Positions 1 to 64,000 of a stretch of 64,000 nt of DNA are shown here, one piece after another; position 1 is the first letter of the stretch, and the number at the start of each line of letters is the position of its first letter. Under the pieces are notes generated by a model. The model made no database searches and was not told the origin of the DNA. It saw only the letters and a list, made by a program, of their open reading frames with translations. Position numbers and translations under genes: made by a program. Origin of the DNA: Leptolinea tardivitalis (lineage in GTDB: Bacteria > Chloroflexota > Anaerolineae > Anaerolineales > Anaerolineaceae); assembly GCF_001050275.1 (NCBI RefSeq), contig NZ_BBYA01000009.1, forward strand, positions 124,001 through 188,000, given 5' to 3'.

Positions 1-312
1 CTGAAGGTAACGATAATCCGCGATTTCAAATTGGAATCGACCGCCCTGATCCTTGAATCGATCGCGGGCGGCATCCAGCATTTTGTCGGCTACATCCATC
101 AACACAAATTGAGCATTGGGGTATAAAGCATACACATGGGCTGCGAAGGAACCTGTTCCGGCACCCAGATCCAGCACCCGGATGGGTTGTTCTTTTCCAA
201 AAGGGATCACCCGGACGGCTGTTCCAAAGAGATCGGTATACCCGAGAAGGGCACGCTGCATCCAATCATCGTAGGTGGGAGTAGAAGCGTTAAAAGCCTG
301 ATCAATAGTCAT
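1..312 (-). CDS. Class I SAM-dependent methyltransferase, 5' part only
   Basis: The first 104 residues of a methyltransferase are visible; the gene runs off the left edge of the window. The start ATG (complement 310-312) is preceded by a GAGG ribosome-binding site. Residues 46-54 read RVLDLGAGTG, the glycine-rich SAM-binding motif I, and about 20 residues later comes FVLMDVADKML, the acidic end of strand beta-2 that binds the SAM ribose. The N-terminus (MTIDQAFNASTPTYDDWM) resembles small methyltransferases that modify unknown small molecules. The substrate cannot be told. Upstream at 325-342 there is a small palindrome (TATGA-ATAA-TCATA) that may be a promoter or operator element. Confidence 0.85.
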   Translation of the reverse strand, partial: MTIDQAFNASTPTYDDWMQRALLGYTDLFGTAVRVIPFGKEQPIRVLDLGAGTGSFAAHVYALYPNAQFVLMDVADKMLDAARDRFKDQGGRFQFEIADYRYLQ

Positions 313-432
313 AATAATTATCCTCTATATGAATAATCATACTGTATGCCTGAAAGCATTTCCAACAGCGTCCCGATTAAAAAGAAAAACCCGATTCAAT
401 CAGATTCTTCTCTCATGGCTAAATGTAGATGT

Positions 433-838
433 TCAGCGGATGGCTGTTTGCAATTTAGCAATGTTCCCCTCGGGATTTGTCATATAACGCCAGGTGATGG
501 ATTTATCGGTTCCCACCGGAGTGGAAACAACCTCACCAACGAGCGAGCCGCCCAGTGAGTGATTGAACCACCTTTACCGCTTCGGTGACATCGTCTACCC
601 GGAATACTATGTGGCTGAAGCCGGGGCGATTGACAGCTTTAATGCTTTCTTCACTGAAATGGTTGTAGGTGAAAATCTCAATTGTTGGACCCTGATCTCC
701 GCAGCCAGGCGACCTCAGGTGGGTGCCCTGGATGGCAGCCTGTGGAACGGCTGTCCCCTTTTTTCCAGGCCATCATCTTTCAGGTCCCGTTCAGGTGGGG
801 TGAATTCACAACCAAATGCTTTTGCATAGAATTTGGTT
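433..838 (-). pseudogene. Decayed VOC/glyoxalase-family gene
   Basis: Read on the minus strand, this stretch translates into recognisable glyoxalase/VOC sequence but in two frames. The 5' part gives TKFYAKAFGCEFTPPERD and the 3' part gives GPTIEIFTYN, then RPGFSHIVFRVDDV and ITWRYMTNPEGNIAKLQTA before a TGA at 433-435. The two parts are joined by a frameshift near 745-755, in an A/G-rich run on the minus strand. No start codon or ribosome-binding site remains at the 5' end, where the frame runs into a TAA. FSHIVFRVDDV carries the metal-ligand His expected at the start of a VOC strand. It is therefore a truncated and frameshifted relic; a sequencing error could explain the shift but not the missing start. 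Confidence 0.7.
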
Positions 839-913
839 AGTTTTCGATAAACTCAGCCAGTAGGTTGGTTCAGTGCCCGAGTCTGTCGAGGGCATCGGTT
901 TCTTGAATACCTC

Positions 914-1768
914 TTATCCGGCGTACCCACACAGAGCAATGGCACGCGGACCGGTATGCACGCCCAGCACCGGTGACACAATCGAAATGAAAATCTCTTT
1001 GGGAGAAAAATCCCGAATCACCCGTTCCATCAGCTCTTTTGCTTCCGGCAGGGCGTTGTTATGCAATACCGTGATATGCAGAGGAAGTGATGTATCAATA
1101 TGGCGGAAGAACTCTTTATACAGGTCTTCGATTGCCGCCTTGCGGGAGCGTGACGGAATGGCGGCGCCAACAGTTCCGGTTTCATGCTTGACGTAAATCA
1201 TTGGTTTGATGTGCAGGATCGAATTCAGGAATCGAGCGGCATCGGCTATCCTCCCACCGCGGGCCAGATATTCGATAGTATCGAGTGAAATGTAATATTG
1301 CATGTGACTTCGTGCCTGTTCGGCCGCCGCCAACATCTCTGTCAGGCCGCCGCCTGCTTCGCGGGCGCGGGCAGCAGCAATTACCTGCCAGCCAATTCCC
1401 ATGGAGTTGGACTTGCCATCCATAATCTTCACAGGAATAGGAGATTCTTCCGCTGCCCGGCGAGCAGATTCGATGGTTCCGCTCATGGCGCTGCTGATGG
1501 TGATAACCAGAACCTGTTCGTAACCGTCTTCTGCTGCTTTTTTGTATGCATCAAGAAACAACTTCGGGGCAGGTTGTGATGTGGTGGGACGAAGGTTTTC
1601 AGCCGCCAGCCGTTCATAAAATTCAATGGGAGTAATATCCACTCCATCGGTGAAGGTTTCACCTTTCATCACAATGGTCAGTGGAACAACGCAAATGTCA
1701 TACTGAGTAATCCATTCCCGAGGAATGTCGCAGGTGCTATCTGTAATCAGGGCTATTTTATGTTTCAT
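914..1768 (-). CDS. DegV family fatty-acid-binding protein
   Basis: A 284-residue DegV/FakB-type protein, the usual family length. These proteins bind a single fatty acid and, in Firmicutes, present it to the FakA kinase for phosphorylation before it enters phospholipid synthesis. Visible family marks are DSTCD at residues 10-14, the TSQP loop at 63-66, SSAMSGT at 92-98, which holds the Ser/Thr that contacts the carboxylate, and LARGGRI at 168-174. The ribosome-binding site is weak (GGATATTAA before ATG). No fakA-like DAK domain gene lies nearby, so the kinase partner would be elsewhere. Family assignment is firm; the ligand is inferred from the family. Confidence 0.93.
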   Translation of the reverse strand: MKHKIALITDSTCDIPREWITQYDICVVPLTIVMKGETFTDGVDITPIEFYERLAAENLRPTTSQPAPKLFLDAYKKAAEDGYEQVLVITISSAMSGTIESARRAAEESPIPVKIMDGKSNSMGIGWQVIAAARAREAGGGLTEMLAAAEQARSHMQYYISLDTIEYLARGGRIADAARFLNSILHIKPMIYVKHETGTVGAAIPSRSRKAAIEDLYKEFFRHIDTSLPLHITVLHNNALPEAKELMERVIRDFSPKEIFISIVSPVLGVHTGPRAIALCGYAG

Positions 1769-1914
1769 TTAATATCCAATCAAAAGAGATTGAATTCATT
1801 CTAAATCAGTGTCTGATATTATCAAAGGTGACATCTGGATGGTTTTTTTGAAAAATCATTAGGAATTTCGTCATAAAAACCATGAAATGCAAGGAGTTGG
1901 GCTTGAAATCCTTA

Positions 1915-2674
1915 TCAATTTCTTTGCAGGAAAAATAACGTCAATCCGTTCAATCCGAAAATGGCCAGTGTGGCCAGCAGGAAGGTGATGCCTATCCCAA
2001 GGGATGGAAGTGCCATACCTAGAATGAGATAAAAACAGGCGTACCCGGCGGAAGAGGTCACATAGCTGCGGAAATGTTTGAGAGCTGCCGCAGAGCCGTT
2101 TTGTTTATGGATGAAGATAGACATGATCAACCCGAATACCGGGAATGGGGCAATCAGTCCACTGAGCTGTGGTCCAAGAACAGCGGCAAAGCTGGTAATC
2201 CCGAATACAAACGCCGTCGCCAGCAGCATCCTCAATGGGAGATCCCATTGAGGAAGAACAGTATTCTTGAATTCTCCACCTGAACGGGGAAGAAGCCAGA
2301 AAACAATGGCGATGGTTGCTAGAATCAGAAAAAAAAGCCGGTAGCAGTGTCAGATTGAACTGGTTCAAGATAATGATTGATGCGAAAAACGCCGTAATCC
2401 CGAAGGCTGCACTGACCATCCAGTTAAATTGCAAGGCGGCATAGCTATAGACCAGACAAAAAACACATACAGAAGCCTGCCCGCCAAGGTTTCCAGCCGC
2501 CGAGGCAGCGGCAAAATCTGTCCCATGCTGCAAGGCCATAACCAGAGTTATAGGGGCAGAGGTTAATGGAAATCCAAGGAACCAACCGCTGACAGTGGAA
2601 CCCCATCTCCTCCCGGCCAGTGATATCACGGCAATGATCAGGGGAGAAAGAATCAGTTTTACTGTCAGGATCAT
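1915..2674 (-). pseudogene. Multi-spanning membrane protein, split by a frameshift
   Basis: A membrane protein of about 252 residues is encoded in two overlapping frames. The first frame starts at ATG 2672-2674 and runs through MILTVKLILSPLIIAVISL and FLGFPLTSAPITL to LLPAFF; coding sequence then continues one frame over as LILATIAIVFWLLPR and ends as LATLAIFGLNGLTLFFLQRN. The shift falls in a run of eight identical bases (A at 2329-2336 on the plus strand). Removing one base restores one continuous hydrophobic protein with about seven or eight membrane spans. The sequence resembles a widespread uncharacterised membrane family with a conserved GWF-GFPLTS-P segment. It could be a true mutation, phase-variable slippage in the homopolymer, or a sequencing error. 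Confidence 0.7.
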
Positions 2675-2735
2675 GGCAAAATCAACTGTTTATATCGATC
2701 AGGTCGATATTAATCCAGATTATTTCTAGAAATAA

Positions 2736-3773
2736 CTAATCGCTCAGGTGGCGGTGCAGCGCCAGCAGGTCTTCCACCAGGGCATATCCGGTTGGCAGTC
2801 GCCCGGCGCCAGGCCCAATTAATGTGACATCTCCCAACAATTCAGTGGTAAAGGTGATGGCATTGGTCGCCCCGCCAACCTGTGCCAGAGGATGAGTCTC
2901 GGGCAGGCACTGCGGTTTGACGCTGGCCTTGATGCCGGATGCTGTTTTCTCAACCCGGCCGATCAATTTCCAGCGTTCATTCCTGGCATGAGCCTGTTGG
3001 ATGTCATCCACAGTCAACTTTGTAATACCTTCACGTTCCACGTCTGTCATGCGGATATTGGCGCCCATCAGCAGGTTGGCCAGAATGACCACCTTGCCGG
3101 CGGCATCGAACCCTTCGACATCACCGGTGGGGTCAGCCTCGGCATATCCTTTGGCCTGGGCTTCTGCCAGCGCGTCCGCGTAAGCAGCACCCGCGTCCAT
3201 CTGAGAGAGAATGTAATTCGTTGTTCCATTGACGATTCCCTGAATACAGGTCACACCGGCTCCACTCAATAATTCCGTCCCCATTCGTAGAGACGGCGTA
3301 CCGCTCATCACGGAACCTTCCACCCCGATGGTCACTCCGCGTTTATCCGCCAGATGGTGTAATTCCTGATAGGCCAACGCGACCGGCCCCTTGTTGGTGG
3401 TGATGACATGCTTGCCGGATTGCAATGCTGCCTTCAGGTGGGTGATGGCTGGTTCGCCGGTTTTCAGATCGGTAAAACTCAACTCGGCTACCACGCTGGC
3501 ATTTGATTCATTTATGGTCTTCAAGGCATCCCAGCCTTTGAATGGAGCGGGAACGGATTCCAATGAACCAGTTTTGGCAATGGCATCCAGCAGGACGGCC
3601 GGTTTCAATCCGTCAGGATCATACAGACTTCCTTTTTGCATGTCGCTGACGGCTGTGATGACGAAATTTGCCCCGAATTCTTTCTCATATTGCGTACCAT
3701 AATCACGCAGAATCTGGGCAAAACCCTGTCCCACATTTCCAAATCCGATAAGTGCCAGGCGGTATGTTTGCAT
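2736..3773 (-). CDS. hom: Homoserine dehydrogenase
   Basis: 345 residues. It reduces aspartate semialdehyde to homoserine with NAD(P)H, the branch point to threonine, methionine and isoleucine. The Rossmann motif GFGNVG is at residues 10-15, TNKGP at 126-130, the NGTTNYIL signature at 182-189, and the AEADPTGDVEGFDAAGK block with the catalytic Lys at 211-227. It lacks the C-terminal ACT domain of the roughly 430-residue bacterial enzyme, so feedback inhibition by threonine through that domain is not expected. It stands alone, not next to thrB, thrC or an aspartokinase. The ATG has a GAGGG ribosome-binding site. Confidence 0.96.
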   Translation of the reverse strand: MQTYRLALIGFGNVGQGFAQILRDYGTQYEKEFGANFVITAVSDMQKGSLYDPDGLKPAVLLDAIAKTGSLESVPAPFKGWDALKTINESNASVVAELSFTDLKTGEPAITHLKAALQSGKHVITTNKGPVALAYQELHHLADKRGVTIGVEGSVMSGTPSLRMGTELLSGAGVTCIQGIVNGTTNYILSQMDAGAAYADALAEAQAKGYAEADPTGDVEGFDAAGKVVILANLLMGANIRMTDVEREGITKLTVDDIQQAHARNERWKLIGRVEKTASGIKASVKPQCLPETHPLAQVGGATNAITFTTELLGDVTLIGPGAGRLPTGYALVEDLLALHRHLSD

Positions 3774-3805
3774 AGTATTATCCCTCGAAGATGACAGATT
3801 TACCC

Positions 3806-3811
3806 ATTATA
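3806..3811 (-). promoter_or_regulatory. Candidate -10 box for hom
   Basis: On the minus strand the sequence reads TATAAT, 33 bases before the hom start codon. It is preceded by a short hairpin (GGAGA-GCCGCA-TCTCC). No good -35 hexamer stands at the standard spacing, so this is a modest call. Confidence 0.45.
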
Positions 3812-3841
3812 AGGGAGATGCGGCTCTCCATAGCACGTAAA

Positions 3842-3878
3842 ATAAAAAAAAGGCGGAGTGTTCCTGCTCACTCCGCCT
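3842..3878 (-). terminator. Rho-independent terminator
   Basis: A perfect 10-bp stem (AGGCGGAGTG / CACTCCGCCT, 3851-3860 and 3869-3878) with an 8-base loop, followed on the minus strand by eight T. It ends the transcript of the gene at 3898-4383. Confidence 0.9.
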
Positions 3879-3897
3879 CCTGTATGACTGTGATGGA

Positions 3898-4383
3898 TCA
3901 ATCGGTATCCGCTTGATCCAGGCAGGGACAATCATACCGGTTACCCTGGAATGAGGATCTTCTTCCCATGCCAAAGCCGCGCTGTTTCATCCAATCGGCC
4001 TGGTCCTGGGTAATCGTTCCATCTTTTACCGCCTGATCAATGACCTGGGTGCGGACATCGTTCATCATTGTTGTGAAATTTTCTGCCGTGATCCCTTTTG
4101 AAACCGCGATCTGGTACATGGATTCACCTTTATTCAGGCGGGATTCCAGATCATTGGCAGACATATTCAATTTTTCTGCCATTGCGGCCGTCATTTTGTC
4201 ATCCAGGAGACCGCCATCATACGAATAACCGCGTCCGCCCATCATCCAGCCGCGGCTGCCCATCATTCCAAATCCATTGAACCGGCTATTATTAAATTGT
4301 GAATTGGCAAACCAGTATCCAACGGCTCCGAAAAGGACGAATAACACAATCCCGGTGGCAGCACCAATAAGTATTTTCTTCAT
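3898..4383 (-). CDS. Small membrane-anchored protein, DUF2680-like
   Basis: 161 residues with one N-terminal membrane segment (about residues 4-23, ILIGAATGIVLFVLFGAVGY), then a Gly/Met/Arg-rich stretch and a helical domain (KMTAAMAEKLNMSANDLESR onward) ending in a Gln/Gly-rich tail. The helical part has the pattern ITAENFTTMM then DGTITQDQADWMKQRG seen in DUF2680/YckD-like exported proteins of bacteria. The start at 4383 is chosen because AAGGA stands five bases before that ATG; an in-frame GTG four codons upstream lacks a well-placed ribosome-binding site. The protein most likely sits outside the membrane. Its function is unknown. Confidence 0.7.
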   Translation of the reverse strand: MKKILIGAATGIVLFVLFGAVGYWFANSQFNNSRFNGFGMMGSRGWMMGGRGYSYDGGLLDDKMTAAMAEKLNMSANDLESRLNKGESMYQIAVSKGITAENFTTMMNDVRTQVIDQAVKDGTITQDQADWMKQRGFGMGRRSSFQGNRYDCPCLDQADTD

Positions 4384-4626
4384 TTTTTCCTTCACTTTCC
4401 AAATTTTTTAGGTTTTGAGTTCCTGTTATTGGAAATAGTAGCCGGGTTATGTGAAGAAATTATGAAGAATGAGAAATATATTCAAACTGCTGAATCATGG
4501 AGTGTTATAAATCGTCATGGAATTATGGAGAATTATGGAGATTGTCCACAAAGCGAACTTTGCAGTTGCAGAATTAATCAAAAATCCCGAAACTGTTATT
4601 GTGAATCGATGAGCAAAGAGGTAATC

Positions 4627-4968
4627 ATGGGAATGCAGGCAATCAGTTCAATATCTTCAAGCGGAATTTCTGCAACAGCGCAGGCTTTGACTCAACGTGT
4701 GTCTTCAGGCAACAAAACTGGTGGAGGAGGTGGAGCGGCTAAAACCAGTTCTGCCTCTGGAAGCAGTTCTTCCTCTGAAAGTTCAACAACCTATGACCCC
4801 ATGGATTTGAATAAAGATGGTATTGTATCTCCAAGTGAAAGGGCAATCTATCTGCTCAGACATCCGGAAAAAGCCAATAACCAGAACAATGCGCAGACCT
4901 ATTCAAGCCAGGGAACACAGACTGATCAGACGACCAGCCTGAGTGGTTTGATCAATTTATCTGCCTGA
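4627..4968 (+). CDS. Small Ser/Gly-rich protein with one EF-hand-like loop
   Basis: 113 residues starting at ATG 4627, which has AGAGG seven bases upstream; the open frame extends further 5' but the upstream part has poor coding character and no ribosome-binding site. The N-terminus (MGMQAISSISSSGISATAQA then LTQR) is followed by a low-complexity Gly/Ser region and then DPMDLNKDGIVSPSERAIYL, a dockerin/EF-hand-type calcium loop (D-x-N-x-D-G-x-V-x-x-x-E). It ends LSGLINLSA. There is no signal peptide. The next gene (5196-5513) shares its N-terminal pattern and C-terminal ending, so the two are probably diverged paralogues. The role is unknown; calcium binding is inferred from the loop. Confidence 0.6.
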   Translation: MGMQAISSISSSGISATAQALTQRVSSGNKTGGGGGAAKTSSASGSSSSSESSTTYDPMDLNKDGIVSPSERAIYLLRHPEKANNQNNAQTYSSQGTQTDQTTSLSGLINLSA

Positions 4969-4989
4969 TTTGAAATAAACAACCCAATG

Positions 4990-5043
4990 ATCCTCGAACC
5001 CTTCGGCGAGGATTGCTTCACATTACCTCTCCTGATCAGGAGA
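4990..5043. other. Two hairpins between the paralogous small genes
   Basis: 4990-5013 forms a 7-bp stem (ATCCTCG / CGAGGAT). 5028-5043 is a perfect 16-bp palindrome (TCTCCTGATCAGGAGA). Neither is followed by a T tract; they may help stabilise or process the transcript. Confidence 0.5.
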
Positions 5044-5047
5044 AATG

Positions 5048-5080
5048 AACACCCTTCCGCCAAAGGGTGTTTCATTTTCT
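5048..5080 (+). terminator. Probable terminator after the EF-hand gene
   Basis: A 9-bp stem AACACCCTT / AAGGGTGTT (5048-5056 and 5063-5071) with a six-base loop, followed by TCATTTTCT. This separates the two small paralogous genes into different transcripts. Confidence 0.7.
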
Positions 5081-5195
5081 AAAAACACTGTTCTTTGTGG
5101 CACGAATCGTGTAAATTTAATGGAATAGTGGAGTTCTTTCAGGTGATTTGGTTGGTATAATCAATAAAGAAACCAGAATCACAGGCGGGGTTTAG

Positions 5196-5513
5196 GTGGA
5201 GATTCGGGCTATTACAAGGGTAAATTCTTACAGTCCCTCTGTTACAGCGCTGGGAGTAACACAACGGTTGGCTGCCGGCGTCAAACCTGATAGAGGCGGG
5301 ACGGTAGTTTTGCCTTCTGATTCCTCCACGGCTATCATTGTTTACAACCAACCAGAACTTCAGACAAGAAAATCCTTCACAAATCGGGATCTTCTGCAAC
5401 AACTTTCCAGTGCTGATACACTGGAGGATGATTCAACATTGCAGGCACTCCTGAATCTGGCTGAAGATGAATATGCCGGAGGATTTTTCGGCATCATTGA
5501 TCTGTATGCCTGA
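5196..5513 (+). CDS. Small protein related to the preceding EF-hand gene
   Basis: 105 residues from a GTG start at 5196, with GGGG a few bases upstream. The N-terminus MEIRAITRVNSYSPSVTALG then VTQRLAAGVK matches the preceding protein in the pattern M-x3-AI-x4-S-x3-S-x-TA-x3-TQR-x3-G-x-K, and the C-terminus FFGIIDLYA matches its LSGLINLSA. The middle is different: it has no calcium loop but a segment NRDLLQQLSSADTLEDDSTL. There is no signal peptide or membrane segment. The conserved ends and variable middle suggest both proteins are recognised or assembled by the same machinery. Function unknown. Confidence 0.55.
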   Translation: MEIRAITRVNSYSPSVTALGVTQRLAAGVKPDRGGTVVLPSDSSTAIIVYNQPELQTRKSFTNRDLLQQLSSADTLEDDSTLQALLNLAEDEYAGGFFGIIDLYA

Positions 5514-5739
5514 TGGTCTGGTTTTGCCTTCAAATAAATCAAAAACCACCCCCTCTTTCATCTCCCCCATTTTTCCGAAACAAGAAGAATGGGGGAGAAA
5601 AATATCACTTAAAAAGTTCCTTGTACCTCTTAAAAGGTGTAAATGCAGTCTTCCGATAGAGACCGAAGAGGTGCCATTGAAAAAATTGGCCTTAAATGAA
5701 ATCAATCTGTAAAGCAGCACCTGGAATCAGGTGTGTTGT
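5514..5739. other. Intergenic stretch with one long hairpin
   Basis: About 225 bases with no convincing gene. It contains a perfect 10-bp stem TCTCCCCCAT / ATGGGGGAGA (5561-5570 and 5589-5598) with an 18-base loop. The hairpin lacks a T tract on either strand, so it is at best a weak terminator for the gene before it. Confidence 0.5.
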
Positions 5740-5740
5740 T

Positions 5741-5780
5741 AAAATGAAAAGAGGCGTCCTGATATTTATCAGAACGCCTT
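5741..5780 (-). terminator. Rho-independent terminator of the VOC gene
   Basis: Inverted repeat AGGCGTTCTGATA / TATCAGGACGCCT, read on the minus strand at about 5752-5779, followed by CTTTTCATTTT. Confidence 0.85.
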
Positions 5781-5796
5781 CCGGGTCTTTTCTTTT

Positions 5797-6207
5797 CTAT
5801 CCCTCTTTGGGACCGGTATAAACTACTTCCATCAATAACCGGTCAGGGGTTTCAAACATTACCTGGTAGTAGGTGGAACCCGGACCGCTGAATTCAGGGC
5901 GGTGACGGGGTGTTTCAAACAGGGCCGGAATGCCGCGTTTTTTGAGATAATCCACGGCTTCATCAACATCAGCCTGTTTCTTAACACCGATGCCAATATG
6001 GTTGACACCCACTCCATCATAATCATTGGCATGGTCTTTCAATGGAGCACCGAACCACAGGCTGCCGCCATTTTCATCGCCAACACCCAGCATGTTCGGA
6101 TCGTCATAGAGCACAGCCCATCCCAGAAAAGTGAACAGGTCTTTGTAGAACCCGAGGTTCTTAACGTCAACCCATGCGACAATGTGACTGAAAGTCGATT
6201 TTTCCAT
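5797..6207 (-). CDS. VOC (glyoxalase/bleomycin resistance) family protein
   Basis: 136 residues, the normal length for a two-motif VOC protein. Visible are FSHIVAWVDVKNLGFYKDLF at the N-terminus, with the first metal-ligand His at 8, and GVGVNHIGIGVKK at about 65-77, the start of the second beta-alpha-beta-beta-beta unit, then YYQVMFETPDRLLMEVVY with the Glu ligand near the end. The substrate is unknown; the family ranges from glyoxalases to dioxygenases. It is the intact counterpart of the relic at 433-838. It has its own terminator and a striking palindrome just upstream, so it is probably a monocistronic, regulated gene. Confidence 0.85.
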   Translation of the reverse strand: MEKSTFSHIVAWVDVKNLGFYKDLFTFLGWAVLYDDPNMLGVGDENGGSLWFGAPLKDHANDYDGVGVNHIGIGVKKQADVDEAVDYLKKRGIPALFETPRHRPEFSGPGSTYYQVMFETPDRLLMEVVYTGPKEG

Positions 6208-6234
6208 TACGCTCTCCTTGATAAAAATGAAAAC

Positions 6235-6275
6235 AGAACATATGTATTATATAATTATAATAATATATATGTTCT
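6235..6275. promoter_or_regulatory. AT-rich 41-bp palindrome upstream of the VOC gene
   Basis: AGAACATAT at the left end is mirrored by ATATGTTCT at the right end, and the centre is nearly all A and T with further symmetry. It lies 28-68 bases before the VOC start codon, where an operator overlapping the promoter would be. It resembles a repressor site (MarR or PadR style spacing), but no regulator gene is adjacent. Confidence 0.6.
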
Positions 6276-6312
6276 ATATTGTCAATAGATGAACCAATCG
6301 CAAAGCGAATAA

Positions 6313-7326
6313 TTAACCGAACTGCCTGATCACGCGCAATGCCCTCAGCGTAACCCACTCGTTCGGTTTATTCATCCGGCCGAAATTACCCCAGGTCTTG
6401 CTGCCGTAGTTGTATTCCAGGTTCCATCTGCCCTGTTCATCCTGTTTGGAGAGGATGAATTCAATCAAAGATTTCATGCGGGGATCTGATCCGTAACCCA
6501 GGGCGGTTAACGCTTCAGCCACCTGCAAGAGATCGGTGATGTAGAATACGGGGAAGCCGAAATCCCACCAATCCCTGTTGGGTTTGCCTTCCGTCGCCCG
6601 CGGATAGTCAGCGGTTACCGGGTCGATGCTGAAGAAGAAGTCAACACCCTGCTGGATGGCCTGCTGCAGTAATGGAGTCCGCTCACTTGCCGGGATCTGG
6701 GCAGCGGCCATCATAATTTTGACGGCGCCCCATGCACAGGGGAGCTTGTTGTTCGCCCCGCAGGCAAAATTGGGGCCGCATTTATAAGCGTAATACCGCA
6801 TTTCGGCTTTCTTTTCTGTCATTGGGGCCAGGCCTTCACCGGTGACGGTTCGGGCGATCCAATCATAGGCCAGATCAAGGCGGGGATCCGTGCAGCCCAT
6901 CTGTTTTAACGCCCAGCACAGGTTGCCCTGCAGGCAATCAATTGTGCCTGAGGGTTTACCGTTGTATGACATTTGTCCGTTGCAAGCCATGGTGTTGTTC
7001 AAGACGTACTGGCAGGCCTGCCCAATGCGTGGATCGTCATCGATATCTGCCCCCAATTGTCCCAACAAAGTCACCGACCAGACTGTCGAGCGGTACTTGG
7101 GGCCGTATCCGGGACCGGCTTTCTGCCAGTAACCGTCTCCCACCATTTTGGAGAGAACCAGGGCGATGGTTCCCGTTGTGCAAGCCTCTTTCCGGGCTGA
7201 CTTGCGTTCAGGGTCATCCTTTGGCCTGTCCAGCAGGTCACCCAGCGCCATATTGCGGACTTCTGGAATGGGGGAATTCACCAGCCATGATAGAGAATCC
7301 CCGTTGATTTTGTCAGTCCAGCGCAT
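6313..7326 (-). CDS. Alpha/alpha-toroid (prenyltransferase/squalene-cyclase-like) protein
   Basis: 337 residues made of repeated two-helix units as in terpene cyclase and protein prenyltransferase beta-subunit folds: QACQYVLNNT, LDLAYDWIARTV, LIEFILSKQDEQGRWNLEYN and GRMNKPNEWVTLRALRVIRQ are typical repeat pieces (helix, then Q/E-G-x-W). Cysteines at CGPNFACGANNKLPCAWGA could bind metal. The DxDD motif of squalene cyclases is not present, so it is probably not a cyclase. Close relatives are often mislabelled as nitrogen fixation NifH in databases; nothing here supports that. The start has a strong purine-rich GAGAGGAAGAG ribosome-binding site. Function unknown. Confidence 0.75.
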   Translation of the reverse strand: MRWTDKINGDSLSWLVNSPIPEVRNMALGDLLDRPKDDPERKSARKEACTTGTIALVLSKMVGDGYWQKAGPGYGPKYRSTVWSVTLLGQLGADIDDDPRIGQACQYVLNNTMACNGQMSYNGKPSGTIDCLQGNLCWALKQMGCTDPRLDLAYDWIARTVTGEGLAPMTEKKAEMRYYAYKCGPNFACGANNKLPCAWGAVKIMMAAAQIPASERTPLLQQAIQQGVDFFFSIDPVTADYPRATEGKPNRDWWDFGFPVFYITDLLQVAEALTALGYGSDPRMKSLIEFILSKQDEQGRWNLEYNYGSKTWGNFGRMNKPNEWVTLRALRVIRQFG

Positions 7327-7425
7327 ATTTCTCTTCCTCTCTCCCCCAACAACGGGTCATCCGCATGCTTTATATAGCAAATATATTCTACAACTAACTG
7401 CGTTGAACTTCAATGGGGTGATTGA

Positions 7426-8001
7426 TTGGTTGATTATGTACTTGTGCTCTCTACCGGGGTAGATCACAGGTTTCCAGGATTTCTTTTCGTTATCGGCTGT
7501 GCTCTGGCAGGCTGCCTGTTGGGGTATCTGATGGCGACGTTGGGACAGAATCCGGACAGAACCCGATGGCAGCAGCTTCCCCCAACTCCGCAACCAGCTT
7601 CCTGGATCATTGAAATTGGTTCGTATGGAGCGGAAACGCACAGTATCACCGTGGAAACGGCATCCGGGGATCAATATGATTGTTACGGAACCTGACCGTC
7701 TGTATGGAACCGTGTTGAATCCAGAAAGACACGATATGGACCAACCTGTTCACAGATCGGAAGCACCCTGTTTGATACCTTATCCGCCCAACGGATGGAT
7801 TGCGCCTGTGAGTCGCAATTTGAATGGACAACGGAATATTACTATGCCGCTCTCCTGGAGGACGGTTCCCTGTGGCGCTGGCATTTCCATTATGGTCTTG
7901 ACACAATAGTGGATTCCTCGGGCAAAGGTTTACTGGCAGGTTTGATCATCGGCATGCTCGGACTGTTTTTCTGGAAATACCGCAGAAAAACGGCGTATTG
8001 A
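7426..8001 (+). pseudogene. Two-span membrane protein gene interrupted by one in-frame TGA
   Basis: A single frame stays open on both sides of one TGA at 7693-7695; read through it would encode about 190 residues. Part one has a membrane span (FPGFLFVIGCALAGCLLGYL) and continues WQQLPPTP to ASGDQYDCYGT; part two continues from PSVWNRVESRK through DCACESQF and GSLWRWHFHYG to a second span, GLLAGLIIGMLGLFFWKYR. This layout (N-terminal span, LP-x-PP, SG-x-x-Y-x-C, W-rich extracellular part, C-terminal span) is recurrent in Anaerolineae membrane proteins, as far as I recall. The likely start is TTG 7426, a guess. TGA is used as a normal stop by neighbours, so recoding is unlikely and this is probably a recent nonsense mutation. 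Confidence 0.6.
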
Positions 8002-8009
8002 TTTTTTAT

Positions 8010-8040
8010 AGAAATATCCCCCTGAAAGCGCTACAGGGGG
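8010..8040 (-). terminator. Hairpin terminator after the TrmO-like gene
   Basis: Stem CCCCCTG / CAGGGGG (8018-8024, 8034-8040), nine-base loop; on the minus strand ATATTTCTATAAAAAA follows. It sits between convergent genes and may serve both. Confidence 0.6.
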
Positions 8041-8061
8041 ATTGGGGAAAAGTAAAACAGA

Positions 8062-8550
8062 TTATCGGGCGTTTACAAATTCACCCGGCCAGTCAAATGT
8101 GGCAGAATCTTCATACCACGCCGGCCAATGGGAACTCCAGGCAGGGGTTGAGACAGTCTTGACCCGATCAGAACAGGGTACATACGGTTTGATATCCAGA
8201 ACCGGGCTGCCATCTTCCGCATCGGTATATGCCAGACCAATACGGCCATTGGTTTCATCAACGTAAAGTACCTGGGAAACTGTCAGGCAAACCGGATTGG
8301 GACGTTGAGGGGAACGCGTGGCGAAGATTCCCAATTGCTCGGGTGCTTTTTTATAGGGCTTTTCACAGGTCAGCACAGCCCTTGATTCCGGATTGTCCAG
8401 GTAATGGCTCCACCAGAGAATATTGATGTGACTGAATCCATCCATCCCGAGCAACGCTTTGCGGAACTCCGGCTTAACCTCAAGTACAAATCCGCTGTCT
8501 CCAGCCCGGATGTAGCCAATAGGTGAGAGAACACAATCTGTTTGTGCCAT
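8062..8550 (-). CDS. TrmO/TsaA family tRNA methyltransferase
   Basis: 162 residues of the SAM-dependent YaeB/TrmO family, which in E. coli methylates the N6 of threonylcarbamoyladenosine at tRNA position 37. The two diagnostic blocks are present: FATRSPQRPNPV at residues 76-87 and DGSPVLDIKPYVP at 113-125. It is shorter than E. coli TrmO (about 235 residues) because the C-terminal domain is missing, as in many archaeal and bacterial homologues. Some short homologues may act on other substrates, so the tRNA role is by family. Downstream hairpin at 8018-8040; upstream neighbour is the DUF4332 gene 84 bases away. Confidence 0.85.
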   Translation of the reverse strand: MAQTDCVLSPIGYIRAGDSGFVLEVKPEFRKALLGMDGFSHINILWWSHYLDNPESRAVLTCEKPYKKAPEQLGIFATRSPQRPNPVCLTVSQVLYVDETNGRIGLAYTDAEDGSPVLDIKPYVPCSDRVKTVSTPAWSSHWPAWYEDSATFDWPGEFVNAR

Positions 8551-8634
8551 GATTTACCTTCCTTTTATATTGAATGTTGAAAACAGCGGCCGCTGATTTT
8601 TCCTGTTTTAGGGTTCTACCCGGTCAAAATAACT

Positions 8635-9291
8635 CTATGAAACAAAGCTGGCGGCATAAACCAGCCGTTTCATATCACGCAGTCCAACTTTTCCCTGGAA
8701 GTATTGATGTTCATTATTTACACGGGCGAATCGTTCACATAATTCTTCCGGATTGGCGGCAGCCAGTTCAACCGCACTGCCGTATCCGGCCAGCATCAGT
8801 ATGCGGGCGGTGATCGGGCTGACCCATTGTACGCGGGTCAAGTCGGTATATTTTAGAAGTTCGTTCAAACTGGCAGGGTCAATTCCTGCTTCGATCAATT
8901 CTGTTTTTGTTTCAGGATTTGTAACCTTCTCAAAAAAACTGGCAGCATTCTTGATGCCCTTCGATTGAAGAATGGATGGAACTTCTGATGGAAGCCAGTT
9001 GAAATCGGTCAGAGGTATTGGTTTGGGGAAGTAGCTTTCCACTTCCCGCCGGAGCAGGATGAGGTAATCCACCTCTAAACCGGTTCGGGTGGCCAGGTCG
9101 CGCATCAATTTCTCTGTCTTCAATTCGGCTCGGAGATCAGCCAATGAAGATATGCCCGATTTCCCTAATGCAGTCAGTTTTTCTTCCACGTTGTCGAGTA
9201 AGGGTGCTCTGCTGGGGACCAGATCAGAGGACTGCAACCGTTTTAATAAATCATGGAGGGTGATTTTTTTATCATCAATGTAATACGGCAT
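8635..9291 (-). CDS. DUF4332 domain protein
   Basis: 218 residues. The body resembles helix-hairpin-helix units: LTALGKSGISSLADLRAEL, then LATRTGLEVDYLILLRREVE, LQSKGIKNAASFFEKVTN, and RVQWVSPITARILMLAGYGS then VELAAANPEELCERFARVN. Such LAxxGI-xS-x-DLA-x-A repeats are the mark of DUF4332, thought to bind DNA or nucleic acid like HhH domains. It has no enzyme domain. It lies in a minus-strand run with the MerR regulator starting 23 bases upstream and may be co-transcribed with it. Confidence 0.75.
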   Translation of the reverse strand: MPYYIDDKKITLHDLLKRLQSSDLVPSRAPLLDNVEEKLTALGKSGISSLADLRAELKTEKLMRDLATRTGLEVDYLILLRREVESYFPKPIPLTDFNWLPSEVPSILQSKGIKNAASFFEKVTNPETKTELIEAGIDPASLNELLKYTDLTRVQWVSPITARILMLAGYGSAVELAAANPEELCERFARVNNEHQYFQGKVGLRDMKRLVYAASFVS

Positions 9292-9314
9292 TTGATAAGT
9301 CTCCGAAATTTAAC

Positions 9315-10136
9315 TTATCTGGGCATACAGATGACCGGAATCTGCAATTCCGTCAGGGCATCGGGGTCAATGTCGAATTTATCTTCCGCCGGTAAGCGCA
9401 AATAGATTTCACGATCCGGCCCGGCAATTTGAAAACCGTTGTCGCTGATCCACTGCCAGAGGGCAGTGAAACCGTTGATCAAACCAGAAAATGGACCGCG
9501 GTGGATGGTAAACGCCATTGTTTTTATTTCCGGCAGGGTATGCACCAGTGAATTTGTTAAAATCAAGTCCTGATTAGCCAATGGGGCACAAACTTCCAGC
9601 TGAATCTCCGGTTCAGCAGAGTGGCACAGGGTCAAATAAGGCGGTATTGGCTGCAACGATTCGCGATGCAATGCTTCATACAATTCATTCCAAAGCGGAT
9701 TCACATCATGGTAGTTGGGCACCGTCCCGCTTACAGAGGCTACTGTAATGGGATCGACATGCTTGATTTGAATTTCGTAACTGGAAGGCCGGGTATCCTG
9801 TTCCAACATTTTCAACCGCAGGTCAATCCGTTCTAACTGGTCAAGATTGTTCTGTACCTGCGACCGGATTTCATCCTGTTTGAGCAGCAATATTCGGCGC
9901 ATTTCTTCTGCAGAGATCTTATCGTTCAACATCCGTTTGATCTGTTCCAGCGAGATGCCCATATCCTTCAATGCCAGAATGCGGTGCAGGGTGGAAAGCT
10001 GATCGAGCCGGTAATACCGGTAGCCGGTGAATGGATCAATCTCCCCGGGTTTTAACAGGCCAAGTTCGGCATAATACCGTAAAGTCTGTACCGTCACCTG
10101 CCCCAGCCGGGCGAATTCACCTATCTTCAGCTTCAT
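9315..10136 (-). CDS. MerR family regulator with GyrI-like effector domain
   Basis: 273 residues in the BmrR layout: an N-terminal MerR winged helix (MKLKIGEFARLGQVTVQTLR then YYAELGLLKPGEID, FTGYRYYRLDQLSTLHRI), a coiled-coil linker (about 75-115) and a C-terminal GyrI-like ligand-binding domain (from about SYEIQIKHVDPITVASVSG). Such proteins bind lipophilic drugs and activate efflux genes. The start at 10136 is preferred because GGGAG lies five bases before it; an in-frame start ten codons upstream is less well placed. No obvious efflux target is adjacent; it may control the DUF4332 gene downstream. Confidence 0.88.
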   Translation of the reverse strand: MKLKIGEFARLGQVTVQTLRYYAELGLLKPGEIDPFTGYRYYRLDQLSTLHRILALKDMGISLEQIKRMLNDKISAEEMRRILLLKQDEIRSQVQNNLDQLERIDLRLKMLEQDTRPSSYEIQIKHVDPITVASVSGTVPNYHDVNPLWNELYEALHRESLQPIPPYLTLCHSAEPEIQLEVCAPLANQDLILTNSLVHTLPEIKTMAFTIHRGPFSGLINGFTALWQWISDNGFQIAGPDREIYLRLPAEDKFDIDPDALTELQIPVICMPR

Positions 10137-10257
10137 GGCGTCTCCCATCTGATCACCACTATACACCCTCCTGTTACCATAGAGTCAAGCAGTAAATTGA
10201 GTTAAAACTGCCGGATATCTTATATTCAGATTTCCGGCAGAAAATGAGATGGCAGGT

Positions 10258-11172
10258 TTATTCGGCCACGGCATGAATGAAATACGAATTTTCAAAGGCA
10301 TGATACAGGTCGTCACGATGAGAGAAATACCGTTTCTCAATTTCTTCCGGCGGGAGGTTTTCTCTGGTCTGGAAACCAAATTGATGTAATAGAACTTCCA
10401 GTTTAGCCGGGTCGAATCCTGTTTTTAAAGGTTCCCCCGACTGACGGGTGATCTCCTGCGTGGCTTTGGTCCGTCTGTTACCCTTTTCTGGTTTGAAGAC
10501 ATCTTCATGGGAATAATCAAATACCAGTGCGCTGCCCGGAGAAGAGAGTGAGGCAATTGTCTGAAGGGTGTTCTCAATTGCCTGACGCTCCAGGTAATAG
10601 GTTACACCCAGCCAGCTGAAAAAAGCCGGCCGTGAAGAATCAAAGCCAGCCTGCAAAAGTGCCGTTTTCAGGTCATCCTTTTCAAAATTGACCGGCACCA
10701 GGTGGAGATTAGATGGCAACTCCGGAGATATTTTCAACAGGCGTTCCCGTTTATTCGCCTGAGTGGCCGGGTGGTCCACCTCGAAAATTTCCAACTGCCC
10801 GGTAAGTTCCGGCCGGCGCAGAGAGAACGTATCCATTCCAGCCCCCAGGATGACATACTGTGTTAGCCCTTTGGAAATATATCCTTCCAGACAGTCTTCT
10901 GTGAACCGCGCCCGGCCAAGGATGATCGAACTGTTATGCACCTGCATCACCAGACGCAGTGCTTCTGTTTCATCGGAAATAGTTGCCGCAGTCTCTGGAT
11001 CAAAAACATTCAGAAGGCCGGCCATGGCGTGATCGAAAAAGCCAATCTCTTCAGGTGCATATAATTGTGCTGCAATAAAATCATCGAATATCCTGGGGGA
11101 ATCATGGGTGGCATGATACGCTCTGGTATAGCCGCACATGATGGCGGTGATGCTGGCCCTGTTATTATTCAT
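10258..11172 (-). CDS. LCMT/PPM-type class I methyltransferase
   Basis: 304 residues of the leucine carboxyl methyltransferase-like family common in actinobacteria and Chloroflexota. The SAM motif is YVILGAGMDTFSLRR (residues 106-120), followed by the acidic loop EIFEVDHPATQANKRERL (128-145), and the post-motif SWLGVTYYL (186-193), all typical. The substrate is unknown; bacterial members do not act on protein phosphatase. It stands alone with 130 bases upstream and about 120 downstream. Confidence 0.9.
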   Translation of the reverse strand: MNNNRASITAIMCGYTRAYHATHDSPRIFDDFIAAQLYAPEEIGFFDHAMAGLLNVFDPETAATISDETEALRLVMQVHNSSIILGRARFTEDCLEGYISKGLTQYVILGAGMDTFSLRRPELTGQLEIFEVDHPATQANKRERLLKISPELPSNLHLVPVNFEKDDLKTALLQAGFDSSRPAFFSWLGVTYYLERQAIENTLQTIASLSSPGSALVFDYSHEDVFKPEKGNRRTKATQEITRQSGEPLKTGFDPAKLEVLLHQFGFQTRENLPPEEIEKRYFSHRDDLYHAFENSYFIHAVAE

Positions 11173-11304
11173 ATTGTGAATCTGCTCCTCTGATTTGAGT
11201 TTTGCGAACGATGCTTAATAGCACATTTGGAGGTCAGATTCAATAGCCAAAATCAAAAGAGATGGAAAAAGCAGGTTTTCTTTTCTGTATGCCATGAATC
11301 GGAT

Positions 11305-11634
11305 TTATGAAGGCTCATTAAGTAGAGGAACGATATTGATCAAGGGTTCTTCATACGGATGAACCTGACGGATCTCCCGAATGACATTCGAAATGATTGC
11401 AGCCGGGCAGTTTACTTCTACCTTGCACTCGTGCCCCTCGCTGATCTTTCCGATCTCCCCATCGTATGGATGGGCGCCTTCCAAAGGGCGCCAGTAGCCG
11501 AGCACCGGCGTGACCGATGCACAGTGGTCGTAATTACCGATCCTCCCCGCACCGGCTGCACTGATAACATCCAGAAGCGCTTGAACATTTTCTTCCGGTA
11601 TAAAGATTTCGAGTTTTACATGGGTGAATTCCAT
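11305..11634 (-). CDS. YqfO/NIF3 C-terminal-like (CutA-fold) protein
   Basis: 109 residues that correspond to the inserted CutA-like domain found in YqfO/NIF3 proteins, here as a free-standing protein. Diagnostic parts are KLEIFIPEENVQALLDVISA, AGAGRIGNYDHCASVTPVLG, and RQVHPYEEPLINIVPL near the end; HPYEEP is the hallmark. The fold forms trimers that may bind metal or a nucleotide. It lies 41 bases after the 2H phosphoesterase gene, on the same strand, and may be co-transcribed. Confidence 0.82.
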   Translation of the reverse strand: MEFTHVKLEIFIPEENVQALLDVISAAGAGRIGNYDHCASVTPVLGYWRPLEGAHPYDGEIGKISEGHECKVEVNCPAAIISNVIREIRQVHPYEEPLINIVPLLNEPS

Positions 11635-11675
11635 GATGGATGTAAGCCCTTTCGTTTAATGAAGAATAAAGTGGA

Positions 11676-12377
11676 TTACGCCTGACGTAAATAATACTCT
11701 GCCATAATGGGTGTGTGCTGCTGTGACATATACCAGTCATTCTTTACCAGTTGCAGGCATTTGACGTCAAACCGGCCGAACTCACGGTATCGGTTGGTCT
11801 GAATGATTTGGGATAATTCAAATGGATTACGTAACGGGTGGGAAAAACGCATCACAGTTGAATGGGCGGCCGTCAATGTGTAGCGTTTGTCCAATCCCTG
11901 GGCCAGATTATTCTGAATAAGTTTCTGCCTTAATGCATTTCGAAGATTGTTCAGGGTATCAGAATCTGGATAACCGCAAACCATTAAGGCACCGCGCGAG
12001 ACGGTTAATCCTCTCAGATGTAATGAAAAGGGTGAAACACCATCAATTACCTCAACCACGACTTTTCGATATCTATCCAGTTGATTGTATTGTTCTTGAT
12101 AGTCTGGAATGGCTGTAAAAAGCGAAAGTACTGTGAAATGCAGGTTGGATTGACCATAGTAATACTGGTCAGGTTCCAGAACCTGGATGGATTTCAAAAA
12201 GTCAATAACCGTTGTTTTTATTTCTTCCGGCGGCCGGAAGATCAATGTCAATCCTCTGCGCCGGTCTAAACCGGGATTGGTAATGTAGGGATCGATATCG
12301 ATATCACCGCGGGATATGGCTTCAAAACTTGTATCCCACAGCATGTCATATACAGTTTGGATGTGGTCATCCGGCAT
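11676..12377 (-). CDS. 2H phosphoesterase (2'-5' RNA ligase superfamily)
   Basis: 233 residues with the two HxT motifs that define the superfamily: H80-F-T82 within NLHFTVLSLF and H172-S-T174 within AAHSTVMRF. These histidines activate and protonate during cleavage or ligation of 2',5' or cyclic phosphodiester bonds in RNA or nucleotides. The N-terminal 60 residues are an extension relative to LigT. The start codon lies only six bases after a TATAAT hexamer and lacks a ribosome-binding site, which suggests a leaderless message. The exact substrate is unknown. Confidence 0.8.
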   Translation of the reverse strand: MPDDHIQTVYDMLWDTSFEAISRGDIDIDPYITNPGLDRRRGLTLIFRPPEEIKTTVIDFLKSIQVLEPDQYYYGQSNLHFTVLSLFTAIPDYQEQYNQLDRYRKVVVEVIDGVSPFSLHLRGLTVSRGALMVCGYPDSDTLNNLRNALRQKLIQNNLAQGLDKRYTLTAAHSTVMRFSHPLRNPFELSQIIQTNRYREFGRFDVKCLQLVKNDWYMSQQHTPIMAEYYLRQA

Positions 12378-12383
12378 GAGAAA

Positions 12384-12389
12384 ATTATA
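12384..12389 (-). promoter_or_regulatory. -10 box of a probably leaderless transcript
   Basis: TATAAT on the minus strand, six bases before the ATG of the 2H phosphoesterase. With a normal 6-7 base spacing, transcription would begin at or next to the A of the start codon. No clear -35 hexamer. Confidence 0.5.
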
Positions 12390-12397
12390 GTGTCACA

Positions 12398-12440
12398 ATG
12401 AGAAATCAGCTTCCCGAACCCATTAGCCCGGAAAGCTGAC
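12398..12440 (-). terminator. Probable terminator after the ABC permease gene
   Basis: TCAGCTT / AAGCTGA (12406-12412, 12433-12439) with further imperfect GG/CC pairing inside, followed on the minus strand by ATTTCTCATT. It closes the two-component/ABC gene cluster. Confidence 0.55.
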
Positions 12441-12468
12441 TTCGACAGGAGAGAAAACCAATTTTGTC

Positions 12469-13230
12469 TTACTGTAATACATCCCTGTGTGTGGCAAAGT
12501 AACAACCAATACAGGCTACAAGAATCCCGCCGATAATGCCGATGGCCAACGGTAGAGCGTACGGTTCCCCATAATACATGCTGTTGGAAACAATACCCGG
12601 AATGGTCCACGGGTCGAACATTTCAAAGTCAGAACCAATGATGGTGATCCCGAATACGGTGGCCACAATACCAACACCCATTGCCAGCACAAAGCTGCTG
12701 CTATACAGGCTGACAAACAGGTGGATGGAAATGATCAACCAGGCAGCCAGAAAAGATACAGCCATATTTTGGAGCAGAATTTGCCAGGGAATGGGGGCAT
12801 CAAATCCGAGGTCAGGGAGAAAGATTCGCCCGATCAACCCCACACCAATGGCAATCAGCCCAAGTATTGCCATACTCAGACCGATAATCCCTGTCCCGGT
12901 GATTTGTTTGGCCATGTAGATACTCCAACGCGGCAGCGGCAGGGAAAACAACTGCTTCCAGGTTTTATTATTGTGCTCGAGTGCGCCCAGCAGACCCATT
13001 TCGAGAGTGATGAACAACGGCAGCAAGAGGAGCACCCACATCATGGATATATGGTCGAAGAGAGTCATCCAGCTGTCTCCGTCCACTTTATACATTCGTT
13101 TTCCATACTGGAATCCGATTCCCAGTTCCAAAAAACCCATAGCCAGCGGCGCCAAAATAACCAGAACCATCATCAGGGTACGTTTCGATTTCAGCCATTC
13201 CGCCGATATGGCTCTGAATATATATGTCAT
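12469..13230 (-). CDS. ABC-2 type permease, lantibiotic/bacitracin-resistance type
   Basis: 253 residues with six membrane spans (MMVLVILAPLAMGFLELGIG; WVLLLLPLFITLEMGLLGAL; then four more ending IGIIGGILVACIGCYFATH). The short loops and the KTWKQLFSLPLPRWSIYMAK segment after span two are typical of single-protein permeases such as BcrB, MutE and EpiE that work with a BcrA-type ATPase. The start is set at 13230 because GGAGG lies six bases upstream. It follows the ATPase gene by 16 bases and is the last gene of the cluster. Expected role: moving a membrane-active peptide out of the membrane; the substrate is not known. Confidence 0.85.
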   Translation of the reverse strand: MTYIFRAISAEWLKSKRTLMMVLVILAPLAMGFLELGIGFQYGKRMYKVDGDSWMTLFDHISMMWVLLLLPLFITLEMGLLGALEHNNKTWKQLFSLPLPRWSIYMAKQITGTGIIGLSMAILGLIAIGVGLIGRIFLPDLGFDAPIPWQILLQNMAVSFLAAWLIISIHLFVSLYSSSFVLAMGVGIVATVFGITIIGSDFEMFDPWTIPGIVSNSMYYGEPYALPLAIGIIGGILVACIGCYFATHRDVLQ

Positions 13231-13246
13231 AGAAACCTCCTCCAAT

Positions 13247-14149
13247 CTACTTTCCGGTTAATGTCAGGAAGATATCTTCCAGCGAAGGATGTACGAGGCT
13301 GAGCTCGTAGACCTGATGACCGGCGTTCACCAGCTGTGTATTGATCATGGCCGCATCTGATGGACCGTTAACCAGAACTGTCAGATGGTGATTGGCAAGG
13401 TGAACCGCATTCCACCCGTTGTCTTGCAGGAATTGCCGGGTTTCATCCAACCGGTCGGTGATAATGGCTGCATAATCCTGAAATCGTGACCGTAATTCGT
13501 CCGGGCTGCCCTGAAAGATCAGACTTCCATCTTGCAGGATACCGATACGAGTAGCCATTTGCTCGACCTCGCTGAGCAGATGGCTGGAAAGAAAGACCGT
13601 GATTCCTTCATACGGCAGACGGCTGATTAATTCACGGATTTCGTGGATTCCGGCCGGATCCAGTCCATTGGTGGGTTCATCGAGAATTAGCAATTCCGGC
13701 TGGCCGAAAAGCGCTACAGCCAGACCCATACGCTGGCGCATCCCGAGGGAATACTCACGGACAAGGCGGTTCGAGTCGGCTTCCATGCCGACGATTGATA
13801 ACACCCGGTTGATTTCTTTCGTTGGTCTGCCGGTGAGACGACGGATTAATTCCAGATTCTCCCGTCCTGTCAGATGCGGGTAAAGTGACGGGGATTCAAC
13901 CAGCGAGCCGGTGCGCTGCAGGATTTCCATACGGCAGTCTTTGTGCGAGCGTCCGAACATGGTAATCGTGCCTGCATCCGGGCGGATCAGTCCGAGAAGC
14001 ATACGAATGGTGGTGGTTTTTCCGGCACCGTTAGGTCCAAGAAACCCGTAAATACAACCCGGCGGTACCTGCAGGCTCAGGTTATTCACGGCCTTCGTTT
14101 TCCCAAATTTGCGGGTGATATTTCTTGTTTCAATGATTGAATGCATCAT
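13247..14149 (-). CDS. ABC transporter ATP-binding protein, BcrA type
   Basis: 300 residues. Walker A GPNGAGKT at residues 38-45, signature SLGMR at 133-137 (a variant of LSGGQ, usual in BcrA-type proteins), and Walker B LLILDE at 153-158 with NGLDP after it. A C-terminal domain of about 80 residues follows, as in drug and peptide exporters of the DrrA/BcrA group. The start at 14149 is preferred because AAGAGGC lies six bases upstream and the preceding gene ends 11 bases before it. It pairs with the permease downstream to form a homodimeric ATPase/permease exporter. Confidence 0.92.
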   Translation of the reverse strand: MMHSIIETRNITRKFGKTKAVNNLSLQVPPGCIYGFLGPNGAGKTTTIRMLLGLIRPDAGTITMFGRSHKDCRMEILQRTGSLVESPSLYPHLTGRENLELIRRLTGRPTKEINRVLSIVGMEADSNRLVREYSLGMRQRMGLAVALFGQPELLILDEPTNGLDPAGIHEIRELISRLPYEGITVFLSSHLLSEVEQMATRIGILQDGSLIFQGSPDELRSRFQDYAAIITDRLDETRQFLQDNGWNAVHLANHHLTVLVNGPSDAAMINTQLVNAGHQVYELSLVHPSLEDIFLTLTGK

Positions 14150-14160
14150 GGTTGTGCCTC

Positions 14161-14955
14161 TTATTTCTTCAAGAAATCCGGTGTCCATTCCATGCGGATT
14201 GGACGGCCGGCTTTGAAGCGGAAATCGCAGCGCGGACCGCCGTTTCCGAGTGTGGTGGTTCGCACCAGACCAGAACCGATGCTCTGGCTGATAGGATAAT
14301 CGCCCAGGCACATGTATTTCGTCAATTCGTAGGCGTTATGGGCTTTGTAAAATTTCACCACGCCACACTCGGTATAGTCCACTCCAAAATCGAAGTTGAC
14401 TCCATCTCCTTCCACAAAAGTCATTTTCCAATCTCCGAGATACCGGCTTTTGGAGAGATACCGTTCCATACGGCGGTATTCGTTTTGCTCTTCTTTCCCG
14501 GTTGGATTGCGAATTTGGGCAGCCATCAAGGGATCGTTGAACGAAAACATTTTTTCCATGGTGCGGTACAACACCCGTCCGGTCTCTTCCAGGGTCTGAT
14601 GATGTGTCTTCATCACCTCATAGAGTGCCAGTGCCACAGCTGACATGTAGAGGACTTCGGTCAAACTGTTGTCATCTCCGCCGATATAAGGAACCTCGGG
14701 CAGAAGCGATAAATACCGCTCGCGGCTTTCGGACATGATCTGCCCGGTCTCTTTGGTCGAAATGTTTTCATTGATGAAACCTTCCGCGTTTTTCATGATT
14801 TCATCGAAATCTTTCATCAAGTCTGTTTTCTTCTCCTGCCAGTATTCCATCGGAACAGCCGCCGGTTTATGCCCGCAGGCTGACAGGCAAAGGGCACAGG
14901 TTCCCAGTGCCGAAAATTTGAGAAAATCACGACGTGACAGATTGTTCTGATTCAT
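14161..14955 (-). CDS. Exported L-2-amino-thiazoline-4-carboxylate hydrolase-like lipoprotein
   Basis: 264 residues. The N-terminus has a twin-arginine-like motif (SRRDFLKF, residues 7-14), a hydrophobic core and a lipobox (LSAC, Cys 27), so the protein is probably exported folded and lipid-anchored. The mature part has the marks of the ATC hydrolase family: EC at 196-197, KFYKAHNAYELTKYMCLGDY at 201-220, then GLVRTTTLGNG and CDFRF at 243-247. In Pseudomonas that family opens the thiazoline ring of ATC on the route to cysteine; here the substrate may well be different, such as a thiazoline in a peptide (inference). It lies between the serine hydrolase (2 bases) and the ABC ATPase (11 bases). 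Confidence 0.72.
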   Translation of the reverse strand: MNQNNLSRRDFLKFSALGTCALCLSACGHKPAAVPMEYWQEKKTDLMKDFDEIMKNAEGFINENISTKETGQIMSESRERYLSLLPEVPYIGGDDNSLTEVLYMSAVALALYEVMKTHHQTLEETGRVLYRTMEKMFSFNDPLMAAQIRNPTGKEEQNEYRRMERYLSKSRYLGDWKMTFVEGDGVNFDFGVDYTECGVVKFYKAHNAYELTKYMCLGDYPISQSIGSGLVRTTTLGNGGPRCDFRFKAGRPIRMEWTPDFLKK

Positions 14956-14957
14956 GT

Positions 14958-16439
14958 TTATTTTTTCTCCTCTTCAAAGGTTTCCGGTTTACGGAATAAC
15001 GATATGGCATGAAGTAAGCTGCGGATGAAGTTCAACGTCGAACCAGCCAGTAACCAGATGGTGATATCCGGCATCAATTGAAAGGGTTCTATCCAGTCTG
15101 GAGATGCACCTTCGAAGACATTAACCAGTACAGGCAGACCAAATACAATCAAGAGCGGAACTACCATGCCGAACGCCACCTTGATCCATAACCAGATGCG
15201 CGATTGCCTGGCTGTTCTCTCCACCCAAGTGGGAACCATGCGAAATAAACGGACATGGTTTGCCATGTCGGCTAACGCCAGGAAGAGTAAAACCAGTCCC
15301 GGCCAGGCGTTATTGGCTGCCCGGGGTGACTTACCTCCCAAAAAATTCAGCAGGTCTGAATTGACCGTTGAATTTTCAAACATCATGTTTTCCATGCTGT
15401 TCTGGTTATATAACGTGACAAATCCGGTTTTCTCTTTCAATTTCATCCCGACAAATGCCTGGAAGTGATGGATGGCACCTCCATGTATGAGGGTGTCGCC
15501 ATCATCAGCAGACATCCATCCCATCGCGTAATCGCTTTCAATGCCGGAAGGGGGAGTACGCATTTCAGCCAGAAGGTCTTCCCGCAAAACCGGCTTGCCG
15601 TCTAATTGCCGGTTGTTGATCAGGGCAATAAGGTATTTCGACATATCTTCGGCTGTGGTGATCAAATAACCGGAAGGTAGAGCGCCGGGAATGTATTTCT
15701 CTGTTTGAGGCAATGGAAAACTGAAGAATCGGGAATAACCCTGTGCCAGATTAGGGGCATCAGCCGGATCTGTCACAGTATGGGTCATTCCGAGAGGCAG
15801 TAATATAGAGTCCTTTACAAAATCGCCGTAGGATTTACCGCTTACTTTTTCAATTATCCGGCCGACGATTCGGTAATTCTGGTTGTAATATTCGTAATGG
15901 GTTCCAGCCGGATAAGTCGGTTTGACATATTGCATCAGGGTGACCTGTTCTTCGATACTGGCCGTATAAGCCGAAGCATTGGGATCACCTTTTTCCACCA
16001 GTCCGCTGGTGTGATTCAACAGATTGCGAAGGGTGATCCGGCTGGATGCCTCAGGATCATCCACTTTAAATTCTGGCAGGTACTTTTGCACCGGGGCATC
16101 CAGATCCAGTTTGCCCTGTTCCACCAGTTTCATGGCGGCCAGTGCAGTGAATGATTTGGTTACCGAGCCGATATAGAACTGGGTTTGCGGAGTGACCGGT
16201 TTGCCGGAAACAGAGTCGCCATACCCTTTTTCTAATAGAACCTTGTCTCCTTGAACGACCGCCACGGCTACTCCAGGGATGTGGTTTGTGCTGACATATT
16301 CCTGCAAATAGGCATCAATGGCGGATGTATCCGGGGTTCCGATATTTGTTTCCGCTCGGGCGGGCAACAACGGGATGACAAACCCGGCTATCATAATGAT
16401 CAGGCAGACAGGTACCAAACACTTGTGAACAAATTTCAT
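14958..16439 (-). CDS. Beta-lactamase-fold serine hydrolase with membrane tail
   Basis: 493 residues. A signal sequence (1-29, ending PARAE) leads to a class C beta-lactamase-like domain with S92-V-T-K95, Y184-Y-N186 and HGG at 318-320, the three catalytic motifs. The last 110 residues contain about three membrane spans (LVLLFLALADMANHVRLF, VAFGMVVPLLIVFGLPVLV, IWLLAGSTLNFIRSLLHAI), so the catalytic domain faces outward. Such enzymes act as D-aminopeptidases, esterases or carboxypeptidases. The start at 16439 follows AAGGATATGGAAA. The location before an exported hydrolase and an ABC exporter and after a two-component system suggests a role in breaking down an external peptide or wall fragment. 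Confidence 0.87.
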   Translation of the reverse strand: MKFVHKCLVPVCLIIMIAGFVIPLLPARAETNIGTPDTSAIDAYLQEYVSTNHIPGVAVAVVQGDKVLLEKGYGDSVSGKPVTPQTQFYIGSVTKSFTALAAMKLVEQGKLDLDAPVQKYLPEFKVDDPEASSRITLRNLLNHTSGLVEKGDPNASAYTASIEEQVTLMQYVKPTYPAGTHYEYYNQNYRIVGRIIEKVSGKSYGDFVKDSILLPLGMTHTVTDPADAPNLAQGYSRFFSFPLPQTEKYIPGALPSGYLITTAEDMSKYLIALINNRQLDGKPVLREDLLAEMRTPPSGIESDYAMGWMSADDGDTLIHGGAIHHFQAFVGMKLKEKTGFVTLYNQNSMENMMFENSTVNSDLLNFLGGKSPRAANNAWPGLVLLFLALADMANHVRLFRMVPTWVERTARQSRIWLWIKVAFGMVVPLLIVFGLPVLVNVFEGASPDWIEPFQLMPDITIWLLAGSTLNFIRSLLHAISLFRKPETFEEEKK

Positions 16440-16575
16440 TTTCCATATCCTTTTCTTCGTTGTTATACAGAAAAGGATACCGGCAGGTTGTATCATCCCT
16501 GTCGCGAAAATGTCGCAGAATTGTCGCAAAACCCGGGAATTCCGGATACGTATGAATTTCGAGCAGACTGTGTTT

Positions 16576-18156
16576 TTATGCGATTGCCGGAATTCTCACA
16601 TAAAAACAACTTCCCTGACCCGGCTGGCTTTCAACCGTGATGCTGCCGCCCATGGCTTCAATCAGTTCTTTTACCAATGCCAGCCCCAGCCCGGCACTTT
16701 CAGAGGTGGCGTTCTTTCCCCTGTAAAAACGCTCAAAGATATGCCCGATATCTTCCGGATCAATTCCTTCCCCTGTATCCCGGACGTCAATCTGAACATA
16801 TCTTTCAACTTTTTCTGCCTGAATGGCTACGATTCCACCCGGCGGAGTGTGGCGTACCCCGTTGCGCAACAGGTTCAAAATCACCTGGTTCAGCCGGCGC
16901 GGATCTGCATTAACGAAGGGCAATTCTTTGGGCAACTGCGCGGTGACTTCCACCCGGCCGGATTGCCATGCCAGTGGCGAAAATGAATCTACTGCCTGGT
17001 TAATCAGAGAATGAAGGTCTACACGAATACAATCCAGCGCGAGGTGGTCTACATCAACCTGCGAAAGTGTAAATAAATCATCAATCAGCCCCGAAAGCTG
17101 CTGGATTTCGTTTTCCATCAATTCCACCTTACGGTGAAGCTCTTCTGAAGGTGTTTCCTGCCAGTGAGCGAGCATGGATTCAATAGCCGCCCGCAGAGTG
17201 GCCACCGGGGTGCGCAATTCATGGGAGACATTGGCTACCAGTTCGCGTTTGGATTCCAGGATCTGTGCCACCCTGTCTTTTTCCTCGTTCAAGTCCATCA
17301 GTGTTAATGAGAGTTTGTCGGCCATGGCGTTGAAGTCAGACTGCAGGTGGGCTACTTCATCTTCCCCTTCCACAGTTACGCGGGCCTGATAATCGCCCGA
17401 TCGCAATGCAGCGGTGGTTACAGTAAGGGCTTCAAGCCGGCGGGTCGTACGCCGGGCGACGAAATATGAAAATAAGGCCGATGGCGGAAGAATGAAGAAA
17501 AGAGTGGCACCCATCCCAACGACGATTAATGTGAGTGCCGGGAAAAATGTGACCAGAAGCCCGGTCAACAAAGACGCCATTGGATCACGGGTTTTTTCCC
17601 AGATTCGAAGGGCGGTTGTGGAATAGGGCGTAATCAGAAAAGCCAGAAAGGCAAAAATGAATGCTATGAAAAGCGCGACCAGTAGATGGGCATGGGTGAT
17701 AGACCAGCGCATCCGCTGTTTACGCATCCTGTTCCAGCGCAGCCACAGGCGCAATCCTCCCCGGGTAAAGAAATAACCCGGTCCGGTCAATCCGAAAAGT
17801 AAAAGCACCTGCCACTCATCCCAGGTTGTCAGCCGCCAGATGGCGTCCCAGTGGAGGAATAATCCGCACAACCGGAGGGCGAAAACCATCATGAAACTGA
17901 GGGCAAGTCCGACACAAAATTCCCAGAATGTCTGTTTCTTCCAACCGCCATCCGGCAGACGGATGCGCAGCACAGCCCACATTCCACAGGAACCGCACAG
18001 GAAAAACATGGCGGTTTGAAAAACAAATGGATCGGTGTACCCTTCCAGGTGTGACGTGAGGCCGAGAATCAGGCAGCCAACCAGCCAGGCTTCCAACAAT
18101 CCCTGCCAGGGCTGCACAGACAAAAGAAATGACGACAGGCGCATACGGGGTTTCAT
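16576..18156 (-). CDS. Membrane sensor histidine kinase
   Basis: 526 residues. About six N-terminal membrane spans (to about residue 230), a HAMP domain (YFVARRTTRRLEALTVTTAA then SGDYQARV), a HisKA domain with phosphoacceptor H312 in SHELRTP, N box N432 in LNLLRNGVRHT, G1 box DTGEGI at 460-465 and G2 box GLGLAL at 489-494. There is a short external loop but no large sensor domain, as in BaeS-like or intramembrane-sensing kinases that respond to envelope stress. Its ATG overlaps the stop of the response regulator gene by four bases, so the two are translated together. Confidence 0.95.
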   Translation of the reverse strand: MKPRMRLSSFLLSVQPWQGLLEAWLVGCLILGLTSHLEGYTDPFVFQTAMFFLCGSCGMWAVLRIRLPDGGWKKQTFWEFCVGLALSFMMVFALRLCGLFLHWDAIWRLTTWDEWQVLLLFGLTGPGYFFTRGGLRLWLRWNRMRKQRMRWSITHAHLLVALFIAFIFAFLAFLITPYSTTALRIWEKTRDPMASLLTGLLVTFFPALTLIVVGMGATLFFILPPSALFSYFVARRTTRRLEALTVTTAALRSGDYQARVTVEGEDEVAHLQSDFNAMADKLSLTLMDLNEEKDRVAQILESKRELVANVSHELRTPVATLRAAIESMLAHWQETPSEELHRKVELMENEIQQLSGLIDDLFTLSQVDVDHLALDCIRVDLHSLINQAVDSFSPLAWQSGRVEVTAQLPKELPFVNADPRRLNQVILNLLRNGVRHTPPGGIVAIQAEKVERYVQIDVRDTGEGIDPEDIGHIFERFYRGKNATSESAGLGLALVKELIEAMGGSITVESQPGQGSCFYVRIPAIA

Positions 18157-18848
18157 GGATGGTTGAAACGGTAGCCGATACCCCAGACGGTTTCTATGGA
18201 ATCTCCCACGGTCTCCAGCTTTCGACGCAAACGCAGGATGGCATTATCAACGGATCGATCACCCGAAATATATGATTCTCCCCAGACGGTTTCAAGCAAA
18301 TAATTCCGGCTGAAAGTCCTCCCCGGGTTGCGTGCCAGCAGGGATAAAAGATTGAACTCGGTGCGGGTTAATTCAAGAAGATTCCCATCCAATCGGGCAG
18401 TAAAAGATACGGGGTCCAGTTGAAGCGCCCCGCAGGTAAAAACACTGTTCTGGTTGTTTCGGTCTGAAGTTAAGACCGATTGAATGAGTTCAGAACGCCG
18501 CAGCATGGCATGAATGCGGGCTACCAGTTCGCGCATACCAAACGGCTTTGTGAGATAATCGTCGGCTCCGACTTCAAGACCGATTACCCGGTCAGTTTCT
18601 TCCCGGCGGGCGGTTAACATCAAGATGGGAATGGCTGATTTTTGACGGATGCGCCGAAGGACTTCCAAACCATCCATCCTGGGGAGCATCCAATCCAGAA
18701 TGATCAGGTCAGGATGGGCTGATTCAAAACATGCCAGTGCAGACTCGCCATCTCCCGCTGTCACAATCTGATATCCGTTGGCCGCAAGTTCCGTCTGAAC
18801 CAGGTTGGCCAGTTCTTTCGTGTCTTCAACGAGAAGAATAGTCGTCAT
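18153..18848 (-). CDS. OmpR-type response regulator
   Basis: 231 residues. Receiver domain with acidic pocket E8-D9, phosphoacceptor D52 in LIILDWMLPRMDG and K101 in LTKPF; C-terminal winged helix (LTRTEFNLLSLLARNPGRTF, SVDNAILRLRRKL, WGIGYRF). The start at 18848 is chosen because the receiver begins there at its usual place; the open frame goes 27 codons further up but without receiver-like sequence. A TATAAT lies seven bases before the ATG with no ribosome-binding site, so the message may be leaderless. It is the first gene of a six-gene same-strand cluster and probably controls the ABC exporter genes. Confidence 0.94.
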   Translation of the reverse strand: MTTILLVEDTKELANLVQTELAANGYQIVTAGDGESALACFESAHPDLIILDWMLPRMDGLEVLRRIRQKSAIPILMLTARREETDRVIGLEVGADDYLTKPFGMRELVARIHAMLRRSELIQSVLTSDRNNQNSVFTCGALQLDPVSFTARLDGNLLELTRTEFNLLSLLARNPGRTFSRNYLLETVWGESYISGDRSVDNAILRLRRKLETVGDSIETVWGIGYRFNHP

Positions 18849-18855
18849 GCAGATT

Positions 18856-18861
18856 ATTATA
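18856..18861 (-). promoter_or_regulatory. -10 box before the response regulator, leaderless arrangement
   Basis: TATAAT on the minus strand, seven bases before the ATG at 18848. The intervening AATCTGC is not a ribosome-binding site. This would put the transcript start at or within a base or two of the start codon. Confidence 0.5.
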
Positions 18862-18892
18862 TATGCAGGACGACCAGACGGATCGTAATAAC

Positions 18893-19633
18893 CTACTCCG
18901 CATATCCTGTACGAAGCCAGGTCTCCCATTCAAGACGATTGTTTTTACGGGCCATGTCGGCAGCTGTATTGTGGTCGTAGGGAATGGAAATAAGTTCCAC
19001 TACCCATCTACCATTTGTCTGTTCCATAATGGCATATCGGGCACAGGGAGAACCGGTTTCCACCCTGTGTTTTTCCGGCTGGTCATCGGTGTATGCAGGC
19101 AGTCCAACACTGCCGGGATTTACGATCAGGGTTTGATCGGCCAGAGTGACACAGCGGGGAATGTGGGTATGGCCGCAGAGATAAATCTTGCAGGAATGCC
19201 CGTCCAGGCGGGTTTTGATTTCGTTATGGCTCGAAAGAAAAATACTTCCATTTTGAACGGTTTCCAGTAAATACTGACTGTCATTCTGCGGTGTTCCGTG
19301 AAATAAAAGAATCTCGTCATTGATTATCCTCGACACCGGCAGAGAGCGCAGCCAATCGCGTTCTGTCTGATGGATAATTGCATCGGTGTATTGGTCTGTC
19401 AATCCGTATGTGGAGGGATCCTTCTTTACCAGTTGGCGGTCATGATTGCCGGCAACCTGGTACCAGCTTTGTTTCATCAAAAATTGAGCTGTCTCCCGAG
19501 GCCAGAGTGGCCCCGAGATCAGGTCCCCCAGTGTGACCACCTGGTCAACCCCGCGTTTTTGGAAATCTGCCACCACTTGTTCAAGGGCAAGGATGTTTCC
19601 ATGAATATCAGCAAGAATGGCAATTTTTTTCAT
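18893..19633 (-). CDS. Calcineurin-like metallophosphoesterase (YfcE/MJ0936 type)
   Basis: 246 residues with all metal-binding motifs of the family: D9-x-H11 in ADIHGN, GD at 36-37 in LGDLISGP, GNHD at 62-65, H112 in LFHGTP, and GHTH at 154-157. These bind two metals and split phosphodiesters or phosphomonoesters. GPLWPRET after the second motif is typical of this group of bacterial proteins. It ends 44 bases before the response regulator start and is probably transcribed separately from it. The substrate is not known. Confidence 0.92.
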   Translation of the reverse strand: MKKIAILADIHGNILALEQVVADFQKRGVDQVVTLGDLISGPLWPRETAQFLMKQSWYQVAGNHDRQLVKKDPSTYGLTDQYTDAIIHQTERDWLRSLPVSRIINDEILLFHGTPQNDSQYLLETVQNGSIFLSSHNEIKTRLDGHSCKIYLCGHTHIPRCVTLADQTLIVNPGSVGLPAYTDDQPEKHRVETGSPCARYAIMEQTNGRWVVELISIPYDHNTAADMARKNNRLEWETWLRTGYAE

Positions 19634-19780
19634 AAAACCTCAACGGCTGCGGTCAAGTTGAACGTGATGACCGAATGTGTATCTATATCTTAAATCGTCT
19701 TTTTTGCGGAACAAGGCAGACGATTTTCTGTGCGCGTTAAAAATGTTCGAGTGCTCCATCGAATCAGATTTCAGGTCTTC

Positions 19781-20674
19781 TTACAAAGACTCTAACAGGT
19801 AATTTCCTTCTATCCGTGTTGTGGCACGGCCGCCGAACAAAATTCGCGTTTCTCCATCGGCCATTTTGCTTTTCAATTTGACAATGTTCGGGTTGTTCCG
19901 GCTGGGACCCTGCTCAATGGAGAAATCTCCCGGCCAGATGTTTTCGGCGTGCAGGTAGTACCCGAAAGCGGAATTACCAGAACCGGTAGCCGGGTCTTCA
20001 AGATAGCCAAAACGGGGAGGAAATACGCGGGTTCGGTACCTATTATCTGGCTGGGCTGTTTCATCGGTGAATACATGCACGATATCAAAATCTTTCGATA
20101 AAGAAAATTGACGAAGTCTTTCCTGATCGGGGAAGATTTTCAGAATTGGATCCAATCCTTTGATGGGAACGAGCAAGGTACGCAGACCACCGTCAATCAG
20201 ACGGATGGGTAAATCGGAATTGATTTCAGAGAGAGAAATTCCGAGTGCTTCCGCTATTTCGTGAGATGCAACAGGGCATTTCAGGTATTTCGGAGAGGGA
20301 GCCGTAATATAAACAGAATCCTCGTCAGCCAGGTGGTTATAAACAGTCAGATTCCCGGCTTTTACCTGAATGGTCACTTCCGGGGCCGCTTTCCCCCGCT
20401 CGGTCGATTTTAACAAATCATACATTATGGCAATGGTGGCATGACCGCAGAAGGCCACTTCACAGTCTGACGAGTAATACCGGAGAATAAAACGATCACC
20501 ATCCGGGTAGATGTAACCAACTTCGCTGACAAATCCTTTCAATTCGGCGGCGATTTGCTGCATCTCCTGTTCGGTCAAATCGCCTGCCTGGTCCATCCAG
20601 ATGTATCCGGCTGGATTTCCTGATGAACCGGCTCCCGTGAAGGCATCGATCTTTTTGAATCGTAGTGATTTCAT
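19781..20674 (-). CDS. PhzF family isomerase/epimerase-like protein
   Basis: 297 residues with the two-lobed diaminopimelate-epimerase fold marks: DAFTGAGSSGNPAG at residues 10-23, E51 at the position of the catalytic Glu (FVSEVGYIY), CGHATIA at 76-82 and DPATGSGNSAFGYYL in the second lobe. In phenazine makers PhzF isomerises dihydro-hydroxyanthranilate; in most bacteria the substrate is unknown. The start at 20674 has AGGAGC nine bases upstream. It begins 17 bases after the toxin gene, so it may be co-transcribed with the toxin-antitoxin pair. Confidence 0.9.
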   Translation of the reverse strand: MKSLRFKKIDAFTGAGSSGNPAGYIWMDQAGDLTEQEMQQIAAELKGFVSEVGYIYPDGDRFILRYYSSDCEVAFCGHATIAIMYDLLKSTERGKAAPEVTIQVKAGNLTVYNHLADEDSVYITAPSPKYLKCPVASHEIAEALGISLSEINSDLPIRLIDGGLRTLLVPIKGLDPILKIFPDQERLRQFSLSKDFDIVHVFTDETAQPDNRYRTRVFPPRFGYLEDPATGSGNSAFGYYLHAENIWPGDFSIEQGPSRNNPNIVKLKSKMADGETRILFGGRATTRIEGNYLLESL

Positions 20675-20691
20675 CGTTGAAAGCTCCTGTT

Positions 20692-21111
20692 TCAGACAGT
20701 TGATGGTGACGCGATATTCACCGGCCGGAGGGGGCGGGCATACTGCCACACCCAGGCTGTGATAAATTCCAGACTGACCGGTGAACCGGCGCATTTTCGA
20801 ACAAAGCGAACCATCTCCATTTCATCCGCTGCCAGCCGCTGCCCGTTGATGCGCAGGAACAGGTCAACAGCGGCAATAGCGGTGCGTTTATTCCCTTCCA
20901 GGAAGGGATGTTCCTTAACCAGCCCATCCAGAAGTACGGCAGATTTTTTATATAAACCGGGGTAGAGTTCTTTCTCTTTCTCCAACTGACCGGGACGGGT
21001 GAGAACGGTTTTCAACGAGTTCAGATCGCGTAGACCGATGTCACCGCCGGTTTCGCGCATCAAACGGTGGTGGATAAAGAGAACCTGCTGCGGGGTTAAA
21101 TAGAGCGTCAT
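20692..21111 (-). CDS. doc: Doc-type (Fic fold) toxin
   Basis: 139 residues. The Fic motif is H68-PFLEGNKR-76; Lys at 75 in place of the Gly of AMP-transferring Fic proteins marks it as Doc-like. Doc toxins phosphorylate elongation factor Tu at a threonine and stop translation. GDIGLRDLNSLKTVL at the N-terminus and PGLYKKSAVLLDGLVKEHPF before the motif also fit. The gene overlaps the antitoxin by four bases (ATGA), the usual translational coupling. No antitoxin helix carrying a Fic-inhibitory motif is visible, consistent with a separate partner. Confidence 0.93.
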   Translation of the reverse strand: MTLYLTPQQVLFIHHRLMRETGGDIGLRDLNSLKTVLTRPGQLEKEKELYPGLYKKSAVLLDGLVKEHPFLEGNKRTAIAAVDLFLRINGQRLAADEMEMVRFVRKCAGSPVSLEFITAWVWQYARPLRPVNIASPSTV

Positions 21112-21353
21112 TGTGCCAGCTCTTCCAGCGCAGACCGATATTCTTGAATGAATTCGGCCAGATGACCGGCAAAATCTTCATCCACTCCCACAGATGTCAG
21201 CGGCTTTTCTACCTTGGTGACCAGAAGACGATGCTCTTCAGATTCCAGCTCGAGGTTAACCTCATCTCCATCCGCCAGTTTCAATCCATCGAGCACTTCA
21301 CGCGGTAAAGAAAGAACAATGCTGTTTCCGGTTTTAAATAAACGACGCAGCAT
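21108..21353 (-). CDS. AbrB/MazE-type antitoxin
   Basis: 81 residues. The N-terminal half has the SpoVT-AbrB swapped-hairpin pattern (MLRRLFKTGNSIVLSLPREV then LDGLKLADGDEVNLELES), which binds DNA as a dimer; the C-terminal 30 residues form an acidic helix (DEDFAGHLAEFIQEYRSALE) suited to covering the toxin. The start at 21353 has GGAGG five bases upstream. Doc is classically paired with Phd, but AbrB-fold partners are also common. It probably represses its own operon through the repeats upstream at 21385-21420. Confidence 0.9.
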   Translation of the reverse strand: MLRRLFKTGNSIVLSLPREVLDGLKLADGDEVNLELESEEHRLLVTKVEKPLTSVGVDEDFAGHLAEFIQEYRSALEELAQ

Positions 21354-21384
21354 GGCAGCCTCCAACCTTTTATTCCCGAGATAT

Positions 21385-21420
21385 GCTTACAGTGTAAGTA
21401 TTGTGCTTACCCTGTAAGTA
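21385..21420. promoter_or_regulatory. Two tandem operators of the toxin-antitoxin pair
   Basis: Two near-identical palindromic 16-mers, GCTTACAGTGTAAGTA (21385-21400) and GCTTACCCTGTAAGTA (21405-21420), start 20 bases apart, which is two turns of the helix. They stand 32-67 bases before the antitoxin start. The layout fits cooperative binding of an AbrB-type antitoxin/toxin complex. Confidence 0.75.
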
Positions 21421-21445
21421 TACTCCACAACAATTGGTTAATATA

Positions 21446-22030
21446 TCAGCGGGACTTTTTCAGTTTTTGCATGGCCGGAATCATCCGGGCTTCATTGCAG
21501 CAGGTGATTAATTCTTCCAGCCGCTTCATCCGGGTCTCTTCTTTTTTTGCACAGACCACCCACCAGTTGACCACCTTCCGGTAGGATGGCGGTTGGGAAA
21601 GGTAGTATTGCCAGGCAATCTCATGCTGTTTGAATACGCTGGCATACGGTTCGGCCAGTTCCTCGCTGCGGTTGGCATAAGAGAATTCCCCAAATATCTT
21701 TTCTTTGCGAACGTCATAGGCAGACAGCCCGGCAGGCTGCATGCGGCCAAGCGCTAATAATTCTTGGACCCGTTTGATATTGAACGGACTCCACAGACTT
21801 TCCGGTCTACGGGGTGTAAAACGTGCCGTATAGCTCTCGTCATCCAGTTTCTTGCGGATACCATCAATCCAGCCAAAACACAGGGCTTCATCCACAGATT
21901 CGGGGTAGGTGATGCTCTGCTTTCCGGATTCTTTTCGGTAGTATCCCACCCAGAGTTCCGGAACAATGCTATGGTTTTCCGCCAGCCACTGATGGAAGGC
22001 ATTAGAGTCTGGAAAAAATTGGATATTCAT
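21446..22030 (-). CDS. YdeI/OmpD-associated family protein
   Basis: 194 residues. The conserved block SVDEALCFGWIDGIRKKLDD (about 45-64), RFTPRRPESLWSPFNIKRV (about 70-88) and a basic C-terminus (CAKKEETRMKRLEELITCC) are those of the YdeI-like family, linked in some bacteria to bacteriocin or peptide resistance. The biochemical role is not known. The gene overlaps the upstream DinB-like gene by four bases, so the two are translationally coupled. Confidence 0.88.
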   Translation of the reverse strand: MNIQFFPDSNAFHQWLAENHSIVPELWVGYYRKESGKQSITYPESVDEALCFGWIDGIRKKLDDESYTARFTPRRPESLWSPFNIKRVQELLALGRMQPAGLSAYDVRKEKIFGEFSYANRSEELAEPYASVFKQHEIAWQYYLSQPPSYRKVVNWWVVCAKKEETRMKRLEELITCCNEARMIPAMQKLKKSR

Positions 22031-22509
22031 CCCTGCGTACTTTGCCTGACAGAAAGTTGACGGATCTGGTCAAGGTGAGTCTGACCGTGTCCGGAATACA
22101 ATTTCAATAGTTGGTCAAGGGTCACCAACCCGTTTTCCAGATGAATGCCGGCCCGGTTCCAATCATCATCGGGTAAATTGGAAAGAAGTTCCGCCCAGCG
22201 TTCGTGCAGGCCGCGAAGTATGAGCAGCGATGATTGGATGGGTAATTCTATGTCCGCTTGCCGGGCCCACTTATCCTGATCATATGGTTTAAGAATCGGT
22301 TTATCTTCTGTCAGCACCAGCTTCATGCGGATCAAAGCGTTCATATGGGCATCCGCCAGGTGATGAACGATCTGCCGGATTGTCCACTCGCCGGGTTTGA
22401 CCGGGATATCAAACATGGTTTCAGGGTATTGCGCCAGAAGAGCTTCGAGTTCTATGGGAAAATTCTTGATCTGGGCGACCAATGCGTTGCGTTCAGATTG
22501 GGATGTCAA
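22027..22509 (-). CDS. DinB/YfiT-like putative metal-dependent hydrolase
   Basis: 160 residues of the DinB four-helix-bundle superfamily. The metal-binding histidines are in VHHLADAHMNALIRMKLVL (about 48-66) and SGHGQTHLDQIRQL near the C-terminus. Members of the family are thiol transferases or hydrolases of unknown substrate; the WTIRQIVHHLADAH pattern is that of the YfiT/bacillithiol-transferase branch. Four-base overlap with the YdeI-like gene downstream. Confidence 0.88.
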   Translation of the reverse strand: MTSQSERNALVAQIKNFPIELEALLAQYPETMFDIPVKPGEWTIRQIVHHLADAHMNALIRMKLVLTEDKPILKPYDQDKWARQADIELPIQSSLLILRGLHERWAELLSNLPDDDWNRAGIHLENGLVTLDQLLKLYSGHGQTHLDQIRQLSVRQSTQG

Positions 22510-22551
22510 CGTTTTTCCTCCTGTTGGCTGAAAGGTAAGATTCTAACATTG

Positions 22552-23316
22552 TCATTGACTCCAACTTTCCATCATAGCCTGAACAGACCGGGTCATCTCC
22601 ACGCTGAATTCCGATGCAAACTTGCGCAGATAAAAATCCTGACCGGCATTGACAGCTCCATCAACCAGCTTTGACCGGGTACTCTCTTTGAACATCATAT
22701 CCAGCTCCAGACCTTCGAGCCGGTAATACCGGTTGCGCTGGACAATATATTTTTCGTCAAACCGGCGCGATTTCACCCGCTCGGCGGCATCTTCGCGCGG
22801 ATAGCCAATGCACAGCATGGTCACCGGCAGCACATATTTCGGCAGGTGGAAAAGATCGCGGTGGTATTCGTACTTCTCCAGAATATCCCCGATATAACAC
22901 GATCCCAATCCGAGAGCTTCTGCGGCGATCACGGTCGTCTGGGCGGCGATCAATGTGTCATTTACAGCCAGCATAAGGTCGCCCACACCCGGCTTGCGCA
23001 GGTTCAGGTTGCGCGTCCGGCAGAGTTCTTCCACACCACAGTGCAGAAAGTAGTCATACCAGCGCTGATAGTCAGCCAGAAAAACCAACAAGAGCGGTGC
23101 CCGGGCTATGAAAGATTGGTTGTCACACGAAACGGCCAGCTTGTCTTTCAATTCCTGATCGTCAATCTTCAGGATGGTATAAAGCATCATATTTCCTGCC
23201 GTGGGAGCCCGCATGGCGGCCTGCAAAAGAGTTTCGGTTACATCATATGGCACGGGTTTATTTTCAAATGCCCGAATGGACTTGCGGTTGTGAATGGTTT
23301 CAAGCACTTCGTTCAT
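22552..23316 (-). CDS. Nitroreductase family flavoprotein
   Basis: 254 residues. FMN-binding pattern RKSIRAFENKPVPYDVTETL at the N-terminus (RxSxRxF), MRAPTAGNMMLYTIL (APTAGN) and AAEALGLGSCYIGDI (LGLGSCYIG) are classic. Such enzymes reduce nitro groups, quinones or flavins with NAD(P)H. The C-terminal extension of about 70 residues (RSKLVDGAVNAGQDFYLRKF) is longer than in NfsB. The start at 23316 has GGAG six bases upstream; an in-frame TTG four codons earlier is less likely. Confidence 0.92.
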   Translation of the reverse strand: MNEVLETIHNRKSIRAFENKPVPYDVTETLLQAAMRAPTAGNMMLYTILKIDDQELKDKLAVSCDNQSFIARAPLLLVFLADYQRWYDYFLHCGVEELCRTRNLNLRKPGVGDLMLAVNDTLIAAQTTVIAAEALGLGSCYIGDILEKYEYHRDLFHLPKYVLPVTMLCIGYPREDAAERVKSRRFDEKYIVQRNRYYRLEGLELDMMFKESTRSKLVDGAVNAGQDFYLRKFASEFSVEMTRSVQAMMESWSQ

Positions 23317-23353
23317 GGTATTCTCCAAAATTCTTTCTGTTTTACCTAAACAA

Positions 23354-23671
23354 TTATTTCTTTTTTGGCAGGGGCAGTTCCTTTACAGTCACCCTGACCA
23401 GACCGCACAACCAATCGGCATCGTCCCACCGATCTCCTGAAATATGAAAGAATGGTTTAGCACCACTATGGGGTGGGGCTTCATCAACATCGCCTATGTA
23501 AATCCTTCCTCCATTGGTGGGTTTAATAAACAGGCTGTCATCGCATATTTCGGCAAAAAAGATTCCATTGCAGAACAGACCGTATTCCCCAAACATCTTC
23601 CTCGCGGTGACATTTCCTGCCCCTTGCATTTGTTCAAGAATAAAATCCACTGTATCTTTTGATGATGACAT
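23354..23671 (-). CDS. TfoX/Sxy N-terminal domain protein
   Basis: 105 residues, only the N-terminal TfoX domain. ARKMFGEYGLFCNGIFFAEI and DSLFIKPTN are diagnostic. In gamma-proteobacteria Sxy/TfoX activates competence genes; in other phyla these single-domain forms are of unknown use and should not be taken as evidence of competence. The C-terminal LPLPKKK tail is basic. Confidence 0.88.
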   Translation of the reverse strand: MSSSKDTVDFILEQMQGAGNVTARKMFGEYGLFCNGIFFAEICDDSLFIKPTNGGRIYIGDVDEAPPHSGAKPFFHISGDRWDDADWLCGLVRVTVKELPLPKKK

Positions 23672-23691
23672 GTTGATCCTCCAAATGGATA

Positions 23692-24165
23692 CTATTTCCA
23701 GAACCCTTCATGCACTGCCCGCGCATCGGATGTCAATTCTGCGCATGGACCGCTTACTTCCATCGGTTGGCGGCTGTGAGCAAATACATCACGGCAGTGT
23801 AATAACAGATGTTCAGGTGATGGGTCAACGATGGCATATAGATCCTCTTCGCTGAGGGCGTACACCACCCGCCCTATGTGACTCCAGTGAATAGCCCCGG
23901 CACACATGGCACATGGTTCGGTGCTGGCATAAAGTGTACATCGAGCCAGCTTATCGAATGAAAACTGCTGCCCGGCCAGTCGTACCAGGTTGGTTTCAGC
24001 GTGACCTGTTATATCATGTTGGGAAATCACGGTGTTTTCTGCTTCCAGAATAATCTGACCGGTTTCATCCACCAGAACCGCCCCGAAAGGATGGTTGCCG
24101 TGTTCTCGTGCACTTGCCGCCATGCGGATGGCTGCCCTGAGATGTTGGATGTCTTCGGTATTCAT
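23692..24165 (-). CDS. Zinc-dependent nucleoside deaminase
   Basis: 157 residues of the cytidine deaminase-like fold. Zinc site: H55-A-E57 in GHAETN with the proton-shuttling Glu, and P84-C85-AM-C88 in EPCAMCAGAI. Length and the N-terminal HPFGAVLVDETGQII pattern match guanine deaminase (GuaD) and related purine deaminases more than tRNA TadA; exact base specificity cannot be told. The start at 24165 has GGGAG upstream. The gene is divergent from the HEAT-repeat gene starting about 70 bases away. Confidence 0.9.
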   Translation of the reverse strand: MNTEDIQHLRAAIRMAASAREHGNHPFGAVLVDETGQIILEAENTVISQHDITGHAETNLVRLAGQQFSFDKLARCTLYASTEPCAMCAGAIHWSHIGRVVYALSEEDLYAIVDPSPEHLLLHCRDVFAHSRQPMEVSGPCAELTSDARAVHEGFWK

Positions 24166-24233
24166 ACTTTCACTCCCGGTGTCTGATGGTACTATTTTAG
24201 TCTTCAACGCGGTCAGAAGGAAATTTGTGCTAT

Positions 24234-25028
24234 ATGGCAAAAGGGATGGAAATGGTTGATATCAATGATGGCTGCCTGGGCAGAGGTAAAGCAACAGACA
24301 AAGAGAAAACTCAGAATGAAAGATTATCAGATGACGATTTGATTGAGTTGCTTAAGAACAAACTGCCCACTCTTCGCACATCAGCTGCACGTATACTGGG
24401 AGAACGTAAATGCATTGCATCTGTCCCTTTTTTGTGTTCATCTCTTTTAACTGAAAAGGCGTTATATCCGCGGCTCGCAGTTTGTGAAGCTCTGGCTGCC
24501 ATTGGAGAACCGGTCCTGCCAGACCTGGTGACTTTGATCGGGATGGTTGGAAATAACCGGCACGAATCTCTGCCTGAGAGGGGTTTCTATAAAAAGAGTT
24601 ATCCACTTCCCAGAGACCTGGCAGTTCGAACCATCATACGTATTGGTCCGGTTGCCCTGCCATTTCTGGAAGACGTATTGCAAAATGGTGAACGGAACGG
24701 CCGACTAGAGGCAATAGATGGAATCGGCCATATCGCATTCTATTTTAAACAATATCCGTCAGAGCCGGCATTGTTGGCTGCCTATCCCCAAACAGAAACT
24801 GACCCGGTAATGCGGTGGAAAATTATCAGGGCTTTCCAGTCATTCCCATCCAATCAGGTTCGAGAAATTTTGATCGCGATTATTCGTGATGGTCAAATAC
24901 CGGCACATCGCTGGGAAGCAGTTCGCAGTCTTGGTCAATTAAGGATGAATATCCCGGATGATCTGATACAGCAAGCCGGGATGGATGAGAATAGCGAAGT
25001 TCGGAATATAGCACAAAGGTTTCTGTAA
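24234..25028 (+). CDS. HEAT-repeat protein
   Basis: About 264 residues of helical repeats: LIELLKNKLPTLRTSAARIL then GERKCIASVPFLCSSLL, AVCEALAAIGEPVLPDLVTL, VRTIIRIGPVALPFLEDVLQ, EIL IAIIRD and WEAVRSLGQL. The pattern R-x-x-A-A-x-x-L-G is the PBS lyase/HEAT type. It is likely a scaffold or binding protein with no catalytic motif. The start is uncertain: ATGs at 24234, 24246 and 24252 are all in frame, and the last has AAGGG six bases upstream. It is divergent from the deaminase. Confidence 0.75.
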   Translation: MAKGMEMVDINDGCLGRGKATDKEKTQNERLSDDDLIELLKNKLPTLRTSAARILGERKCIASVPFLCSSLLTEKALYPRLAVCEALAAIGEPVLPDLVTLIGMVGNNRHESLPERGFYKKSYPLPRDLAVRTIIRIGPVALPFLEDVLQNGERNGRLEAIDGIGHIAFYFKQYPSEPALLAAYPQTETDPVMRWKIIRAFQSFPSNQVREILIAIIRDGQIPAHRWEAVRSLGQLRMNIPDDLIQQAGMDENSEVRNIAQRFL

Positions 25029-25132
25029 AAAAAAACTGGTCAGAGCCTGATCAAACACTATACAGGATATGGAACGTACGACTCAATACAGATACCATAA
25101 TGAAAATTCAAATTTCTTATGGAATGATTTGT

Positions 25133-26383
25133 ATGAACAGGTCGAGATTACTAGCCATTTTCTTTATCGTGTTTGTAGATATGTTGGGCTTCAGCCTGAT
25201 TTTACCGTTGCTGCCATATTATGCTGAAGGGTATGGAGCAAATGCTGCCATTGTTGGTTTGCTTGTGGCTTCTTATGCAGCCGCACAATTGATTGGTGCC
25301 CCAATTCTGGGGAGACTTTCTGACCGATACGGACGAAGACCGATATTGTTGTTTTCGGTAGCCGGTACATTTACAGGTTTTATTCTGCTGGGTTTTGCTG
25401 ATCCCATCGGCCGGGCTCTGGCAGGTGTCTTTGCCCCTGAATGGACGAACAGTTTCATCATAGGTGTGTTGTTTATCAGCCGGATAATGGATGGCCTGAC
25501 GGGTGGAAACATTACTGTCGCTCAGGCTTATATTGCTGACATCACCGATGAAAAGAACCGTGCCCGCAGCATGGGGATTATTGGTGCGGCGTTCGGATTG
25601 GGTTTTATTATTGGCCCCGCCACTGGCGGCCTGTTGTCAAAATGGGGTTTTGATATACCGGCATTTACAGCGGCAGCTGTTTCGTTTCTCAACCTGAGTC
25701 TGATCTATTTCCTGCTCCCTGAGTCACTCGTCGGGGAAGTCCGCGAATCTGCCCGAAACCGGCAAAAACCGCCGTTTACCTTGAATGCACTGGTAGAGGC
25801 TTTACAACGCCCGGGAATAGGTCCCTTGCTGCATATTCGCTTTTTCTATGGACTCGCTTTTGCCATGTTTCAGAGTATTTTTTCGTTATTTGCACAGGCG
25901 ATTGGACTCTCGTCACAGACAACCGGGTATATCCTGGCTTATGTGGGTGTTTTGTCTGTCATAACCCAGGTAGCGCTCATTGGTCCTTTGACCCACCGAT
26001 TTAAGGAAAACGTTTTGATTATTACCGGTGTGTGGTTGATGGCGTTTTCTCTTTTTGCCTGGTCGTTTACCTCCAGCCTCATTCCAATACTGGTAGTTTT
26101 ACTTCCCATGGCATTGTCAGGAGGTGTCTTGAATACCGTCCTTCAAAGTGCCATTAGTAAATCCGTCAGCCGTGAAGAAGTGGGCGGAATTCTGGGAATA
26201 GCTTCCTCACTGGAAGCCGTTACCCGGGTAATCGCTCCTTCGATAGGCGGATTTTTATTACAACAGTTGGGTGTCTGGGCACCCGGCGTATTCAGCGCAT
26301 TGGTGATGGTGTGGGTTGTATTATTCACATACCGGAAGGTGATCTTGCCGGCACGCCGGGCATCTTTAACAGTGGTGGAATAA
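25133..26383 (+). CDS. MFS transporter, TetA-like drug/H+ antiporter group
   Basis: About 416 residues with 12 membrane spans. The start of span 1, FFIVFVDMLGFSLILPLLPY, and the loop 2-3 motif GRLSDRYGRRPILLFSVAGT are those of the DHA1 family close to TetA. GIIGAAFGLGFIIGPATGGLL is the antiporter motif C of span 5. Such pumps expel drugs or metabolites in exchange for protons. Several in-frame ATGs exist (25100, 25124, 25133); 25133 puts the N-terminus directly before span 1. No regulator is adjacent. Confidence 0.9.
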   Translation: MNRSRLLAIFFIVFVDMLGFSLILPLLPYYAEGYGANAAIVGLLVASYAAAQLIGAPILGRLSDRYGRRPILLFSVAGTFTGFILLGFADPIGRALAGVFAPEWTNSFIIGVLFISRIMDGLTGGNITVAQAYIADITDEKNRARSMGIIGAAFGLGFIIGPATGGLLSKWGFDIPAFTAAAVSFLNLSLIYFLLPESLVGEVRESARNRQKPPFTLNALVEALQRPGIGPLLHIRFFYGLAFAMFQSIFSLFAQAIGLSSQTTGYILAYVGVLSVITQVALIGPLTHRFKENVLIITGVWLMAFSLFAWSFTSSLIPILVVLLPMALSGGVLNTVLQSAISKSVSREEVGGILGIASSLEAVTRVIAPSIGGFLLQQLGVWAPGVFSALVMVWVVLFTYRKVILPARRASLTVVE

Positions 26384-26445
26384 ATGTGACAGGTATTCCA
26401 CAAACAGACAGGCCTGAGTGGTGAAATTAACCTGCCTGTAAACTG

Positions 26446-27369
26446 CTAATCCAGAATATTCACCAATCCAGCCATCATAGATTTGATCCGGGTTGGGCTC
26501 CACCAGGCAGGTTGTTCGACTGGCTGCCAGGTTTTCATAGCCTCTTGAGTTATACGGTATCCCTGTTCCATTAATTCAATGGATTGACGGAAATCCCACA
26601 TAGGAACGGGCGGATCACTGATCAGTGAAATATGTTTGACATCAACTCCTCTGGCTTCGGCCAGTTTTAGTTCCATCTCAATTTGCCGATTTTCCACGGT
26701 CCGATCCAATTTCCACAGGAAAGGACGGATGCCCTGCGAGGTAGTGTCATCTTCTTCCCGCGGGTTAAACAGGTCGAGTGCAATGATTTCTGTGGCACCC
26801 TGCCGGAGTGCGGCTTCGATTGGCAATGTGCTAACTGCACCACCATCCATTAAATACCGGCCATCTTTTTCGAAAGGTACCATCCACGGGGGTAAGGTCA
26901 TAGATGCCAGAATACTATCCAGAACAGAGTCTTGGGGATTCAGCCCGAAGATAATTTGTTCGCTGGCATTTAAATCGGTGGCAACCGGATAAAGGTACAC
27001 AGTGTCGAGATCACAGAACCGCAAATCAGGCGTCAGCCCGCTTTGGATGGCAAATTCACGGATTTTGTTTACAGAATAACCATCCGGATGCTTGAAAAGG
27101 ATCCGCATGGTCTGCCACCACAGATTGGACGGCAACAAGTTATGGTCAATGGTTGACATCCAGATCTTTTCGAGTTTTTCGATTCCGGCAAGAGTGTAAC
27201 CATGAACAGCCAGGAAAGCAGCATTAGCAGCTCCAATGGATGTGCCGGTCACCAGCTCTGGATGGTAACCCGCCTCGATCAAAGCCCGTAATGCCCCCAC
27301 CTGGAGTGCGCCCCGTGAACCGCCCCCACTTAATACAAATGCCAGTTTGCTGTTCCATCCGTTTTTCAT
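26446..27369 (-). CDS. Patatin-like phospholipase
   Basis: 307 residues. The Ser-Asp dyad of patatins is complete: oxyanion hole GGGSRG at residues 15-20, nucleophile S44 in GTSIG (42-46), and D175 in YLMDGGA. The protein has no signal peptide, so it acts in the cytoplasm or on the inner face of the membrane as a lipid acyl hydrolase, like RssA/YchK-type proteins. It is divergent from the TetR gene at 27573. Confidence 0.93.
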   Translation of the reverse strand: MKNGWNSKLAFVLSGGGSRGALQVGALRALIEAGYHPELVTGTSIGAANAAFLAVHGYTLAGIEKLEKIWMSTIDHNLLPSNLWWQTMRILFKHPDGYSVNKIREFAIQSGLTPDLRFCDLDTVYLYPVATDLNASEQIIFGLNPQDSVLDSILASMTLPPWMVPFEKDGRYLMDGGAVSTLPIEAALRQGATEIIALDLFNPREEDDTTSQGIRPFLWKLDRTVENRQIEMELKLAEARGVDVKHISLISDPPVPMWDFRQSIELMEQGYRITQEAMKTWQPVEQPAWWSPTRIKSMMAGLVNILD

Positions 27370-27451
27370 TTTTAACGTCCCTTGCTTCTGTATACGAATT
27401 TACCGGGTGTTCTGTTTTGCTCTATTGACCGCCTTTATATACGACACTGTG

Positions 27452-27480
27452 TTGATTATTTATTTAGCCAAAAGTATAAT
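27452..27480 (+). promoter_or_regulatory. Promoter of the TetR gene at 27573
   Basis: TTGATT (27452-27457), 17-base spacer, TATAAT (27475-27480). Near-consensus sigma-70-type promoter on the plus strand, about 90 bases before the start codon. Confidence 0.75.
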
Positions 27481-27530
27481 ATCGTCAGGGATGAGAATCA
27501 ATAATCAAAACATTAAATTTTGTCTGATAA

Positions 27531-27555
27531 TCGACACAATTTCAGCATGTGTCGA
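27531..27555. promoter_or_regulatory. Operator candidate for the TetR regulator
   Basis: Perfect 8-bp inverted repeat TCGACACA / TGTGTCGA (27531-27538, 27548-27555) with a nine-base spacer. It sits between the promoter and the start codon of the TetR gene, fitting autorepression. Confidence 0.65.
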
Positions 27556-27572
27556 ATAACAAAAAGGATGAT

Positions 27573-28175
27573 ATGCAAACTTCAACAGGTTTGGATCGCC
27601 GTATTGTCCGTACCAGGGATGCCATCCGGGAAGCCCTGATTGACCTGATGGAAGAAAAAGGATTCGAAGCGATATCCATTAAAGACATCACTGATCGCGC
27701 GAATATTAACCGGGGGACATTCTATTTGCATTATCATGACAAATTTGATCTGTTGGATCAAACCGAAACTGAAATTATCGAAGATATGAAACAAATCTTG
27801 ATACGCGAAGATAGTCTGGGACTGGAGGAATACATGATTTCAGACCGACCGCACCCGATCATCATCGCGCTTTTTGAATATATTCAGGCACGATCACGAA
27901 TGATGCATGCCATACTCGGGTTAAAAGCGAATCCGAATTTTCAGGGGCGTCTGAAAAAAGCCATCGAATCCAATTTGTATTTCATCGGCTTTGCCCACCA
28001 TAAAAGCGAAAATGACCTTCTGGTACCCGGTGAATACCTGATATCATATGTGGCGGCGGCGCACATGGGGGTGGTTCAAGCCTGGTTGAATAATGGTTGC
28101 CGGGAAACACCCCGTGAAATGGCGCAAATCCTTTCACGGTTGTCTTTTCAAGGTCCTTTCAAGGCCATCCGTTGA
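27573..28175 (+). CDS. TetR family transcriptional regulator
   Basis: 200 residues. N-terminal helix-turn-helix: IREALIDLMEEKGFEAISIK then DITDRANINRGTFYLHYHDK, DLLDQ. The C-terminal ligand domain resembles the TetR_C group seen in DhaS-like regulators (RSRMMHAILGLKANPNFQGR). The start at 27573 has AAGGA five bases upstream; a GTG eight codons earlier falls inside the inverted repeat and is unlikely. Its target is not obvious: the patatin gene is divergent and could be co-regulated, and the efflux operon downstream has its own TetR. Confidence 0.9.
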   Translation: MQTSTGLDRRIVRTRDAIREALIDLMEEKGFEAISIKDITDRANINRGTFYLHYHDKFDLLDQTETEIIEDMKQILIREDSLGLEEYMISDRPHPIIIALFEYIQARSRMMHAILGLKANPNFQGRLKKAIESNLYFIGFAHHKSENDLLVPGEYLISYVAAAHMGVVQAWLNNGCRETPREMAQILSRLSFQGPFKAIR

Positions 28176-28274
28176 GAGGTGTACGTTGGAAATAATGACC
28201 GGAACCGCCTGGAATTTGCCATACTTATTCGATTTCTATCAAAATCATAGAAGTACGATTGCCCGTTTTACCTC

Positions 28275-28303
28275 TTGAAGAGTGCAAGGCAATAATCTAT
28301 AAT
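28275..28303 (+). promoter_or_regulatory. Promoter of the TetR-ABC-HlyD efflux operon
   Basis: TTGAAG (28275-28280), 17-base spacer, TATAAT (28298-28303), with the operator palindrome directly after it. Confidence 0.8.
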
Positions 28304-28325
28304 AGATAACGAATGTTCGTTATCT
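28304..28325. promoter_or_regulatory. TetR operator, perfect 22-bp palindrome
   Basis: AGATAACGAA-TG-TTCGTTATCT, ten-base arms around a two-base centre, starting one base after the -10 box and so covering the transcription start. This is the expected place and shape for a TetR repressor site and predicts that the regulator at 28349 shuts off its own operon. Confidence 0.85.
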
Positions 28326-28348
28326 AAATCAAGCCCTCAGGTGAGTCC

Positions 28349-28975
28349 ATGCCCCGATCAAGCCGCGAGAAGAGTGCATTAACCCGTTCACGGATCATTG
28401 ATGTTGCCTACCAGCTCTTTATTGATAATGGATACAATGCCACCCCTATGCGCGAGATCAGTCAGAAGGCTGGCGTGACAGTGGGTGCTATATACAATCA
28501 TTTTGAAACCAAAGAGGATATATGGGTGGCGGTTATTCGGGAACGCCACCCATATCATGATATTTTGCCGTTGATGGACACGGTAAAGGGAGACTCTATA
28601 GCCGATATTGTCCGTTCCGCCGCCCGGCTTTTGGTTCAAGAATTATTGAACCGGCCGGATTTGTTCAATCTCATGTTCATTGAGCTTGTGGAATTTAAGG
28701 CGGTGCATGTGCCTGACCTTTACGAAGCTATTCTTCCCCATCTTATTTCGCTTCAAGACATATTTGCCGGGAAAAAAGGCCGTTTGCGCAATTTCCCTCC
28801 GGCTGTTCTGCTTCGTTCCTTTGTTGGTCTTTTCTTTTCATATTACATAACCGGGGTTCTTTTAAAAAACCTACCTTCAGTAGCTTCCAGTGAAGCTGTT
28901 CTGGATCAATTTGTCGACCTTTACTTAAATGGCATTCTGGAAAATTCCGGTGATCTGTCTGATAACCCGGTATGA
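28349..28975 (+). CDS. TetR family repressor of the efflux operon
   Basis: 208 residues. Helix-turn-helix: IIDVAYQLFIDNGYNATPMR then EISQKAGVTVGAIYNHFETK, EDIWVAVI. It is the first gene of a five-gene operon: its stop overlaps the permease start by four bases. The same order (TetR, permease, ATPase, ATPase, HlyD) recalls the E. coli ybhGFSR/cecR locus, where the regulator CecR responds to toxic compounds. The palindrome at 28304-28325 is its probable binding site. Confidence 0.93.
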   Translation: MPRSSREKSALTRSRIIDVAYQLFIDNGYNATPMREISQKAGVTVGAIYNHFETKEDIWVAVIRERHPYHDILPLMDTVKGDSIADIVRSAARLLVQELLNRPDLFNLMFIELVEFKAVHVPDLYEAILPHLISLQDIFAGKKGRLRNFPPAVLLRSFVGLFFSYYITGVLLKNLPSVASSEAVLDQFVDLYLNGILENSGDLSDNPV

Positions 28976-30093
28976 AACAGCGACTGTTTTCCCTGATCCG
29001 CAAGGAATTTATTCAAATCGTACGCGATCCGCGGACGCTTATCCTCACGCTGATCTATCCGGTGGTCATGCTGTTCCTGCTCGGGTATGCCATTACCAAT
29101 GATGTGCGCAATATTCCGCTGGCTGTGCTTGACCGCGATCGCTCGGGTCAATCTCGCGCCCTACTGGATGCTTACAGGGCTTCCGATTATTTCAAACTTG
29201 AGTATTACATCACATCTGAAGATGAGATGAATTATCTGATCGAAAGCAATCAAGCCCGGGCAGCCGTGATTATTCCTCCGAATTACGGGAGAGAAATTGT
29301 TGCGGGGCGGGTGGGACAAATAGCTTTTATTATTGATGGATCTGACCCCAATGTTTCCGGCACCGCTTTAACGGCGGCCATCATGGTGGGACAGTCGCAG
29401 TCAACAAAAATTGTGGCACAACGGACCATGCGTGAAACGCAAACCCAGATGCCGGTGGATGTGCGAACCCAGGTATGGTACAACCCCGGCATGATCACGG
29501 CGTATTACATGATTCCGGCGCTCATCGGCATGATCCTGCAATTCCTCACCACCTTCCTTACGTCCACATCCATTGTTCGTGAACGGGAACGCGGCACCAT
29601 CGAACAATTAATCGTCACCCCTATCCGTTCCTGGGAACTGGTGGCCGGGAAAATGGTGCCGTATGTATTGATTGCCTTCTTTGACATGATCGAAATCCTG
29701 GTGGCGGGTGTATTGTTGTTTGATGTTCCCATAAACGGTAGTCTCATGTTGCTCCTGGTGCTGTCGTGCCTTTTCCTCGTCACCACGCTGGGGATTGGAT
29801 TGTTGATTTCCACGGTGGCCAATACCCAGCAGGAGGCCATGCTGACCACCATGTTTACCCTTCTGCCCAGTATTTTCCTATCCGGATTTATGTTTCCCCT
29901 GGCGGCCATGCCGACTTTTTTGCAGGCGGTCAGTTATCTCATCCCTCTTCGATATTTCTTGATCATTACACGCGGTATTGTTTTGAAAGGAACCGGTGCT
30001 GATGTTTTGCTGCCTGAAATTCTGGCCCTGTGTTTCTTTGCCATTGTCGTTATGGCAGCTACGGCTGTTCGTTTCAAGAAGCAATTGGATTAA
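28972..30093 (+). CDS. ABC-2 permease, YbhR/YbhS type
   Basis: 373 residues. One N-terminal span (TLILTLIYPVVMLFLLGYAI), a large outer domain (about 45-175, with VLDRDRSGQSRALLDAYRAS) and five C-terminal spans including GMILQFLTTFLTSTSIVRER and the conserved ERGTIEQLIVTPIRSWELVAGK segment that contacts the ATPase. E. coli has two such permeases (YbhS and YbhR); only one is found here, so a homodimer is likely. Four-base overlap with the TetR gene and a two-base gap to the next gene show tight coupling. Confidence 0.93.
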   Translation: MKQRLFSLIRKEFIQIVRDPRTLILTLIYPVVMLFLLGYAITNDVRNIPLAVLDRDRSGQSRALLDAYRASDYFKLEYYITSEDEMNYLIESNQARAAVIIPPNYGREIVAGRVGQIAFIIDGSDPNVSGTALTAAIMVGQSQSTKIVAQRTMRETQTQMPVDVRTQVWYNPGMITAYYMIPALIGMILQFLTTFLTSTSIVRERERGTIEQLIVTPIRSWELVAGKMVPYVLIAFFDMIEILVAGVLLFDVPINGSLMLLLVLSCLFLVTTLGIGLLISTVANTQQEAMLTTMFTLLPSIFLSGFMFPLAAMPTFLQAVSYLIPLRYFLIITRGIVLKGTGADVLLPEILALCFFAIVVMAATAVRFKKQLD

Positions 30094-30095
30094 CC

Positions 30096-31064
30096 ATGCC
30101 CGAACCTTTTTTGGTTGTAGACCATCTCTACCGATCATTCGGTTCTGTTAAGGCGGTGAACGATGTAAGCCTTACTGTTCAAGCTGGACAGATTTATGGT
30201 CTGGTTGGACCGGATGGAGCCGGTAAGACCACCACATTGCGTCTGATCTGCGGTGCTTTCAAGCCCGATAACGGCTCAGTGATGATCGGAGGTTATTCAC
30301 TGGATCATCAGGCGGAACAGGCTCGTGAAACGATCGGTTACCTTTCTCAGCAATTCTCCCTTTATGAAGACCTGACGGTGTTGGAAAATATCCGTTTCCT
30401 GGCCGAAGTCCGCGGGCTCTCTTCAGAAGACTGGCTCCCGTGTGCCCGTGAAAACCTGGCTTTTGTCGGACTGGATGCGTTTGAAAACCGCCTTGCCGGA
30501 AAACTTTCCGGCGGGATGAAGCAAAAATTGGGGCTGGCCTGTGCACTGGTCAACCGGCCGCGTCTGTTGCTGTTGGATGAGCCCACCACTGGAGTTGACC
30601 CTGTCACCCGGCAGGATTTCTGGCAGCTGGTGATCCGTCTGGCTGGCGAACAGGGGATGGCCGTTCTGGTCTGCACACCGTATATGGATGAGGCTTCACG
30701 CTGCTCGCATATTGGATTCATGCGCAGTGGACGCATCATTCAGGATGGGAGTCCAAGTCATTTGCGGAAGATGCTGGATGACAGGATTTTGGAACTGGCG
30801 GGCGGTCCGATGAATGTACTGCTGGAATCCTCTCATTTTGATACCGATGTGCAGGATGTTCAACGCTTTGGAGACCGCCTGCATTTACGGGTTTTACCTG
30901 GCAAAGCGCAGGATGTAAAAAGACGATTGAGTAAACGAATCCACTCTGCCGGTGGATCAATTGAAAAAATCGAGATAATTCCACCTCTTCTGGAAGATGT
31001 ATTTATCGACTTGGCTGGAGAAGGCATGTCTATGAACGATGCCGGGTATGGGGAGAAACCTTAA
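30096..31064 (+). CDS. ABC transporter ATPase, first of a pair
   Basis: 322 residues from ATG 30096; upstream in-frame sequence lies inside the permease gene. Walker A GPDGAGKT (38-45), signature LSGGM (137-141), Walker B LLLLDE (157-162) and TTGVDP. Together with the next gene it matches the two halves of E. coli YbhF, which is one polypeptide with two ATPase domains; here the halves are separate genes. GPDGAGKT is the typical variant of the YbhF N-terminal half. Its stop overlaps the start of the next ATPase (TAATG). Confidence 0.94.
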   Translation: MPEPFLVVDHLYRSFGSVKAVNDVSLTVQAGQIYGLVGPDGAGKTTTLRLICGAFKPDNGSVMIGGYSLDHQAEQARETIGYLSQQFSLYEDLTVLENIRFLAEVRGLSSEDWLPCARENLAFVGLDAFENRLAGKLSGGMKQKLGLACALVNRPRLLLLDEPTTGVDPVTRQDFWQLVIRLAGEQGMAVLVCTPYMDEASRCSHIGFMRSGRIIQDGSPSHLRKMLDDRILELAGGPMNVLLESSHFDTDVQDVQRFGDRLHLRVLPGKAQDVKRRLSKRIHSAGGSIEKIEIIPPLLEDVFIDLAGEGMSMNDAGYGEKP

Positions 31065-31990
31065 TGGCTGTTATTTCTGTACATAATCTGACCCGGCGTT
31101 TTGGCAATTTCACGGCAGTGGATCATATCAGTTTTGATATTGAACCCGGCCAGGTTGTGGGATACCTGGGTCCCAATGGCTCCGGGAAAACAACCACAAT
31201 CCGCATGCTGCTTGGATTGATCCGTCCAAGTGAAGGGGAAGCCAATGTACTGGGTTTTGATTCAGCCTCCCAGTCAGATTTGATTCGCGCCAACACCGGG
31301 TATATGTCACAGAAATTCGCTCTTTACAATGACCTGACTGCCCGCGAAAACTTGAAATTCTACGCCGGAGTCTACGGGGTTCGCAACGGTCAGCGGGTGG
31401 ACGAGCTTTTGGAACAGCTTGGACTTGACGTCATTGCCACTATGTTGGTACGCACATTATCTGCCGGATGGCGGCAGAGGCTCTCTCTGGCGGTGGCTAT
31501 TGTTCATCATCCAAAATTGTTATTGCTGGATGAACCGACCTCAGGTGTAGATCCTACCGCGAGACGGGCCTTCTGGGATCTGATCTACAGTCTTGTTGCT
31601 GAAGGGATCACGATTCTGGTCACCACGCATTACATGGATGAAGCCGAATATTGCAGCCGGGTGGGGATTTTGAATTTCGGGAAACTGCTGGCATTGGATA
31701 CCCCAAACAATCTCAAAGCGTTACTCCCGGGAAAAATGTGGGAAGTGTTTCTTGAAGGCAAAGAGAACGAGCAGGCAGATAGACTGCTCCCGCTGTTGGA
31801 CGTGATGGGTAAAACAGAGGGAGTCATTCGTGCCAGCCTGGCAGGCGACCACCTGCGTATTCTCGCAAAGAATGCAATCACCAGAAAAGAGTTGGAATGC
31901 CGATTTAAGGCGGAAGATATCCACAATATTCGGGTGGAATCGTCCATTCCAGTCATGGAAGATACATTTATGTCCCTTGTGTCGCAGTAA
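31064..31990 (+). CDS. ABC transporter ATPase, second of a pair
   Basis: 308 residues. Walker A GPNGSGKT (36-43), signature LSAGW (132-136, which departs from LSGGQ in a way common for the YbhF C-terminal half), Walker B LLLLDE (152-157) and TSGVDP. About 85 residues follow the ATPase core. It forms a heterodimer with the preceding ATPase (inference from the YbhF comparison). Fifty-six bases separate it from the HlyD gene. Confidence 0.94.
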   Translation: MAVISVHNLTRRFGNFTAVDHISFDIEPGQVVGYLGPNGSGKTTTIRMLLGLIRPSEGEANVLGFDSASQSDLIRANTGYMSQKFALYNDLTARENLKFYAGVYGVRNGQRVDELLEQLGLDVIATMLVRTLSAGWRQRLSLAVAIVHHPKLLLLDEPTSGVDPTARRAFWDLIYSLVAEGITILVTTHYMDEAEYCSRVGILNFGKLLALDTPNNLKALLPGKMWEVFLEGKENEQADRLLPLLDVMGKTEGVIRASLAGDHLRILAKNAITRKELECRFKAEDIHNIRVESSIPVMEDTFMSLVSQ

Positions 31991-32046
31991 AAATTTTTGC
32001 GTTTGAAAGAATCAGATCCTACAATATTAATGGGTCAGGGAGCAGA

Positions 32047-32676
32047 ATGCCAGAAAACAGCAAGCGATTCATACCTGTATTTATCATTATTCTGGGAGCA
32101 TTGATCTATGGCATATATGTCATGTATCAAAACTCTGTGTTGAATCGTCAATTGACGGTTTCAGGGTCTATAGAAGCCAACGAAGTGCGTCTTGGTGTGG
32201 TGACGGGTGGAATTGTTGACCGTGTACTGGTGAATGAAGGTGATAAGGTGAAGAAAGATCAGCTGCTGGCTGTGGTCAAAGAAGGGACCGGCATTTCCAC
32301 CGGCAGCATCCGTTCACCGCTTGATGGCCTGGTATTAATGCGGGCGGCTGATCCAGGTGAAATCACCACAGCAGGCGGCGCCCTGCTGGTAGTGGCAGAT
32401 TTGCATATGGTCACATTGACAGTTTATATTCCTGAAGACCGCTATGGACAGATTTATCTTGGACAGGAACTTTCTGTGACAGTTGATTCATTTCCGGGAA
32501 AAACATATATCGGGCAGGTCACCTATATCTCAGATCAGGCGGAATTTACTCCGCGCAATGCCCTCACTGTGCAAGGGCGCAAGGACACGGTTTACGCCGT
32601 CAAATTGACCATTCCCAATCCTGATCTGGATCTGAAACCCGGCATGCCGGCAGATGTGAAGATCGACCTAAAATAA
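32047..32676 (+). CDS. Short HlyD/YbhG-type adaptor protein
   Basis: 209 residues, much shorter than YbhG (about 330). One N-terminal membrane anchor (PVFIIILGALIYGIYVMYQN) is followed by the biotinyl-lipoyl-like half motif (GGIVDRVLVNEGDKVKKDQL), its second half (GSIRSPLDGLVLMRAADPGE) and a beta-barrel domain (VTVDSFPGKTYIGQVTYISD). The long alpha-helical hairpin that reaches the outer membrane channel in Gram-negative bacteria is missing: the two half motifs are joined by only about ten residues. This fits a cell envelope without a classical outer membrane. It is the last gene of the TetR-ABC operon. Confidence 0.92.
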   Translation: MPENSKRFIPVFIIILGALIYGIYVMYQNSVLNRQLTVSGSIEANEVRLGVVTGGIVDRVLVNEGDKVKKDQLLAVVKEGTGISTGSIRSPLDGLVLMRAADPGEITTAGGALLVVADLHMVTLTVYIPEDRYGQIYLGQELSVTVDSFPGKTYIGQVTYISDQAEFTPRNALTVQGRKDTVYAVKLTIPNPDLDLKPGMPADVKIDLK

Positions 32677-32705
32677 AGACAAAAAATCATTTTATGCTTG
32701 TCTTT
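32675..32705 (+). terminator. Weak terminator hairpin after the HlyD gene
   Basis: AAAGACAA / TTGTCTTT (32675-32682, 32698-32705), 15-base loop, overlapping the HlyD stop codon. T tract is poor. A second small stem CCCC-AAAA-GGGG follows at 32715-32726. Confidence 0.4.
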
Positions 32706-32762
32706 GTATGTATTCCCCAAAAGGGGCTATTCCGAACCGTTGTATTGTATGGTACGTGTGTG

Positions 32763-32797
32763 AAGAAAAAAGCGGAGAATGGTATCAATCTCCGCTA
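32763..32797 (-). terminator. Rho-independent terminator downstream of the MFS gene
   Basis: Stem AGCGGAGA / TCTCCGCT (32771-32778, 32789-32796), followed on the minus strand by TTTTTTCTT. It lies 110 bases beyond the MFS stop codon. Confidence 0.8.
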
Positions 32798-32905
32798 TGA
32801 AAGGTTCTTACCTTCTCTTGCCTGTCAGTGATCTAATGTTTTCTTCCATCACCTTCATAAAACGCTTCGAGGGTTCGGGAAGATGTAGCGAATTATTCTC
32901 ATCAA

Positions 32906-34141
32906 TCAGGCATTATCCAGAGCAGGGGATTGTTGTGTTTCTGCCTGTTCCTGTCTGCCAGTCACAGATGTATAGGCGTATACCGCCAGAAGAATGGTGA
33001 AAAGCGTAAACAAACAGGGAGGAATCACTTCCAATGAATAATTTTTTGCTGTGATGCCAATCAGAGCTGGTATGGCGGCGGAACCGATGCCTGCAGCACT
33101 CATCTGCATACCAATGGCATTGGCGGCAAATTTCGGTTGCACCCGCTGACTTGTTCCAGACATCAATCCAGGGAAGATGGGTGCGATGGCCAAACCTACC
33201 AGACCGACACCAATCAGGCTGATGATTTTGACCGGATTCCACCACAGCATGATGACCCCGAGCATGGCAGCGAGAATACTGATATACATCAACGTCTGTA
33301 ATTTGATCCTGCGGGTGTAGAGGCCGGCAGAAAAACGGCCGATGGTGAATAAAGCCCAGTAACTGCCGGTCAGCATACCTGCCACAACCGGTTCAATCCC
33401 GCGGCTTTCAGTTAAAAGTGTATATGCCCAGGCACCGAGAGAGACTTCTGCACCGGTGTATATGAAGAAGAGCAGGAAGCCAAGCCATACCCTGGGTTGT
33501 TTGAACGTCTCTAGATATGATGTCTTGTAATCTGTAAGTTTGCGGTTTTCTGATGAATCCTCCGCTTTCTTTTCTGTTTTCCAGAGGGGCAGTGAAATAA
33601 AAAAGCAAATTGCCAGCACAATCTGGAAAATCCCAACAATATCATAACCAATACGCCAAGATTTCAGCGAATTTACAGCAAAGGTCATGATCAATGGGCT
33701 GAATGTGATTCCAATCCCATAACTGGCATGGAGCCATTGCATCAACCCATGGTGGAAATTGGCGGCAACATATGTATTCAAACCGGCATCAATAGCGCCT
33801 GCTCCCAGACCGGCAAATAATCCCAATGCGACCATGAACCACCAGTTAGCTGACAGTGAATATCCAATCAATGTGGCGCCGGTGAGGGCGCAGCTTCCTG
33901 CCAGCACCCCACCCACTCCAAATCGTGAGATCAATTTTCCGTTGAGAAAGCTGGCTGTGAGGTATCCGGTTGTGGAAGTGAACAGAAGCATTCCCAGTGA
34001 ATCCAGTGGAATACCAAATTCAGACCGGACAGATGGCCAACCTACTCCCAGCAATCCATCGGGGAGTCCTAACGCGATAAAAGCAATAAAGGCCAGAATG
34101 ACCAGGCCTTTGCGGCTGTTTTGTACATTCTTTTCTGTCAT
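32906..34141 (-). CDS. MFS transporter, FucP-like branch
   Basis: 411 residues, 12 membrane spans. The N-terminal GLPDGLLGVGWPSVRSEFGI and the glycine-rich ALGLFAGLGAGAIDAGLNTYVA with following NFHHGLMQWLHASYGIG are typical of the sugar-transporter-like MFS branch (FucP and YfkF relatives) of which many members have no known substrate. The central loop carries KTEKKAEDSSENRK. The C-terminal tail is polar. It is not in an operon with sugar genes, so the substrate stays open. Confidence 0.88.
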   Translation of the reverse strand: MTEKNVQNSRKGLVILAFIAFIALGLPDGLLGVGWPSVRSEFGIPLDSLGMLLFTSTTGYLTASFLNGKLISRFGVGGVLAGSCALTGATLIGYSLSANWWFMVALGLFAGLGAGAIDAGLNTYVAANFHHGLMQWLHASYGIGITFSPLIMTFAVNSLKSWRIGYDIVGIFQIVLAICFFISLPLWKTEKKAEDSSENRKLTDYKTSYLETFKQPRVWLGFLLFFIYTGAEVSLGAWAYTLLTESRGIEPVVAGMLTGSYWALFTIGRFSAGLYTRRIKLQTLMYISILAAMLGVIMLWWNPVKIISLIGVGLVGLAIAPIFPGLMSGTSQRVQPKFAANAIGMQMSAAGIGSAAIPALIGITAKNYSLEVIPPCLFTLFTILLAVYAYTSVTGRQEQAETQQSPALDNA

Positions 34142-34205
34142 TAAATCACCTCTCCCTTAATGGAGGGCATTCTAGCATATTTGATCGAAGTCCGCTTACA
34201 CGTGC

Positions 34206-35132
34206 TTACTGAACTCCATACCCCTGTTCCAGTAATTTTATGATACGGAAGACCGTTTCGTTAACTGGAGTGGGAATGCCATATTGTTTCCCCAGAGCAA
34301 TCACCTTTCCACTGAAAACTTCCACCTCGGTTTTTTGACCGGCTTCAATATCCTGCAGCATGGAGGTTTTACCATCAGGGGAGAGTCTGTTCAATACCGG
34401 GTACCAGTTGGTAATGTCTTCCTCTGTCAGATCAATTCCGGCTGCCTGAGCCAAAATAATAACTTCTCGCATCAGAGATTCCATCAATTGCTGGGCTGTT
34501 GGAGATTTCTGAAAGGCGGCATACCGCATTCGGGTGACGGCGGAGGCCTGATTGATGCCCACGTTCACCATGAATTTCCACCATAACCAGCGCATCATAT
34601 CTTCAGGAATTTTATAGGCAATTCCAGCTTTTTCAAAAGCAAGGCGAATTTGTTCCACCCGTGGTGTATGGGTTTCATTTTTTGCTTCACCAAAGTAGTG
34701 GATGCCGGGTGTGGTGAAAACGATCTGATTTTCTACGCGGACGGCGTCAATGCCCAGGGAAATGGCATAAACAACTTTTTCCATTCCATAGAATGATCCG
34801 AGGATTTCTTCACTTTCAAGCCCGTTCATAACAGAAAGGAAAACCGTAGAATTCCCGACCAGTTTATTCAGTCCGCGGGCTGCTTCCTGCAAGTGGTGGT
34901 GCTTTAACGCAACAATGATTAAATCCACCGGGGAATCTGCTGTATCCGGATCAACAACTGGAATCAGGTATTTCTTCCCATTAACTATCAACCCATCCCG
35001 GGTCAATTTTCCATTTCGCTGGCCGCGGGCGATCAGACAGGTTTCAAAACCAGAATCAAAGAAACGGGTGGCAAAATAGGCCCCCATAGCACCTGCACCC
35101 AGAATGGCAACTCTCTTAATTTCCTTCATCAT
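34206..35132 (-). CDS. panE: 2-dehydropantoate 2-reductase (ketopantoate reductase)
   Basis: 308 residues. It reduces ketopantoate to pantoate with NADPH in the coenzyme A pathway. The Rossmann motif GAGAMG is at residues 12-17; VALKHHHLQEAA, SVMNGLESEE, and the second-domain WWKFMVNVGINQASAVTRMR with the Lys and Asn of the active site, then TSMLQDIEAGQKTEVEVFSG, are all family blocks. Several PanE paralogues act on other 2-oxo acids, so the pantothenate role is likely but not certain, with no other pan genes nearby. Confidence 0.9.
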   Translation of the reverse strand: MMKEIKRVAILGAGAMGAYFATRFFDSGFETCLIARGQRNGKLTRDGLIVNGKKYLIPVVDPDTADSPVDLIIVALKHHHLQEAARGLNKLVGNSTVFLSVMNGLESEEILGSFYGMEKVVYAISLGIDAVRVENQIVFTTPGIHYFGEAKNETHTPRVEQIRLAFEKAGIAYKIPEDMMRWLWWKFMVNVGINQASAVTRMRYAAFQKSPTAQQLMESLMREVIILAQAAGIDLTEEDITNWYPVLNRLSPDGKTSMLQDIEAGQKTEVEVFSGKVIALGKQYGIPTPVNETVFRIIKLLEQGYGVQ

Positions 35133-35283
35133 TACTCCTGTTGACTTTTGCTGCTGGCTCAGGCATCGATTCCCTCTTTGGATTGAAGGAATGACAACCC
35201 TGCCACATATAATAACATCATGCAGAGTTTATTATCTCTGAACCATGATCTGAAAAATCCCGTCCGTTCATTGGATTCATTTC

Positions 35284-35469
35284 TCACACCCGTTTAAATG
35301 TGACCTTAACCAGGACAGATTTTTTACTTCCGACGGCAGCAAAATCCAGTTTAAAGTTTTCGAGTGTAACTTCCAATAGTTCCACTGTATCTTCGTGGAT
35401 GGTACCATCGGGTTTTTTACCCACCTGACCGAAAATTGCCAGCCATCTTTCCAGACCGAAAAATTCCAT
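35284..35469 (-). CDS. Small protein of unknown function, 5' end uncertain
   Basis: 61 residues from the first ATG in this frame (MEFFGLERWLAIFGQVGKKP then DGTIHEDTVELLEVTLENFK, LDFAAVGSKKSVLVKVTFKR). The frame continues upstream with protein-like sequence (YEYLPPYCNIYEPVTVHVHQ) but no start codon, whereas an ATG with an AAAGG ribosome-binding site at 35526-35528 is in another frame. A one-base loss just after that ATG would explain this, so the gene may be 5'-frameshifted. I do not recognise the family. Confidence 0.45.
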   Translation of the reverse strand: MEFFGLERWLAIFGQVGKKPDGTIHEDTVELLEVTLENFKLDFAAVGSKKSVLVKVTFKRV

Positions 35470-35675
35470 CTGGTGAACATGGACGGTAACCGGTTCATAA
35501 ATATTGCAGTATGGCGGGAGATATTCATAATTACCTTTTAATTACTGGCTTTTTTGCGATGGAACAAACCAGTAAGTATAGAGTATGTACATACTGAATA
35601 CGAAAATCATTATCTTTTGCCATTCGAAAAGTATGCCTGTGAATGGTTGGATATTCAACATTGAGTTGACTTTCA

Positions 35676-35707
35676 AAAAATCCCGATCAAAGTTGATCGG
35701 GATTTTT
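35676..35707. terminator. Strong bidirectional terminator
   Basis: Fifteen-base arms AAAAATCCCGATCAA / TTGATCGGGATTTTT with a two-base centre (35676-35690, 35693-35707). On the minus strand it ends the WD40 gene. Confidence 0.9.
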
Positions 35708-35758
35708 CTGTAAAGAAGGTGAAACAGTTGTTTTTCTATAATTGATCTGTAAAAACGG

Positions 35759-37822
35759 TCATTTGGCGGGAACTCCAAGAATGGAACAAGTCTTATCCTT
35801 CAAACAGGCGAATAATTTCGTCCCATCCTTCGAAAAGAATAGATTGGTGATTGGATTATCGTCTGATCCTACTGACAAACGAAGCAATAGCTCCCGGCTG
35901 TTCACGTTCCAGATGGTCAATATACCCTCGTAACTTCCCACGGCGACCAGAGTCTGGTCAGGATTATAGACAGCCGAATACAGGCCATTCCGAGAGAAAT
36001 CAGGCACGAATTTGAACAATGATTCCTGCGTGCTGATCTTGAATACCTGGGCGCTTGTATCGGTTTCAGCTGTGACCAGGTACTGGTCATCGGGGCTGAA
36101 TGTTAATTGGTTGACCGGTTTCACCGTGTCTGGCAATGTACCGGCCCGGGTGCATGACTCAACAGAGAACAAATCTAGTTTCATGTTTCCGTAACCGGCT
36201 GCCAGCAGACTTCCACCGTGATTAAACTTCAGTGCCCTGACTTTATTGGGTGTGGTGAAGATTTCGCATTTCTTTTCACCGGTCAGATAGTTCCAGATAA
36301 AGACCGTTCCATCAGTAGTACCCCCGGCGATCAGGTCATCTTTCGGGCTGAATGTGATGGTTGTCAAATTCAACCCATTCGCAGCCAGAGATACATGGAT
36401 CTGCCGGTTTCCGTCCATTACATTAATAATCGTACCGTCAACAATTTCCGCCCGATTCTTAGCTGTTCTATCTTTTGCCAGCAGTGTGTTATTGGATGTT
36501 CCTGAAAATTCCACCGGGTATTGGAGCTGATCTTGATACAGGGAAATAAAATCTTCCAGTTCGATTTTTTTCTCGAGAACCTTAATTTCGGAGGAATTGG
36601 AATCAACTATGGCACCCTTTGACAAAGTTGGTATAGTTTGAACCGGTATTTCATTGAGAGAGATACCTGATTTCACGGTGGGAGTTGAAGATGGTAAGAC
36701 CTCATGAGCGAATGGTGCGGTGTGATCCGGAGTTTTCAGGCTGGTACGATCCACGCGGTAAAGCCGCATGTTTCCATCGGTAAAACCTCCTGCCAGTATG
36801 GAGCCATCTGGTGAAAAAGCAGTTGCATTACAGCTTTCTTTGTCTGTACCCGAATACAGGGTTTGCATTGGTTCGATAACATTTACCTGACTCAGTGCCA
36901 GATTCCCTTTCGATGTGCAATAAGCGGTCAAAGATCCATCCGGGGAAAGCGACACACCGCTTTTGAATGAAACCGCTTTTTCTTTTAACAGGAAGGCATT
37001 TCCATTACTGGTATCCAGCATCATCAAGTTGCCATCTTCATCACCGGCCGCCAGCAGATTTTGAGCCGGATTGATGGCCAATGAGTCTATGTTGGCTGGA
37101 TGAAATTTCACCCGGCCTTGATAATGACTGGCTGATGTATCGTAAATGTACAGGAAACCATCCGGGTTTCCGTAGAACAAGCGGTCTTTCTCTGTATGGA
37201 TGGCCAGACTGCTCACCTGTGGTGATTCGTGTGATTCCTGAAGGGCACCATCGAGACTGTAAATAAAAACAGCATTCCCATTGTCATCTGTTTTATCACG
37301 TGATATGGTCAACAAAGTGCTTTTGGAATTCCAGGCCAGACCGGATACGGCGCCGCGGCCCTCTTCAATGGAAAAAAGCATGGACCAATCTGTCAAATCC
37401 CAAACGTACACGGTTGATGTGGCACTTTCAGATGAGTCTTTATGCCGGGTTATGGCTGCCATCATCTTGTTATCTGGGCTGAACACCAGTTGTTCTGCTT
37501 CATTTTCTGAAAATGACAGATCAACAGTCTTCAAAAATTTTTGCGTACTGGCATCGTAGAAACTGATTCCATTTTTGAATCCGGCCGCCAGGTAATGTCC
37601 ATCTCCTGAATAGGCAACTGTCATGATTGGATCGTCAGCTACGTCAATATTCATGCTGCCTGAATCACCGATTGCGATATTTGTTGGCATAGGTGTGGCC
37701 TTCGCCAAACGAGCCGCCCAGACTGACTGGGACGGAACAAAACTCAGACTTCCAATAGTCAATATGGCAAGAAATGCCAGAGTGATTTTTCTAAAATTCT
37801 TTCTAATTAATCCATTCAACAT
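35759..37822 (-). CDS. Exported WD40-repeat (beta-propeller) protein
   Basis: 687 residues. A signal-type segment (about 14-34, ITLAFLAILTIGSLSFVPSQ then SVWAAR) precedes many WD40-like blades with the recurring pattern F-S-P-D-G-x-x-L-A-x-G then D-G-x-V-x-I-W, for example TAFSPDGSILAGGFTDGNMR and TFSPKDDLIAGGTTDGTVFI. Two propellers seem to be separated by a linker of about 100 residues (VLPSSTPTVKSGISLNEIPV to about residue 430). The start at 37822 has GGAGG seven bases upstream. It begins 80 bases after the MMPL gene on the same strand, so it may form an external partner of that exporter. It has no enzyme motif. Confidence 0.85.
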   Translation of the reverse strand: MLNGLIRKNFRKITLAFLAILTIGSLSFVPSQSVWAARLAKATPMPTNIAIGDSGSMNIDVADDPIMTVAYSGDGHYLAAGFKNGISFYDASTQKFLKTVDLSFSENEAEQLVFSPDNKMMAAITRHKDSSESATSTVYVWDLTDWSMLFSIEEGRGAVSGLAWNSKSTLLTISRDKTDDNGNAVFIYSLDGALQESHESPQVSSLAIHTEKDRLFYGNPDGFLYIYDTSASHYQGRVKFHPANIDSLAINPAQNLLAAGDEDGNLMMLDTSNGNAFLLKEKAVSFKSGVSLSPDGSLTAYCTSKGNLALSQVNVIEPMQTLYSGTDKESCNATAFSPDGSILAGGFTDGNMRLYRVDRTSLKTPDHTAPFAHEVLPSSTPTVKSGISLNEIPVQTIPTLSKGAIVDSNSSEIKVLEKKIELEDFISLYQDQLQYPVEFSGTSNNTLLAKDRTAKNRAEIVDGTIINVMDGNRQIHVSLAANGLNLTTITFSPKDDLIAGGTTDGTVFIWNYLTGEKKCEIFTTPNKVRALKFNHGGSLLAAGYGNMKLDLFSVESCTRAGTLPDTVKPVNQLTFSPDDQYLVTAETDTSAQVFKISTQESLFKFVPDFSRNGLYSAVYNPDQTLVAVGSYEGILTIWNVNSRELLLRLSVGSDDNPITNLFFSKDGTKLFACLKDKTCSILGVPAK

Positions 37823-37902
37823 GCCAGACCTCCAGCTAAATTTTGAGGAAAGATATTCCTGAATTCTGATATTCATTTTTGATTCTCTCTGCTTTACTCC
37901 GG

Positions 37903-40900
37903 TTAATCTTTGATACCAATCAATTTGGTCTTCAAAGAAACCATGGTTGGGATAAATACCGGTAAGAAGACCAGGCAGAGCATGGCGATACCCACAATAA
38001 CGGTCACGGCAATTTCCATCAGGGTATCAACACCTGACGGATACATGGAGGCAAAAGTGCCTGAAAGGATCAAACCGGCCGAGATGATGACGCTGCCAAC
38101 TTTGAAGGCTGCCTGTGTGATGGAATCGGTTTCCTTCATGTTTTCATTTTCTTTATGACGCATGATCAGGAAGATGCTGTAATCCACACCCAGCGTGACG
38201 ATCATGATGAAGGAACAGAATGGAACATTCCATGAAAGATCACCAATCCGGGCCACATGTTGGAAGAATAGGCTGGATAATGAAATAGCCAGGAAGTAAG
38301 ATGCCAGGAGTGAAATCATCACAAAGATCGGCATCCAGATATCTCGGGTGATAAAAATCAGCACAATAAAAATACCGATCAACATGATCACCCTTGCGAA
38401 AGTGAAATCGCTGGACGACATGGCTTTCAGGTCATTGTTGGTTTGCGTAATACCCGTTATTCCCCATGAGGAATCTTTTAACGTGGAATTTGGAACAAAA
38501 GCAGAAACAACTTTGCTGATGTTATCAACAACTTTCATTCCATCGCGAGTATATGGATCCACGTTCAATGTGATCAAAATCTTTGTTGTTTTGCGGTCTT
38601 TGGACATATAGGTATTCATTGACCGGGTGAAATCTGACTCATGGATTTTGTCTGCCGGAATGTAAAACGTTCCCGTTGAAACCTTGGAAGTCGATAATTT
38701 CGTCAGATAGTCATTGGCTGAACCCAGGCCGTCGTTAATGGTAGTTACACCATTTTTCGCGTCATTAAGTCCATTCTTTAATTCTTTAACCTGAGACGAT
38801 AATTTGGACAGACCATCGATCAATTGATTTTGACCCTCTCGTAGTTTCTTGGCACCTGAATCGAGAGTGGCCATACCATCAACAATTTGCGATTGGGCCT
38901 GGGCGGCACCGCTGATTGAGTCATTCATCTCCAGACCACCTTCAGCGAGCTGGCTTGTGCCTGATTTGATCTGGGAAAGTCCTGCCTGTGCCTGAGCCAG
39001 TCCGGCATTGGCTGTATCCAATGAGCTTTTGGCATGTGCCACACCGGCTTCCAATTGGCTAACGCCTGCCTGCAGTGTTCCAAATTGATTGTTCAGGGCA
39101 TTTGTTGTGCCTACCATGGTCTGAAAAACCGGATCCACCATCAAGGTTCCGGCATAGGCCGGGTTGGCAGCCAGCTGTCCTTGCATGGTGACAATACCTT
39201 CAAGGCCGGTCTTAATTCCACTCAATCCGGTCATAATGCCCTGAAGGTTGGTATCGATCGTCCCCAATCCGTTTGAAATCTGTGTATAGCCGTTATAGAG
39301 TTGAGTTAACCCATTTTCAACACTGCCAATACTCTTGTCCACTTTTTGAATACCATTTGACAACTCTTCAGCCGAACCTGAACCGTCTTTCAATTTATCG
39401 CGGAATTCAATCCCGGCTTCTGTCAATTTGTCCAACCCGTAGATCAGGTCATTGGCGCCATCTTGAAGCTGTTGAATGGAATCCATCGAATCTGTGGAAG
39501 CGTTCATCTGTTTGATGGCATCCTGCAATCCGTTTTGGATTTGAGTGAGGCCATCTTTGGCGTCATTCAACCCGTTATCCAATGTATCAGCCTGGTCGTT
39601 CAGATAAAGTTCTTTCAAACGATCCCCTTTTGGCTGAGTCACACTGTATACTTTTTCCACCCCATCCACTCTTTTGACAGCTTCTGTCAGACTATCCAGT
39701 GATGACAGATCAATCTGGTTATCCAGACCGCTCTTGCTATCAATCGCAATGGTTACCGGCATTACCTGTCCTTTGGAGAAATGTGCGGTAACAATATTGT
39801 TTCCTGTGATGGAGGAATATTGCTTCCCAACCTCCTTCATATTGTTATACGAGAGGTTATCGTTATAGAAGAAAATCAATCCGCAAATCAAAACGGTGAA
39901 AAGCAGGGTTATCCCCGGATATTTAACTGAAAAGGCAGAAACCCACTGCCAGGCTTTGCTGTCAGAATGCCCTTCTGTATGGAAAGGCGACCAGAAAAGG
40001 TTTTTCCCCAGAAGGATCATCATGCCCGGAACAAACGTAAACAACACGACAAGTAAAATGGCGACACCAATAGCCACGGCTGCGGCTGACCGGTACGTGC
40101 AGAACTGGGCAAAATACAGGCAGGTAAACCCGATCAAAATTGTCAGCGAGCTTAGAAAAACCGTCTTGCCGGCAGTTTTGTAGGCCGTCAACACTGCTTC
40201 TTTCTTCTCGATTCCTTTGTATAGTTCCTCTTTGTATCTCATGAGAAGCAACATGGTGTAATCCGTTCCAATCCCGAACAACACCAAAATGAGGAACACT
40301 TTTGTGAAACTGGATATAGGGAAGTTCCCAAACTTAACCAGTTGTAAAACCACATTCAGGGCAGTAAAGAAGGAAAGACCCACCGATATTATTGTGACAA
40401 ATGGGGTTATCGGAGATCGGAAGATGATCAGCAGAACAAGAATGATGAAAACGATGGTAATAATTTCAGTTTGTTCTACACCTTTCTCGGTAGTCAGAAT
40501 GAAATCTTCGGTAACCAGGTCAGCGCTTGTGGTATAGAGTTGAACGCCATCCACTTTACTGACATTGGTGATCTCATCACGGATATTGCTGACTGACCGG
40601 TTTGCCTTGTCGATGGTTAGCGGGACAAGGATTGTGGTACCGTCTTTGGATGTGAGTGAGTCGGCGAGGTCTTCATTTGTGAACAGATTGTCCATCGAAA
40701 CGATGTGGTACTTTTCTTTCATCTGCTCCAATAAATCCATCCGAACTTTAATTTGCAATCTGTCTTTATCATTCAACTTGTTGGGGTTGTAATATATAAG
40801 AGCAACACTGATCTCTTTGGCGTTTTTTGAACCCGGATTATTAATCTTTTTAAGAATGTCATCGCCAATGGAAGACGGATATGTGCTGCCAACAACCACC

Positions 40901-41022
40901 TGCCCTTTTTCTCGGACCAACAGCCCCATATCGGGCATGGTCAGGATAACGGCGGTAAATATGAGTACCCAAATGACCACGGGAATCCATCCATGTTTTA
41001 AAAGCCTGTTCAAATCCATCAC
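37903..41022 (-). CDS. MMPL/RND family exporter
   Basis: 1039 residues with the two-fold RND layout of MmpL/YdfJ proteins: span 1 near residues 12-32, five spans at about 180-340 (FIILVLLIIFRSPITPFVTI; GIGTDYTMLLLMRYKEELYK with the GxxxDY proton-relay motif), and the second set at about 860-1035 (VTLGVDYSIFLIMRHKENEN again GxDY). The second outer domain (about 470-790) is a long helical region full of heptad-like DGLxxLxxG repeats, as in YhgE/Pip-type proteins. Expected to export a lipid or lipophilic compound. A divergent MerR gene and a strong promoter with an operator-like repeat lie upstream. Confidence 0.92.
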   Translation of the reverse strand: MMDLNRLLKHGWIPVVIWVLIFTAVILTMPDMGLLVREKGQVVVGSTYPSSIGDDILKKINNPGSKNAKEISVALIYYNPNKLNDKDRLQIKVRMDLLEQMKEKYHIVSMDNLFTNEDLADSLTSKDGTTILVPLTIDKANRSVSNIRDEITNVSKVDGVQLYTTSADLVTEDFILTTEKGVEQTEIITIVFIILVLLIIFRSPITPFVTIISVGLSFFTALNVVLQLVKFGNFPISSFTKVFLILVLFGIGTDYTMLLLMRYKEELYKGIEKKEAVLTAYKTAGKTVFLSSLTILIGFTCLYFAQFCTYRSAAAVAIGVAILLVVLFTFVPGMMILLGKNLFWSPFHTEGHSDSKAWQWVSAFSVKYPGITLLFTVLICGLIFFYNDNLSYNNMKEVGKQYSSITGNNIVTAHFSKGQVMPVTIAIDSKSGLDNQIDLSSLDSLTEAVKRVDGVEKVYSVTQPKGDRLKELYLNDQADTLDNGLNDAKDGLTQIQNGLQDAIKQMNASTDSMDSIQQLQDGANDLIYGLDKLTEAGIEFRDKLKDGSGSAEELSNGIQKVDKSIGSVENGLTQLYNGYTQISNGLGTIDTNLQGIMTGLSGIKTGLEGIVTMQGQLAANPAYAGTLMVDPVFQTMVGTTNALNNQFGTLQAGVSQLEAGVAHAKSSLDTANAGLAQAQAGLSQIKSGTSQLAEGGLEMNDSISGAAQAQSQIVDGMATLDSGAKKLREGQNQLIDGLSKLSSQVKELKNGLNDAKNGVTTINDGLGSANDYLTKLSTSKVSTGTFYIPADKIHESDFTRSMNTYMSKDRKTTKILITLNVDPYTRDGMKVVDNISKVVSAFVPNSTLKDSSWGITGITQTNNDLKAMSSSDFTFARVIMLIGIFIVLIFITRDIWMPIFVMISLLASYFLAISLSSLFFQHVARIGDLSWNVPFCSFIMIVTLGVDYSIFLIMRHKENENMKETDSITQAAFKVGSVIISAGLILSGTFASMYPSGVDTLMEIAVTVIVGIAMLCLVFLPVFIPTMVSLKTKLIGIKD

Positions 41023-41034
41023 CTCGTTTATAAT

Positions 41035-41059
41035 AAGTAATAAGTAGAACTAATTACTT
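41035..41059. promoter_or_regulatory. Operator candidate for the MMPL gene
   Basis: Inverted repeat AAGTAAT / ATTACTT (41035-41041, 41053-41059), 11-base spacer. It lies just downstream of the -10 box, over the predicted transcription start, and so fits repression and not classical MerR activation from within the spacer. Confidence 0.65.
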
Positions 41060-41064
41060 GGTAC

Positions 41065-41093
41065 AGTATAGTGAGATGTATAGGGTTTGTCAA
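41065..41093 (-). promoter_or_regulatory. Consensus promoter of the MMPL gene
   Basis: On the minus strand: TTGACA (41088-41093), 17-base spacer, TATACT (41065-41070). This is the best sigma-70-type promoter in the window. Confidence 0.85.
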
Positions 41094-41185
41094 TATGGTA
41101 AGATGGGTTCTAATAAGAATTTGATGTTTATCTGACCCCCTGTATCCTTCCTTTTGCTATCTCACCTCAGCTAATAGAAGGTTTT

Positions 41186-41899
41186 ATGAAAGACGAAAAT
41201 AAATCTGCCAAGAAGAAAATCCCAATGCGTGAATTAGAGAAACTCACCAATTTCACGCGAGCTACGATTAATTTTTACATTCGGGAAGGAATCCTCCCAT
41301 TCCCGCAAAAATCCGCCCGAAATATGGCGTATTACGATGATGAGTTCATTAGAAAATTGGAGAGGGTCAGATTATTAAAAAGATCAGGTTTTTCTTTATT
41401 AGAAATCAAACAATTGATGAATGATGAAAAAGAGCCTGCTCCTGAAATCGTATTGAATGTTCTGAACCGGATCAATACTCTTTTACCGTATGAAAGTAAC
41501 GAGAGCACGGTAACCCTGGAGCAAATAACAGGCATCGGCCTTGACAAAGACCTGGTGAAAGATTTTGTGAATCTGAAAATCATCAGCCCCAGCGCGGATG
41601 ATCCCAATCTGTTCCCTTCTTATTGTTTAACGATTTGTCGGTTTGTGAAATACTTCCTTGATGCGGGTATTCCCTTGGCCGTGGCGCACGAAGTAGTACA
41701 AAAATTAGTGGAAATCACGCGCATTGAAAAAACGGCTTTTGATCTGTATATCCGCCAGCCGATGATGATTGAAAATGCCCCTGTTGAAGAGCAGACCCGA
41801 GCCGTACAGAACTGTCTGGAGAATATAAACTCACTACTTCCGCTAATCCATTTACAGTTATTGAAACAGACGGCCGAATCTTTGTTAAAAGGGAATTAA
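41186..41899 (+). CDS. MerR family regulator, divergent from the MMPL exporter
   Basis: 237 residues. Winged-helix start PMRELEKLTNFTRATINFYI then REGILPFPQKSARNMAYYDD, IRKLERVRLLKRSGFSLLEI; a conserved Tyr in AYYDDEF is typical. The C-terminal 130 residues carry a second helical domain with no cysteine metal site, so the signal is probably an organic compound. Its position, head to head with the MMPL gene with an inverted repeat between them, makes it the likely regulator of that exporter. Confidence 0.88.
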   Translation: MKDENKSAKKKIPMRELEKLTNFTRATINFYIREGILPFPQKSARNMAYYDDEFIRKLERVRLLKRSGFSLLEIKQLMNDEKEPAPEIVLNVLNRINTLLPYESNESTVTLEQITGIGLDKDLVKDFVNLKIISPSADDPNLFPSYCLTICRFVKYFLDAGIPLAVAHEVVQKLVEITRIEKTAFDLYIRQPMMIENAPVEEQTRAVQNCLENINSLLPLIHLQLLKQTAESLLKGN

Positions 41900-41908
41900 T
41901 CAAAGATA

Positions 41909-41943
41909 AACAAACTTCCCGACTTTGTCCGGGAAGCTTGTTG
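41909..41943. terminator. Bidirectional terminator between convergent genes
   Basis: CTTCCCG / CGGGAAG core (41915-41921, 41930-41936) extended by imperfect CAA(A)/(C)TTG pairing. On the minus strand TTTGTTTATC follows. Confidence 0.75.
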
Positions 41944-41968
41944 AACACATCGAAAATTTGAGCGACAG

Positions 41969-43159
41969 CTATTTTGTATACTTAAACGTCCACCAGACGG
42001 ACGGAGTTCCCAATTTGCGGTTGGCGTCCATAGGAGTAACCCGCCACTTGCCGGGTTGAGCCCCGATGAAGTTAAAGGTATAACTGGTGGTCGTGGTTTC
42101 TCGGGTTGTCTGTTCGATCATCGGATGAGAGAAACACTCATTGGGGTTGGAATTGCTGCAGGCCATGATCTCGACAAGATAGCTGGCAGCGCCCGGTACA
42201 GGCGACCAGGTGAGCGTTAATGTGCGTGGAAAATTATCACTCACAGTTCCATCAGGCGGTGCTATTAATGTAGGAGCCGCTTTTCCATCTGACACGACTG
42301 TCGGGGCGGTTGATGAGGTATTGGCCGGCATAGGTGTGGATGATGATACCAATTCCTCTGTTGGTGAAGTTTGTTGCATCAGGAATGATGTGGATGGTGT
42401 GGGTTGTCCTGAATCGAACTCTTTCGGAAGTTTCCGGAAAATTGAACCAGACAGGTCGTTGATGGCTTTTAACGTGTCAGCTTCCTTCTGGGTTTCGCTG
42501 GTCACAATATTGATATTTACAAGGGTATCTCCTCTGACCGCGACATAGGCTCCCTGTTGGCGGGGAGCCGCTTTGATCCATGCCCAATAGGTCAGGTCGT
42601 TTCCGCCACCCTTATAAAGCCGGGCATTCATGATCGTTGACCCCTTAGCGGTAAGCACGAGTTCAGTGAAGAATCCTTTAAAATCAGTGGAAAGTGCCAT
42701 GGCTTTGAATTTATCCAATGTGGCCGAATCGATGTTAATTCCAGATAATCCCAGCAGCGTGGCCTGACTCTGCAGGATGTAGTATGTATCGGTTTTCTGC
42801 GCGGTGGCAACGTTCAAAGAATAAATACCATCTTTTGCATTGGTAAATACACAGGACCCATTCAGTACTTTTGCCGGTGAAACTGGTTCGCCCAGGATTG
42901 CTTCCGCCTCTGCTGCCGTGATCAGTGAGCATGGATCAAGAACATTATCTGTATCTTCGTCTTCAACATTCTCTGTGGCTTGTTCTGCAGGAGCACCTTC
43001 TCCTGCAGATGGAGTGGCCGTCATCTCTGCTGCTGCCGCAGAAGGAATGGGAACGGCAGTTACGGGGGTTCTCGGTGTCAATAATGTGGTATTGAAATTA
43101 CAGGCCAGAATTGTGGCAATAATTATCAAAAATGAAAATAGACGAATAGACGACTTCAT
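41969..43159 (-). CDS. Lipoprotein with a fibronectin-like C-terminal domain
   Basis: 396 residues. Lipoprotein signal (KSSIRLFSFLIIIATILAC, Cys 20 from the chosen start). Then a Thr/Ala/Pro/Glu-rich linker, a globular part that begins DPCSLITAAEAEAILGEPVS and contains GSCVFTNAKDGIYSLNVATA, resembling the DUF3558-like lipoprotein domain, a second Ser/Thr/Pro linker, and a C-terminal domain (PPDGTVSDNFPRTLTLTWSP then YLVEIMAC, GKWRVTPMDANRKLGTPSVW) of the fibronectin type III kind. The start at 43159 is preferred for GGGAG eight bases upstream. It probably binds a ligand at the cell surface; nothing more can be said. Confidence 0.8.
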   Translation of the reverse strand: MKSSIRLFSFLIIIATILACNFNTTLLTPRTPVTAVPIPSAAAAEMTATPSAGEGAPAEQATENVEDEDTDNVLDPCSLITAAEAEAILGEPVSPAKVLNGSCVFTNAKDGIYSLNVATAQKTDTYYILQSQATLLGLSGINIDSATLDKFKAMALSTDFKGFFTELVLTAKGSTIMNARLYKGGGNDLTYWAWIKAAPRQQGAYVAVRGDTLVNINIVTSETQKEADTLKAINDLSGSIFRKLPKEFDSGQPTPSTSFLMQQTSPTEELVSSSTPMPANTSSTAPTVVSDGKAAPTLIAPPDGTVSDNFPRTLTLTWSPVPGAASYLVEIMACSNSNPNECFSHPMIEQTTRETTTTSYTFNFIGAQPGKWRVTPMDANRKLGTPSVWWTFKYTK

Positions 43160-43262
43160 CAAAGACACTCCCTCATAAAAAATCCTTTTTGTCTATCTAC
43201 AGGTAAGTATAAACAAAATCTCAGAACGGGCAATTCTCAATACCATTAAAACACTGATTATC

Positions 43263-43300
43263 AAAAAAAGAACCTGCCGATATGTAAGGCAGGTTCTTTT
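43263..43300 (-). terminator. Rho-independent terminator of cstA
   Basis: Perfect 13-bp stem AAAAGAACCTGCC / GGCAGGTTCTTTT (43266-43278, 43288-43300) with a nine-base loop; minus strand ends in TTTTTTT. Confidence 0.92.
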
Positions 43301-43321
43301 GGATTACGGAAAATCTACGGA

Positions 43322-45067
43322 TCAGGCTTTTTCAGCAACAACAGTACCGGCGCCGCCCTTGTGAGATTTGTTGAAGGCGTTGATTGTTTCCACAGCCATC
43401 CAGACTGCCAGAATAACGTAGATTGCACAGGTGATCGGGATGATGATGTTCGCACCGGCGGGGAAGCCGATCCAGGCGCCATCTTTGGTGGTGTACTGGA
43501 TGAACATGTTGATCAAAGCCCAGGTGCTCATGATGAACATGAAGACAGCAGGCAGGAAGGTGACCAGCCAGGCTTTTTTGTTCTTGGCCGTGTTGACCAG
43601 CCAGATAGTGATGCCAATCAGGGCCAGAGCGGCCAGCAGCTGGTTGGAAGCGCCGAATGTTTTCCAGAAGATACTCCAGGCAGCCACGGGCTTCCCTTCT
43701 GCATCGGTCATATTGACAGTCATTAAGAAGACCGGCAGACCACCCATAATGGCTGTTGAGAGAATGCGGCCAAACCAACCTTTCCAACCGGTGAGTTCCT
43801 GAATAATGAAGCGGCCGAGGCGGACGCAGATATCCAGGGTGTCATACACGAAGGTCGTGAAGGCCATCAAACCGAAGGAGATACCGAAAGCAGGGCTGAC
43901 ACCAATCAACTGCATGAAGGCGCCGATACCGGAGGCGTACACAAAGTTCGGGGATTTCTTCAGCAGTTCATTGTCTTTGGCCAGGATCATGACGGTAGAT
44001 AAGGCAATCAAGGCAACCACACCTTCAAGAAGCATGGCACCGTAACCGATGATCTTGGCATCTGATTCTTTCTTCAATTGTTTGGAAGTGGTACCAGATC
44101 CAACCAGGGCATGGAAACCGGAACAGGCACCGCAGGCTACGGTGATGAAGAGCATTGGCATCATCGGAGTCCAGAAGTCATTTCCACCGAAAGCCTTGGT
44201 GAAGGCGGGGTATTTAATCGTGAAACCGCCAAAAATAATACCAATGGCCGCAACGATTACAGAGGCATACATGAAGTAACCGCCCAGATGGCCGCGGGGT
44301 TGAAGCAGAGCCCAAACTGGAACGATAGCCGCTATGATGCAGTAGACCATGATGATCAGGTTCCAGACTTTTTGCGGTGACAGATCACCAATCCCAGATA
44401 TGGTCACGGGGATATATTTGCCAGCCCAGATTGCCACACCGACCAGCGGTAAAAAGATGATCGTCGCCCATTTCAGGCTGAGCTTGGTGTAGCGCAGCAG
44501 GAAACCCATGATGATCGGCAGGATCAGGTACATAATGGAAGATGAAGCAATGGCGCCGCCACCTACTGTTTCTCCATTGGCCAGTTCAACCACGTTCACA
44601 AAAGATGAGCTGGTGACATCTGTGAAAGCCACAATGACCAGAACCAGGGCAAAGAAAATGAACAGATTGAACAGAACCCAGGCACTTTTGGAGACATGAA
44701 CACGCACAGTCTCAGTGATGGAGCGGCCTTTATTCCGAACGGAAGCCATCAACGCGCCCATATCATGCACGCCGCCAATGAAAATGGATCCCAGGAGGAT
44801 CCAGATCAACGCAGGGACCCACCCGTAGGCAATACCTGCCAGAATAGGGCCGGTCACAGGTCCGGCAGCGGCGATGGCGGAGAAGTGCTGACCAAGCAGA
44901 AACTTCGATTCGATGGGCTCATAATCCAGACCATCTTCCATTTCTACAGCGGGTGTTACTCTTTTGTCATCGAGTTCGTAAACTTTAGTGGCAACGAATT
45001 TGCCATAGGTGATATAGGCGAGATAAAAAATCACCGATCCACCCAACACAATGAAGATAATACTCAT
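43322..45067 (-). CDS. cstA: CstA family peptide/pyruvate transporter
   Basis: 581 residues with about 15 membrane spans. The N-terminal block YEPIESKFLLGQHFSAIAAA then GPVTGPILAGIAYGWVPALI, and IGGVHDMGALMASVRNKGRS, is the CstA signature. E. coli CstA is about 700 residues; the shorter form without the C-terminal extension is common in other phyla. In E. coli, CstA and its paralogue BtsT import peptides or pyruvate during carbon limitation. The ribosome-binding site GGGAGGG lies in a structured leader (see 45080-45134). The usual small partner gene ybdD is not found. Confidence 0.95.
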   Translation of the reverse strand: MSIIFIVLGGSVIFYLAYITYGKFVATKVYELDDKRVTPAVEMEDGLDYEPIESKFLLGQHFSAIAAAGPVTGPILAGIAYGWVPALIWILLGSIFIGGVHDMGALMASVRNKGRSITETVRVHVSKSAWVLFNLFIFFALVLVIVAFTDVTSSSFVNVVELANGETVGGGAIASSSIMYLILPIIMGFLLRYTKLSLKWATIIFLPLVGVAIWAGKYIPVTISGIGDLSPQKVWNLIIMVYCIIAAIVPVWALLQPRGHLGGYFMYASVIVAAIGIIFGGFTIKYPAFTKAFGGNDFWTPMMPMLFITVACGACSGFHALVGSGTTSKQLKKESDAKIIGYGAMLLEGVVALIALSTVMILAKDNELLKKSPNFVYASGIGAFMQLIGVSPAFGISFGLMAFTTFVYDTLDICVRLGRFIIQELTGWKGWFGRILSTAIMGGLPVFLMTVNMTDAEGKPVAAWSIFWKTFGASNQLLAALALIGITIWLVNTAKNKKAWLVTFLPAVFMFIMSTWALINMFIQYTTKDGAWIGFPAGANIIIPITCAIYVILAVWMAVETINAFNKSHKGGAGTVVAEKA

Positions 45068-45079
45068 TACTATGTCCCT

Positions 45080-45134
45080 CCCGGCGCAGAAGGCGCCAAT
45101 GAATTATATTAATCACACCGGTTGGAAGTGTGAT
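45080..45134 (-). promoter_or_regulatory. Structured leader of cstA
   Basis: Two inverted repeats lie just before cstA. On the minus strand GGCGC-CTTCT-GCGCC (about 45082-45096) ends directly against the GGGAGGG ribosome-binding site. Further up, ATCACAC / GTGTGAT (45112-45118, 45128-45134) forms a second hairpin or a protein-binding site. The first could control access of the ribosome. Confidence 0.5.
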
Positions 45135-45473
45135 CATGAAAATGCCCCCTGAAATCCAATAGGGGTTGCAAGCCATTTCCCCACCTGGCATTCATCGTGA
45201 TGAACGCTTCTATGTATGTATTTTACTTTTCAGGGGATGATACAAAAGGGAGAAATCTTACCTTTCTCTAACATAATTTTAATACTTTCTGTATGAATCC
45301 CTATGTGATATTCTTCATTTTTTTACTGGTCAAAACGCAGTTTAATACGTTTCTAATGTTGTAACGTAATTATTATTTCTTTAAATTTATATAAAAATAA
45401 TCTTATTGGAAAAATAAGAAAACTGGAGAGAAAACCATCTTGCAAAAACAACAACAGTCAGAGTGATTTGGTT
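45135..45473. other. AT-rich intergenic region upstream of cstA
   Basis: About 340 bases without a convincing gene. A reading frame at 44985-45191 on the minus strand overlaps the cstA start and has no support. The right-hand half is very AT-rich and probably holds the cstA promoter; several weak hexamers exist and none stands out. Confidence 0.5.
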
Positions 45474-45812
45474 TTATAACAACTTTGTTCCGTTGGGAAT
45501 TGGTGCATCAGGTGCTGCCAGAACTACGGCACCATCATCACGGTGAAATCCAGTCACCAGGCATTCTGACATAAACGGTCCTACCTGTTTGGGAGCGAAA
45601 TTCACCACGGCTAACACCTGTTTGCCAAGTAGAGTATCTCTGGTATACAAACGGGTGATCTGGGCACTTGATTTTCGAATACCGATCTCTTCTCCAAAAT
45701 CAATGGTCAATTTGTAAGCGGGTTTGCGGGCTTCAGGGAAATCCTGCACATCGATAATGGTTCCAATTCGGAGTTCCACTTTTTCAAAATCAGTCCAGGT
45801 TATTGTTTCCAT
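45474..45812 (-). CDS. csaA: CsaA-type tRNA-binding domain protein
   Basis: 112 residues, the exact size of CsaA. One OB-fold of the EMAP/tRNA-binding kind: [20 protein letters not shown] then [48 protein letters not shown], and GTKLL at the end. In Bacillus CsaA acts as a secretion-related chaperone; the domain binds tRNA in other contexts. The start at 45812 is chosen over a TTG four codons earlier, with GGATGG five bases upstream. Eighteen bases downstream of the SDR gene on the same strand. Confidence 0.93.
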
Positions 45813-45830
45813 AAAACCATCCAAATCTGA

Positions 45831-46670
45831 TTAATCCTGTTCGAGAGTACTTTTTTCAATAATCCTGTAAAAGAGATTATCAGGAAGAAGCCAGCGGGCC
45901 ATATTGACCATCATTGCATCGGTACCTACCGGGTACCGAAGTCTCCATCCCTTTTCAATGGCAGCCTGATAGATGACCTTCGCTACCGCCGCCGGTTCTG
46001 AACCTCTCTCGATGAATGATGGATTGGTGCTCTTTTTCCCCCGGCGGAGGATATCGCCATAATCTCCATTAAGATTTGATTCAGGAGCATGATCCATGGA
46101 CCGGTCATAGAAATCGGTTTTGATCACCCCCGGTTCAATAATGCGTACCTTGATATTCAACGGTTTTAATTCAAAGGCCAACGCTTCTGAAAAACCTTCG
46201 ACGGCGAATTTGGTGCTGTTATAAATGGAGTAAAGAGGAAACCCGTTTCGTCCGCCCATAGAGGCTATATTAATGATGGTTCCCATTCTCTGCTTTCGAA
46301 AAGCAGGGAGAAACGCACGCGTGACTGACATCAAACCAAAAACATTCGTGTCAAATTCACGGTTGATCTGTTCCGGGGTGGTTGCTTCAAATGGGCCGTA
46401 AACAGCATATCCGGCATTATTCACCAGCACATCAATGGTTTGATATTTATCTATCGTGTGGGTAACCGCACTCTGGATAGAATTCTCATCCAGTACATCC
46501 AGATGGAGCAATTCGCATTGCCCATCCTTATGAAGGGGTGTCTGCCGTTTTTCGGGATTTCTCATAGTGGCCACCACATTCCATCCCTTTGATGCAAAGT
46601 AACGGGCAGATTCAAGCCCAATACCGCTGGAAGCCCCGGTGATAAACACAGTTTTTCTCATTTGATTCAT
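45831..46670 (-). CDS. Short-chain dehydrogenase/reductase, classical type
   Basis: 279 residues. TGASSGIG at 11-18 binds the cofactor, NNAG at 84-87, catalytic S137, Y150 and K154 (SIYNSTK) are all in place. The N-terminal RNPEK segment after strand two favours NADP(H). RIIEPGVIKTDFYDRS resembles the group of SDRs acting on ketones or sterol-like compounds; the substrate is unknown. The start at 46670 has GAGG upstream. It is followed 18 bases later by csaA, so the two may be co-transcribed. Confidence 0.92.
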   Translation of the reverse strand: MNQMRKTVFITGASSGIGLESARYFASKGWNVVATMRNPEKRQTPLHKDGQCELLHLDVLDENSIQSAVTHTIDKYQTIDVLVNNAGYAVYGPFEATTPEQINREFDTNVFGLMSVTRAFLPAFRKQRMGTIINIASMGGRNGFPLYSIYNSTKFAVEGFSEALAFELKPLNIKVRIIEPGVIKTDFYDRSMDHAPESNLNGDYGDILRRGKKSTNPSFIERGSEPAAVAKVIYQAAIEKGWRLRYPVGTDAMMVNMARWLLPDNLFYRIIEKSTLEQD

Positions 46671-46774
46671 ACCCACCTCAATATGTTTATATCATTCAGA
46701 AGATTTTCTGATTATAAAGTCTAAATCTTTTTGCATCTTCCTGGCTATCTAAAAAAAGCGCCTGTTACTTCAAA

Positions 46775-47150
46775 TCGTAGGAGCGGACGACCGTCCGCCC
46801 CTACCGTACCTGACTCGGGATTATCTACCCACACTCGTGAGGAAAAAACATCCAGCGCCGAATATCTTTTATCCGTGTAGATAATATTCGCGTGCTTTAC
46901 CGTTTCCTCTGAATTGCATGACGTAATCAGGAGTACTTCATGTCTCGTAGGAGCGGACGGCCGTCCGCCCCTACCGTACCTGACTCGGGATTATCCACCC
47001 ACACGTGAGGAAAAAGCATCCAGCGCCGAATATCTTTTTATCCGCGGAGGCTATATTCAAGTGTTTTACCTTTTCCCCTGAATGGTAAAACGTAATCAGG
47101 AGTACTTCATGTCTCGTAGGAGCGGACGGCCGTCCGCCCCTACCGTGCTC
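46775..47150. repeat. Tandem repeat of a 170-bp unit headed by a GC-rich palindrome
   Basis: Three copies of a 35-bp palindromic head (TCGTAGGAGCGGACGRCCGT and onward to CCCCTAC) begin at 46775, 46945 and 47114, so the period is 170 then 169 bases. The core GCGGACGGCCGTCCGC is a perfect 16-bp palindrome inside GTAGG/CCTAC arms. Two full units share the remaining sequence (ACCTGACTCGGGATTATC, then CATCCAGCGCCGAATATCTT, then GTAATCAGGAGTACTTCATG); the third copy is only the head. No gene is supported inside. It may be a REP-like element amplified in tandem. Confidence 0.88.
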
Positions 47151-47176
47151 GGCGTGGTTCCAACTGCCCAAATGTA

Positions 47177-47211
47177 ATAAAAAGAGCCGTCTCCATTTTC
47201 CAAGACAGCCC
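47177..47211 (-). terminator. Rho-independent terminator of the AIM24 gene
   Basis: GGGCTGTCT / AGACGGCTC read on the minus strand (47203-47211, 47184-47192; two G-U pairs) followed by TTTTTATTAC. Confidence 0.8.
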
Positions 47212-47234
47212 TTTAGGTGGCTTATAACATCAGA

Positions 47235-47909
47235 TTAACTGCTCTTCGATGGCACCTGGGGAATGATCCAACTGATGAGGGCTTGCGGAGAACGGGTTTG
47301 CATGTAGATCCGGCCGGGGCCGGTCAGTTCCACCACCAATCCTTCACCTGATAGAAATGTCGATTTCAACCCGCCAACGGATTTTGTGGTGACCCCGATA
47401 TTTCCATCAAACGCTACAAGATGCGTTGTATCAACAATGTATCTTTCACCCGAAGAAAGTTCCTTTTCGTAAATCGCTCCGTAAGAAGAAACCAGAATTT
47501 TTCCACTGCCTGTTGCTTCAAGCATGGAAAAACCTTCACCTGATAAAAATGCCTTTCCACTAAGTTTCCCGGAAATATCAATGCCATCTTCGGACGCCAG
47601 GTAGGATCCCGATTGAATCAACAGGGACGTGCCGCTCATGGTGATACAGGTGATATCGCCAGGCAGGTCGGGGGCGAGTGTCACTTCGCCGCCCTGCGGA
47701 CCGGCTTTCCAGAAGTTCTGAAAGAATGATTCTCCACCCAGAACAGCCCGGCCAAGTGATTTCAACAACCCGCCTTCCGCCTTTGTCTCTACTTCAACAC
47801 CGGCAGAATGACTGACCATGGCACCGGAATCGGCGCGAACGCGTTCAGACGGGGCCAGTTTCACAACCGCCAGTGAGTAAGACGGACGAAATTGAATATC
47901 AATATCCAT
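47235..47909 (-). CDS. AIM24 family protein (TIGR00266 type)
   Basis: 224 residues of stacked beta-strands. DIQFRPSYSLAVVKLAPSER at the start, VRADSGAMVSHSAGVEVETK, GGESFFQNFWKAGPQGGEVT and VVELTGPGRIYMQTRSPQAL at the end are the family blocks. The fold is a trimeric barrel related to tryptophan RNA-binding attenuation protein; function in bacteria is not settled. The start at 47909 has AGGAGAG upstream. It stands alone with its own terminator. Confidence 0.92.
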   Translation of the reverse strand: MDIDIQFRPSYSLAVVKLAPSERVRADSGAMVSHSAGVEVETKAEGGLLKSLGRAVLGGESFFQNFWKAGPQGGEVTLAPDLPGDITCITMSGTSLLIQSGSYLASEDGIDISGKLSGKAFLSGEGFSMLEATGSGKILVSSYGAIYEKELSSGERYIVDTTHLVAFDGNIGVTTKSVGGLKSTFLSGEGLVVELTGPGRIYMQTRSPQALISWIIPQVPSKSS

Positions 47910-47988
47910 GATTTTCTCTCCTCTTTTATCTATTCCATATACGAATAATCCGCCCAAACAGTATCATGAGAAGGATTGATTTATCTCA

Positions 47989-48753
47989 TCAGGCTGCTTT
48001 GAATTTCCAGATCATATGCTGGCTTATCATGCTTTCAAAAGGGGTACGATCAAAATTGCCATAAAAGGTGGTTATTTCAAAACCGGCAGAAGCTGCCAGT
48101 GCCTCAAATTCTTCTCGTTCTGACAGGCGGAAGTGCAATTCCATGTAACGCTTCCGAAGTAGATTTCCCATTCGGTCATATTCTTCAAAGAATTCGGATG
48201 TTTCCACCACCTGCGGGTTACCGGATTGGAATTTTTCCAGCAGCCAGAGAAGGAGTGAGCCTCCGGTTTCCGGCAGACTGTACTTTCGAAATAAACGCAG
48301 ATTGCCATCTATTTGCTGACGTCTGATCTGGGGATTGCTCAGGGTGCAAATGAACACTCCTCCCGGGATCAGGGAATCGTGTATGCGGATTAACGCCATC
48401 TTCTGTTGATCTACAGTGGTGAGGTGGGCGAAAGAATTAAAGGGGATGATCACCGCATCGAATTTTCCTTTGAAGTCTATGGAACAAACATCTTCACTAA
48501 CCAAATGAGCCTGTAGATTGCGGGATCTCAGTTTTTCATCCAGGATCGCCAACATTTCTGGTGAGCTGTCTTCGCATGTCAGGTCAACCCCGGCTTCAAT
48601 TAACGGAAGCGATACTCTTCCCGTCCCCGCCATCAATTCCAGAACCGGCCCATTGATTTCTTTCGTTTCCTGCAGAAAGAAGTCAATATCAAATTCCGCC
48701 GGAACATAGATATCGTACAGATCTGATATCCCGCTGTAGTCGTTGGTATTCAT
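47989..48753 (-). CDS. Class I SAM-dependent methyltransferase
   Basis: 254 residues. PVLELMAGTGRVSLPLIEAG is motif I with SAM-binding glycines, LTCEDSSPEMLAILDEKLRS gives the acidic end of strand two, and FDAVIIPFNSFAHLTTVDQQ plus GGVFICTLSNP follow as motifs IV and V. The substrate is unknown. The next upstream gene on the same strand (48864-49703) is another methyltransferase of similar size but different motif I, so two separate methyltransferases stand in a row. Confidence 0.9.
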   Translation of the reverse strand: MNTNDYSGISDLYDIYVPAEFDIDFFLQETKEINGPVLELMAGTGRVSLPLIEAGVDLTCEDSSPEMLAILDEKLRSRNLQAHLVSEDVCSIDFKGKFDAVIIPFNSFAHLTTVDQQKMALIRIHDSLIPGGVFICTLSNPQIRRQQIDGNLRLFRKYSLPETGGSLLLWLLEKFQSGNPQVVETSEFFEEYDRMGNLLRKRYMELHFRLSEREEFEALAASAGFEITTFYGNFDRTPFESMISQHMIWKFKAA

Positions 48754-48863
48754 CCTGGCGTCACTCCCATGCCTGTTAAAAAACCATACCGAATCATTAT
48801 AGTGATTTCTTACATGAGGGTGACACAACTTCTAATACAGATGCCTCCATCCGGGAAAATTTT

Positions 48864-49703
48864 CTACTTCTGTACGGCTATCACGGCCATTTCAAACGAA
48901 TCATCAGAAAAGGGAGTGCCAGCCACATCGTTAAGAACACATTCAATTTCCAGTCCGTTATCTGAAAATTCCTTCTTGATTTCGGGAATGCTGAAATACT
49001 GCAGCCAATTATATATGGTGCGGGTACGATCAGCTTCGATGATCGTGTATTTATCCAGTATGACTTTTTCCTGATCATATTTAAAAACATTTAGGAAACC
49101 AAAATACTCATTGGGAGACCAAAAACCATAGAGAAGATTGCGTTCAAATCGGGATGATTCTTCCCGGTTGTGATAAGCGTTTAATGTGTATGCATCCAGC
49201 AAAACATGCCCCCCGGTTTTCAAATGATGAGAGAACTTCTTGAGCATGATGGATCGTTGCTCCGGACTGAGCGCACAGAAATCGCAATAGATCATCATGA
49301 TGAGGTTGTAATAATCTGAAGATTGATATTCAAGATAATTCTGCGTAATATACCGGGTGGTAAGACCTTCTTTTTCAGCAGCTTTCCGGGCATAGTCGAT
49401 GGACCGTTGTGAGAAATCAATCCCGGTCACGTTCATATTCTTCCTGGCAAGCCGTGATGTGTAATGCCCCGGTCCACAGCCAAAATCTGCCACAGAGTCG
49501 CCCGGTTGAAGGTCAAAATACCGGATGATCCAATCAACAGATTGGTCTATAAAGCTGAACCGGCGTGAAGATAGGTCGGTTGAATCGTCCAGATGGCAGG
49601 CCAGCATTTGTTGAGATGTGTATTCATCCGTCCAGAGGTCTGCTGCCGTGTAAAATTCATATGGTTCCGGACGTGAAACAATGCGGGATAATTCGTTGAA
49701 CAT
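48864..49703 (-). CDS. Class I SAM-dependent methyltransferase
   Basis: 279 residues. Motif I is GDSVADFGCGPGHYTSRLAR, then NVTGIDFSQRSIDYARKAAE, LIMMIYCDFCALSPEQRSIM and GGHVLLDAYTLNAY. This is the small-molecule methyltransferase type with a long C-terminal half (about 130 residues, GFWSPNEYFGFLNVFKYDQE). The start at 49703 has GGAG seven bases upstream. Substrate unknown. It is divergent from the nitroreductase-like gene at 49927. Confidence 0.9.
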   Translation of the reverse strand: MFNELSRIVSRPEPYEFYTAADLWTDEYTSQQMLACHLDDSTDLSSRRFSFIDQSVDWIIRYFDLQPGDSVADFGCGPGHYTSRLARKNMNVTGIDFSQRSIDYARKAAEKEGLTTRYITQNYLEYQSSDYYNLIMMIYCDFCALSPEQRSIMLKKFSHHLKTGGHVLLDAYTLNAYHNREESSRFERNLLYGFWSPNEYFGFLNVFKYDQEKVILDKYTIIEADRTRTIYNWLQYFSIPEIKKEFSDNGLEIECVLNDVAGTPFSDDSFEMAVIAVQK

Positions 49704-49926
49704 ATTGTTACTCCAATCATGAATCAAAAAACAGGTCTGATGACGGGCAAAAACCCGCACCGATAACGGCACTAGTACATGAATAAGGGATGATTGGAGG
49801 GCATTGGATTGATCCTTGAGGTGATATTATAAACCTGGCAGAAAAAGTCCTCCTTTTACGTTCTTGATATGGTTTCCATGATTTTTTCATTTTTCGTCTT
49901 AAATCTGGTCATTTCAAGGGGTTATT

Positions 49927-50778
49927 ATGGAATTCTCGCAATCTTTTAGGGATGTAGTCCATAAACGATATTCCTGCCGGATCTATTCGGAGGAACTGAT
50001 GTCTGAAACGACCCGGGTGGAATTGGAGACTTTCATTGTCAATCTGCCGCAAGGACCATTTAAGAGTCCATGCAGGTATCAACTGACGGCCATGGATGGG
50101 AAAACCGAAAATCCATTGCATGGGCTCGGCACATATGGCGTCATAAAACAACCAAGCGGATTCATAATTGGGGCAACGGTTGATGGGGAAAAAAACCTTG
50201 AAGATTTTGGTTATCAGATGGAATTGCTCATCCTTAAGGCAGCCGACCTTGGCCTGGGAACTTGCTGGTTGGGAGGCTCTTTTACCCGAAGCACATTCTC
50301 AAAAAGGATGGCTGTCAGAAAAGATGAAATTCTTCCGGCTGTGGTCTCCATTGGACGACCCGATTTGGAGAAAACCCGGGAACAGATTGACATGTCTCGC
50401 AAGCGGTTCGATCCAGAAAAATTATTCTTTTCTGGCAATTTCACCCATCCATTGACGTATTCAGAGGTTGGAGATTTTGCTTTTCCGCTTGAAATGGTCC
50501 GGTTGGCACCGTCTGCCAAGAATTACCAGCCCTGGCGGGTAGTCAAAGCGGGCAACAACTGGCATTTTTACCTTCAGCGTACCCGGAGCTATCGGGAAAT
50601 GGTGGTGCCGGCAATCACGGGAATTGCCGACCTGCAGCGCCTGGATATGGGTATTGCCATGTCTCACTTTGAACTGGCTGCCCGCGAGGCGGGGTTGACC
50701 GGCCGGTGGCAGGTGGAAGACCCGGGTATTGAAAAAACGGGGAAATTGATGGAATACTCGGTCAGTTGGGTTCAGTAA
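49927..50778 (+). CDS. Nitroreductase family protein, two-domain type
   Basis: 283 residues. An N-terminal VVHKRYSCRIYSEELMSETT is the RxSxRxY FMN pattern, LLILKAADLGLGTCWLGGSF the LGLGTCWLG pattern, and a second APSAKNYQPWRVVKAGNNWH lies in the middle, so the protein looks like the putative TM nitroreductase group with its reshuffled halves. Probably an FMN-dependent oxidoreductase; substrate unknown. Its terminator is shared with the convergent CPBP gene. Confidence 0.88.
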   Translation: MEFSQSFRDVVHKRYSCRIYSEELMSETTRVELETFIVNLPQGPFKSPCRYQLTAMDGKTENPLHGLGTYGVIKQPSGFIIGATVDGEKNLEDFGYQMELLILKAADLGLGTCWLGGSFTRSTFSKRMAVRKDEILPAVVSIGRPDLEKTREQIDMSRKRFDPEKLFFSGNFTHPLTYSEVGDFAFPLEMVRLAPSAKNYQPWRVVKAGNNWHFYLQRTRSYREMVVPAITGIADLQRLDMGIAMSHFELAAREAGLTGRWQVEDPGIEKTGKLMEYSVSWVQ

Positions 50779-50806
50779 GGTACTGAGCCTGGAACATGGT
50801 AGAAAA

Positions 50807-50842
50807 ACGTCCCGAAACCCAATATTAATAGTTTCGGGACGT
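50807..50842. terminator. Bidirectional terminator
   Basis: Perfect 12-bp stem ACGTCCCGAAAC / GTTTCGGGACGT (50807-50818, 50831-50842), 12-base loop; TTTTTC follows on the minus strand. Confidence 0.88.
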
Positions 50843-50863
50843 ACCAATTAATCATGGAAAAAA

Positions 50864-51604
50864 TCAATGAGAGGCCAGCAGCGCAAGCAAAGGCAGCATT
50901 CCGATGATATTCACACTGCAATGCGTGATTATCCCCAGATAAATATTCTTCTTCCGCGAAACAACATATACCATAGGGATCAGGGCTAAAATCCGGGTGA
51001 TATTTTGCCAGGGGGAAAAGAAATGGTAAAGGGAAAAAAGTAAAACGTTGATCAATGGCGCCCACGTTGTTGAGACAGGAATGCGCGGGAGCAGGTATCC
51101 CCTAAAATAGAGTTCTTCCACAATTGGACCGGCAAACCCGTTCAACACAAAACCTGCGATGACGGTTGTCCACAGAACGGATGAAGGATATTGAGCCAGA
51201 ATTTCGGCTGATTGCGAAACAATTGACCAGGTTGGGAGCCAGGAAAAGAAATGCTGGATTAAATAAGAGTCAAGGGGACCGAGGGTAACAAAAAACAACC
51301 CGCACCAGCAGATCAACAGCGGAACGAAAACAAAATATTGCCAGACCGGGATGGGTTCGCGATTCAACACAATATTGTTCAGAGAAAACTGCCCGTTTTG
51401 TTTCTTTCCCTGAATAAATAAATAACCCAATTCAAAGGGGACCAATACAACGAGAATGGCCAGTAGAATGGGCATGAGTACCGGAAAGCCGGCTTTGATC
51501 AAAAATGGACCTGATATGAAATACAACAGTGTGATCAGGGCTCCAGGAAGTAGATGCAGCAGGATACTCTTCCATAAAGAATGATGTTGGATTGGTAAAT
51601 TCAT
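50864..51604 (-). CDS. CPBP family intramembrane glutamic protease
   Basis: 246 residues and about seven or eight membrane spans. Catalytic signature E163-E164-LYF-R168 (VEELYFRGYLLPR), H194 in LYHFFSPW and H228 in ITHCSVNIIG are the three motifs of the CAAX/Abi protease family. In some Gram-positive bacteria relatives protect against bacteriocins or process peptides. The start at 51604 is chosen by the first span; the open frame runs further up without membrane-like sequence, and no strong ribosome-binding site is visible, so the exact start is uncertain. Confidence 0.88.
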   Translation of the reverse strand: MNLPIQHHSLWKSILLHLLPGALITLLYFISGPFLIKAGFPVLMPILLAILVVLVPFELGYLFIQGKKQNGQFSLNNIVLNREPIPVWQYFVFVPLLICWCGLFFVTLGPLDSYLIQHFFSWLPTWSIVSQSAEILAQYPSSVLWTTVIAGFVLNGFAGPIVEELYFRGYLLPRIPVSTTWAPLINVLLFSLYHFFSPWQNITRILALIPMVYVVSRKKNIYLGIITHCSVNIIGMLPLLALLASH

Positions 51605-51723
51605 GATCGACAAATTGACTCTTTTCTGGGGATTTACTGGCAGAATTTCCAGTTTATATAAATACGAAAAATTTTTTATTGAGTTGTAGGAACATTTGAG
51701 CCTGCAAAACAAATTGTGTCTGT

Positions 51724-51846
51724 TTACCTGGAATACCAATCACGATCTTTGAGCAACAAAACCAACGCACCAAATTCAACAGCCATCAGGCTGAAATCTG
51801 CCCAACCCAAATCATCCATGATGGATGTCAGAAGGATTATTACCAA
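51724..51846 (-). CDS. Possible 40-residue membrane peptide
   Basis: The minus strand reads MVIILLTSIMDDLGWADFSL then MAVEFGALVLLLKDRDWYSR from a TTG start. Composition (hydrophobic stretch, conserved-looking MDDLGW, charged end) is protein-like, but the start is weak and the frame stays open upstream into the next gene, so it could also be chance. It follows the hairpin at 51869-51897. Confidence 0.3.
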   Translation of the reverse strand: MVIILLTSIMDDLGWADFSLMAVEFGALVLLLKDRDWYSR

Positions 51847-51868
51847 TACCCCATTAATTAAACAAAAT

Positions 51869-51904
51869 GACTCCCGGGCGGGGCTCACCCGGAAGTCTTT
51901 TTTT
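51869..51904. terminator. Hairpin with T tract between two short genes
   Basis: GACTCCCGGG / CCCGGAAGTC (51869-51878, 51888-51897), followed on the plus strand by seven T and on the minus strand by ATTTTG. It is best formed as a plus-strand terminator although the neighbours are on the minus strand; it may serve the 56-residue gene. Confidence 0.65.
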
Positions 51905-51923
51905 GTAAGGAAGAATAGACGAA

Positions 51924-52094
51924 CTACAATCCCTTTGTAATTGTGGCGATAGCCAGAAGGGCCAGGCCGACGATGGCAAGCCAGATGGCGAATGCTGAGA
52001 TGGCCGGAACGACGTTGAAAGCGCCTAATAAAGCCAAAATGCCGAGAATAACCGAGATCCACCAGGTTACAACTTTGGGTGCGCTGAATTTCAT
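51924..52094 (-). CDS. Small two-span membrane protein (56 residues)
   Basis: A short gene with an excellent ribosome-binding site (AAGGAG, seven bases before the ATG at 52092-52094). The product MKFSAPKVVTWWISVILGIL then ALLGAFNVVPAISAFAIWLA, IVGLALLAIATITKGL has two membrane spans joined by a short NVVP turn. The KVVTWWISVILGILALLG start resembles small membrane proteins frequent in Anaerolineae genomes. Function unknown. It has its own leader and a downstream hairpin. Confidence 0.75.
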   Translation of the reverse strand: MKFSAPKVVTWWISVILGILALLGAFNVVPAISAFAIWLAIVGLALLAIATITKGL

Positions 52095-52243
52095 GAGATT
52101 TCTCCTTTTTCTTTCATTTTCTCCCCCGCCCCACGGTCAAATTGACCTGTCGAAGAGAATGGTGAGATAGTTCATACTATAGACAATTCCAATGGTTCGT
52201 CAATATTGATGAGCTGTTTTAACAAAATTCTAATGTTTGAGGT

Positions 52244-52468
52244 TTATCCCATCCGACTGTTTAATTCTGCCAGCAATTTTTCTGCTTTTTCGCGATTGAT
52301 TCCCATCAGGGCAGCCTGAGGCATGGCCAGAACATTGTTAATCGTCATACCGCGGATCATACCCACCATCGGATCAGAATAGGCACGGGGAGTATATTGT
52401 TCAATGATTTCTTTCGCTTTTGGATCATCCAGAATAGTTCCGATCATTGTGTCGAGTGTAAATGCCAT
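52244..52468 (-). CDS. Free-standing copy of a small helical domain found at glycosidase C-termini
   Basis: 74 residues: MAFTLDTMIGTILDDPKAKE then IIEQYTPRAYSDPMVGMIRG, MTINNVLAMPQAALMGINRE, KAEKLLAELNSRMG. The pattern (TxIGxLLDDPxAKxIIEKYxP, then MxxGMTLxxVxAxP) is, from memory, that of a short helical domain attached to some bacterial glycoside hydrolases; here it stands alone. It has a GGAGG-like site (GTTGGAGGC) before the ATG. Role unknown. Confidence 0.65.
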   Translation of the reverse strand: MAFTLDTMIGTILDDPKAKEIIEQYTPRAYSDPMVGMIRGMTINNVLAMPQAALMGINREKAEKLLAELNSRMG

Positions 52469-52523
52469 GCAGCCTCCAACGGGTTAATTAAGAAATGATT
52501 TATCAGGATCAATGTTTTCGGGA

Positions 52524-53363
52524 TTAATTATGAAGCATTTCCCAACCCTGTTTAAGAACTACTACCTGTGACATCAGTACACAGAAGAAGAATACGCTTA
52601 AGATGCTAAACGTTATGGTCACAGCTTTTTCAACATTCTGAGAGAAGTCTTCAAGCAGCCATTTCGTTTGTTGCATGGATGCCTGCGATTCGGCCAGCAT
52701 ACCTTTATAGGTTTTCAGGCTATCTGAAATCTTTTCGGCATTATCTTTGATTGCCTGAAAATTATCTTTGATTTCTGTCAGGTTGTCATCCGTCCGGCCG
52801 ATGTTTATGGATACATCCTCAAACGCAGACGGCATGCTTTTAATATTCGTTGATAGATTGCCCAGAGATTCAGCCAGTGTTTTTTCTGGATTATAGGGAG
52901 GCTGTGGTGCCGGAAGAAACGTTTTAAGCAAAGGGACATTCCCAAGCATGGATTGAAACGAATCGAGGGAATGTATGGCGCCTTCCAGCGAGACCGCTGC
53001 CGATTGTGCCGCTTTCAGAGAATCATCGGCTGCCTGGAAGGCGGATGGAAGAGTGTCTTTCATCAGACTATTGAGGTTGTCGAGGACGGGTTGGGTATCA
53101 GCGACAACCTCAATGGTGTTATCCAGAACGTTTTTCAGGGAATCCACACTTTGAATGGAAGCGTCCAGGGTTTCACCGGCAAGCGTCAGGGTGTTACTAC
53201 TGACATCCAGATTCGATCGTAATGTATCTGTAACATATAGGACAGATGTGACCACCTTCGGCCTGACTAACCATAACCCGACGATTCCCGCCAGTCCCAA
53301 CAAAATACCCAGTGATCCAGCGGCCAATACCAGAATTCCCAGAGTTCGGCGAAGCAATCTCAT
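52524..53363 (-). CDS. Membrane protein with long coiled-coil outer region
   Basis: 279 residues. An N-terminal span (LGILVLAAGSLGILLGLAGI then VGLWLV) and a C-terminal span (ITFSILSVFFFCVLMSQVVV) enclose about 210 residues of helical heptads (LRSNLDVSSNTLTLAGETLD, LDNTIEVVADTQPVLDNLNS, SLKTYKGMLAESQASMQQTK). The layout recalls the helical region of YhgE/Pip or MCP-like proteins without signalling domains. It may be a membrane scaffold. It lies 34 bases after the HEAT-like gene on the same strand and may be in one operon with it and the channel gene. Confidence 0.7.
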   Translation of the reverse strand: MRLLRRTLGILVLAAGSLGILLGLAGIVGLWLVRPKVVTSVLYVTDTLRSNLDVSSNTLTLAGETLDASIQSVDSLKNVLDNTIEVVADTQPVLDNLNSLMKDTLPSAFQAADDSLKAAQSAAVSLEGAIHSLDSFQSMLGNVPLLKTFLPAPQPPYNPEKTLAESLGNLSTNIKSMPSAFEDVSINIGRTDDNLTEIKDNFQAIKDNAEKISDSLKTYKGMLAESQASMQQTKWLLEDFSQNVEKAVTITFSILSVFFFCVLMSQVVVLKQGWEMLHN

Positions 53364-53397
53364 ATACTCCTCCGTTTTTCCATATTTCTGTATACGT

Positions 53398-54093
53398 TCA
53401 GATTTGATTAAGGTTGCCGGGTTTGACCTGGAGTTGTGTCAAAATGGCCGACGGATTAACGCCGACCAGACGGCACAATTCAATGAAATGCTTCATGCGG
53501 ATGGCCAGATCTTTTTCATGGAAATCATAAATGATCGTATTGTCAGGATCGAAATCTGATTTGGCTTTACCATAAAGAAATAGCGACATGGCGGCACAAT
53601 GGACACGGACATCATCATTGCCGGTCAGAGCCGTTGAAAGAATACACCGGCGGATTGCTTCGGTGGGGTAGGTTTTGGCCAGGCTGAGGGCAAAGGTTAA
53701 ACCATTTCCAATTTTTGTATCTGGCAGAGTCTGTATTACAACCTCTTCAACCTGATCTTCAATACCCATTTCTTTCAAGAACTTTGCGGCGAACAACCGG
53801 CATTCCAGATTATGACTTTGAAGACAGTCTCGAAGAGCCTGAACGGCAAAGGGAGTGTTCAGGGCAGCCAGGGCTTCCACATCACGCCAGTCACTGTCTT
53901 TCCGTGAGATCAACAGATCTTCCACCTGTTTCAGCTCGCTTCGATTCATTTCATTAAATGCATCCAGATCATATCCAATACCGTCATGCCATTTGTAGAA
54001 ATCAATCTTCATGCTTTCGAGGAAACGTTGAAAGGCCGGACCTTGACTGTCTGGCGGTTCATCTGATGCGCGCCTGAATTTTGTTTCAGCCAT
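53398..54093 (-). CDS. Armadillo/HEAT-like helical protein of unknown function
   Basis: 231 residues. The centre is HEAT-like (DVEALAALNTPFAVQALRDC then LFAAKFLKEMGIEDQVEEVV, GLTFALSLAKTYPTEAIRRC, VRVHCAAMSLFLYGKAKSDF). The N-terminal FLESMKIDFYKWHDGIGYDL is a distinctive conserved-looking block, often preceding such repeats in proteins of unknown role. It begins directly at the stop of the TMEM175 gene (TGA then ATG), so translation is coupled. Confidence 0.65.
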   Translation of the reverse strand: MAETKFRRASDEPPDSQGPAFQRFLESMKIDFYKWHDGIGYDLDAFNEMNRSELKQVEDLLISRKDSDWRDVEALAALNTPFAVQALRDCLQSHNLECRLFAAKFLKEMGIEDQVEEVVIQTLPDTKIGNGLTFALSLAKTYPTEAIRRCILSTALTGNDDVRVHCAAMSLFLYGKAKSDFDPDNTIIYDFHEKDLAIRMKHFIELCRLVGVNPSAILTQLQVKPGNLNQI

Positions 54094-54783
54094 TCAGGCT
54101 TGTTCCTGTTTTCCGGTCTTTGCTCTGAGCCTGTGAACCGTTCGGATGCTGAATGTGTACGAAAGTATTGGCATGAGCAGCCAGATGGCATAGACCGGAT
54201 AAACGCTTAGAAAACTGATTGGTATGGAGATGCCGATTATGATGGGAGTAGATAACCACAGGTTGCCGATCATCCTGACAACCTCTGGTTCCATATTTTC
54301 AACAATCAGATGCCCGTTCCCCGATGCATAACGCCATTCGTACCATGAGATCAAACTGAACATGGCCAGATTTCCCCCAAAGATTGCCAGCGCCAGTGGA
54401 TCGAGTGGATATTTGCCGAGAATATCGGCCGATGTGGGCAGCAGCACAATGAACATCAGCGAGAGAAGGTTGAGCCAGATGAATGTGCCGTCTGCGTTGG
54501 TGATATACCGTATGGTACGCTGGTGGACATCCCATTGCTGGGCAACCACCAGAAAGGTGAATACAAAGATCACCACTTTTGGCAGAAGAGCATACAGACT
54601 TTGCCCCAGATTGCCCTGGCCAATTTCGGGTATTTTCAGGTCGAAGGCCAGCAGGGTGAGTGAGAAGGCAAAAATGGCATCACCAAGGGTCTCGAGCCTG
54701 GAAAGGCTCATAAAAAACCGGGGGATGCCTGCCATCTTGCTTTTATTGGGTTTTGCGATAGCATTATTTTCCGTTTTTTTCAT
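54094..54783 (-). CDS. TMEM175-family potassium channel (DUF1211)
   Basis: 229 residues, six membrane spans. Span 1 has the family motif RLETLGDAIFAFSLTLLAFD, where FS-x-T/D at the pore lines the potassium filter; LNLLSLMFIVLLPTSADILG is the matching third-span block. Bacterial members form tetramers from one six-span unit. The start is uncertain: ATGs at 54783, 54735 and 54711 are in frame and none has a strong ribosome-binding site; the choice matters because a plus-strand gene may begin at 54722. Confidence 0.88.
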   Translation of the reverse strand: MKKTENNAIAKPNKSKMAGIPRFFMSLSRLETLGDAIFAFSLTLLAFDLKIPEIGQGNLGQSLYALLPKVVIFVFTFLVVAQQWDVHQRTIRYITNADGTFIWLNLLSLMFIVLLPTSADILGKYPLDPLALAIFGGNLAMFSLISWYEWRYASGNGHLIVENMEPEVVRMIGNLWLSTPIIIGISIPISFLSVYPVYAIWLLMPILSYTFSIRTVHRLRAKTGKQEQA

Positions 54784-55057
54784 AACAGATGCAGTCTATC
54801 AGAAATCCGATCAAACAGAAAATGGAATTCTGACAGGAGTTGTTTGGGATTTTTTCACAATTCTTTGGACGGGATTTTTTGGAGGTTTTTTTATGACCGC
54901 CATGGCTGTTTCTGCCCTGATTTTCCATAGAGCGGGTGATGCCGCGATAGCGGGGACCATTGTTGGTATTCTCTCTATTCTGATTTTCACCGTATATGAG
55001 TGTACTCGGGGGTGGCGAGCCTGGGAAACTTCGCAGAAAATTAAAAAAACCTCCTGA
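54722..55057 (+). CDS. Small three-span membrane protein, head-to-head overlap
   Basis: 111 residues if it begins at ATG 54722: MPAILLLLGFAIALFSVFFI then TDAVYQKSDQTENGILTGVV, WDFFTILWTGFFGGFFMTAM, and AGTIVGILSILIFTVYECTR. Three hydrophobic segments and a charged end (TRGWRAWETSQKIKKTS) look real, but the 5' end overlaps the TMEM175 gene by 62 bases on the opposite strand and there is no clear ribosome-binding site. A shorter form is possible. Function unknown. Confidence 0.5.
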   Translation, partial: GMPAILLLLGFAIALFSVFFITDAVYQKSDQTENGILTGVVWDFFTILWTGFFGGFFMTAMAVSALIFHRAGDAAIAGTIVGILSILIFTVYECTRGWRAWETSQKIKKTS

Positions 55058-55074
55058 TATAGAAAATCAGGAGG
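55043..55074 (-). terminator. Rho-independent terminator of the cupin gene
   Basis: CCTCCTGAT / ATCAGGAGG (55050-55058, 55066-55074), seven-base loop; seven T follow on the minus strand. It overlaps the end of the plus-strand small membrane gene. Confidence 0.9.
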
Positions 55075-55094
55075 CCTGAAAATATGCAGAAACA

Positions 55095-55637
55095 TCAAAC
55101 CGTTCGCAAAGGTGCACCGGGGCGGGTCAATGAGCGGATAAGATCGGCTTCCTGCGGATACCGGCGGATCATGTCCTGTTGTTCGCCGCCTTCGTAATCG
55201 CTGTCAGCGTAACCGGGTGACATGGTTGTGCCGGCCAGGGCGAATTGACCACCCGGCAGCAGATGTGAACTCTGCCAGACACCGTGCGGGACGGTAAATT
55301 GCACTTTCTGTCCGTTTAAGACATCATGCCCAAGGATAATACGTTGACTTTTTCCGTCGGGATAAAGCAGCAACATTTCCACTGGATCGCCCATATAGAA
55401 ATGGTAGGTCTCATCGATGGGCAGACGGTGAATGGCGGAGAAACAATCAGGATCATCGGTGTAAAAATATAAAATGCCTGTCCCCATGGGATGCGGACCG
55501 ACACTTCCTGCCGGTAACACATTTTCGGGTAATAGATCAGGACTCTTATAGGTTTGCTTATACCACCCGCCCTCAACCGGCAGAGGTTCAAATTTAAAAT
55601 AATCCATCAATTTTTGAATATAAGCTTTGTCGGTCAT
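55095..55637 (-). CDS. DUF985 cupin protein
   Basis: 180 residues. FKFEPLPVEGGWYKQTYKSP at the N-terminus, TGILYFYTDDPDCFSAIHRL, DETYHFYMGDPVEMLLLYPD and VPHGVWQSSHLLPGGQFALA are the beta-barrel blocks of the DUF985/Cff-like cupin family, with histidines in HRLPIDETYHF that could hold a metal. Its biochemical role is not known. The start at 55637 has GGAG six bases upstream. It follows the RpiR gene on the same strand and is probably its operon partner. Confidence 0.9.
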   Translation of the reverse strand: MTDKAYIQKLMDYFKFEPLPVEGGWYKQTYKSPDLLPENVLPAGSVGPHPMGTGILYFYTDDPDCFSAIHRLPIDETYHFYMGDPVEMLLLYPDGKSQRIILGHDVLNGQKVQFTVPHGVWQSSHLLPGGQFALAGTTMSPGYADSDYEGGEQQDMIRRYPQEADLIRSLTRPGAPLRTV

Positions 55638-55690
55638 GTTTTCTCCATTTTTCAAACAGTAGGTAATTGTATTCGAACTTCTTATTAAAT

Positions 55691-56563
55691 TCATCCAATG
55701 TCATTATCTCCTGCCGGCATATGCATTTTAGAAAGAGCATTCCAGATTTTCATCTGATTTCGGCTGGTATTTGCGCGGTCATGAATTTCAAGGCCGGTAT
55801 AAATCACATCGATGATGGTCATCAGAGCAACCGGGGATTCATATAAATCAGGATGCAAATCACGCGTTGCGCAGGTCAGGGTGACGTCTGCCGCCTCAGC
55901 CAACGGTGAAGCTGGATTGCCGGTGATGGCGACCACCCTGGCGCCGCTCATTTTTGCCTGCCTGACGGCTTCTACCAATGTCAGGGGGGTGCCGGTTCGG
56001 GAAATGCCAATGACGCAATCTGTATTCTTCAAAATAGATGCCTGCATTACTTGTTCATAGGCATCGGTCACCGCGTTGACTCTATACCCCAGCCGGAACA
56101 GCCGATTGAAAAATATGCCAGCCAGAGGGGCAGACGACCCTACGGCGTAAACCGATAAGCTGGCGGAAGAATTGATGATATCCAGCGCTTTCAAAACCGA
56201 TTCGGTTTTTAGTGTTTGCAGTGTGTCTTGAAGCAGGCGAATATTGGAAAAGAATATTTGTTGGATAATCCCCTTCGAATCGGAATCATCCGTAATCTGG
56301 TTAAAAATTTCTTCTGCCGGGTGGGCTGTATCGGCTGCCAGTGTGATCTTCATCTCGTTCAGGTTTTCAAATCCGATGGCACGGATAAACCGTACCACCG
56401 TGGCATCACTGACATCCGATGCAATGGCAATTTCCAGCAGAGACATGCGCAATACTTCGAGCGGATGCGCGAGGACATACTCTGCCACTTTGCGCTCTGA
56501 ATGTGACAGGGTTTGCCTGTTTGCCAGAATGCTGTTTCTTACACTGCGATCCAATCCGGCCAT
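55691..56563 (-). CDS. RpiR/MurR family transcriptional regulator
   Basis: 290 residues. N-terminal HTH_6 domain (SHSERKVAEYVLAHPLEVLR then MSLLEIAIASDVSDATVVRF, IRAIGF) and a C-terminal SIS sugar-isomerase domain (ALDIINSSASLSVYAVGSSA to about 260, with GISRTGTPLTLVEAVRQAKM and GARVVAITGNPASPLAEAAD). Such regulators sense sugar phosphates. The gene lies between an SDR gene (25 bases upstream) and the cupin gene, and two TTGT-type repeats stand before the SDR gene, so it likely regulates this small operon. Confidence 0.93.
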   Translation of the reverse strand: MAGLDRSVRNSILANRQTLSHSERKVAEYVLAHPLEVLRMSLLEIAIASDVSDATVVRFIRAIGFENLNEMKITLAADTAHPAEEIFNQITDDSDSKGIIQQIFFSNIRLLQDTLQTLKTESVLKALDIINSSASLSVYAVGSSAPLAGIFFNRLFRLGYRVNAVTDAYEQVMQASILKNTDCVIGISRTGTPLTLVEAVRQAKMSGARVVAITGNPASPLAEAADVTLTCATRDLHPDLYESPVALMTIIDVIYTGLEIHDRANTSRNQMKIWNALSKMHMPAGDNDIG

Positions 56564-56588
56564 GCTGTTTTACCTGATCTGACCAGGT

Positions 56589-57365
56589 TCAAAAGAGCGG
56601 GCAGGCCTGAACGCCGCCATCAACGATCAGGTTGGTACCGGTGATCCAGCGGGCTGATTCACCTGTCAGAAAAATACAGGCATCGGCAATGTCTTCAGGT
56701 TCGCCCAGGCGGCCCAGGGGCGTGCGGCGCATGAAACGGTTGTATCCATCAGGCCAGGCAGTTTCCAACCCCGGGCGATTGATCAAGCCGGGAGAAACAG
56801 AATTTACGCGAATGCCATGCGGTCCCAGTTCCTGGGCAGCGGCTTTTGTAAAAGCAATGACACCCGCTTTCGCGGCGGAATAATGACTATGGTCAGCCAG
56901 CGGATTGGTGGCATCAATAGAACCAATGTTAACAATCGCCCCACCTTTGCCTGCCTTTATCATTAAGCGGGCGGCTGCCTGGGTGCACAGAAAAACAGAC
57001 TTAAGATCAATATTGATGGTTTGATCCCATTCCTCTGGTGTCATTTTCAACACGCTGGCGTTAGGATAAATACCGGCATTATTTACGAGTGCATCGGGTA
57101 CACCAAATTCACGGGTGATTTTTTCGAAGGATTCGGTTACCTGTTTTGGATTTGATACATCACATGTTACGGGGAATGCCCTTCGACCTGTATTGACGAT
57201 GTACTCACAGGTAGCTTCAACCTGGTGTAGATCGCATACCACCACATCGGCACCGGCGGCTGAGAACCGCCGGGCAATACCGGCCCCTATGCCTGACCCG
57301 GCTCCGGTCACCATGACGATTTTCCCTGAAAGATAGGAGCTCTGAACGGGGACTTGTGTTGTCAT
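56589..57365 (-). CDS. Short-chain dehydrogenase, sugar/polyol type
   Basis: 258 residues. TGAGSGIG at 20-27, NNAG at 95-98, S149, Y162 and K166 (YSAAKAG) are the classical SDR residues. CDLHQVEATCEYIVNTGRRA after strand two, with Asp at its end, favours NAD(H). The C-terminal TPLGRLGEPEDIADACIFLT then WITGTNLIVDGGVQ is typical of FabG-like and glucose- or polyol-type dehydrogenases. The pairing with an RpiR regulator suggests a carbohydrate substrate. The start at 57365 has GGTGAAAGGT upstream. Confidence 0.93.
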   Translation of the reverse strand: MTTQVPVQSSYLSGKIVMVTGAGSGIGAGIARRFSAAGADVVVCDLHQVEATCEYIVNTGRRAFPVTCDVSNPKQVTESFEKITREFGVPDALVNNAGIYPNASVLKMTPEEWDQTINIDLKSVFLCTQAAARLMIKAGKGGAIVNIGSIDATNPLADHSHYSAAKAGVIAFTKAAAQELGPHGIRVNSVSPGLINRPGLETAWPDGYNRFMRRTPLGRLGEPEDIADACIFLTGESARWITGTNLIVDGGVQACPLF

Positions 57366-57431
57366 ACCTTTCACCTTCCTCTTGGTGTGAAAATAAATAT
57401 TTTCTATTTATTGAACTGGCGGATTACACTA

Positions 57432-57475
57432 TTGTAGCAATGCTACAACACAAATGCAATATTGTTGCAATACAA
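57432..57475. promoter_or_regulatory. Paired operator-like sites before the SDR/RpiR/cupin operon
   Basis: Site one is TTGTAGC-AAT-GCTACAA (57432-57448); site two, TTGTTGCAATACAA (57462-57475), is a looser copy of the same motif. They start 30 bases apart, 67 bases upstream of the SDR start, and are good candidates for the RpiR-type regulator two genes downstream. Confidence 0.7.
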
Positions 57476-57514
57476 CAGACCGGGAGACAGTAGACGATAG
57501 TAAAATCCTGATCC

Positions 57515-57550
57515 AACAAAAAGATCCGGTAAGTGCCGGATCTTTTTGTT
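57515..57550 (-). terminator. Rho-independent terminator of the lipoprotein gene
   Basis: Perfect 15-bp stem AACAAAAAGATCCGG / CCGGATCTTTTTGTT (57515-57529, 57536-57550), six-base loop, reaching into the stop codon of the lipoprotein gene. Confidence 0.92.
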
Positions 57551-58740
57551 CATCTGGTAATACTTACCTTCAACGTGTATGTGGCATTCCCACGCGTTGG
57601 GCCGACCAGAATGGCATACGTCCCCTCTTTCTTAATTGATCCAGACCAGTTGTTTGTGTCTTTGCCTTCTTCTGTTCCGGGGAGCGGGTTGTTATCTGGC
57701 CCGATGATTGTGAAGACGGCATTGCCTTCTGACGAGGTCACCAGAACTTCGAAGTTTTCTCCGGTAACCATTTGCAGACTGTACCGGTCTCGTTCGCCCC
57801 TGATGACCGATCCTTTGATTTCCTGATTGATGAGACCGGCATCAGACCGGATTACCTGATCTTTTGCGATTTTTGCTCCCAGGGCTGTTGATGGGGTTGA
57901 GGCGGCGGCTGACTTTGTCGCCAGGCCTGATCCGAGCGGCGGAATAGTCACGCTCAACTGATATGGAACGGGTTGATCAAACACCGAGACGAGTTCTACA
58001 TAGTAATCCTGGGAAGCCGGTAGCCGGATGGATATGTCTTTTGTGGGAGACTGAGATGTGTAGGTTGTGCCATCCATACTCCAGATATTCAGGTAGGCTT
58101 TGGCATCTGCCGGATCCGTGGTCAGACGGATGGTCATCTCCTGCCCGGCCATGGCTCCGAGGACAAACCGTTGGACCTGTTTGGGAGTCAATTCACCGGG
58201 GGTATGCCAGCCGGTGGTATTGGGCTGGAACTGTATGCGCGTGGCTTCGGGAAGGGAGAGCGGCTGCATTTTGATAGTCATCTCATAGCCCATAGATTCC
58301 TGGGCGCTATTGTGAAGATCAAGATAATAATCCTGTGTGGATGGGATAACACCTTCCCATTCCGTCAGCCCGGCAAGCTGTGGGATCAGATTGGTGCCGT
58401 CTGCGCCCCAGAAAGCCAGTGAACCCAGAGTGCTGTATTCAATTTTTGCTTTGATGTTGATCTTTCGACCCGAGTCACCTTTAAATACCATCTGGATAGA
58501 TTCGTCGGGTTTAATCTCACCGGAACCTGAAATCATGGTTCGGGAAGAGAAATCGAGCCGTGAGGCATCCGGCCGGGCTGAAGGATGCTGGGGAGCCGAA
58601 GTCGCTGCCGGAAGTGGTGTGGGGATGGGATATGTGGGGATCACAGTCGCCGTCGGAACCTGTGCGGCCGGTTGGCAGGCGCCCAGTGCCAGAGAGGTCA
58701 GAACCATAATCACAGCGATGTTCTTGCAGGGTAATTCCAT
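57550..58740 (-). CDS. Lipoprotein with pre-peptidase C-terminal-like domains
   Basis: 396 residues. Lipoprotein signal (NIAVIMVLTSLALGAC, Cys 22), a Thr/Pro/Ala-rich linker to about residue 60, then three similar beta-sandwich units: SGSGEIKPDESIQMVFKGDS, GWHTPGELTPKQVQRFVLGA, and IKGSVIRGERDRYSLQMVTG, each ending in a YYLDLHN, YYVELVS or YAILVG strand. This is the pre-peptidase C-terminal (PPC) pattern, usually found attached to secreted proteases but here alone. The start at 58740 has GGAGG. A surface-binding role is likely. Confidence 0.8.
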   Translation of the reverse strand: MELPCKNIAVIMVLTSLALGACQPAAQVPTATVIPTYPIPTPLPAATSAPQHPSARPDASRLDFSSRTMISGSGEIKPDESIQMVFKGDSGRKINIKAKIEYSTLGSLAFWGADGTNLIPQLAGLTEWEGVIPSTQDYYLDLHNSAQESMGYEMTIKMQPLSLPEATRIQFQPNTTGWHTPGELTPKQVQRFVLGAMAGQEMTIRLTTDPADAKAYLNIWSMDGTTYTSQSPTKDISIRLPASQDYYVELVSVFDQPVPYQLSVTIPPLGSGLATKSAAASTPSTALGAKIAKDQVIRSDAGLINQEIKGSVIRGERDRYSLQMVTGENFEVLVTSSEGNAVFTIIGPDNNPLPGTEEGKDTNNWSGSIKKEGTYAILVGPTRGNATYTLKVSITR

Positions 58741-58989
58741 TTTTTCCTCCGTGAGATATACCGGGTAAGAATGTTCGAGGAATTCCAACCTGAATTACCA
58801 TTTTCCCCTTATTCCATTATAGCTGAGAGACCCTCCCTTTAAAATTCTGCGCTTGTAACCCGACCCTGTTTTCGGTAGAATCGTTGAAACCACAGCCTGA
58901 ATTGGGGTAGTTCCGAGTGTGTCAGGTTCTATATCCACTGGAGGCGTAATCTCCAGTAAACACCTGGAAGTTTAAGTGGGAGAAAATAT

Positions 58990-60255
58990 ATGCAAAGCAT
59001 CCTTCGTGTTCTGGCGAAAATCGGAATCGCCCTGCTGTGTATTCTTGCCTTTCTCTTTTCGATAATTTTCTTCTTCCCGCTTACCTTGCTTCCCAAAGCC
59101 ACGGCTGTTCCCATGCCGGTGTGGGTTCTTCTTATGGCCGCTGGATTGTTTGCCCTATCTTTGCAGTTCTGGATAAAACCGGTTGGAAAAGGGATTGGAT
59201 TAAGCCTGGCCGGTGCATTGGCTGTCACCGCACTGGGTGTGGCCGCCTCCCAGATGTATGCAACCACGCCGCCTATTACAGATGCACAGGGCAATCCTGT
59301 TCCCGGCAGCATTGCTACACTGGAAAAAATGACCCTCAACGGCAGCCAGCAGTGGGTATCCATACGCGGAAAGGATGCCACCAATCCTGTTCTGCTCTTC
59401 CTGGCCGGAGGGCCGGGCGGCAGCCAGATGAGCACCGAACGCCTGAACCTGCCCGGGCTCGAAGACCACTTTGTGGTGGTCAACTGGGACCAGCCCGGGG
59501 CGGGAAAGTCATTTGATTCGGTTGACCGTTCAAAGATAACCGTGGAACGGTATATCGAAGACGGGCACGAACTGGTGCTGCAGCTCCGTGAACGCTTCAA
59601 GCAGGACAAGATTTACCTGGTGGGAGAATCCTGGGGGAGTGTACTGGGTGTACTGCTGGTTCAACGCTACCCAGAATTGTTCCAGGCTATGGTGGGCACC
59701 GGTCAGATGGTGGCTTTCATTGAAAATGACCGGATTTGCTATGAATTTGCCCTGAATTGGGCCCGCGAACGCGGTGACACGGCCAAAGTGGAAAAATTAT
59801 TGAAACAGGGACCGCCGCCTTATTATGACAAAAACCTCATCTGGGAAGAGGCGGCTTTTCTGCTGGATACCTATGATTATATGAACCAGAATCCTCAAAT
59901 AAATGATAACGGGTCCAACACCTGGCGTGATCTCGCCGCGCCGGAATATGGACTGTATGACAAGGTGAGCTGGTTCCGCGGCGGTATTGAAACTCTTGGT
60001 ATTGTTTACCCGCAGCTCTGGCATGTGGATTTCCGCAAACAGGCGACAAAACTCGATGTACCTGTGTATTTCCTGATCGGCCGGCATGACATTAATGCGC
60101 CGGTGAAACTTGCCCAGGAATATTACGATCTGTTGGATGCTCCGCACAAAGAAATTGTCTGGTTTGAACACTCCGGCCATAATCCCTGGGTGAACGAAGC
60201 CCCTGAGTTTGAACGGGTTATGGTTGAGAAGGTGCTGGCCGAGACGAGGGACTAG
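58990..60255 (+). CDS. Membrane-anchored alpha/beta hydrolase, prolyl-iminopeptidase-like
   Basis: 421 residues. Three N-terminal membrane spans (IGIALLCILAFLFSIIFFFP, VWVLLMAAGLFALSLQF, GIGLSLAGALAVTALGVAAS) precede an alpha/beta-hydrolase domain. LFLAGGPGGSQMS (137-148) is the oxyanion block, VVNWDQPGAGKS (163-174) the PIP signature, G-E-S214-W-G the nucleophile elbow, D in LIGRHDINAP and H in HSGHNPW the rest of the triad. The family cuts N-terminal prolines or hydrolyses esters; here the active site is probably outside. The ribosome-binding site is GGGAGAAAATAT. Confidence 0.9.
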   Translation: MQSILRVLAKIGIALLCILAFLFSIIFFFPLTLLPKATAVPMPVWVLLMAAGLFALSLQFWIKPVGKGIGLSLAGALAVTALGVAASQMYATTPPITDAQGNPVPGSIATLEKMTLNGSQQWVSIRGKDATNPVLLFLAGGPGGSQMSTERLNLPGLEDHFVVVNWDQPGAGKSFDSVDRSKITVERYIEDGHELVLQLRERFKQDKIYLVGESWGSVLGVLLVQRYPELFQAMVGTGQMVAFIENDRICYEFALNWARERGDTAKVEKLLKQGPPPYYDKNLIWEEAAFLLDTYDYMNQNPQINDNGSNTWRDLAAPEYGLYDKVSWFRGGIETLGIVYPQLWHVDFRKQATKLDVPVYFLIGRHDINAPVKLAQEYYDLLDAPHKEIVWFEHSGHNPWVNEAPEFERVMVEKVLAETRD

Positions 60256-60351
60256 GATCAAGATCGGATAACGAGAAAAATCATAATTACCATGAACCCC
60301 GCAAAACCCAGAGACTATACATCCCCGGGTTTTGGAAATTAAAAATGATGA

Positions 60352-60357
60352 TATAAT
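60352..60357 (+). promoter_or_regulatory. Candidate -10 box for the TetR gene at 60403
   Basis: TATAAT, three bases before the palindrome at 60360. The -35 region (GTTTTG at 17 bases) is weak. Confidence 0.55.
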
Positions 60358-60359
60358 CA

Positions 60360-60390
60360 TATATGAATAAATAATAAATATATTCATATA
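60360..60390. promoter_or_regulatory. Operator palindrome of the TetR/methyltransferase operon
   Basis: TATATGAATA / TATTCATATA (60360-60369, 60381-60390), perfect ten-base arms with an 11-base AT-only spacer. It covers the expected transcription start and lies 13 bases before the TetR start codon. Confidence 0.75.
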
Positions 60391-60402
60391 TAAAGGGTAA
60401 TA

Positions 60403-60996
60403 ATGCCGCGCGGATTTACCCCCACCCAGACTCAAAACATCACCCGCAGGCTGATGGATGCTGCCCGAGAGATGGCCCAACAAACCGGCGTGCGCAAAAC
60501 GTCGGTTGAATCGTTGACCCGGGCAGCGAACATTTCCACCGGGGCGTTCTATCATTTCTTTCCGTCCAAAGAAGCCCTGTTTTTCAGAGTGTTTGAAGAG
60601 CTGGAAACTTCTCTGAAAGACGAATTTCTTGATTTGATAGAACCCCTGCCGCATGGTGACAGGTCTGCGCTGAAACAGGCAGTAATGACCATGTTGTCAT
60701 CTGAAAAAATGAACCGGCTGGTATCCTTTATCCGGCGGGAAGAGATGGATTACCTTTTACTCAATCTCGAACCGGCAAGTCTGCTGGAGCATCAGCAATC
60801 TGACCGCGAATATATGCAGCAGGTTCTCGATATTCTATCCCTGCGGGGTTTTCGCTCCACGGGGGATGCCAGCCGGGTGAATAACTACATTCAGGCGTTG
60901 TTCCTGCTGATGTTTGACCGCAGTCAGTTCCAGCCTGATGCAGACCGCATCCTTTCCAGTTTCGTCGGTGCCATGCTGACCGATTTATTTGGATAA
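60403..60996 (+). CDS. TetR family transcriptional regulator
   Basis: 197 residues. Helix-turn-helix: MDAAREMAQQTGVRKTSVES then LTRAANISTGAFYHFFPSKE, ALFFRVFEEL. The C-terminal domain (MNRLVSFIRREEMDYLLLNL) is of unknown ligand. AAAGGG lies seven bases before the ATG. It heads a three-gene operon with a methyltransferase six bases later and an ATC-hydrolase-like gene, and very probably represses it through the palindrome at 60360-60390. Confidence 0.92.
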   Translation: MPRGFTPTQTQNITRRLMDAAREMAQQTGVRKTSVESLTRAANISTGAFYHFFPSKEALFFRVFEELETSLKDEFLDLIEPLPHGDRSALKQAVMTMLSSEKMNRLVSFIRREEMDYLLLNLEPASLLEHQQSDREYMQQVLDILSLRGFRSTGDASRVNNYIQALFLLMFDRSQFQPDADRILSSFVGAMLTDLFG

Positions 60997-61002
60997 ACTA
61001 CC

Positions 61003-61608
61003 ATGACCGATTGGAAAAACACCTGTTTTTATCCGATGATGAATCGGGCGATGAGCACTCCTATCTATGCAAACCTGCGAAAGGAAGTCCTTTCAACAGC
61101 TTCAGGAAATATCCTGGAAATAGGTTTCGGATCGGGACTGAACCTTCCATATTATCCTGCTGATGTACATGCCATTACAGCGGTGGATGTCAGCCGGACG
61201 GAACCGGCTGCCCGCCGGTCTGATCTGGCAGTCGATTTCCACCAGACTCCGGCTGAATCCCTGCCCTTTCCAGACGGAACCTTTGATACGGTCGTCAGCA
61301 CCTTCACCCTGTGCAGCGTTTCTGATGTACAGCGCTCACTGGCCGAAATTCGGCGGGTGTTGAAACCTGGTGGACGATTCCTTTTTGCAGAACACGGCCG
61401 GAGCTGGAACAAAGGGATGGTCTGGGTACAGCACCTGACCAATCCTTTATACCGCCTGTTTGCGGCCGGCTGTAATGTCAACCGCAACTTTCCTGTGGAA
61501 TTCACCCGCAGCGGCCTGATTGTGACTGCCATGCGGCAGGTCTACAATCCCGAAGAATCGATCTCGGGTTACTACTACATCGGATCGGCTCTAAAGGTGA
61601 CAGAATAG
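61003..61608 (+). CDS. Class I methyltransferase, METTL7/PLMT-like
   Basis: 201 residues. NILEIGFGSGLNLPYYPADV is motif I in the form E-I-G-x-G-x-G-x-N-L-P-x-Y typical of thiol- and phospholipid-methyltransferase-like proteins; ITAVDVSRTEPAARRS gives the ribose-binding Asp, and FDTVVSTFTLCSVSDVQRSL then RRVLKPGGRFLFAEHG follow. Eukaryotic METTL7 relatives methylate small thiols. Together with the next gene, an ATC-hydrolase-like protein that in the known family releases a thiol, a pathway of ring opening and S-methylation can be imagined (inference). Confidence 0.88.
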   Translation: MTDWKNTCFYPMMNRAMSTPIYANLRKEVLSTASGNILEIGFGSGLNLPYYPADVHAITAVDVSRTEPAARRSDLAVDFHQTPAESLPFPDGTFDTVVSTFTLCSVSDVQRSLAEIRRVLKPGGRFLFAEHGRSWNKGMVWVQHLTNPLYRLFAAGCNVNRNFPVEFTRSGLIVTAMRQVYNPEESISGYYYIGSALKVTE

Positions 61609-61620
61609 GAGCAGCACAGA

Positions 61621-62292
61621 ATGTTCAAAATCAAGACGTGGATTATTTTCACTTTCATGACGGTCATGGCGCGGGCGGATATCATCCGGCTGTACGGCCG
61701 GGAGTTTTACTCCCGGTTTGTGCAGGAATCCCGGAAGGAACTGCGTTCCATCCTTAACGAGACACCCGATATCGGAGACAGTGTTTTCAGCCTGAATTAT
61801 CACTATGGACCGTGTTATTTCTCGTGGTACAGGGCTTTTCGCTCGCTGGGTATCGAAAAGGAAGCCGCGTTGCAGCATATCTGGCTGATCAACGAAGCCA
61901 TGGTCAGGCCGCTGCCAAAGTTCGTGCTGCACTGGTTTGCCAGAGCCATGTACCTGGGTGAATTCCGGCGCAAGGCGGCCGAAGCTGAAAAGCGCGGCAA
62001 GGCCGGTCAGCTTCACCCGTTTGACTGGCGTATCGAGTATATGGATATAGACAGGCACACCTTTGGTATCAATATTTACGAATGTGCCATGTTGAAGCTG
62101 GCGGATAAATTCGGGTACCGTGAGCTTTTCCCTACCATTTGCCGCATGGATTACCTGTTTTCACACTATTTTGACAACGGCTTCACTCGAACCGGCACAC
62201 TGGCTGACGGGAACGCCTGCTGCGACTGTGTGTATGAATATCCGGGCAGGTGTGAGTGGTCGCCCGAAAAGGGATTCGAGACCCGAAAGTAG
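61621..62292 (+). CDS. L-2-amino-thiazoline-4-carboxylate hydrolase-like protein
   Basis: 223 residues, without signal peptide. It aligns with the protein at 14161-14955 over its C-terminal half: E-C155 in NIYECAMLKL, C174-R-M-D177-Y in TICRMDYLFS, GFTRTGTLADGNACCDC (about 187-203), against EC, MCLGDYPISQ and GLVRTTTLGNG-x-x-x-CD in the other. The shared pattern EC-x3-K ... EL-x4-C-x2-DY-x2-S ... G-x2-RT-x-TL-x2-G-x3-CD defines the family. AGGAG lies eight bases before the ATG. Last gene of the TetR/methyltransferase operon. The true substrate is unknown. Confidence 0.75.
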   Translation: MFKIKTWIIFTFMTVMARADIIRLYGREFYSRFVQESRKELRSILNETPDIGDSVFSLNYHYGPCYFSWYRAFRSLGIEKEAALQHIWLINEAMVRPLPKFVLHWFARAMYLGEFRRKAAEAEKRGKAGQLHPFDWRIEYMDIDRHTFGINIYECAMLKLADKFGYRELFPTICRMDYLFSHYFDNGFTRTGTLADGNACCDCVYEYPGRCEWSPEKGFETRK

Positions 62293-62300
62293 ATACTATC

Positions 62301-62820
62301 GGGCGGGATCGCTTTTGTTCCCACCATAGTAATTTCTATCCGATGACCATATGGTTGAGCGAGATGCCTGTTTGACAGGTCACCCGGTATGTGGCTTGAA
62401 ATCTCATAGGGTGGGATCGCTTTTGATCCCACCACATTAATTTTATCCGATGACCATATGGTTGAGCGAGACGCCTGGTTTGACAGGTCACCCGGTATAC
62501 GGGTTGAAGTCTCATAGGGTGGGATCGCTTTTGTTCCCACCATAGTAATTTCTATCCGATGACCATATGGTTGAGCGAGATGCCCGTTTGACAGGTCACC
62601 CGGTATGTGGCTTGAAATCTCATAGGGTGGGATCGCTTTTGATCCCACCACATTAATTTTATCCGATGACCACATGGTTGAGCGAGACGCCTGGTTGAAA
62701 GGTCACCCGGTATACGGGTTGAAGTCTCATAGGGTGGGATCGCTTTTGATCCCACCCTATTAATTTCTTTCCGGTGGTCTTTTGGATGAAAAAAGCCCGT
62801 TTGACAGGTCACCCGGTATT
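62301..62820. repeat. Tandem 108-bp hairpin repeat, alternating subtypes
   Basis: GGGATCGCTTTT recurs at 62305, 62413, 62521, 62629 and 62736, so four units of 108, 108, 108 and 107 bases and a diverged fifth. Each has the hairpin GGTGGGATC-GCTTTT-GATCCCACC (or a variant with TTCCCACC), then GACCATATGGTTGAGCGAG, GACAGGTCACCCGGTAT and a CTCATAG end. Units one and three share one subtype (CATAGTAATTTC, GGCTTGAAATC) and units two and four another (CACATTAATTTT, CGGGTTGAAGTC), so a 216-bp pair was duplicated. Because 108 is a multiple of three, the minus strand stays open across several units, but this is a by-product. Confidence 0.88.
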
Positions 62821-62847
62821 TTGACATGGATCGAATGGACAGAATCA

Positions 62848-62923
62848 GGTGGGTTGAAGGCTCTCCATGTTTGGCAAAGCTCTTTCAAATGGACAGGGTT
62901 TTCAAATGTGCCTTCAACCCACC
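62848..62923. repeat. 14-bp inverted repeat flanking 48 bp, related to the hairpin repeat
   Basis: GGTGGGTTGAAGGC (62848-62861) and GCCTTCAACCCACC (62910-62923) are perfect reverse complements. The outer GGTGGG/CCCACC and the following CCTAT match the ends of the hairpin in the adjacent tandem repeat, but the inside is different. It could be a longer, non-autonomous relative of that element. Confidence 0.75.
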
Positions 62924-62970
62924 CTATAAGAATTGTGCTGTGTTATCAACGGTACGGCACTCAAGGCAAT

Positions 62971-63525
62971 GTCTCAATGCCCTGACGGGCATTTATTGTT
63001 TTTAACTGATGACTTAGAATCACTGTACAAAATTGGTCGTCGTCTCAATGCCCTGACGGGCATTTATTGTTTTTAACGAGCGGTTGCCGGAATTTGCTCT
63101 TAGTAAGCCCCGCTGTCCGTCTCAATGCCCTGACGGGCATTTATTGTTTTTAACACGACCGTAGACATACCGGGTCTACGGCCAGAGCAAAGAGGGTCTC
63201 AATGCCCTGACGGGCATTTATTGTTTTTAACGCAACCCGGGGCAGTTGTCTAATGATTTAGAAGAATTAGGTCTCAATGCCCTGACGGGCATTTATTGTT
63301 TTTAACAAAGATGGATTACTTGGAGCCTTGTGGCTCATAGCGGTAAGTCTCAATGCCCTGACGGGCATTTATTGTTTTTAACCAATTGTGAATAACCGGA
63401 TTGATGTGATTCGTTTCGTCTCAATGCCCTGACGGGCATTTATTGTTTTTAACCAGCGAGAACTTACGCTTAATCAACTTTTTGGTATCGTCTCAATGCC
63501 CTGACGGGCATTTATTGTTTTTAAC
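62971..63525 (-). CRISPR. CRISPR array, 8 identical 36-bp repeats, 7 spacers
   Basis: Repeats start at 62971, 63042, 63119, 63196, 63271, 63347, 63418 and 63490 and appear identical. Spacers are 35, 41, 41, 39, 40, 35 and 36 bases. On the plus strand the repeat begins GTCTCAATGCCC and ends TTGTTTTTAAC; on the minus strand it begins GTTAAAAACAA and ends CATTGAGAC. ATTGAGAC at the 3' end is the usual 5' handle of crRNAs cut by Cas6 in type I-B/III systems, so transcription probably runs leftward. A 7-bp stem (AATGCCC / GGGCATT) lies inside the repeat. No cas gene is visible on either side within the window. Confidence 0.97.
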
Positions 63526-63653
63526 CGTGATGCGCTCTTTTCTTTTAATATATTCCTCTGGACGCGCACCCCACATGGAAATTATACCGGATATTCCATT
63601 TTTGGGAGGGGGGGTGCGCGAAAAGATTACGGGATATCTGGCATCGAATGTCA
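63526..63653 (-). promoter_or_regulatory. Probable CRISPR leader with a large inverted repeat
   Basis: If the array is read leftward, this 128-bp stretch is the leader. On the minus strand it has TATAAT (within CGGTATAATTTCC, about 63580-63590) some 60 bases before the first repeat. That -10 box is enclosed by a perfect 10-bp inverted repeat, CGCGCACCCC (63563-63572) and GGGGTGCGCG (63611-63620). The part next to the repeat is AT-rich, as leaders usually are. Confidence 0.6.
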
Positions 63654-64000
63654 TCACGAGGGTTTCTCCTCCTGTACCGCAACTATACTGGCTTCCGCCA
63701 GCTTAAGCTCGGCCAGCTCCAGGTTTTCCACCCCCTCGCGGTACGCCCCGGCCACCAGCGCGGCGCCAATCAGCATAACGTAGAAACCGACGGCCAGCGG
63801 CAGGAGGACGATCAGGCAGATCAGCACGATGGTCATGGAAAAAATCTGGCTGACAATGTAAACCAACCCCATCAGGCCGGTGATCACCAGCAGGGCAATG
63901 AGAAATCCTCCGGTGTTAGCGCGGAAGATTTTCCACCAGCCGGTGAAATCAAACCCAGCGGAAAACGAATCACGGGCTACGGTGTGTCCCAGTGCGGCCG
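63654..64000 (-). CDS. DUF4013 family membrane protein, C-terminal part
   Basis: The last 115 residues of a gene that runs off the right edge. It begins in view with LGHTVARDSFSAGFDFTGWW then KIFRANTGGFLIALLVITGL, the ARDSF-x-x-GF and W-x-IFRAN block of DUF4013, and has two or three membrane spans (GLVYIVSQIFSMTIVLICLI, LLPLAVGFYVMLIGAALVAG). The end is a charged tail (LELAELKLAEASIVAVQEEK). DUF4013 proteins are polytopic membrane proteins of unknown function, common in Chloroflexota and archaea. Confidence 0.82.
   Translation of the reverse strand, partial: AALGHTVARDSFSAGFDFTGWWKIFRANTGGFLIALLVITGLMGLVYIVSQIFSMTIVLICLIVLLPLAVGFYVMLIGAALVAGAYREGVENLELAELKLAEASIVAVQEEKPS

What the first reader, a model, noticed from the sequence alone, without database searches (positions are those of the whole stretch)
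4627..5513. Paralogous small proteins with conserved ends and different middles
The two adjacent proteins share M-x3-AI-x4-S-x3-S-x-TA-x3-TQR-x3-G-x-K at the N-terminus and a G-hydrophobic-I-x-L-x-A ending, but one carries a Gly/Ser-rich part and a calcium loop and the other does not. Neither has a signal peptide. Fixed ends with a variable centre suggest recognition by common machinery such as a leaderless secretion or assembly system. The genes are separated by three hairpins and a terminator.
Basis: seen in the sequence. Interest (0 to 1): 0.55.

Follow-up and report, generated by a model that had tools for sequence, protein, structure and literature searches.

The report
Leaderless calcium-loop protein and decayed twin
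Two neighbouring small genes in an uncultured Anaerolineae-type bacterium that encodes flagella make related proteins with alike ends; one keeps a calcium-binding loop and the other has lost it, and both belong to a scattered set of unexplained proteins that may be exported without a normal signal.

Summary
P1 (4627-4968) and P2 (5196-5513) are alike at both ends far beyond shuffled sequence, and sister species repeat it. The middles are not unrelated, though: G065 P1 and G064 P2 align without gaps over 57 columns through the calcium loop, so P2 is a paralogue with a decayed EF-hand; only the linker is free. Among three sister P2 proteins the first 34 columns are 28-31 of 34 identical, the centre 3-8 of 35-36. 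Window P2 is a mosaic: P1-like leader, P2-like tail. P1 belongs to a sparse set of leaderless proteins with one C-terminal EF-hand, in Anaerolineae, Desulfuromonadota and Proteobacteria, related to NCBI's XopAW family but not matching its cut-off. The genome has a large flagellar cluster; 10 of 12 genomes with a relative have FlhA. Two FlhA-less genomes keep the gene, a flagellated one has it broken, and no sigma-28 promoter precedes P1 or P2, so flagellar export is plausible, not shown. P1-type genes share an upstream direct repeat.

The parts
4627..4968 (+). P1: leaderless 113-aa protein, Gly/Ser-rich linker, single EF-hand-like loop, hydrophobic tail
   Evidence: in the model 27 of 113 residues reach pLDDT 70-90, in blocks 51-80
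4627..4716 (+). P1 leader (first 30 residues), shared with P2
   Evidence: 0 of 20,000 shuffles; first-12-residue profile also matches proteins of other phyla
4804..4839 (+). P1 EF-hand-type loop DLNKDGIVSPSE (ligand positions D,N,D,E)
   Evidence: alignment A5
4942..4965 (+). P1 C-terminal tail SGLINLSA
5196..5513 (+). P2: leaderless 105-aa paralogue; loop decayed in its orthologues and not recognisable here
5196..5285 (+). P2 leader, closer to P1 than to P2 orthologues of sister species
   Evidence: N32 scores 52 (P1) and 34.5 (G065 P1) against 19 and 16 (P2 of G065, G064)
5487..5510 (+). P2 C-terminal tail FGIIDLYA
   Evidence: 10, 6 and 9 of the last 15 columns identical to P2 of G065, G066, G064
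4524..4541 (+). direct repeat TATGGAGAATTATGGAGA, 10-base period, about 100 bases before P1: putative operator
   Evidence: only match in the whole genome, reversed control 0; 0 of 1,000 shuffles; same element before G065 P1, G128 and G135 genes
4990..5072 (+). three hairpins after P1, the last terminator-like
3898..4395 (-). neighbour divergent from P1: small protein with a hydrophobic N-terminus (my reading) and a sub-threshold DUF2680 match
   Evidence: 24.5 bits, cut-off 25
5797..6207 (-). neighbour: glyoxalase/VOC-like protein (name by my reading, not tested); also borders the locus in G065 and G066

Best explanation
P1 and P2 are tandem paralogues of a leaderless protein family with one C-terminal EF-hand (shown: homology and loop; inferred: Ca2+ binding, disorder outside the loop). 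P1 keeps the loop; in P2 orthologues its ligands are lost, and P2 survives as a partner or variant whose ends, not its centre, are under selection (shown in three sister species). In the window's species P2's leader is P1-like, by conversion or convergence (inferred). Most likely mechanism, inferred and not shown: the Ser/Ala-rich leader is an N-terminal type III export signal, P1 and P2 leave the cell through the flagellar export gate that this genome encodes, P1 binds Ca2+ and folds outside, and the short hydrophobic tail serves docking or assembly. P1 transcription is set by its own direct-repeat operator, not by sigma-28.
For: Homology: P1xP2 0 of 2,000; G065 P1 x G064 P2 score 73, 0 of 2,000; 57 ungapped columns through the loop; the P2 profile finds G065's P1 at E 0.008. 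Loop decay: D,N,D,E becomes D,S,E,H / G,S,Q,Q / N,T,Q,Q. Fixed ends in P2: at protein level, since fourfold sites are only 6/16, 9/17 and 6/16 identical. Mosaic P2. Leader shared across phyla: a 12-residue profile from P1 and P2 alone is beaten by 0 of 2,714 background N-termini for G065 P1, G396, L084 and L085 second proteins, G135 (read from its second Met) and L088; by 1 for G065 P2, 10 for L089, 16 for G057 (L086 and the first EF proteins of L084 and L085 were not put in). Type III link: large flagellar cluster, XopAW matches of the longer relatives (61.2 and 61.9 bits, cut-off 120; L084's first protein passes at 147), FlhA in 10 of 12 carriers, flgD next door in L084. P1 model: block means of pLDDT 45-55 outside residues 51-80. 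Operator.
Against: G128 and G135 have intact longer relatives and no FlhA; flagellated G125 has a broken copy. Within the family 3 of 5 carriers have FlhA against 22 of 147 genomes (hypergeometric 0.024), but by genus the excess vanishes (2 of 3 against 15 of 40, 0.31). 18 of the 22 family genomes with FlhA over cut-off have no P1-type match (one of the 22, G004, is a partial match of 39.5 bits). No sigma-28 site with up to 3 mismatches before P1 or P2 of the window, although exact sites stand before flgM and a flaG-like gene; two-mismatch sites precede P2 of G065 and G066, three-mismatch sites precede G065 P1 and the G057, G128 and G135 genes. Type III signals are said to lack a conserved sequence (PMC9307174, passages seen), whereas P2's N-terminus is strongly conserved in sister species. 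P1's EF-hand is under every Pfam cut-off; Ca2+ binding is untested.
Confidence: 0.42

Rival explanations
1. P1 is a cytosolic Ca2+ buffer or sensor and P2 a partner that has lost Ca2+ binding; neither is exported. The shared ends are interaction segments for each other or a common partner, and a response regulator acting at the 10-base direct repeat sets P1 level.
For: Kept in FlhA-less G128 and G135; own operator; neighbour with a sub-threshold DUF2680 match, and in L084 an LTXXQ/metal-resistance protein and, by my reading, a two-component pair, as in an envelope or metal stress regulon; the strongly conserved P2 N-terminus fits a binding surface better than a type III signal.
Against: No confident structure besides the loop region; one EF-hand only, where sensors usually pair them (established knowledge); relatives recur in FlhA-bearing genomes of several phyla.
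Confidence: 0.36
2. P2 is a precursor-like substrate of the D-Ala-D-Ala-ligase-like ATP-grasp enzyme encoded next to it in two sister species: conserved N-terminal leader, variable core, conserved end, as in ribosomal peptide natural products.
For: In G064 and G066 the ATP-grasp gene lies directly downstream on the same strand; N-terminus 28-31 of 34 identical, centre 3-8 of 35-36 among the three sister P2 proteins.
Against: No match to that enzyme in the window or in the 14 kb held of the G065 locus; close orthologues in G004 and G005 have no P2 in the 13 and 11 kb held around them; the second half of P2 is homologous to the EF-hand half of P1.
Confidence: 0.08
3. The leaderless relatives are exported by a MacAB/HlyD-type tripartite pump, since Desulfuromonadota loci encode one beside them.
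For: HlyD-family and MacB-like genes follow the relatives in L084; genes that read alike follow in L085.
Against: By my reading of the ORF lists, without a domain search, none stands beside P1/P2, beside the Anaerolineae relatives or in the DNA held of L086, L088 and L089.
Confidence: 0.05
4. The similarity is chance or composition (Ser/Ala/Gly-rich ends).
For: Parts are of low complexity; P1 x G065 P2 is not significant (878 of 2,000).
Against: 0 of 2,000 shuffles for P1xP2 and for four other cross pairs of the eight tested; both genes sit at one syntenic locus in G065, in swapped order.
Confidence: 0.02

Closest known systems
XopAW family type III secretion system calcium-binding effector (NCBIfam NF041410)
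   Same: EF-hands with Ser/Pro/Gly-rich linkers; Anaerolineae relatives L004 and L006 score 61.2 and 61.9 bits, L086 41, L088 46.3, Sulfuriferula L089 19.3; L084's first EF protein passes at 147.
   Different: P1, P2 and their G065 orthologues give no match at E 0.1, nor does the G396 protein at E 0.01; L004 and L006 are under the cut-off of 120. P1 lacks the N-terminal EF-hand pair of L004-L006. That the family is named after plant-pathogen proteins is recalled, in line with the Xanthomonas papers listed; no effector role is implied here.
Sulfuriferula 80-aa protein L089:5971-6210
   Same: P1's layout in short form: Ser-rich leader, YDKMDTNKDGTVTTAEEQSYKLKHP, tail GSNIDVTA.
   Different: No paralogue seen beside it and other neighbours.
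Desulfuromonadota 'MSISAISS' proteins L084:8864-9583 and L085:7150-7710
   Same: Same leader and EF-hand subtype.
   Different: Extra repeated middle part; tails end in TYA; L084 has the loop twice.
Dockerin type I / canonical EF-hand (Pfam PF00404, PF00036, PF13202)
   Same: DxNxDG loop.
   Different: Single loop; P1 and its G065 orthologue are under every cut-off.
YjfB-type putative motility proteins
   Same: Recalled only: short leaderless proteins with a tail like that of L089 and P2.
   Different: Not tested by sequence; no Pfam match of P1, P2, L089 or the L093 neighbour beyond P1's weak EF-hand.

Membership tests
XopAW family (NCBIfam NF041410) | score over the curated cut-off of 120 bits | tested here: not met
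   P1, P2 no match at E 0.1; L004 61.2, L006 61.9 bits; only L084's first EF protein passes, 147 bits
XopAW family (NCBIfam NF041410) | secretion by a type III system | not testable with these tools
   genome has FlhA and a flagellar cluster, nothing more
EF-hand calcium-binding protein | 12-residue loop with acid/amide ligands at 1, 3, 5, 12 and Gly at 6 | tested here: met
   met by P1 and G065 P1; not met by P2 of G064, G065, G066; Pfam score under cut-off
EF-hand calcium-binding protein | binds Ca2+ | not testable with these tools
   needs a binding experiment
P1/P2 paralogous family | similarity beyond composition, in independent pairs | tested here: met
   of 8 cross pairs 5 at 0 of 2,000, two at 3 and 21 of 2,000, one not significant (878)
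Flagellar export substrate | co-occurrence with FlhA | tested here: inconclusive
   10 of 12 carriers; without: G128, G135; broken copy in flagellated G125; genus-level test 0.31
Flagellar export substrate | sigma-28 promoter or place in the flagellar cluster | tested here: not met
   window on contig C9, FlhA on C11
RiPP-type precursor with ATP-grasp | ligase gene adjacent in the members | tested here: not met
   adjacent in 2 of 4 genus genomes only

The most novel reading that the evidence does not exclude
A cross-phylum set of leaderless proteins is marked by a bipartite tag: an N-terminal M-S-I-S-x-I-S-S-like leader and a C-terminal [LIVM]-[DN]-[LIV]-x-[ASV] tail, with exchangeable centres (EF-hand, decayed EF-hand, repeats). 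The tail is used even by an unrelated protein encoded divergently beside a P1-type gene (L093:673-1122), so it would be a recognition or assembly tag for an export machine of flagellated bacteria, and P2 would be a loop-dead member kept for its tags.
Probability: 0.18. Interest if true: 0.7.

Novelty: new variant of a known kind. Interest (0 to 1): 0.42.

Why it matters
Small leaderless EF-hand proteins recur in bacteria without a known role, and the best annotated relatives are called type III effectors although relatives occur in genomes from quite different bacteria. This locus offers a clean pair, loop-intact and loop-dead, with orthologues whose ends are fixed and centres free, so export, Ca2+ binding and the role of the tail can be tested separately.

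Tried and rejected
Chance similarity: rejected. Module swap with an unrelated middle: rejected, the second halves align. Phage or plasmid origin: no plasmid match for P1, the G065 P2, L085's second protein or the L093 neighbour; the 8 viral loci found with P1 match over 16-50 of 113 residues, the loop or little more, from one pattern; none with P2. RiPP reading of P2: kept as a minor rival. Sigma-28 control: not found before P1 or P2. Further paralogues in the genome: P1 finds only itself and P2, the latter at E 0.998. P2 outside the genus: P2 alone matched 1 of 147 family genomes, its own; its profile matched 11 of 400 order genomes at E 0.1, three of the genus (G000, G065, G066) and eight weak ones (E 0.02-0.095), which I took as noise. 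Of 7 family genomes matching P1 at E 0.01, G102 and G133 were dropped (stops inside, E 0.003 and 0.007). The P2 model is uninformative (mean pLDDT 44.6). YjfB kinship is recalled and was not tested. Literature: ten papers hold the word XopAW (listing); of four papers I saw passages only (PMC8951399 a table row, PMC10574481, PMC5826079, PMC9307174). Searches listed no paper that I recognised from title and abstract start as dealing with this family; that is no proof that none exists.

Full report
What is there. P1 (4627-4968, 113 aa) and P2 (5196-5513, 105 aa, GTG start) are adjacent on the + strand between a divergent small protein gene (3898-4395, sub-threshold DUF2680) and a convergent glyoxalase-like gene (name by my reading). 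The window lies at G000:C9:124001-188000 of a 3.69-Mb, 15-contig genome.

Is the similarity real. Against composition-keeping shuffles P1xP2 scores 69 (mean 28.0, sd 4.9; 0 of 2,000), the start-anchored first 30 residues 54 (0 of 20,000), the last 12 residues 15 (87 of 20,000). Of eight P1-type x P2-type pairs five reach 0 of 2,000, two reach 3 and 21, and one (P1 x G065 P2) is not significant (878). Start-anchored, the shared leader is confined to window P2: no P1-type leader matches the P2 leaders of sister species without gaps (3,828-5,133 of 20,000). A tail profile from the two P1 proteins alone puts P2's tail above all 2,714 background ends, but the P2 tails of G064, G065 and G066 are beaten by 2, 16 and 115; one from three sister P2 tails alone is beaten by 5 for P1 and 47 for G065 P1. 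The background is six-frame ORFs of at least 50 aa, most of them not genes.

What the relation is. G065 P1 and G064 P2 align over 57 columns without a gap, through the loop: DLNKDGTVTASE against DLSAEGINLSRH. Ligand positions 1, 3, 5 and 12 are D,N,D,E in P1 and G065 P1, and D,S,E,H / G,S,Q,Q / N,T,Q,Q in P2 of G064, G065 and G066. P2 is therefore a paralogue with a decayed EF-hand, and the really free part is the linker.

Sister species. With the G065 P2 as query, all 4 genus genomes match at E 10, G064 and G066 at 1e-32 or better, the window's own P2 only at E 0.51, so its orthology rests on synteny and tail. P1 is found in G065 only, not in G064 or G066, and there the order is P2-P1. G064's contig ends just upstream of P2. 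Among the three sister P2 proteins the first 34 columns are 28-31 of 34 identical, columns 35-70 only 3-8 of 35-36, columns 71-100 12-16 of 29, the last 15 columns 7-12 of 15. Fourfold-degenerate sites in the conserved leader are 6/16, 9/17 and 6/16 identical, so the constraint is on protein. Window P2 departs: its leader scores 52 with P1 and 34.5 with G065 P1, but 19 and 16 with P2 of G065 and G064, while its last 12 residues score 36 and 33 with those two, 12 with G066 P2, 24 and 15 with the P1 proteins. The leader seems to have been converted or to have converged.

Wider relatives. In the family (147 genomes) a profile finds longer relatives in G057, G128 and G135, with an N-terminal EF-hand pair, plus a broken copy in G125. 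A loop-subtype profile (A5) matches 4 of 400 order genomes, one of them new (G396). One scan of genome contigs with a single short pattern gave 9 loci: the three longer Anaerolineae genes again, a further Anaerolineae (L087), and Desulfuromonadaceae, Geobacteraceae, Thalassospira, Adiutrix and Sulfuriferula; it certainly undercounts. The Sulfuriferula protein of 80 aa has P1's layout in short form, tail GSNIDVTA. A first-12-residue profile from P1 and P2 alone is beaten by none of 2,714 background N-termini for G065 P1, G396, L084 and L085 second proteins, G135 (from its second Met) and L088, by 1 for G065 P2, 10 for L089 and 16 for G057. The G396 gene is divergent from an unrelated leaderless protein ending SGSMIDLKS; its tail is beaten by 2, 3, 5, 14 and 5 of 2,714 ends with the five training sets tried, while its leader does not match (2,155 of 2,714 or similar). 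I noticed that protein before the test, so this is a lead. The G396 EF protein itself lacks such a tail. With a profile of all six genus tails, the tails of other relatives rank 12 (L089), 28 and 45 (L084), 72 (L088), 77 (L006), 89 (L085), 192 (L004) and 1,729 (L086) of 2,604: the tail is not general.

Known names. The longer Anaerolineae relatives match NCBI's XopAW family at 61-62 bits, cut-off 120; L084's first EF protein passes at 147; P1 and P2 do not match. They are relatives of that kind, not members by the curated test.

Export. A 60-kb stretch of contig C11 holds a large flagellar cluster with FlhA; the other flagellar names there (export, rod, basal body, flagellin, FlgM-type) are by my reading, and I did not see the hook protein in the stretch. 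FlhA is over cut-off in 22 of 147 family genomes, one of them a partial match. Carriers of relatives with FlhA: G000, G065, G057, G396 and the genomes of L084, L085, L086, L087, L088 and L089; without: G128, G135, so 10 of 12; the L087 gene is cut by its contig end. Within the family this is 3 of 5 (0.024), by genus 2 of 3 (0.31), and 18 of the 22 FlhA-bearing family genomes have no P1-type match. G125, flagellated, has a broken copy. No sigma-28 site with up to 3 mismatches lies before P1 or P2, while exact ones lie before flgM and a flaG-like gene; P2 of G065 and G066 have two-mismatch sites, G065 P1 and the G057, G128 and G135 genes three-mismatch ones. In L084 flgD lies just downstream of the XopAW-type gene; L085 lacks it. 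So export through the flagellar gate is the leading idea and unproven.

Regulation. About 100 bases before P1 stands TATGGAGAATTATGGAGA, the only match of TRTGNAGANNTRTGNAGA in the genome (reversed control 0). The element also precedes the G128 and G135 genes (0 mismatches) and G065 P1 (1 mismatch), with 0, 0 and 1 of 1,000 shuffles as good; no site within 2 mismatches precedes the G057, G396, L084, L085, L086, L088 and L089 genes or the three P2 genes tested (G000, G065, G066). The pattern was read off these sequences first, so the shuffles overstate its significance; its uniqueness in the genome does not depend on that. The period of 10 bases suggests an OmpR-like regulator (inference).

Intergenic structure. 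Three hairpins follow P1, z -2.88 for the fold, the third terminator-like, so P1 and P2 are probably separate transcripts.

Structure. In the P1 model 27 of 113 residues reach pLDDT 70-90, in blocks 51-80, with helices 69-78 and 80-83 after the loop; the other blocks average 45-55. The P2 model is not usable.

Noticed in passing
window 4524-4541: 10-base-period direct repeat, unique in the genome and present before P1-type genes of G065, G128 and G135: probably an operator of an unknown regulator.
   Followed up: partly
L093:673-1122 (G396): Unrelated leaderless 150-aa protein, divergent from a P1-type gene, with the same kind of C-terminal tail, SGSMIDLKS.
   Followed up: partly
L020:6220-7350 and L018:3273-4358: D-Ala-D-Ala-ligase-like ATP-grasp gene directly after P2 in G066 and G064; close orthologues without P2 nearby in G004 and G005.
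   Followed up: partly
L084 and L085: Two different leaderless EF-hand proteins in one locus with an LTXXQ-type protein, a presumed two-component pair and MacAB-like genes; flgD only in L084.
   Followed up: no
L078 (G125:C10): Broken copy of the EF-hand gene in a flagellated genome, while FlhA-less G128 and G135 keep it intact.
   Followed up: yes
window about 4445-4470: Related repeat with 11-base period (TGTGAAGAAATTATGAAGAA) upstream of the DUF2680-like gene, with similar stretches in G065 and G066 (by eye).
   Followed up: no
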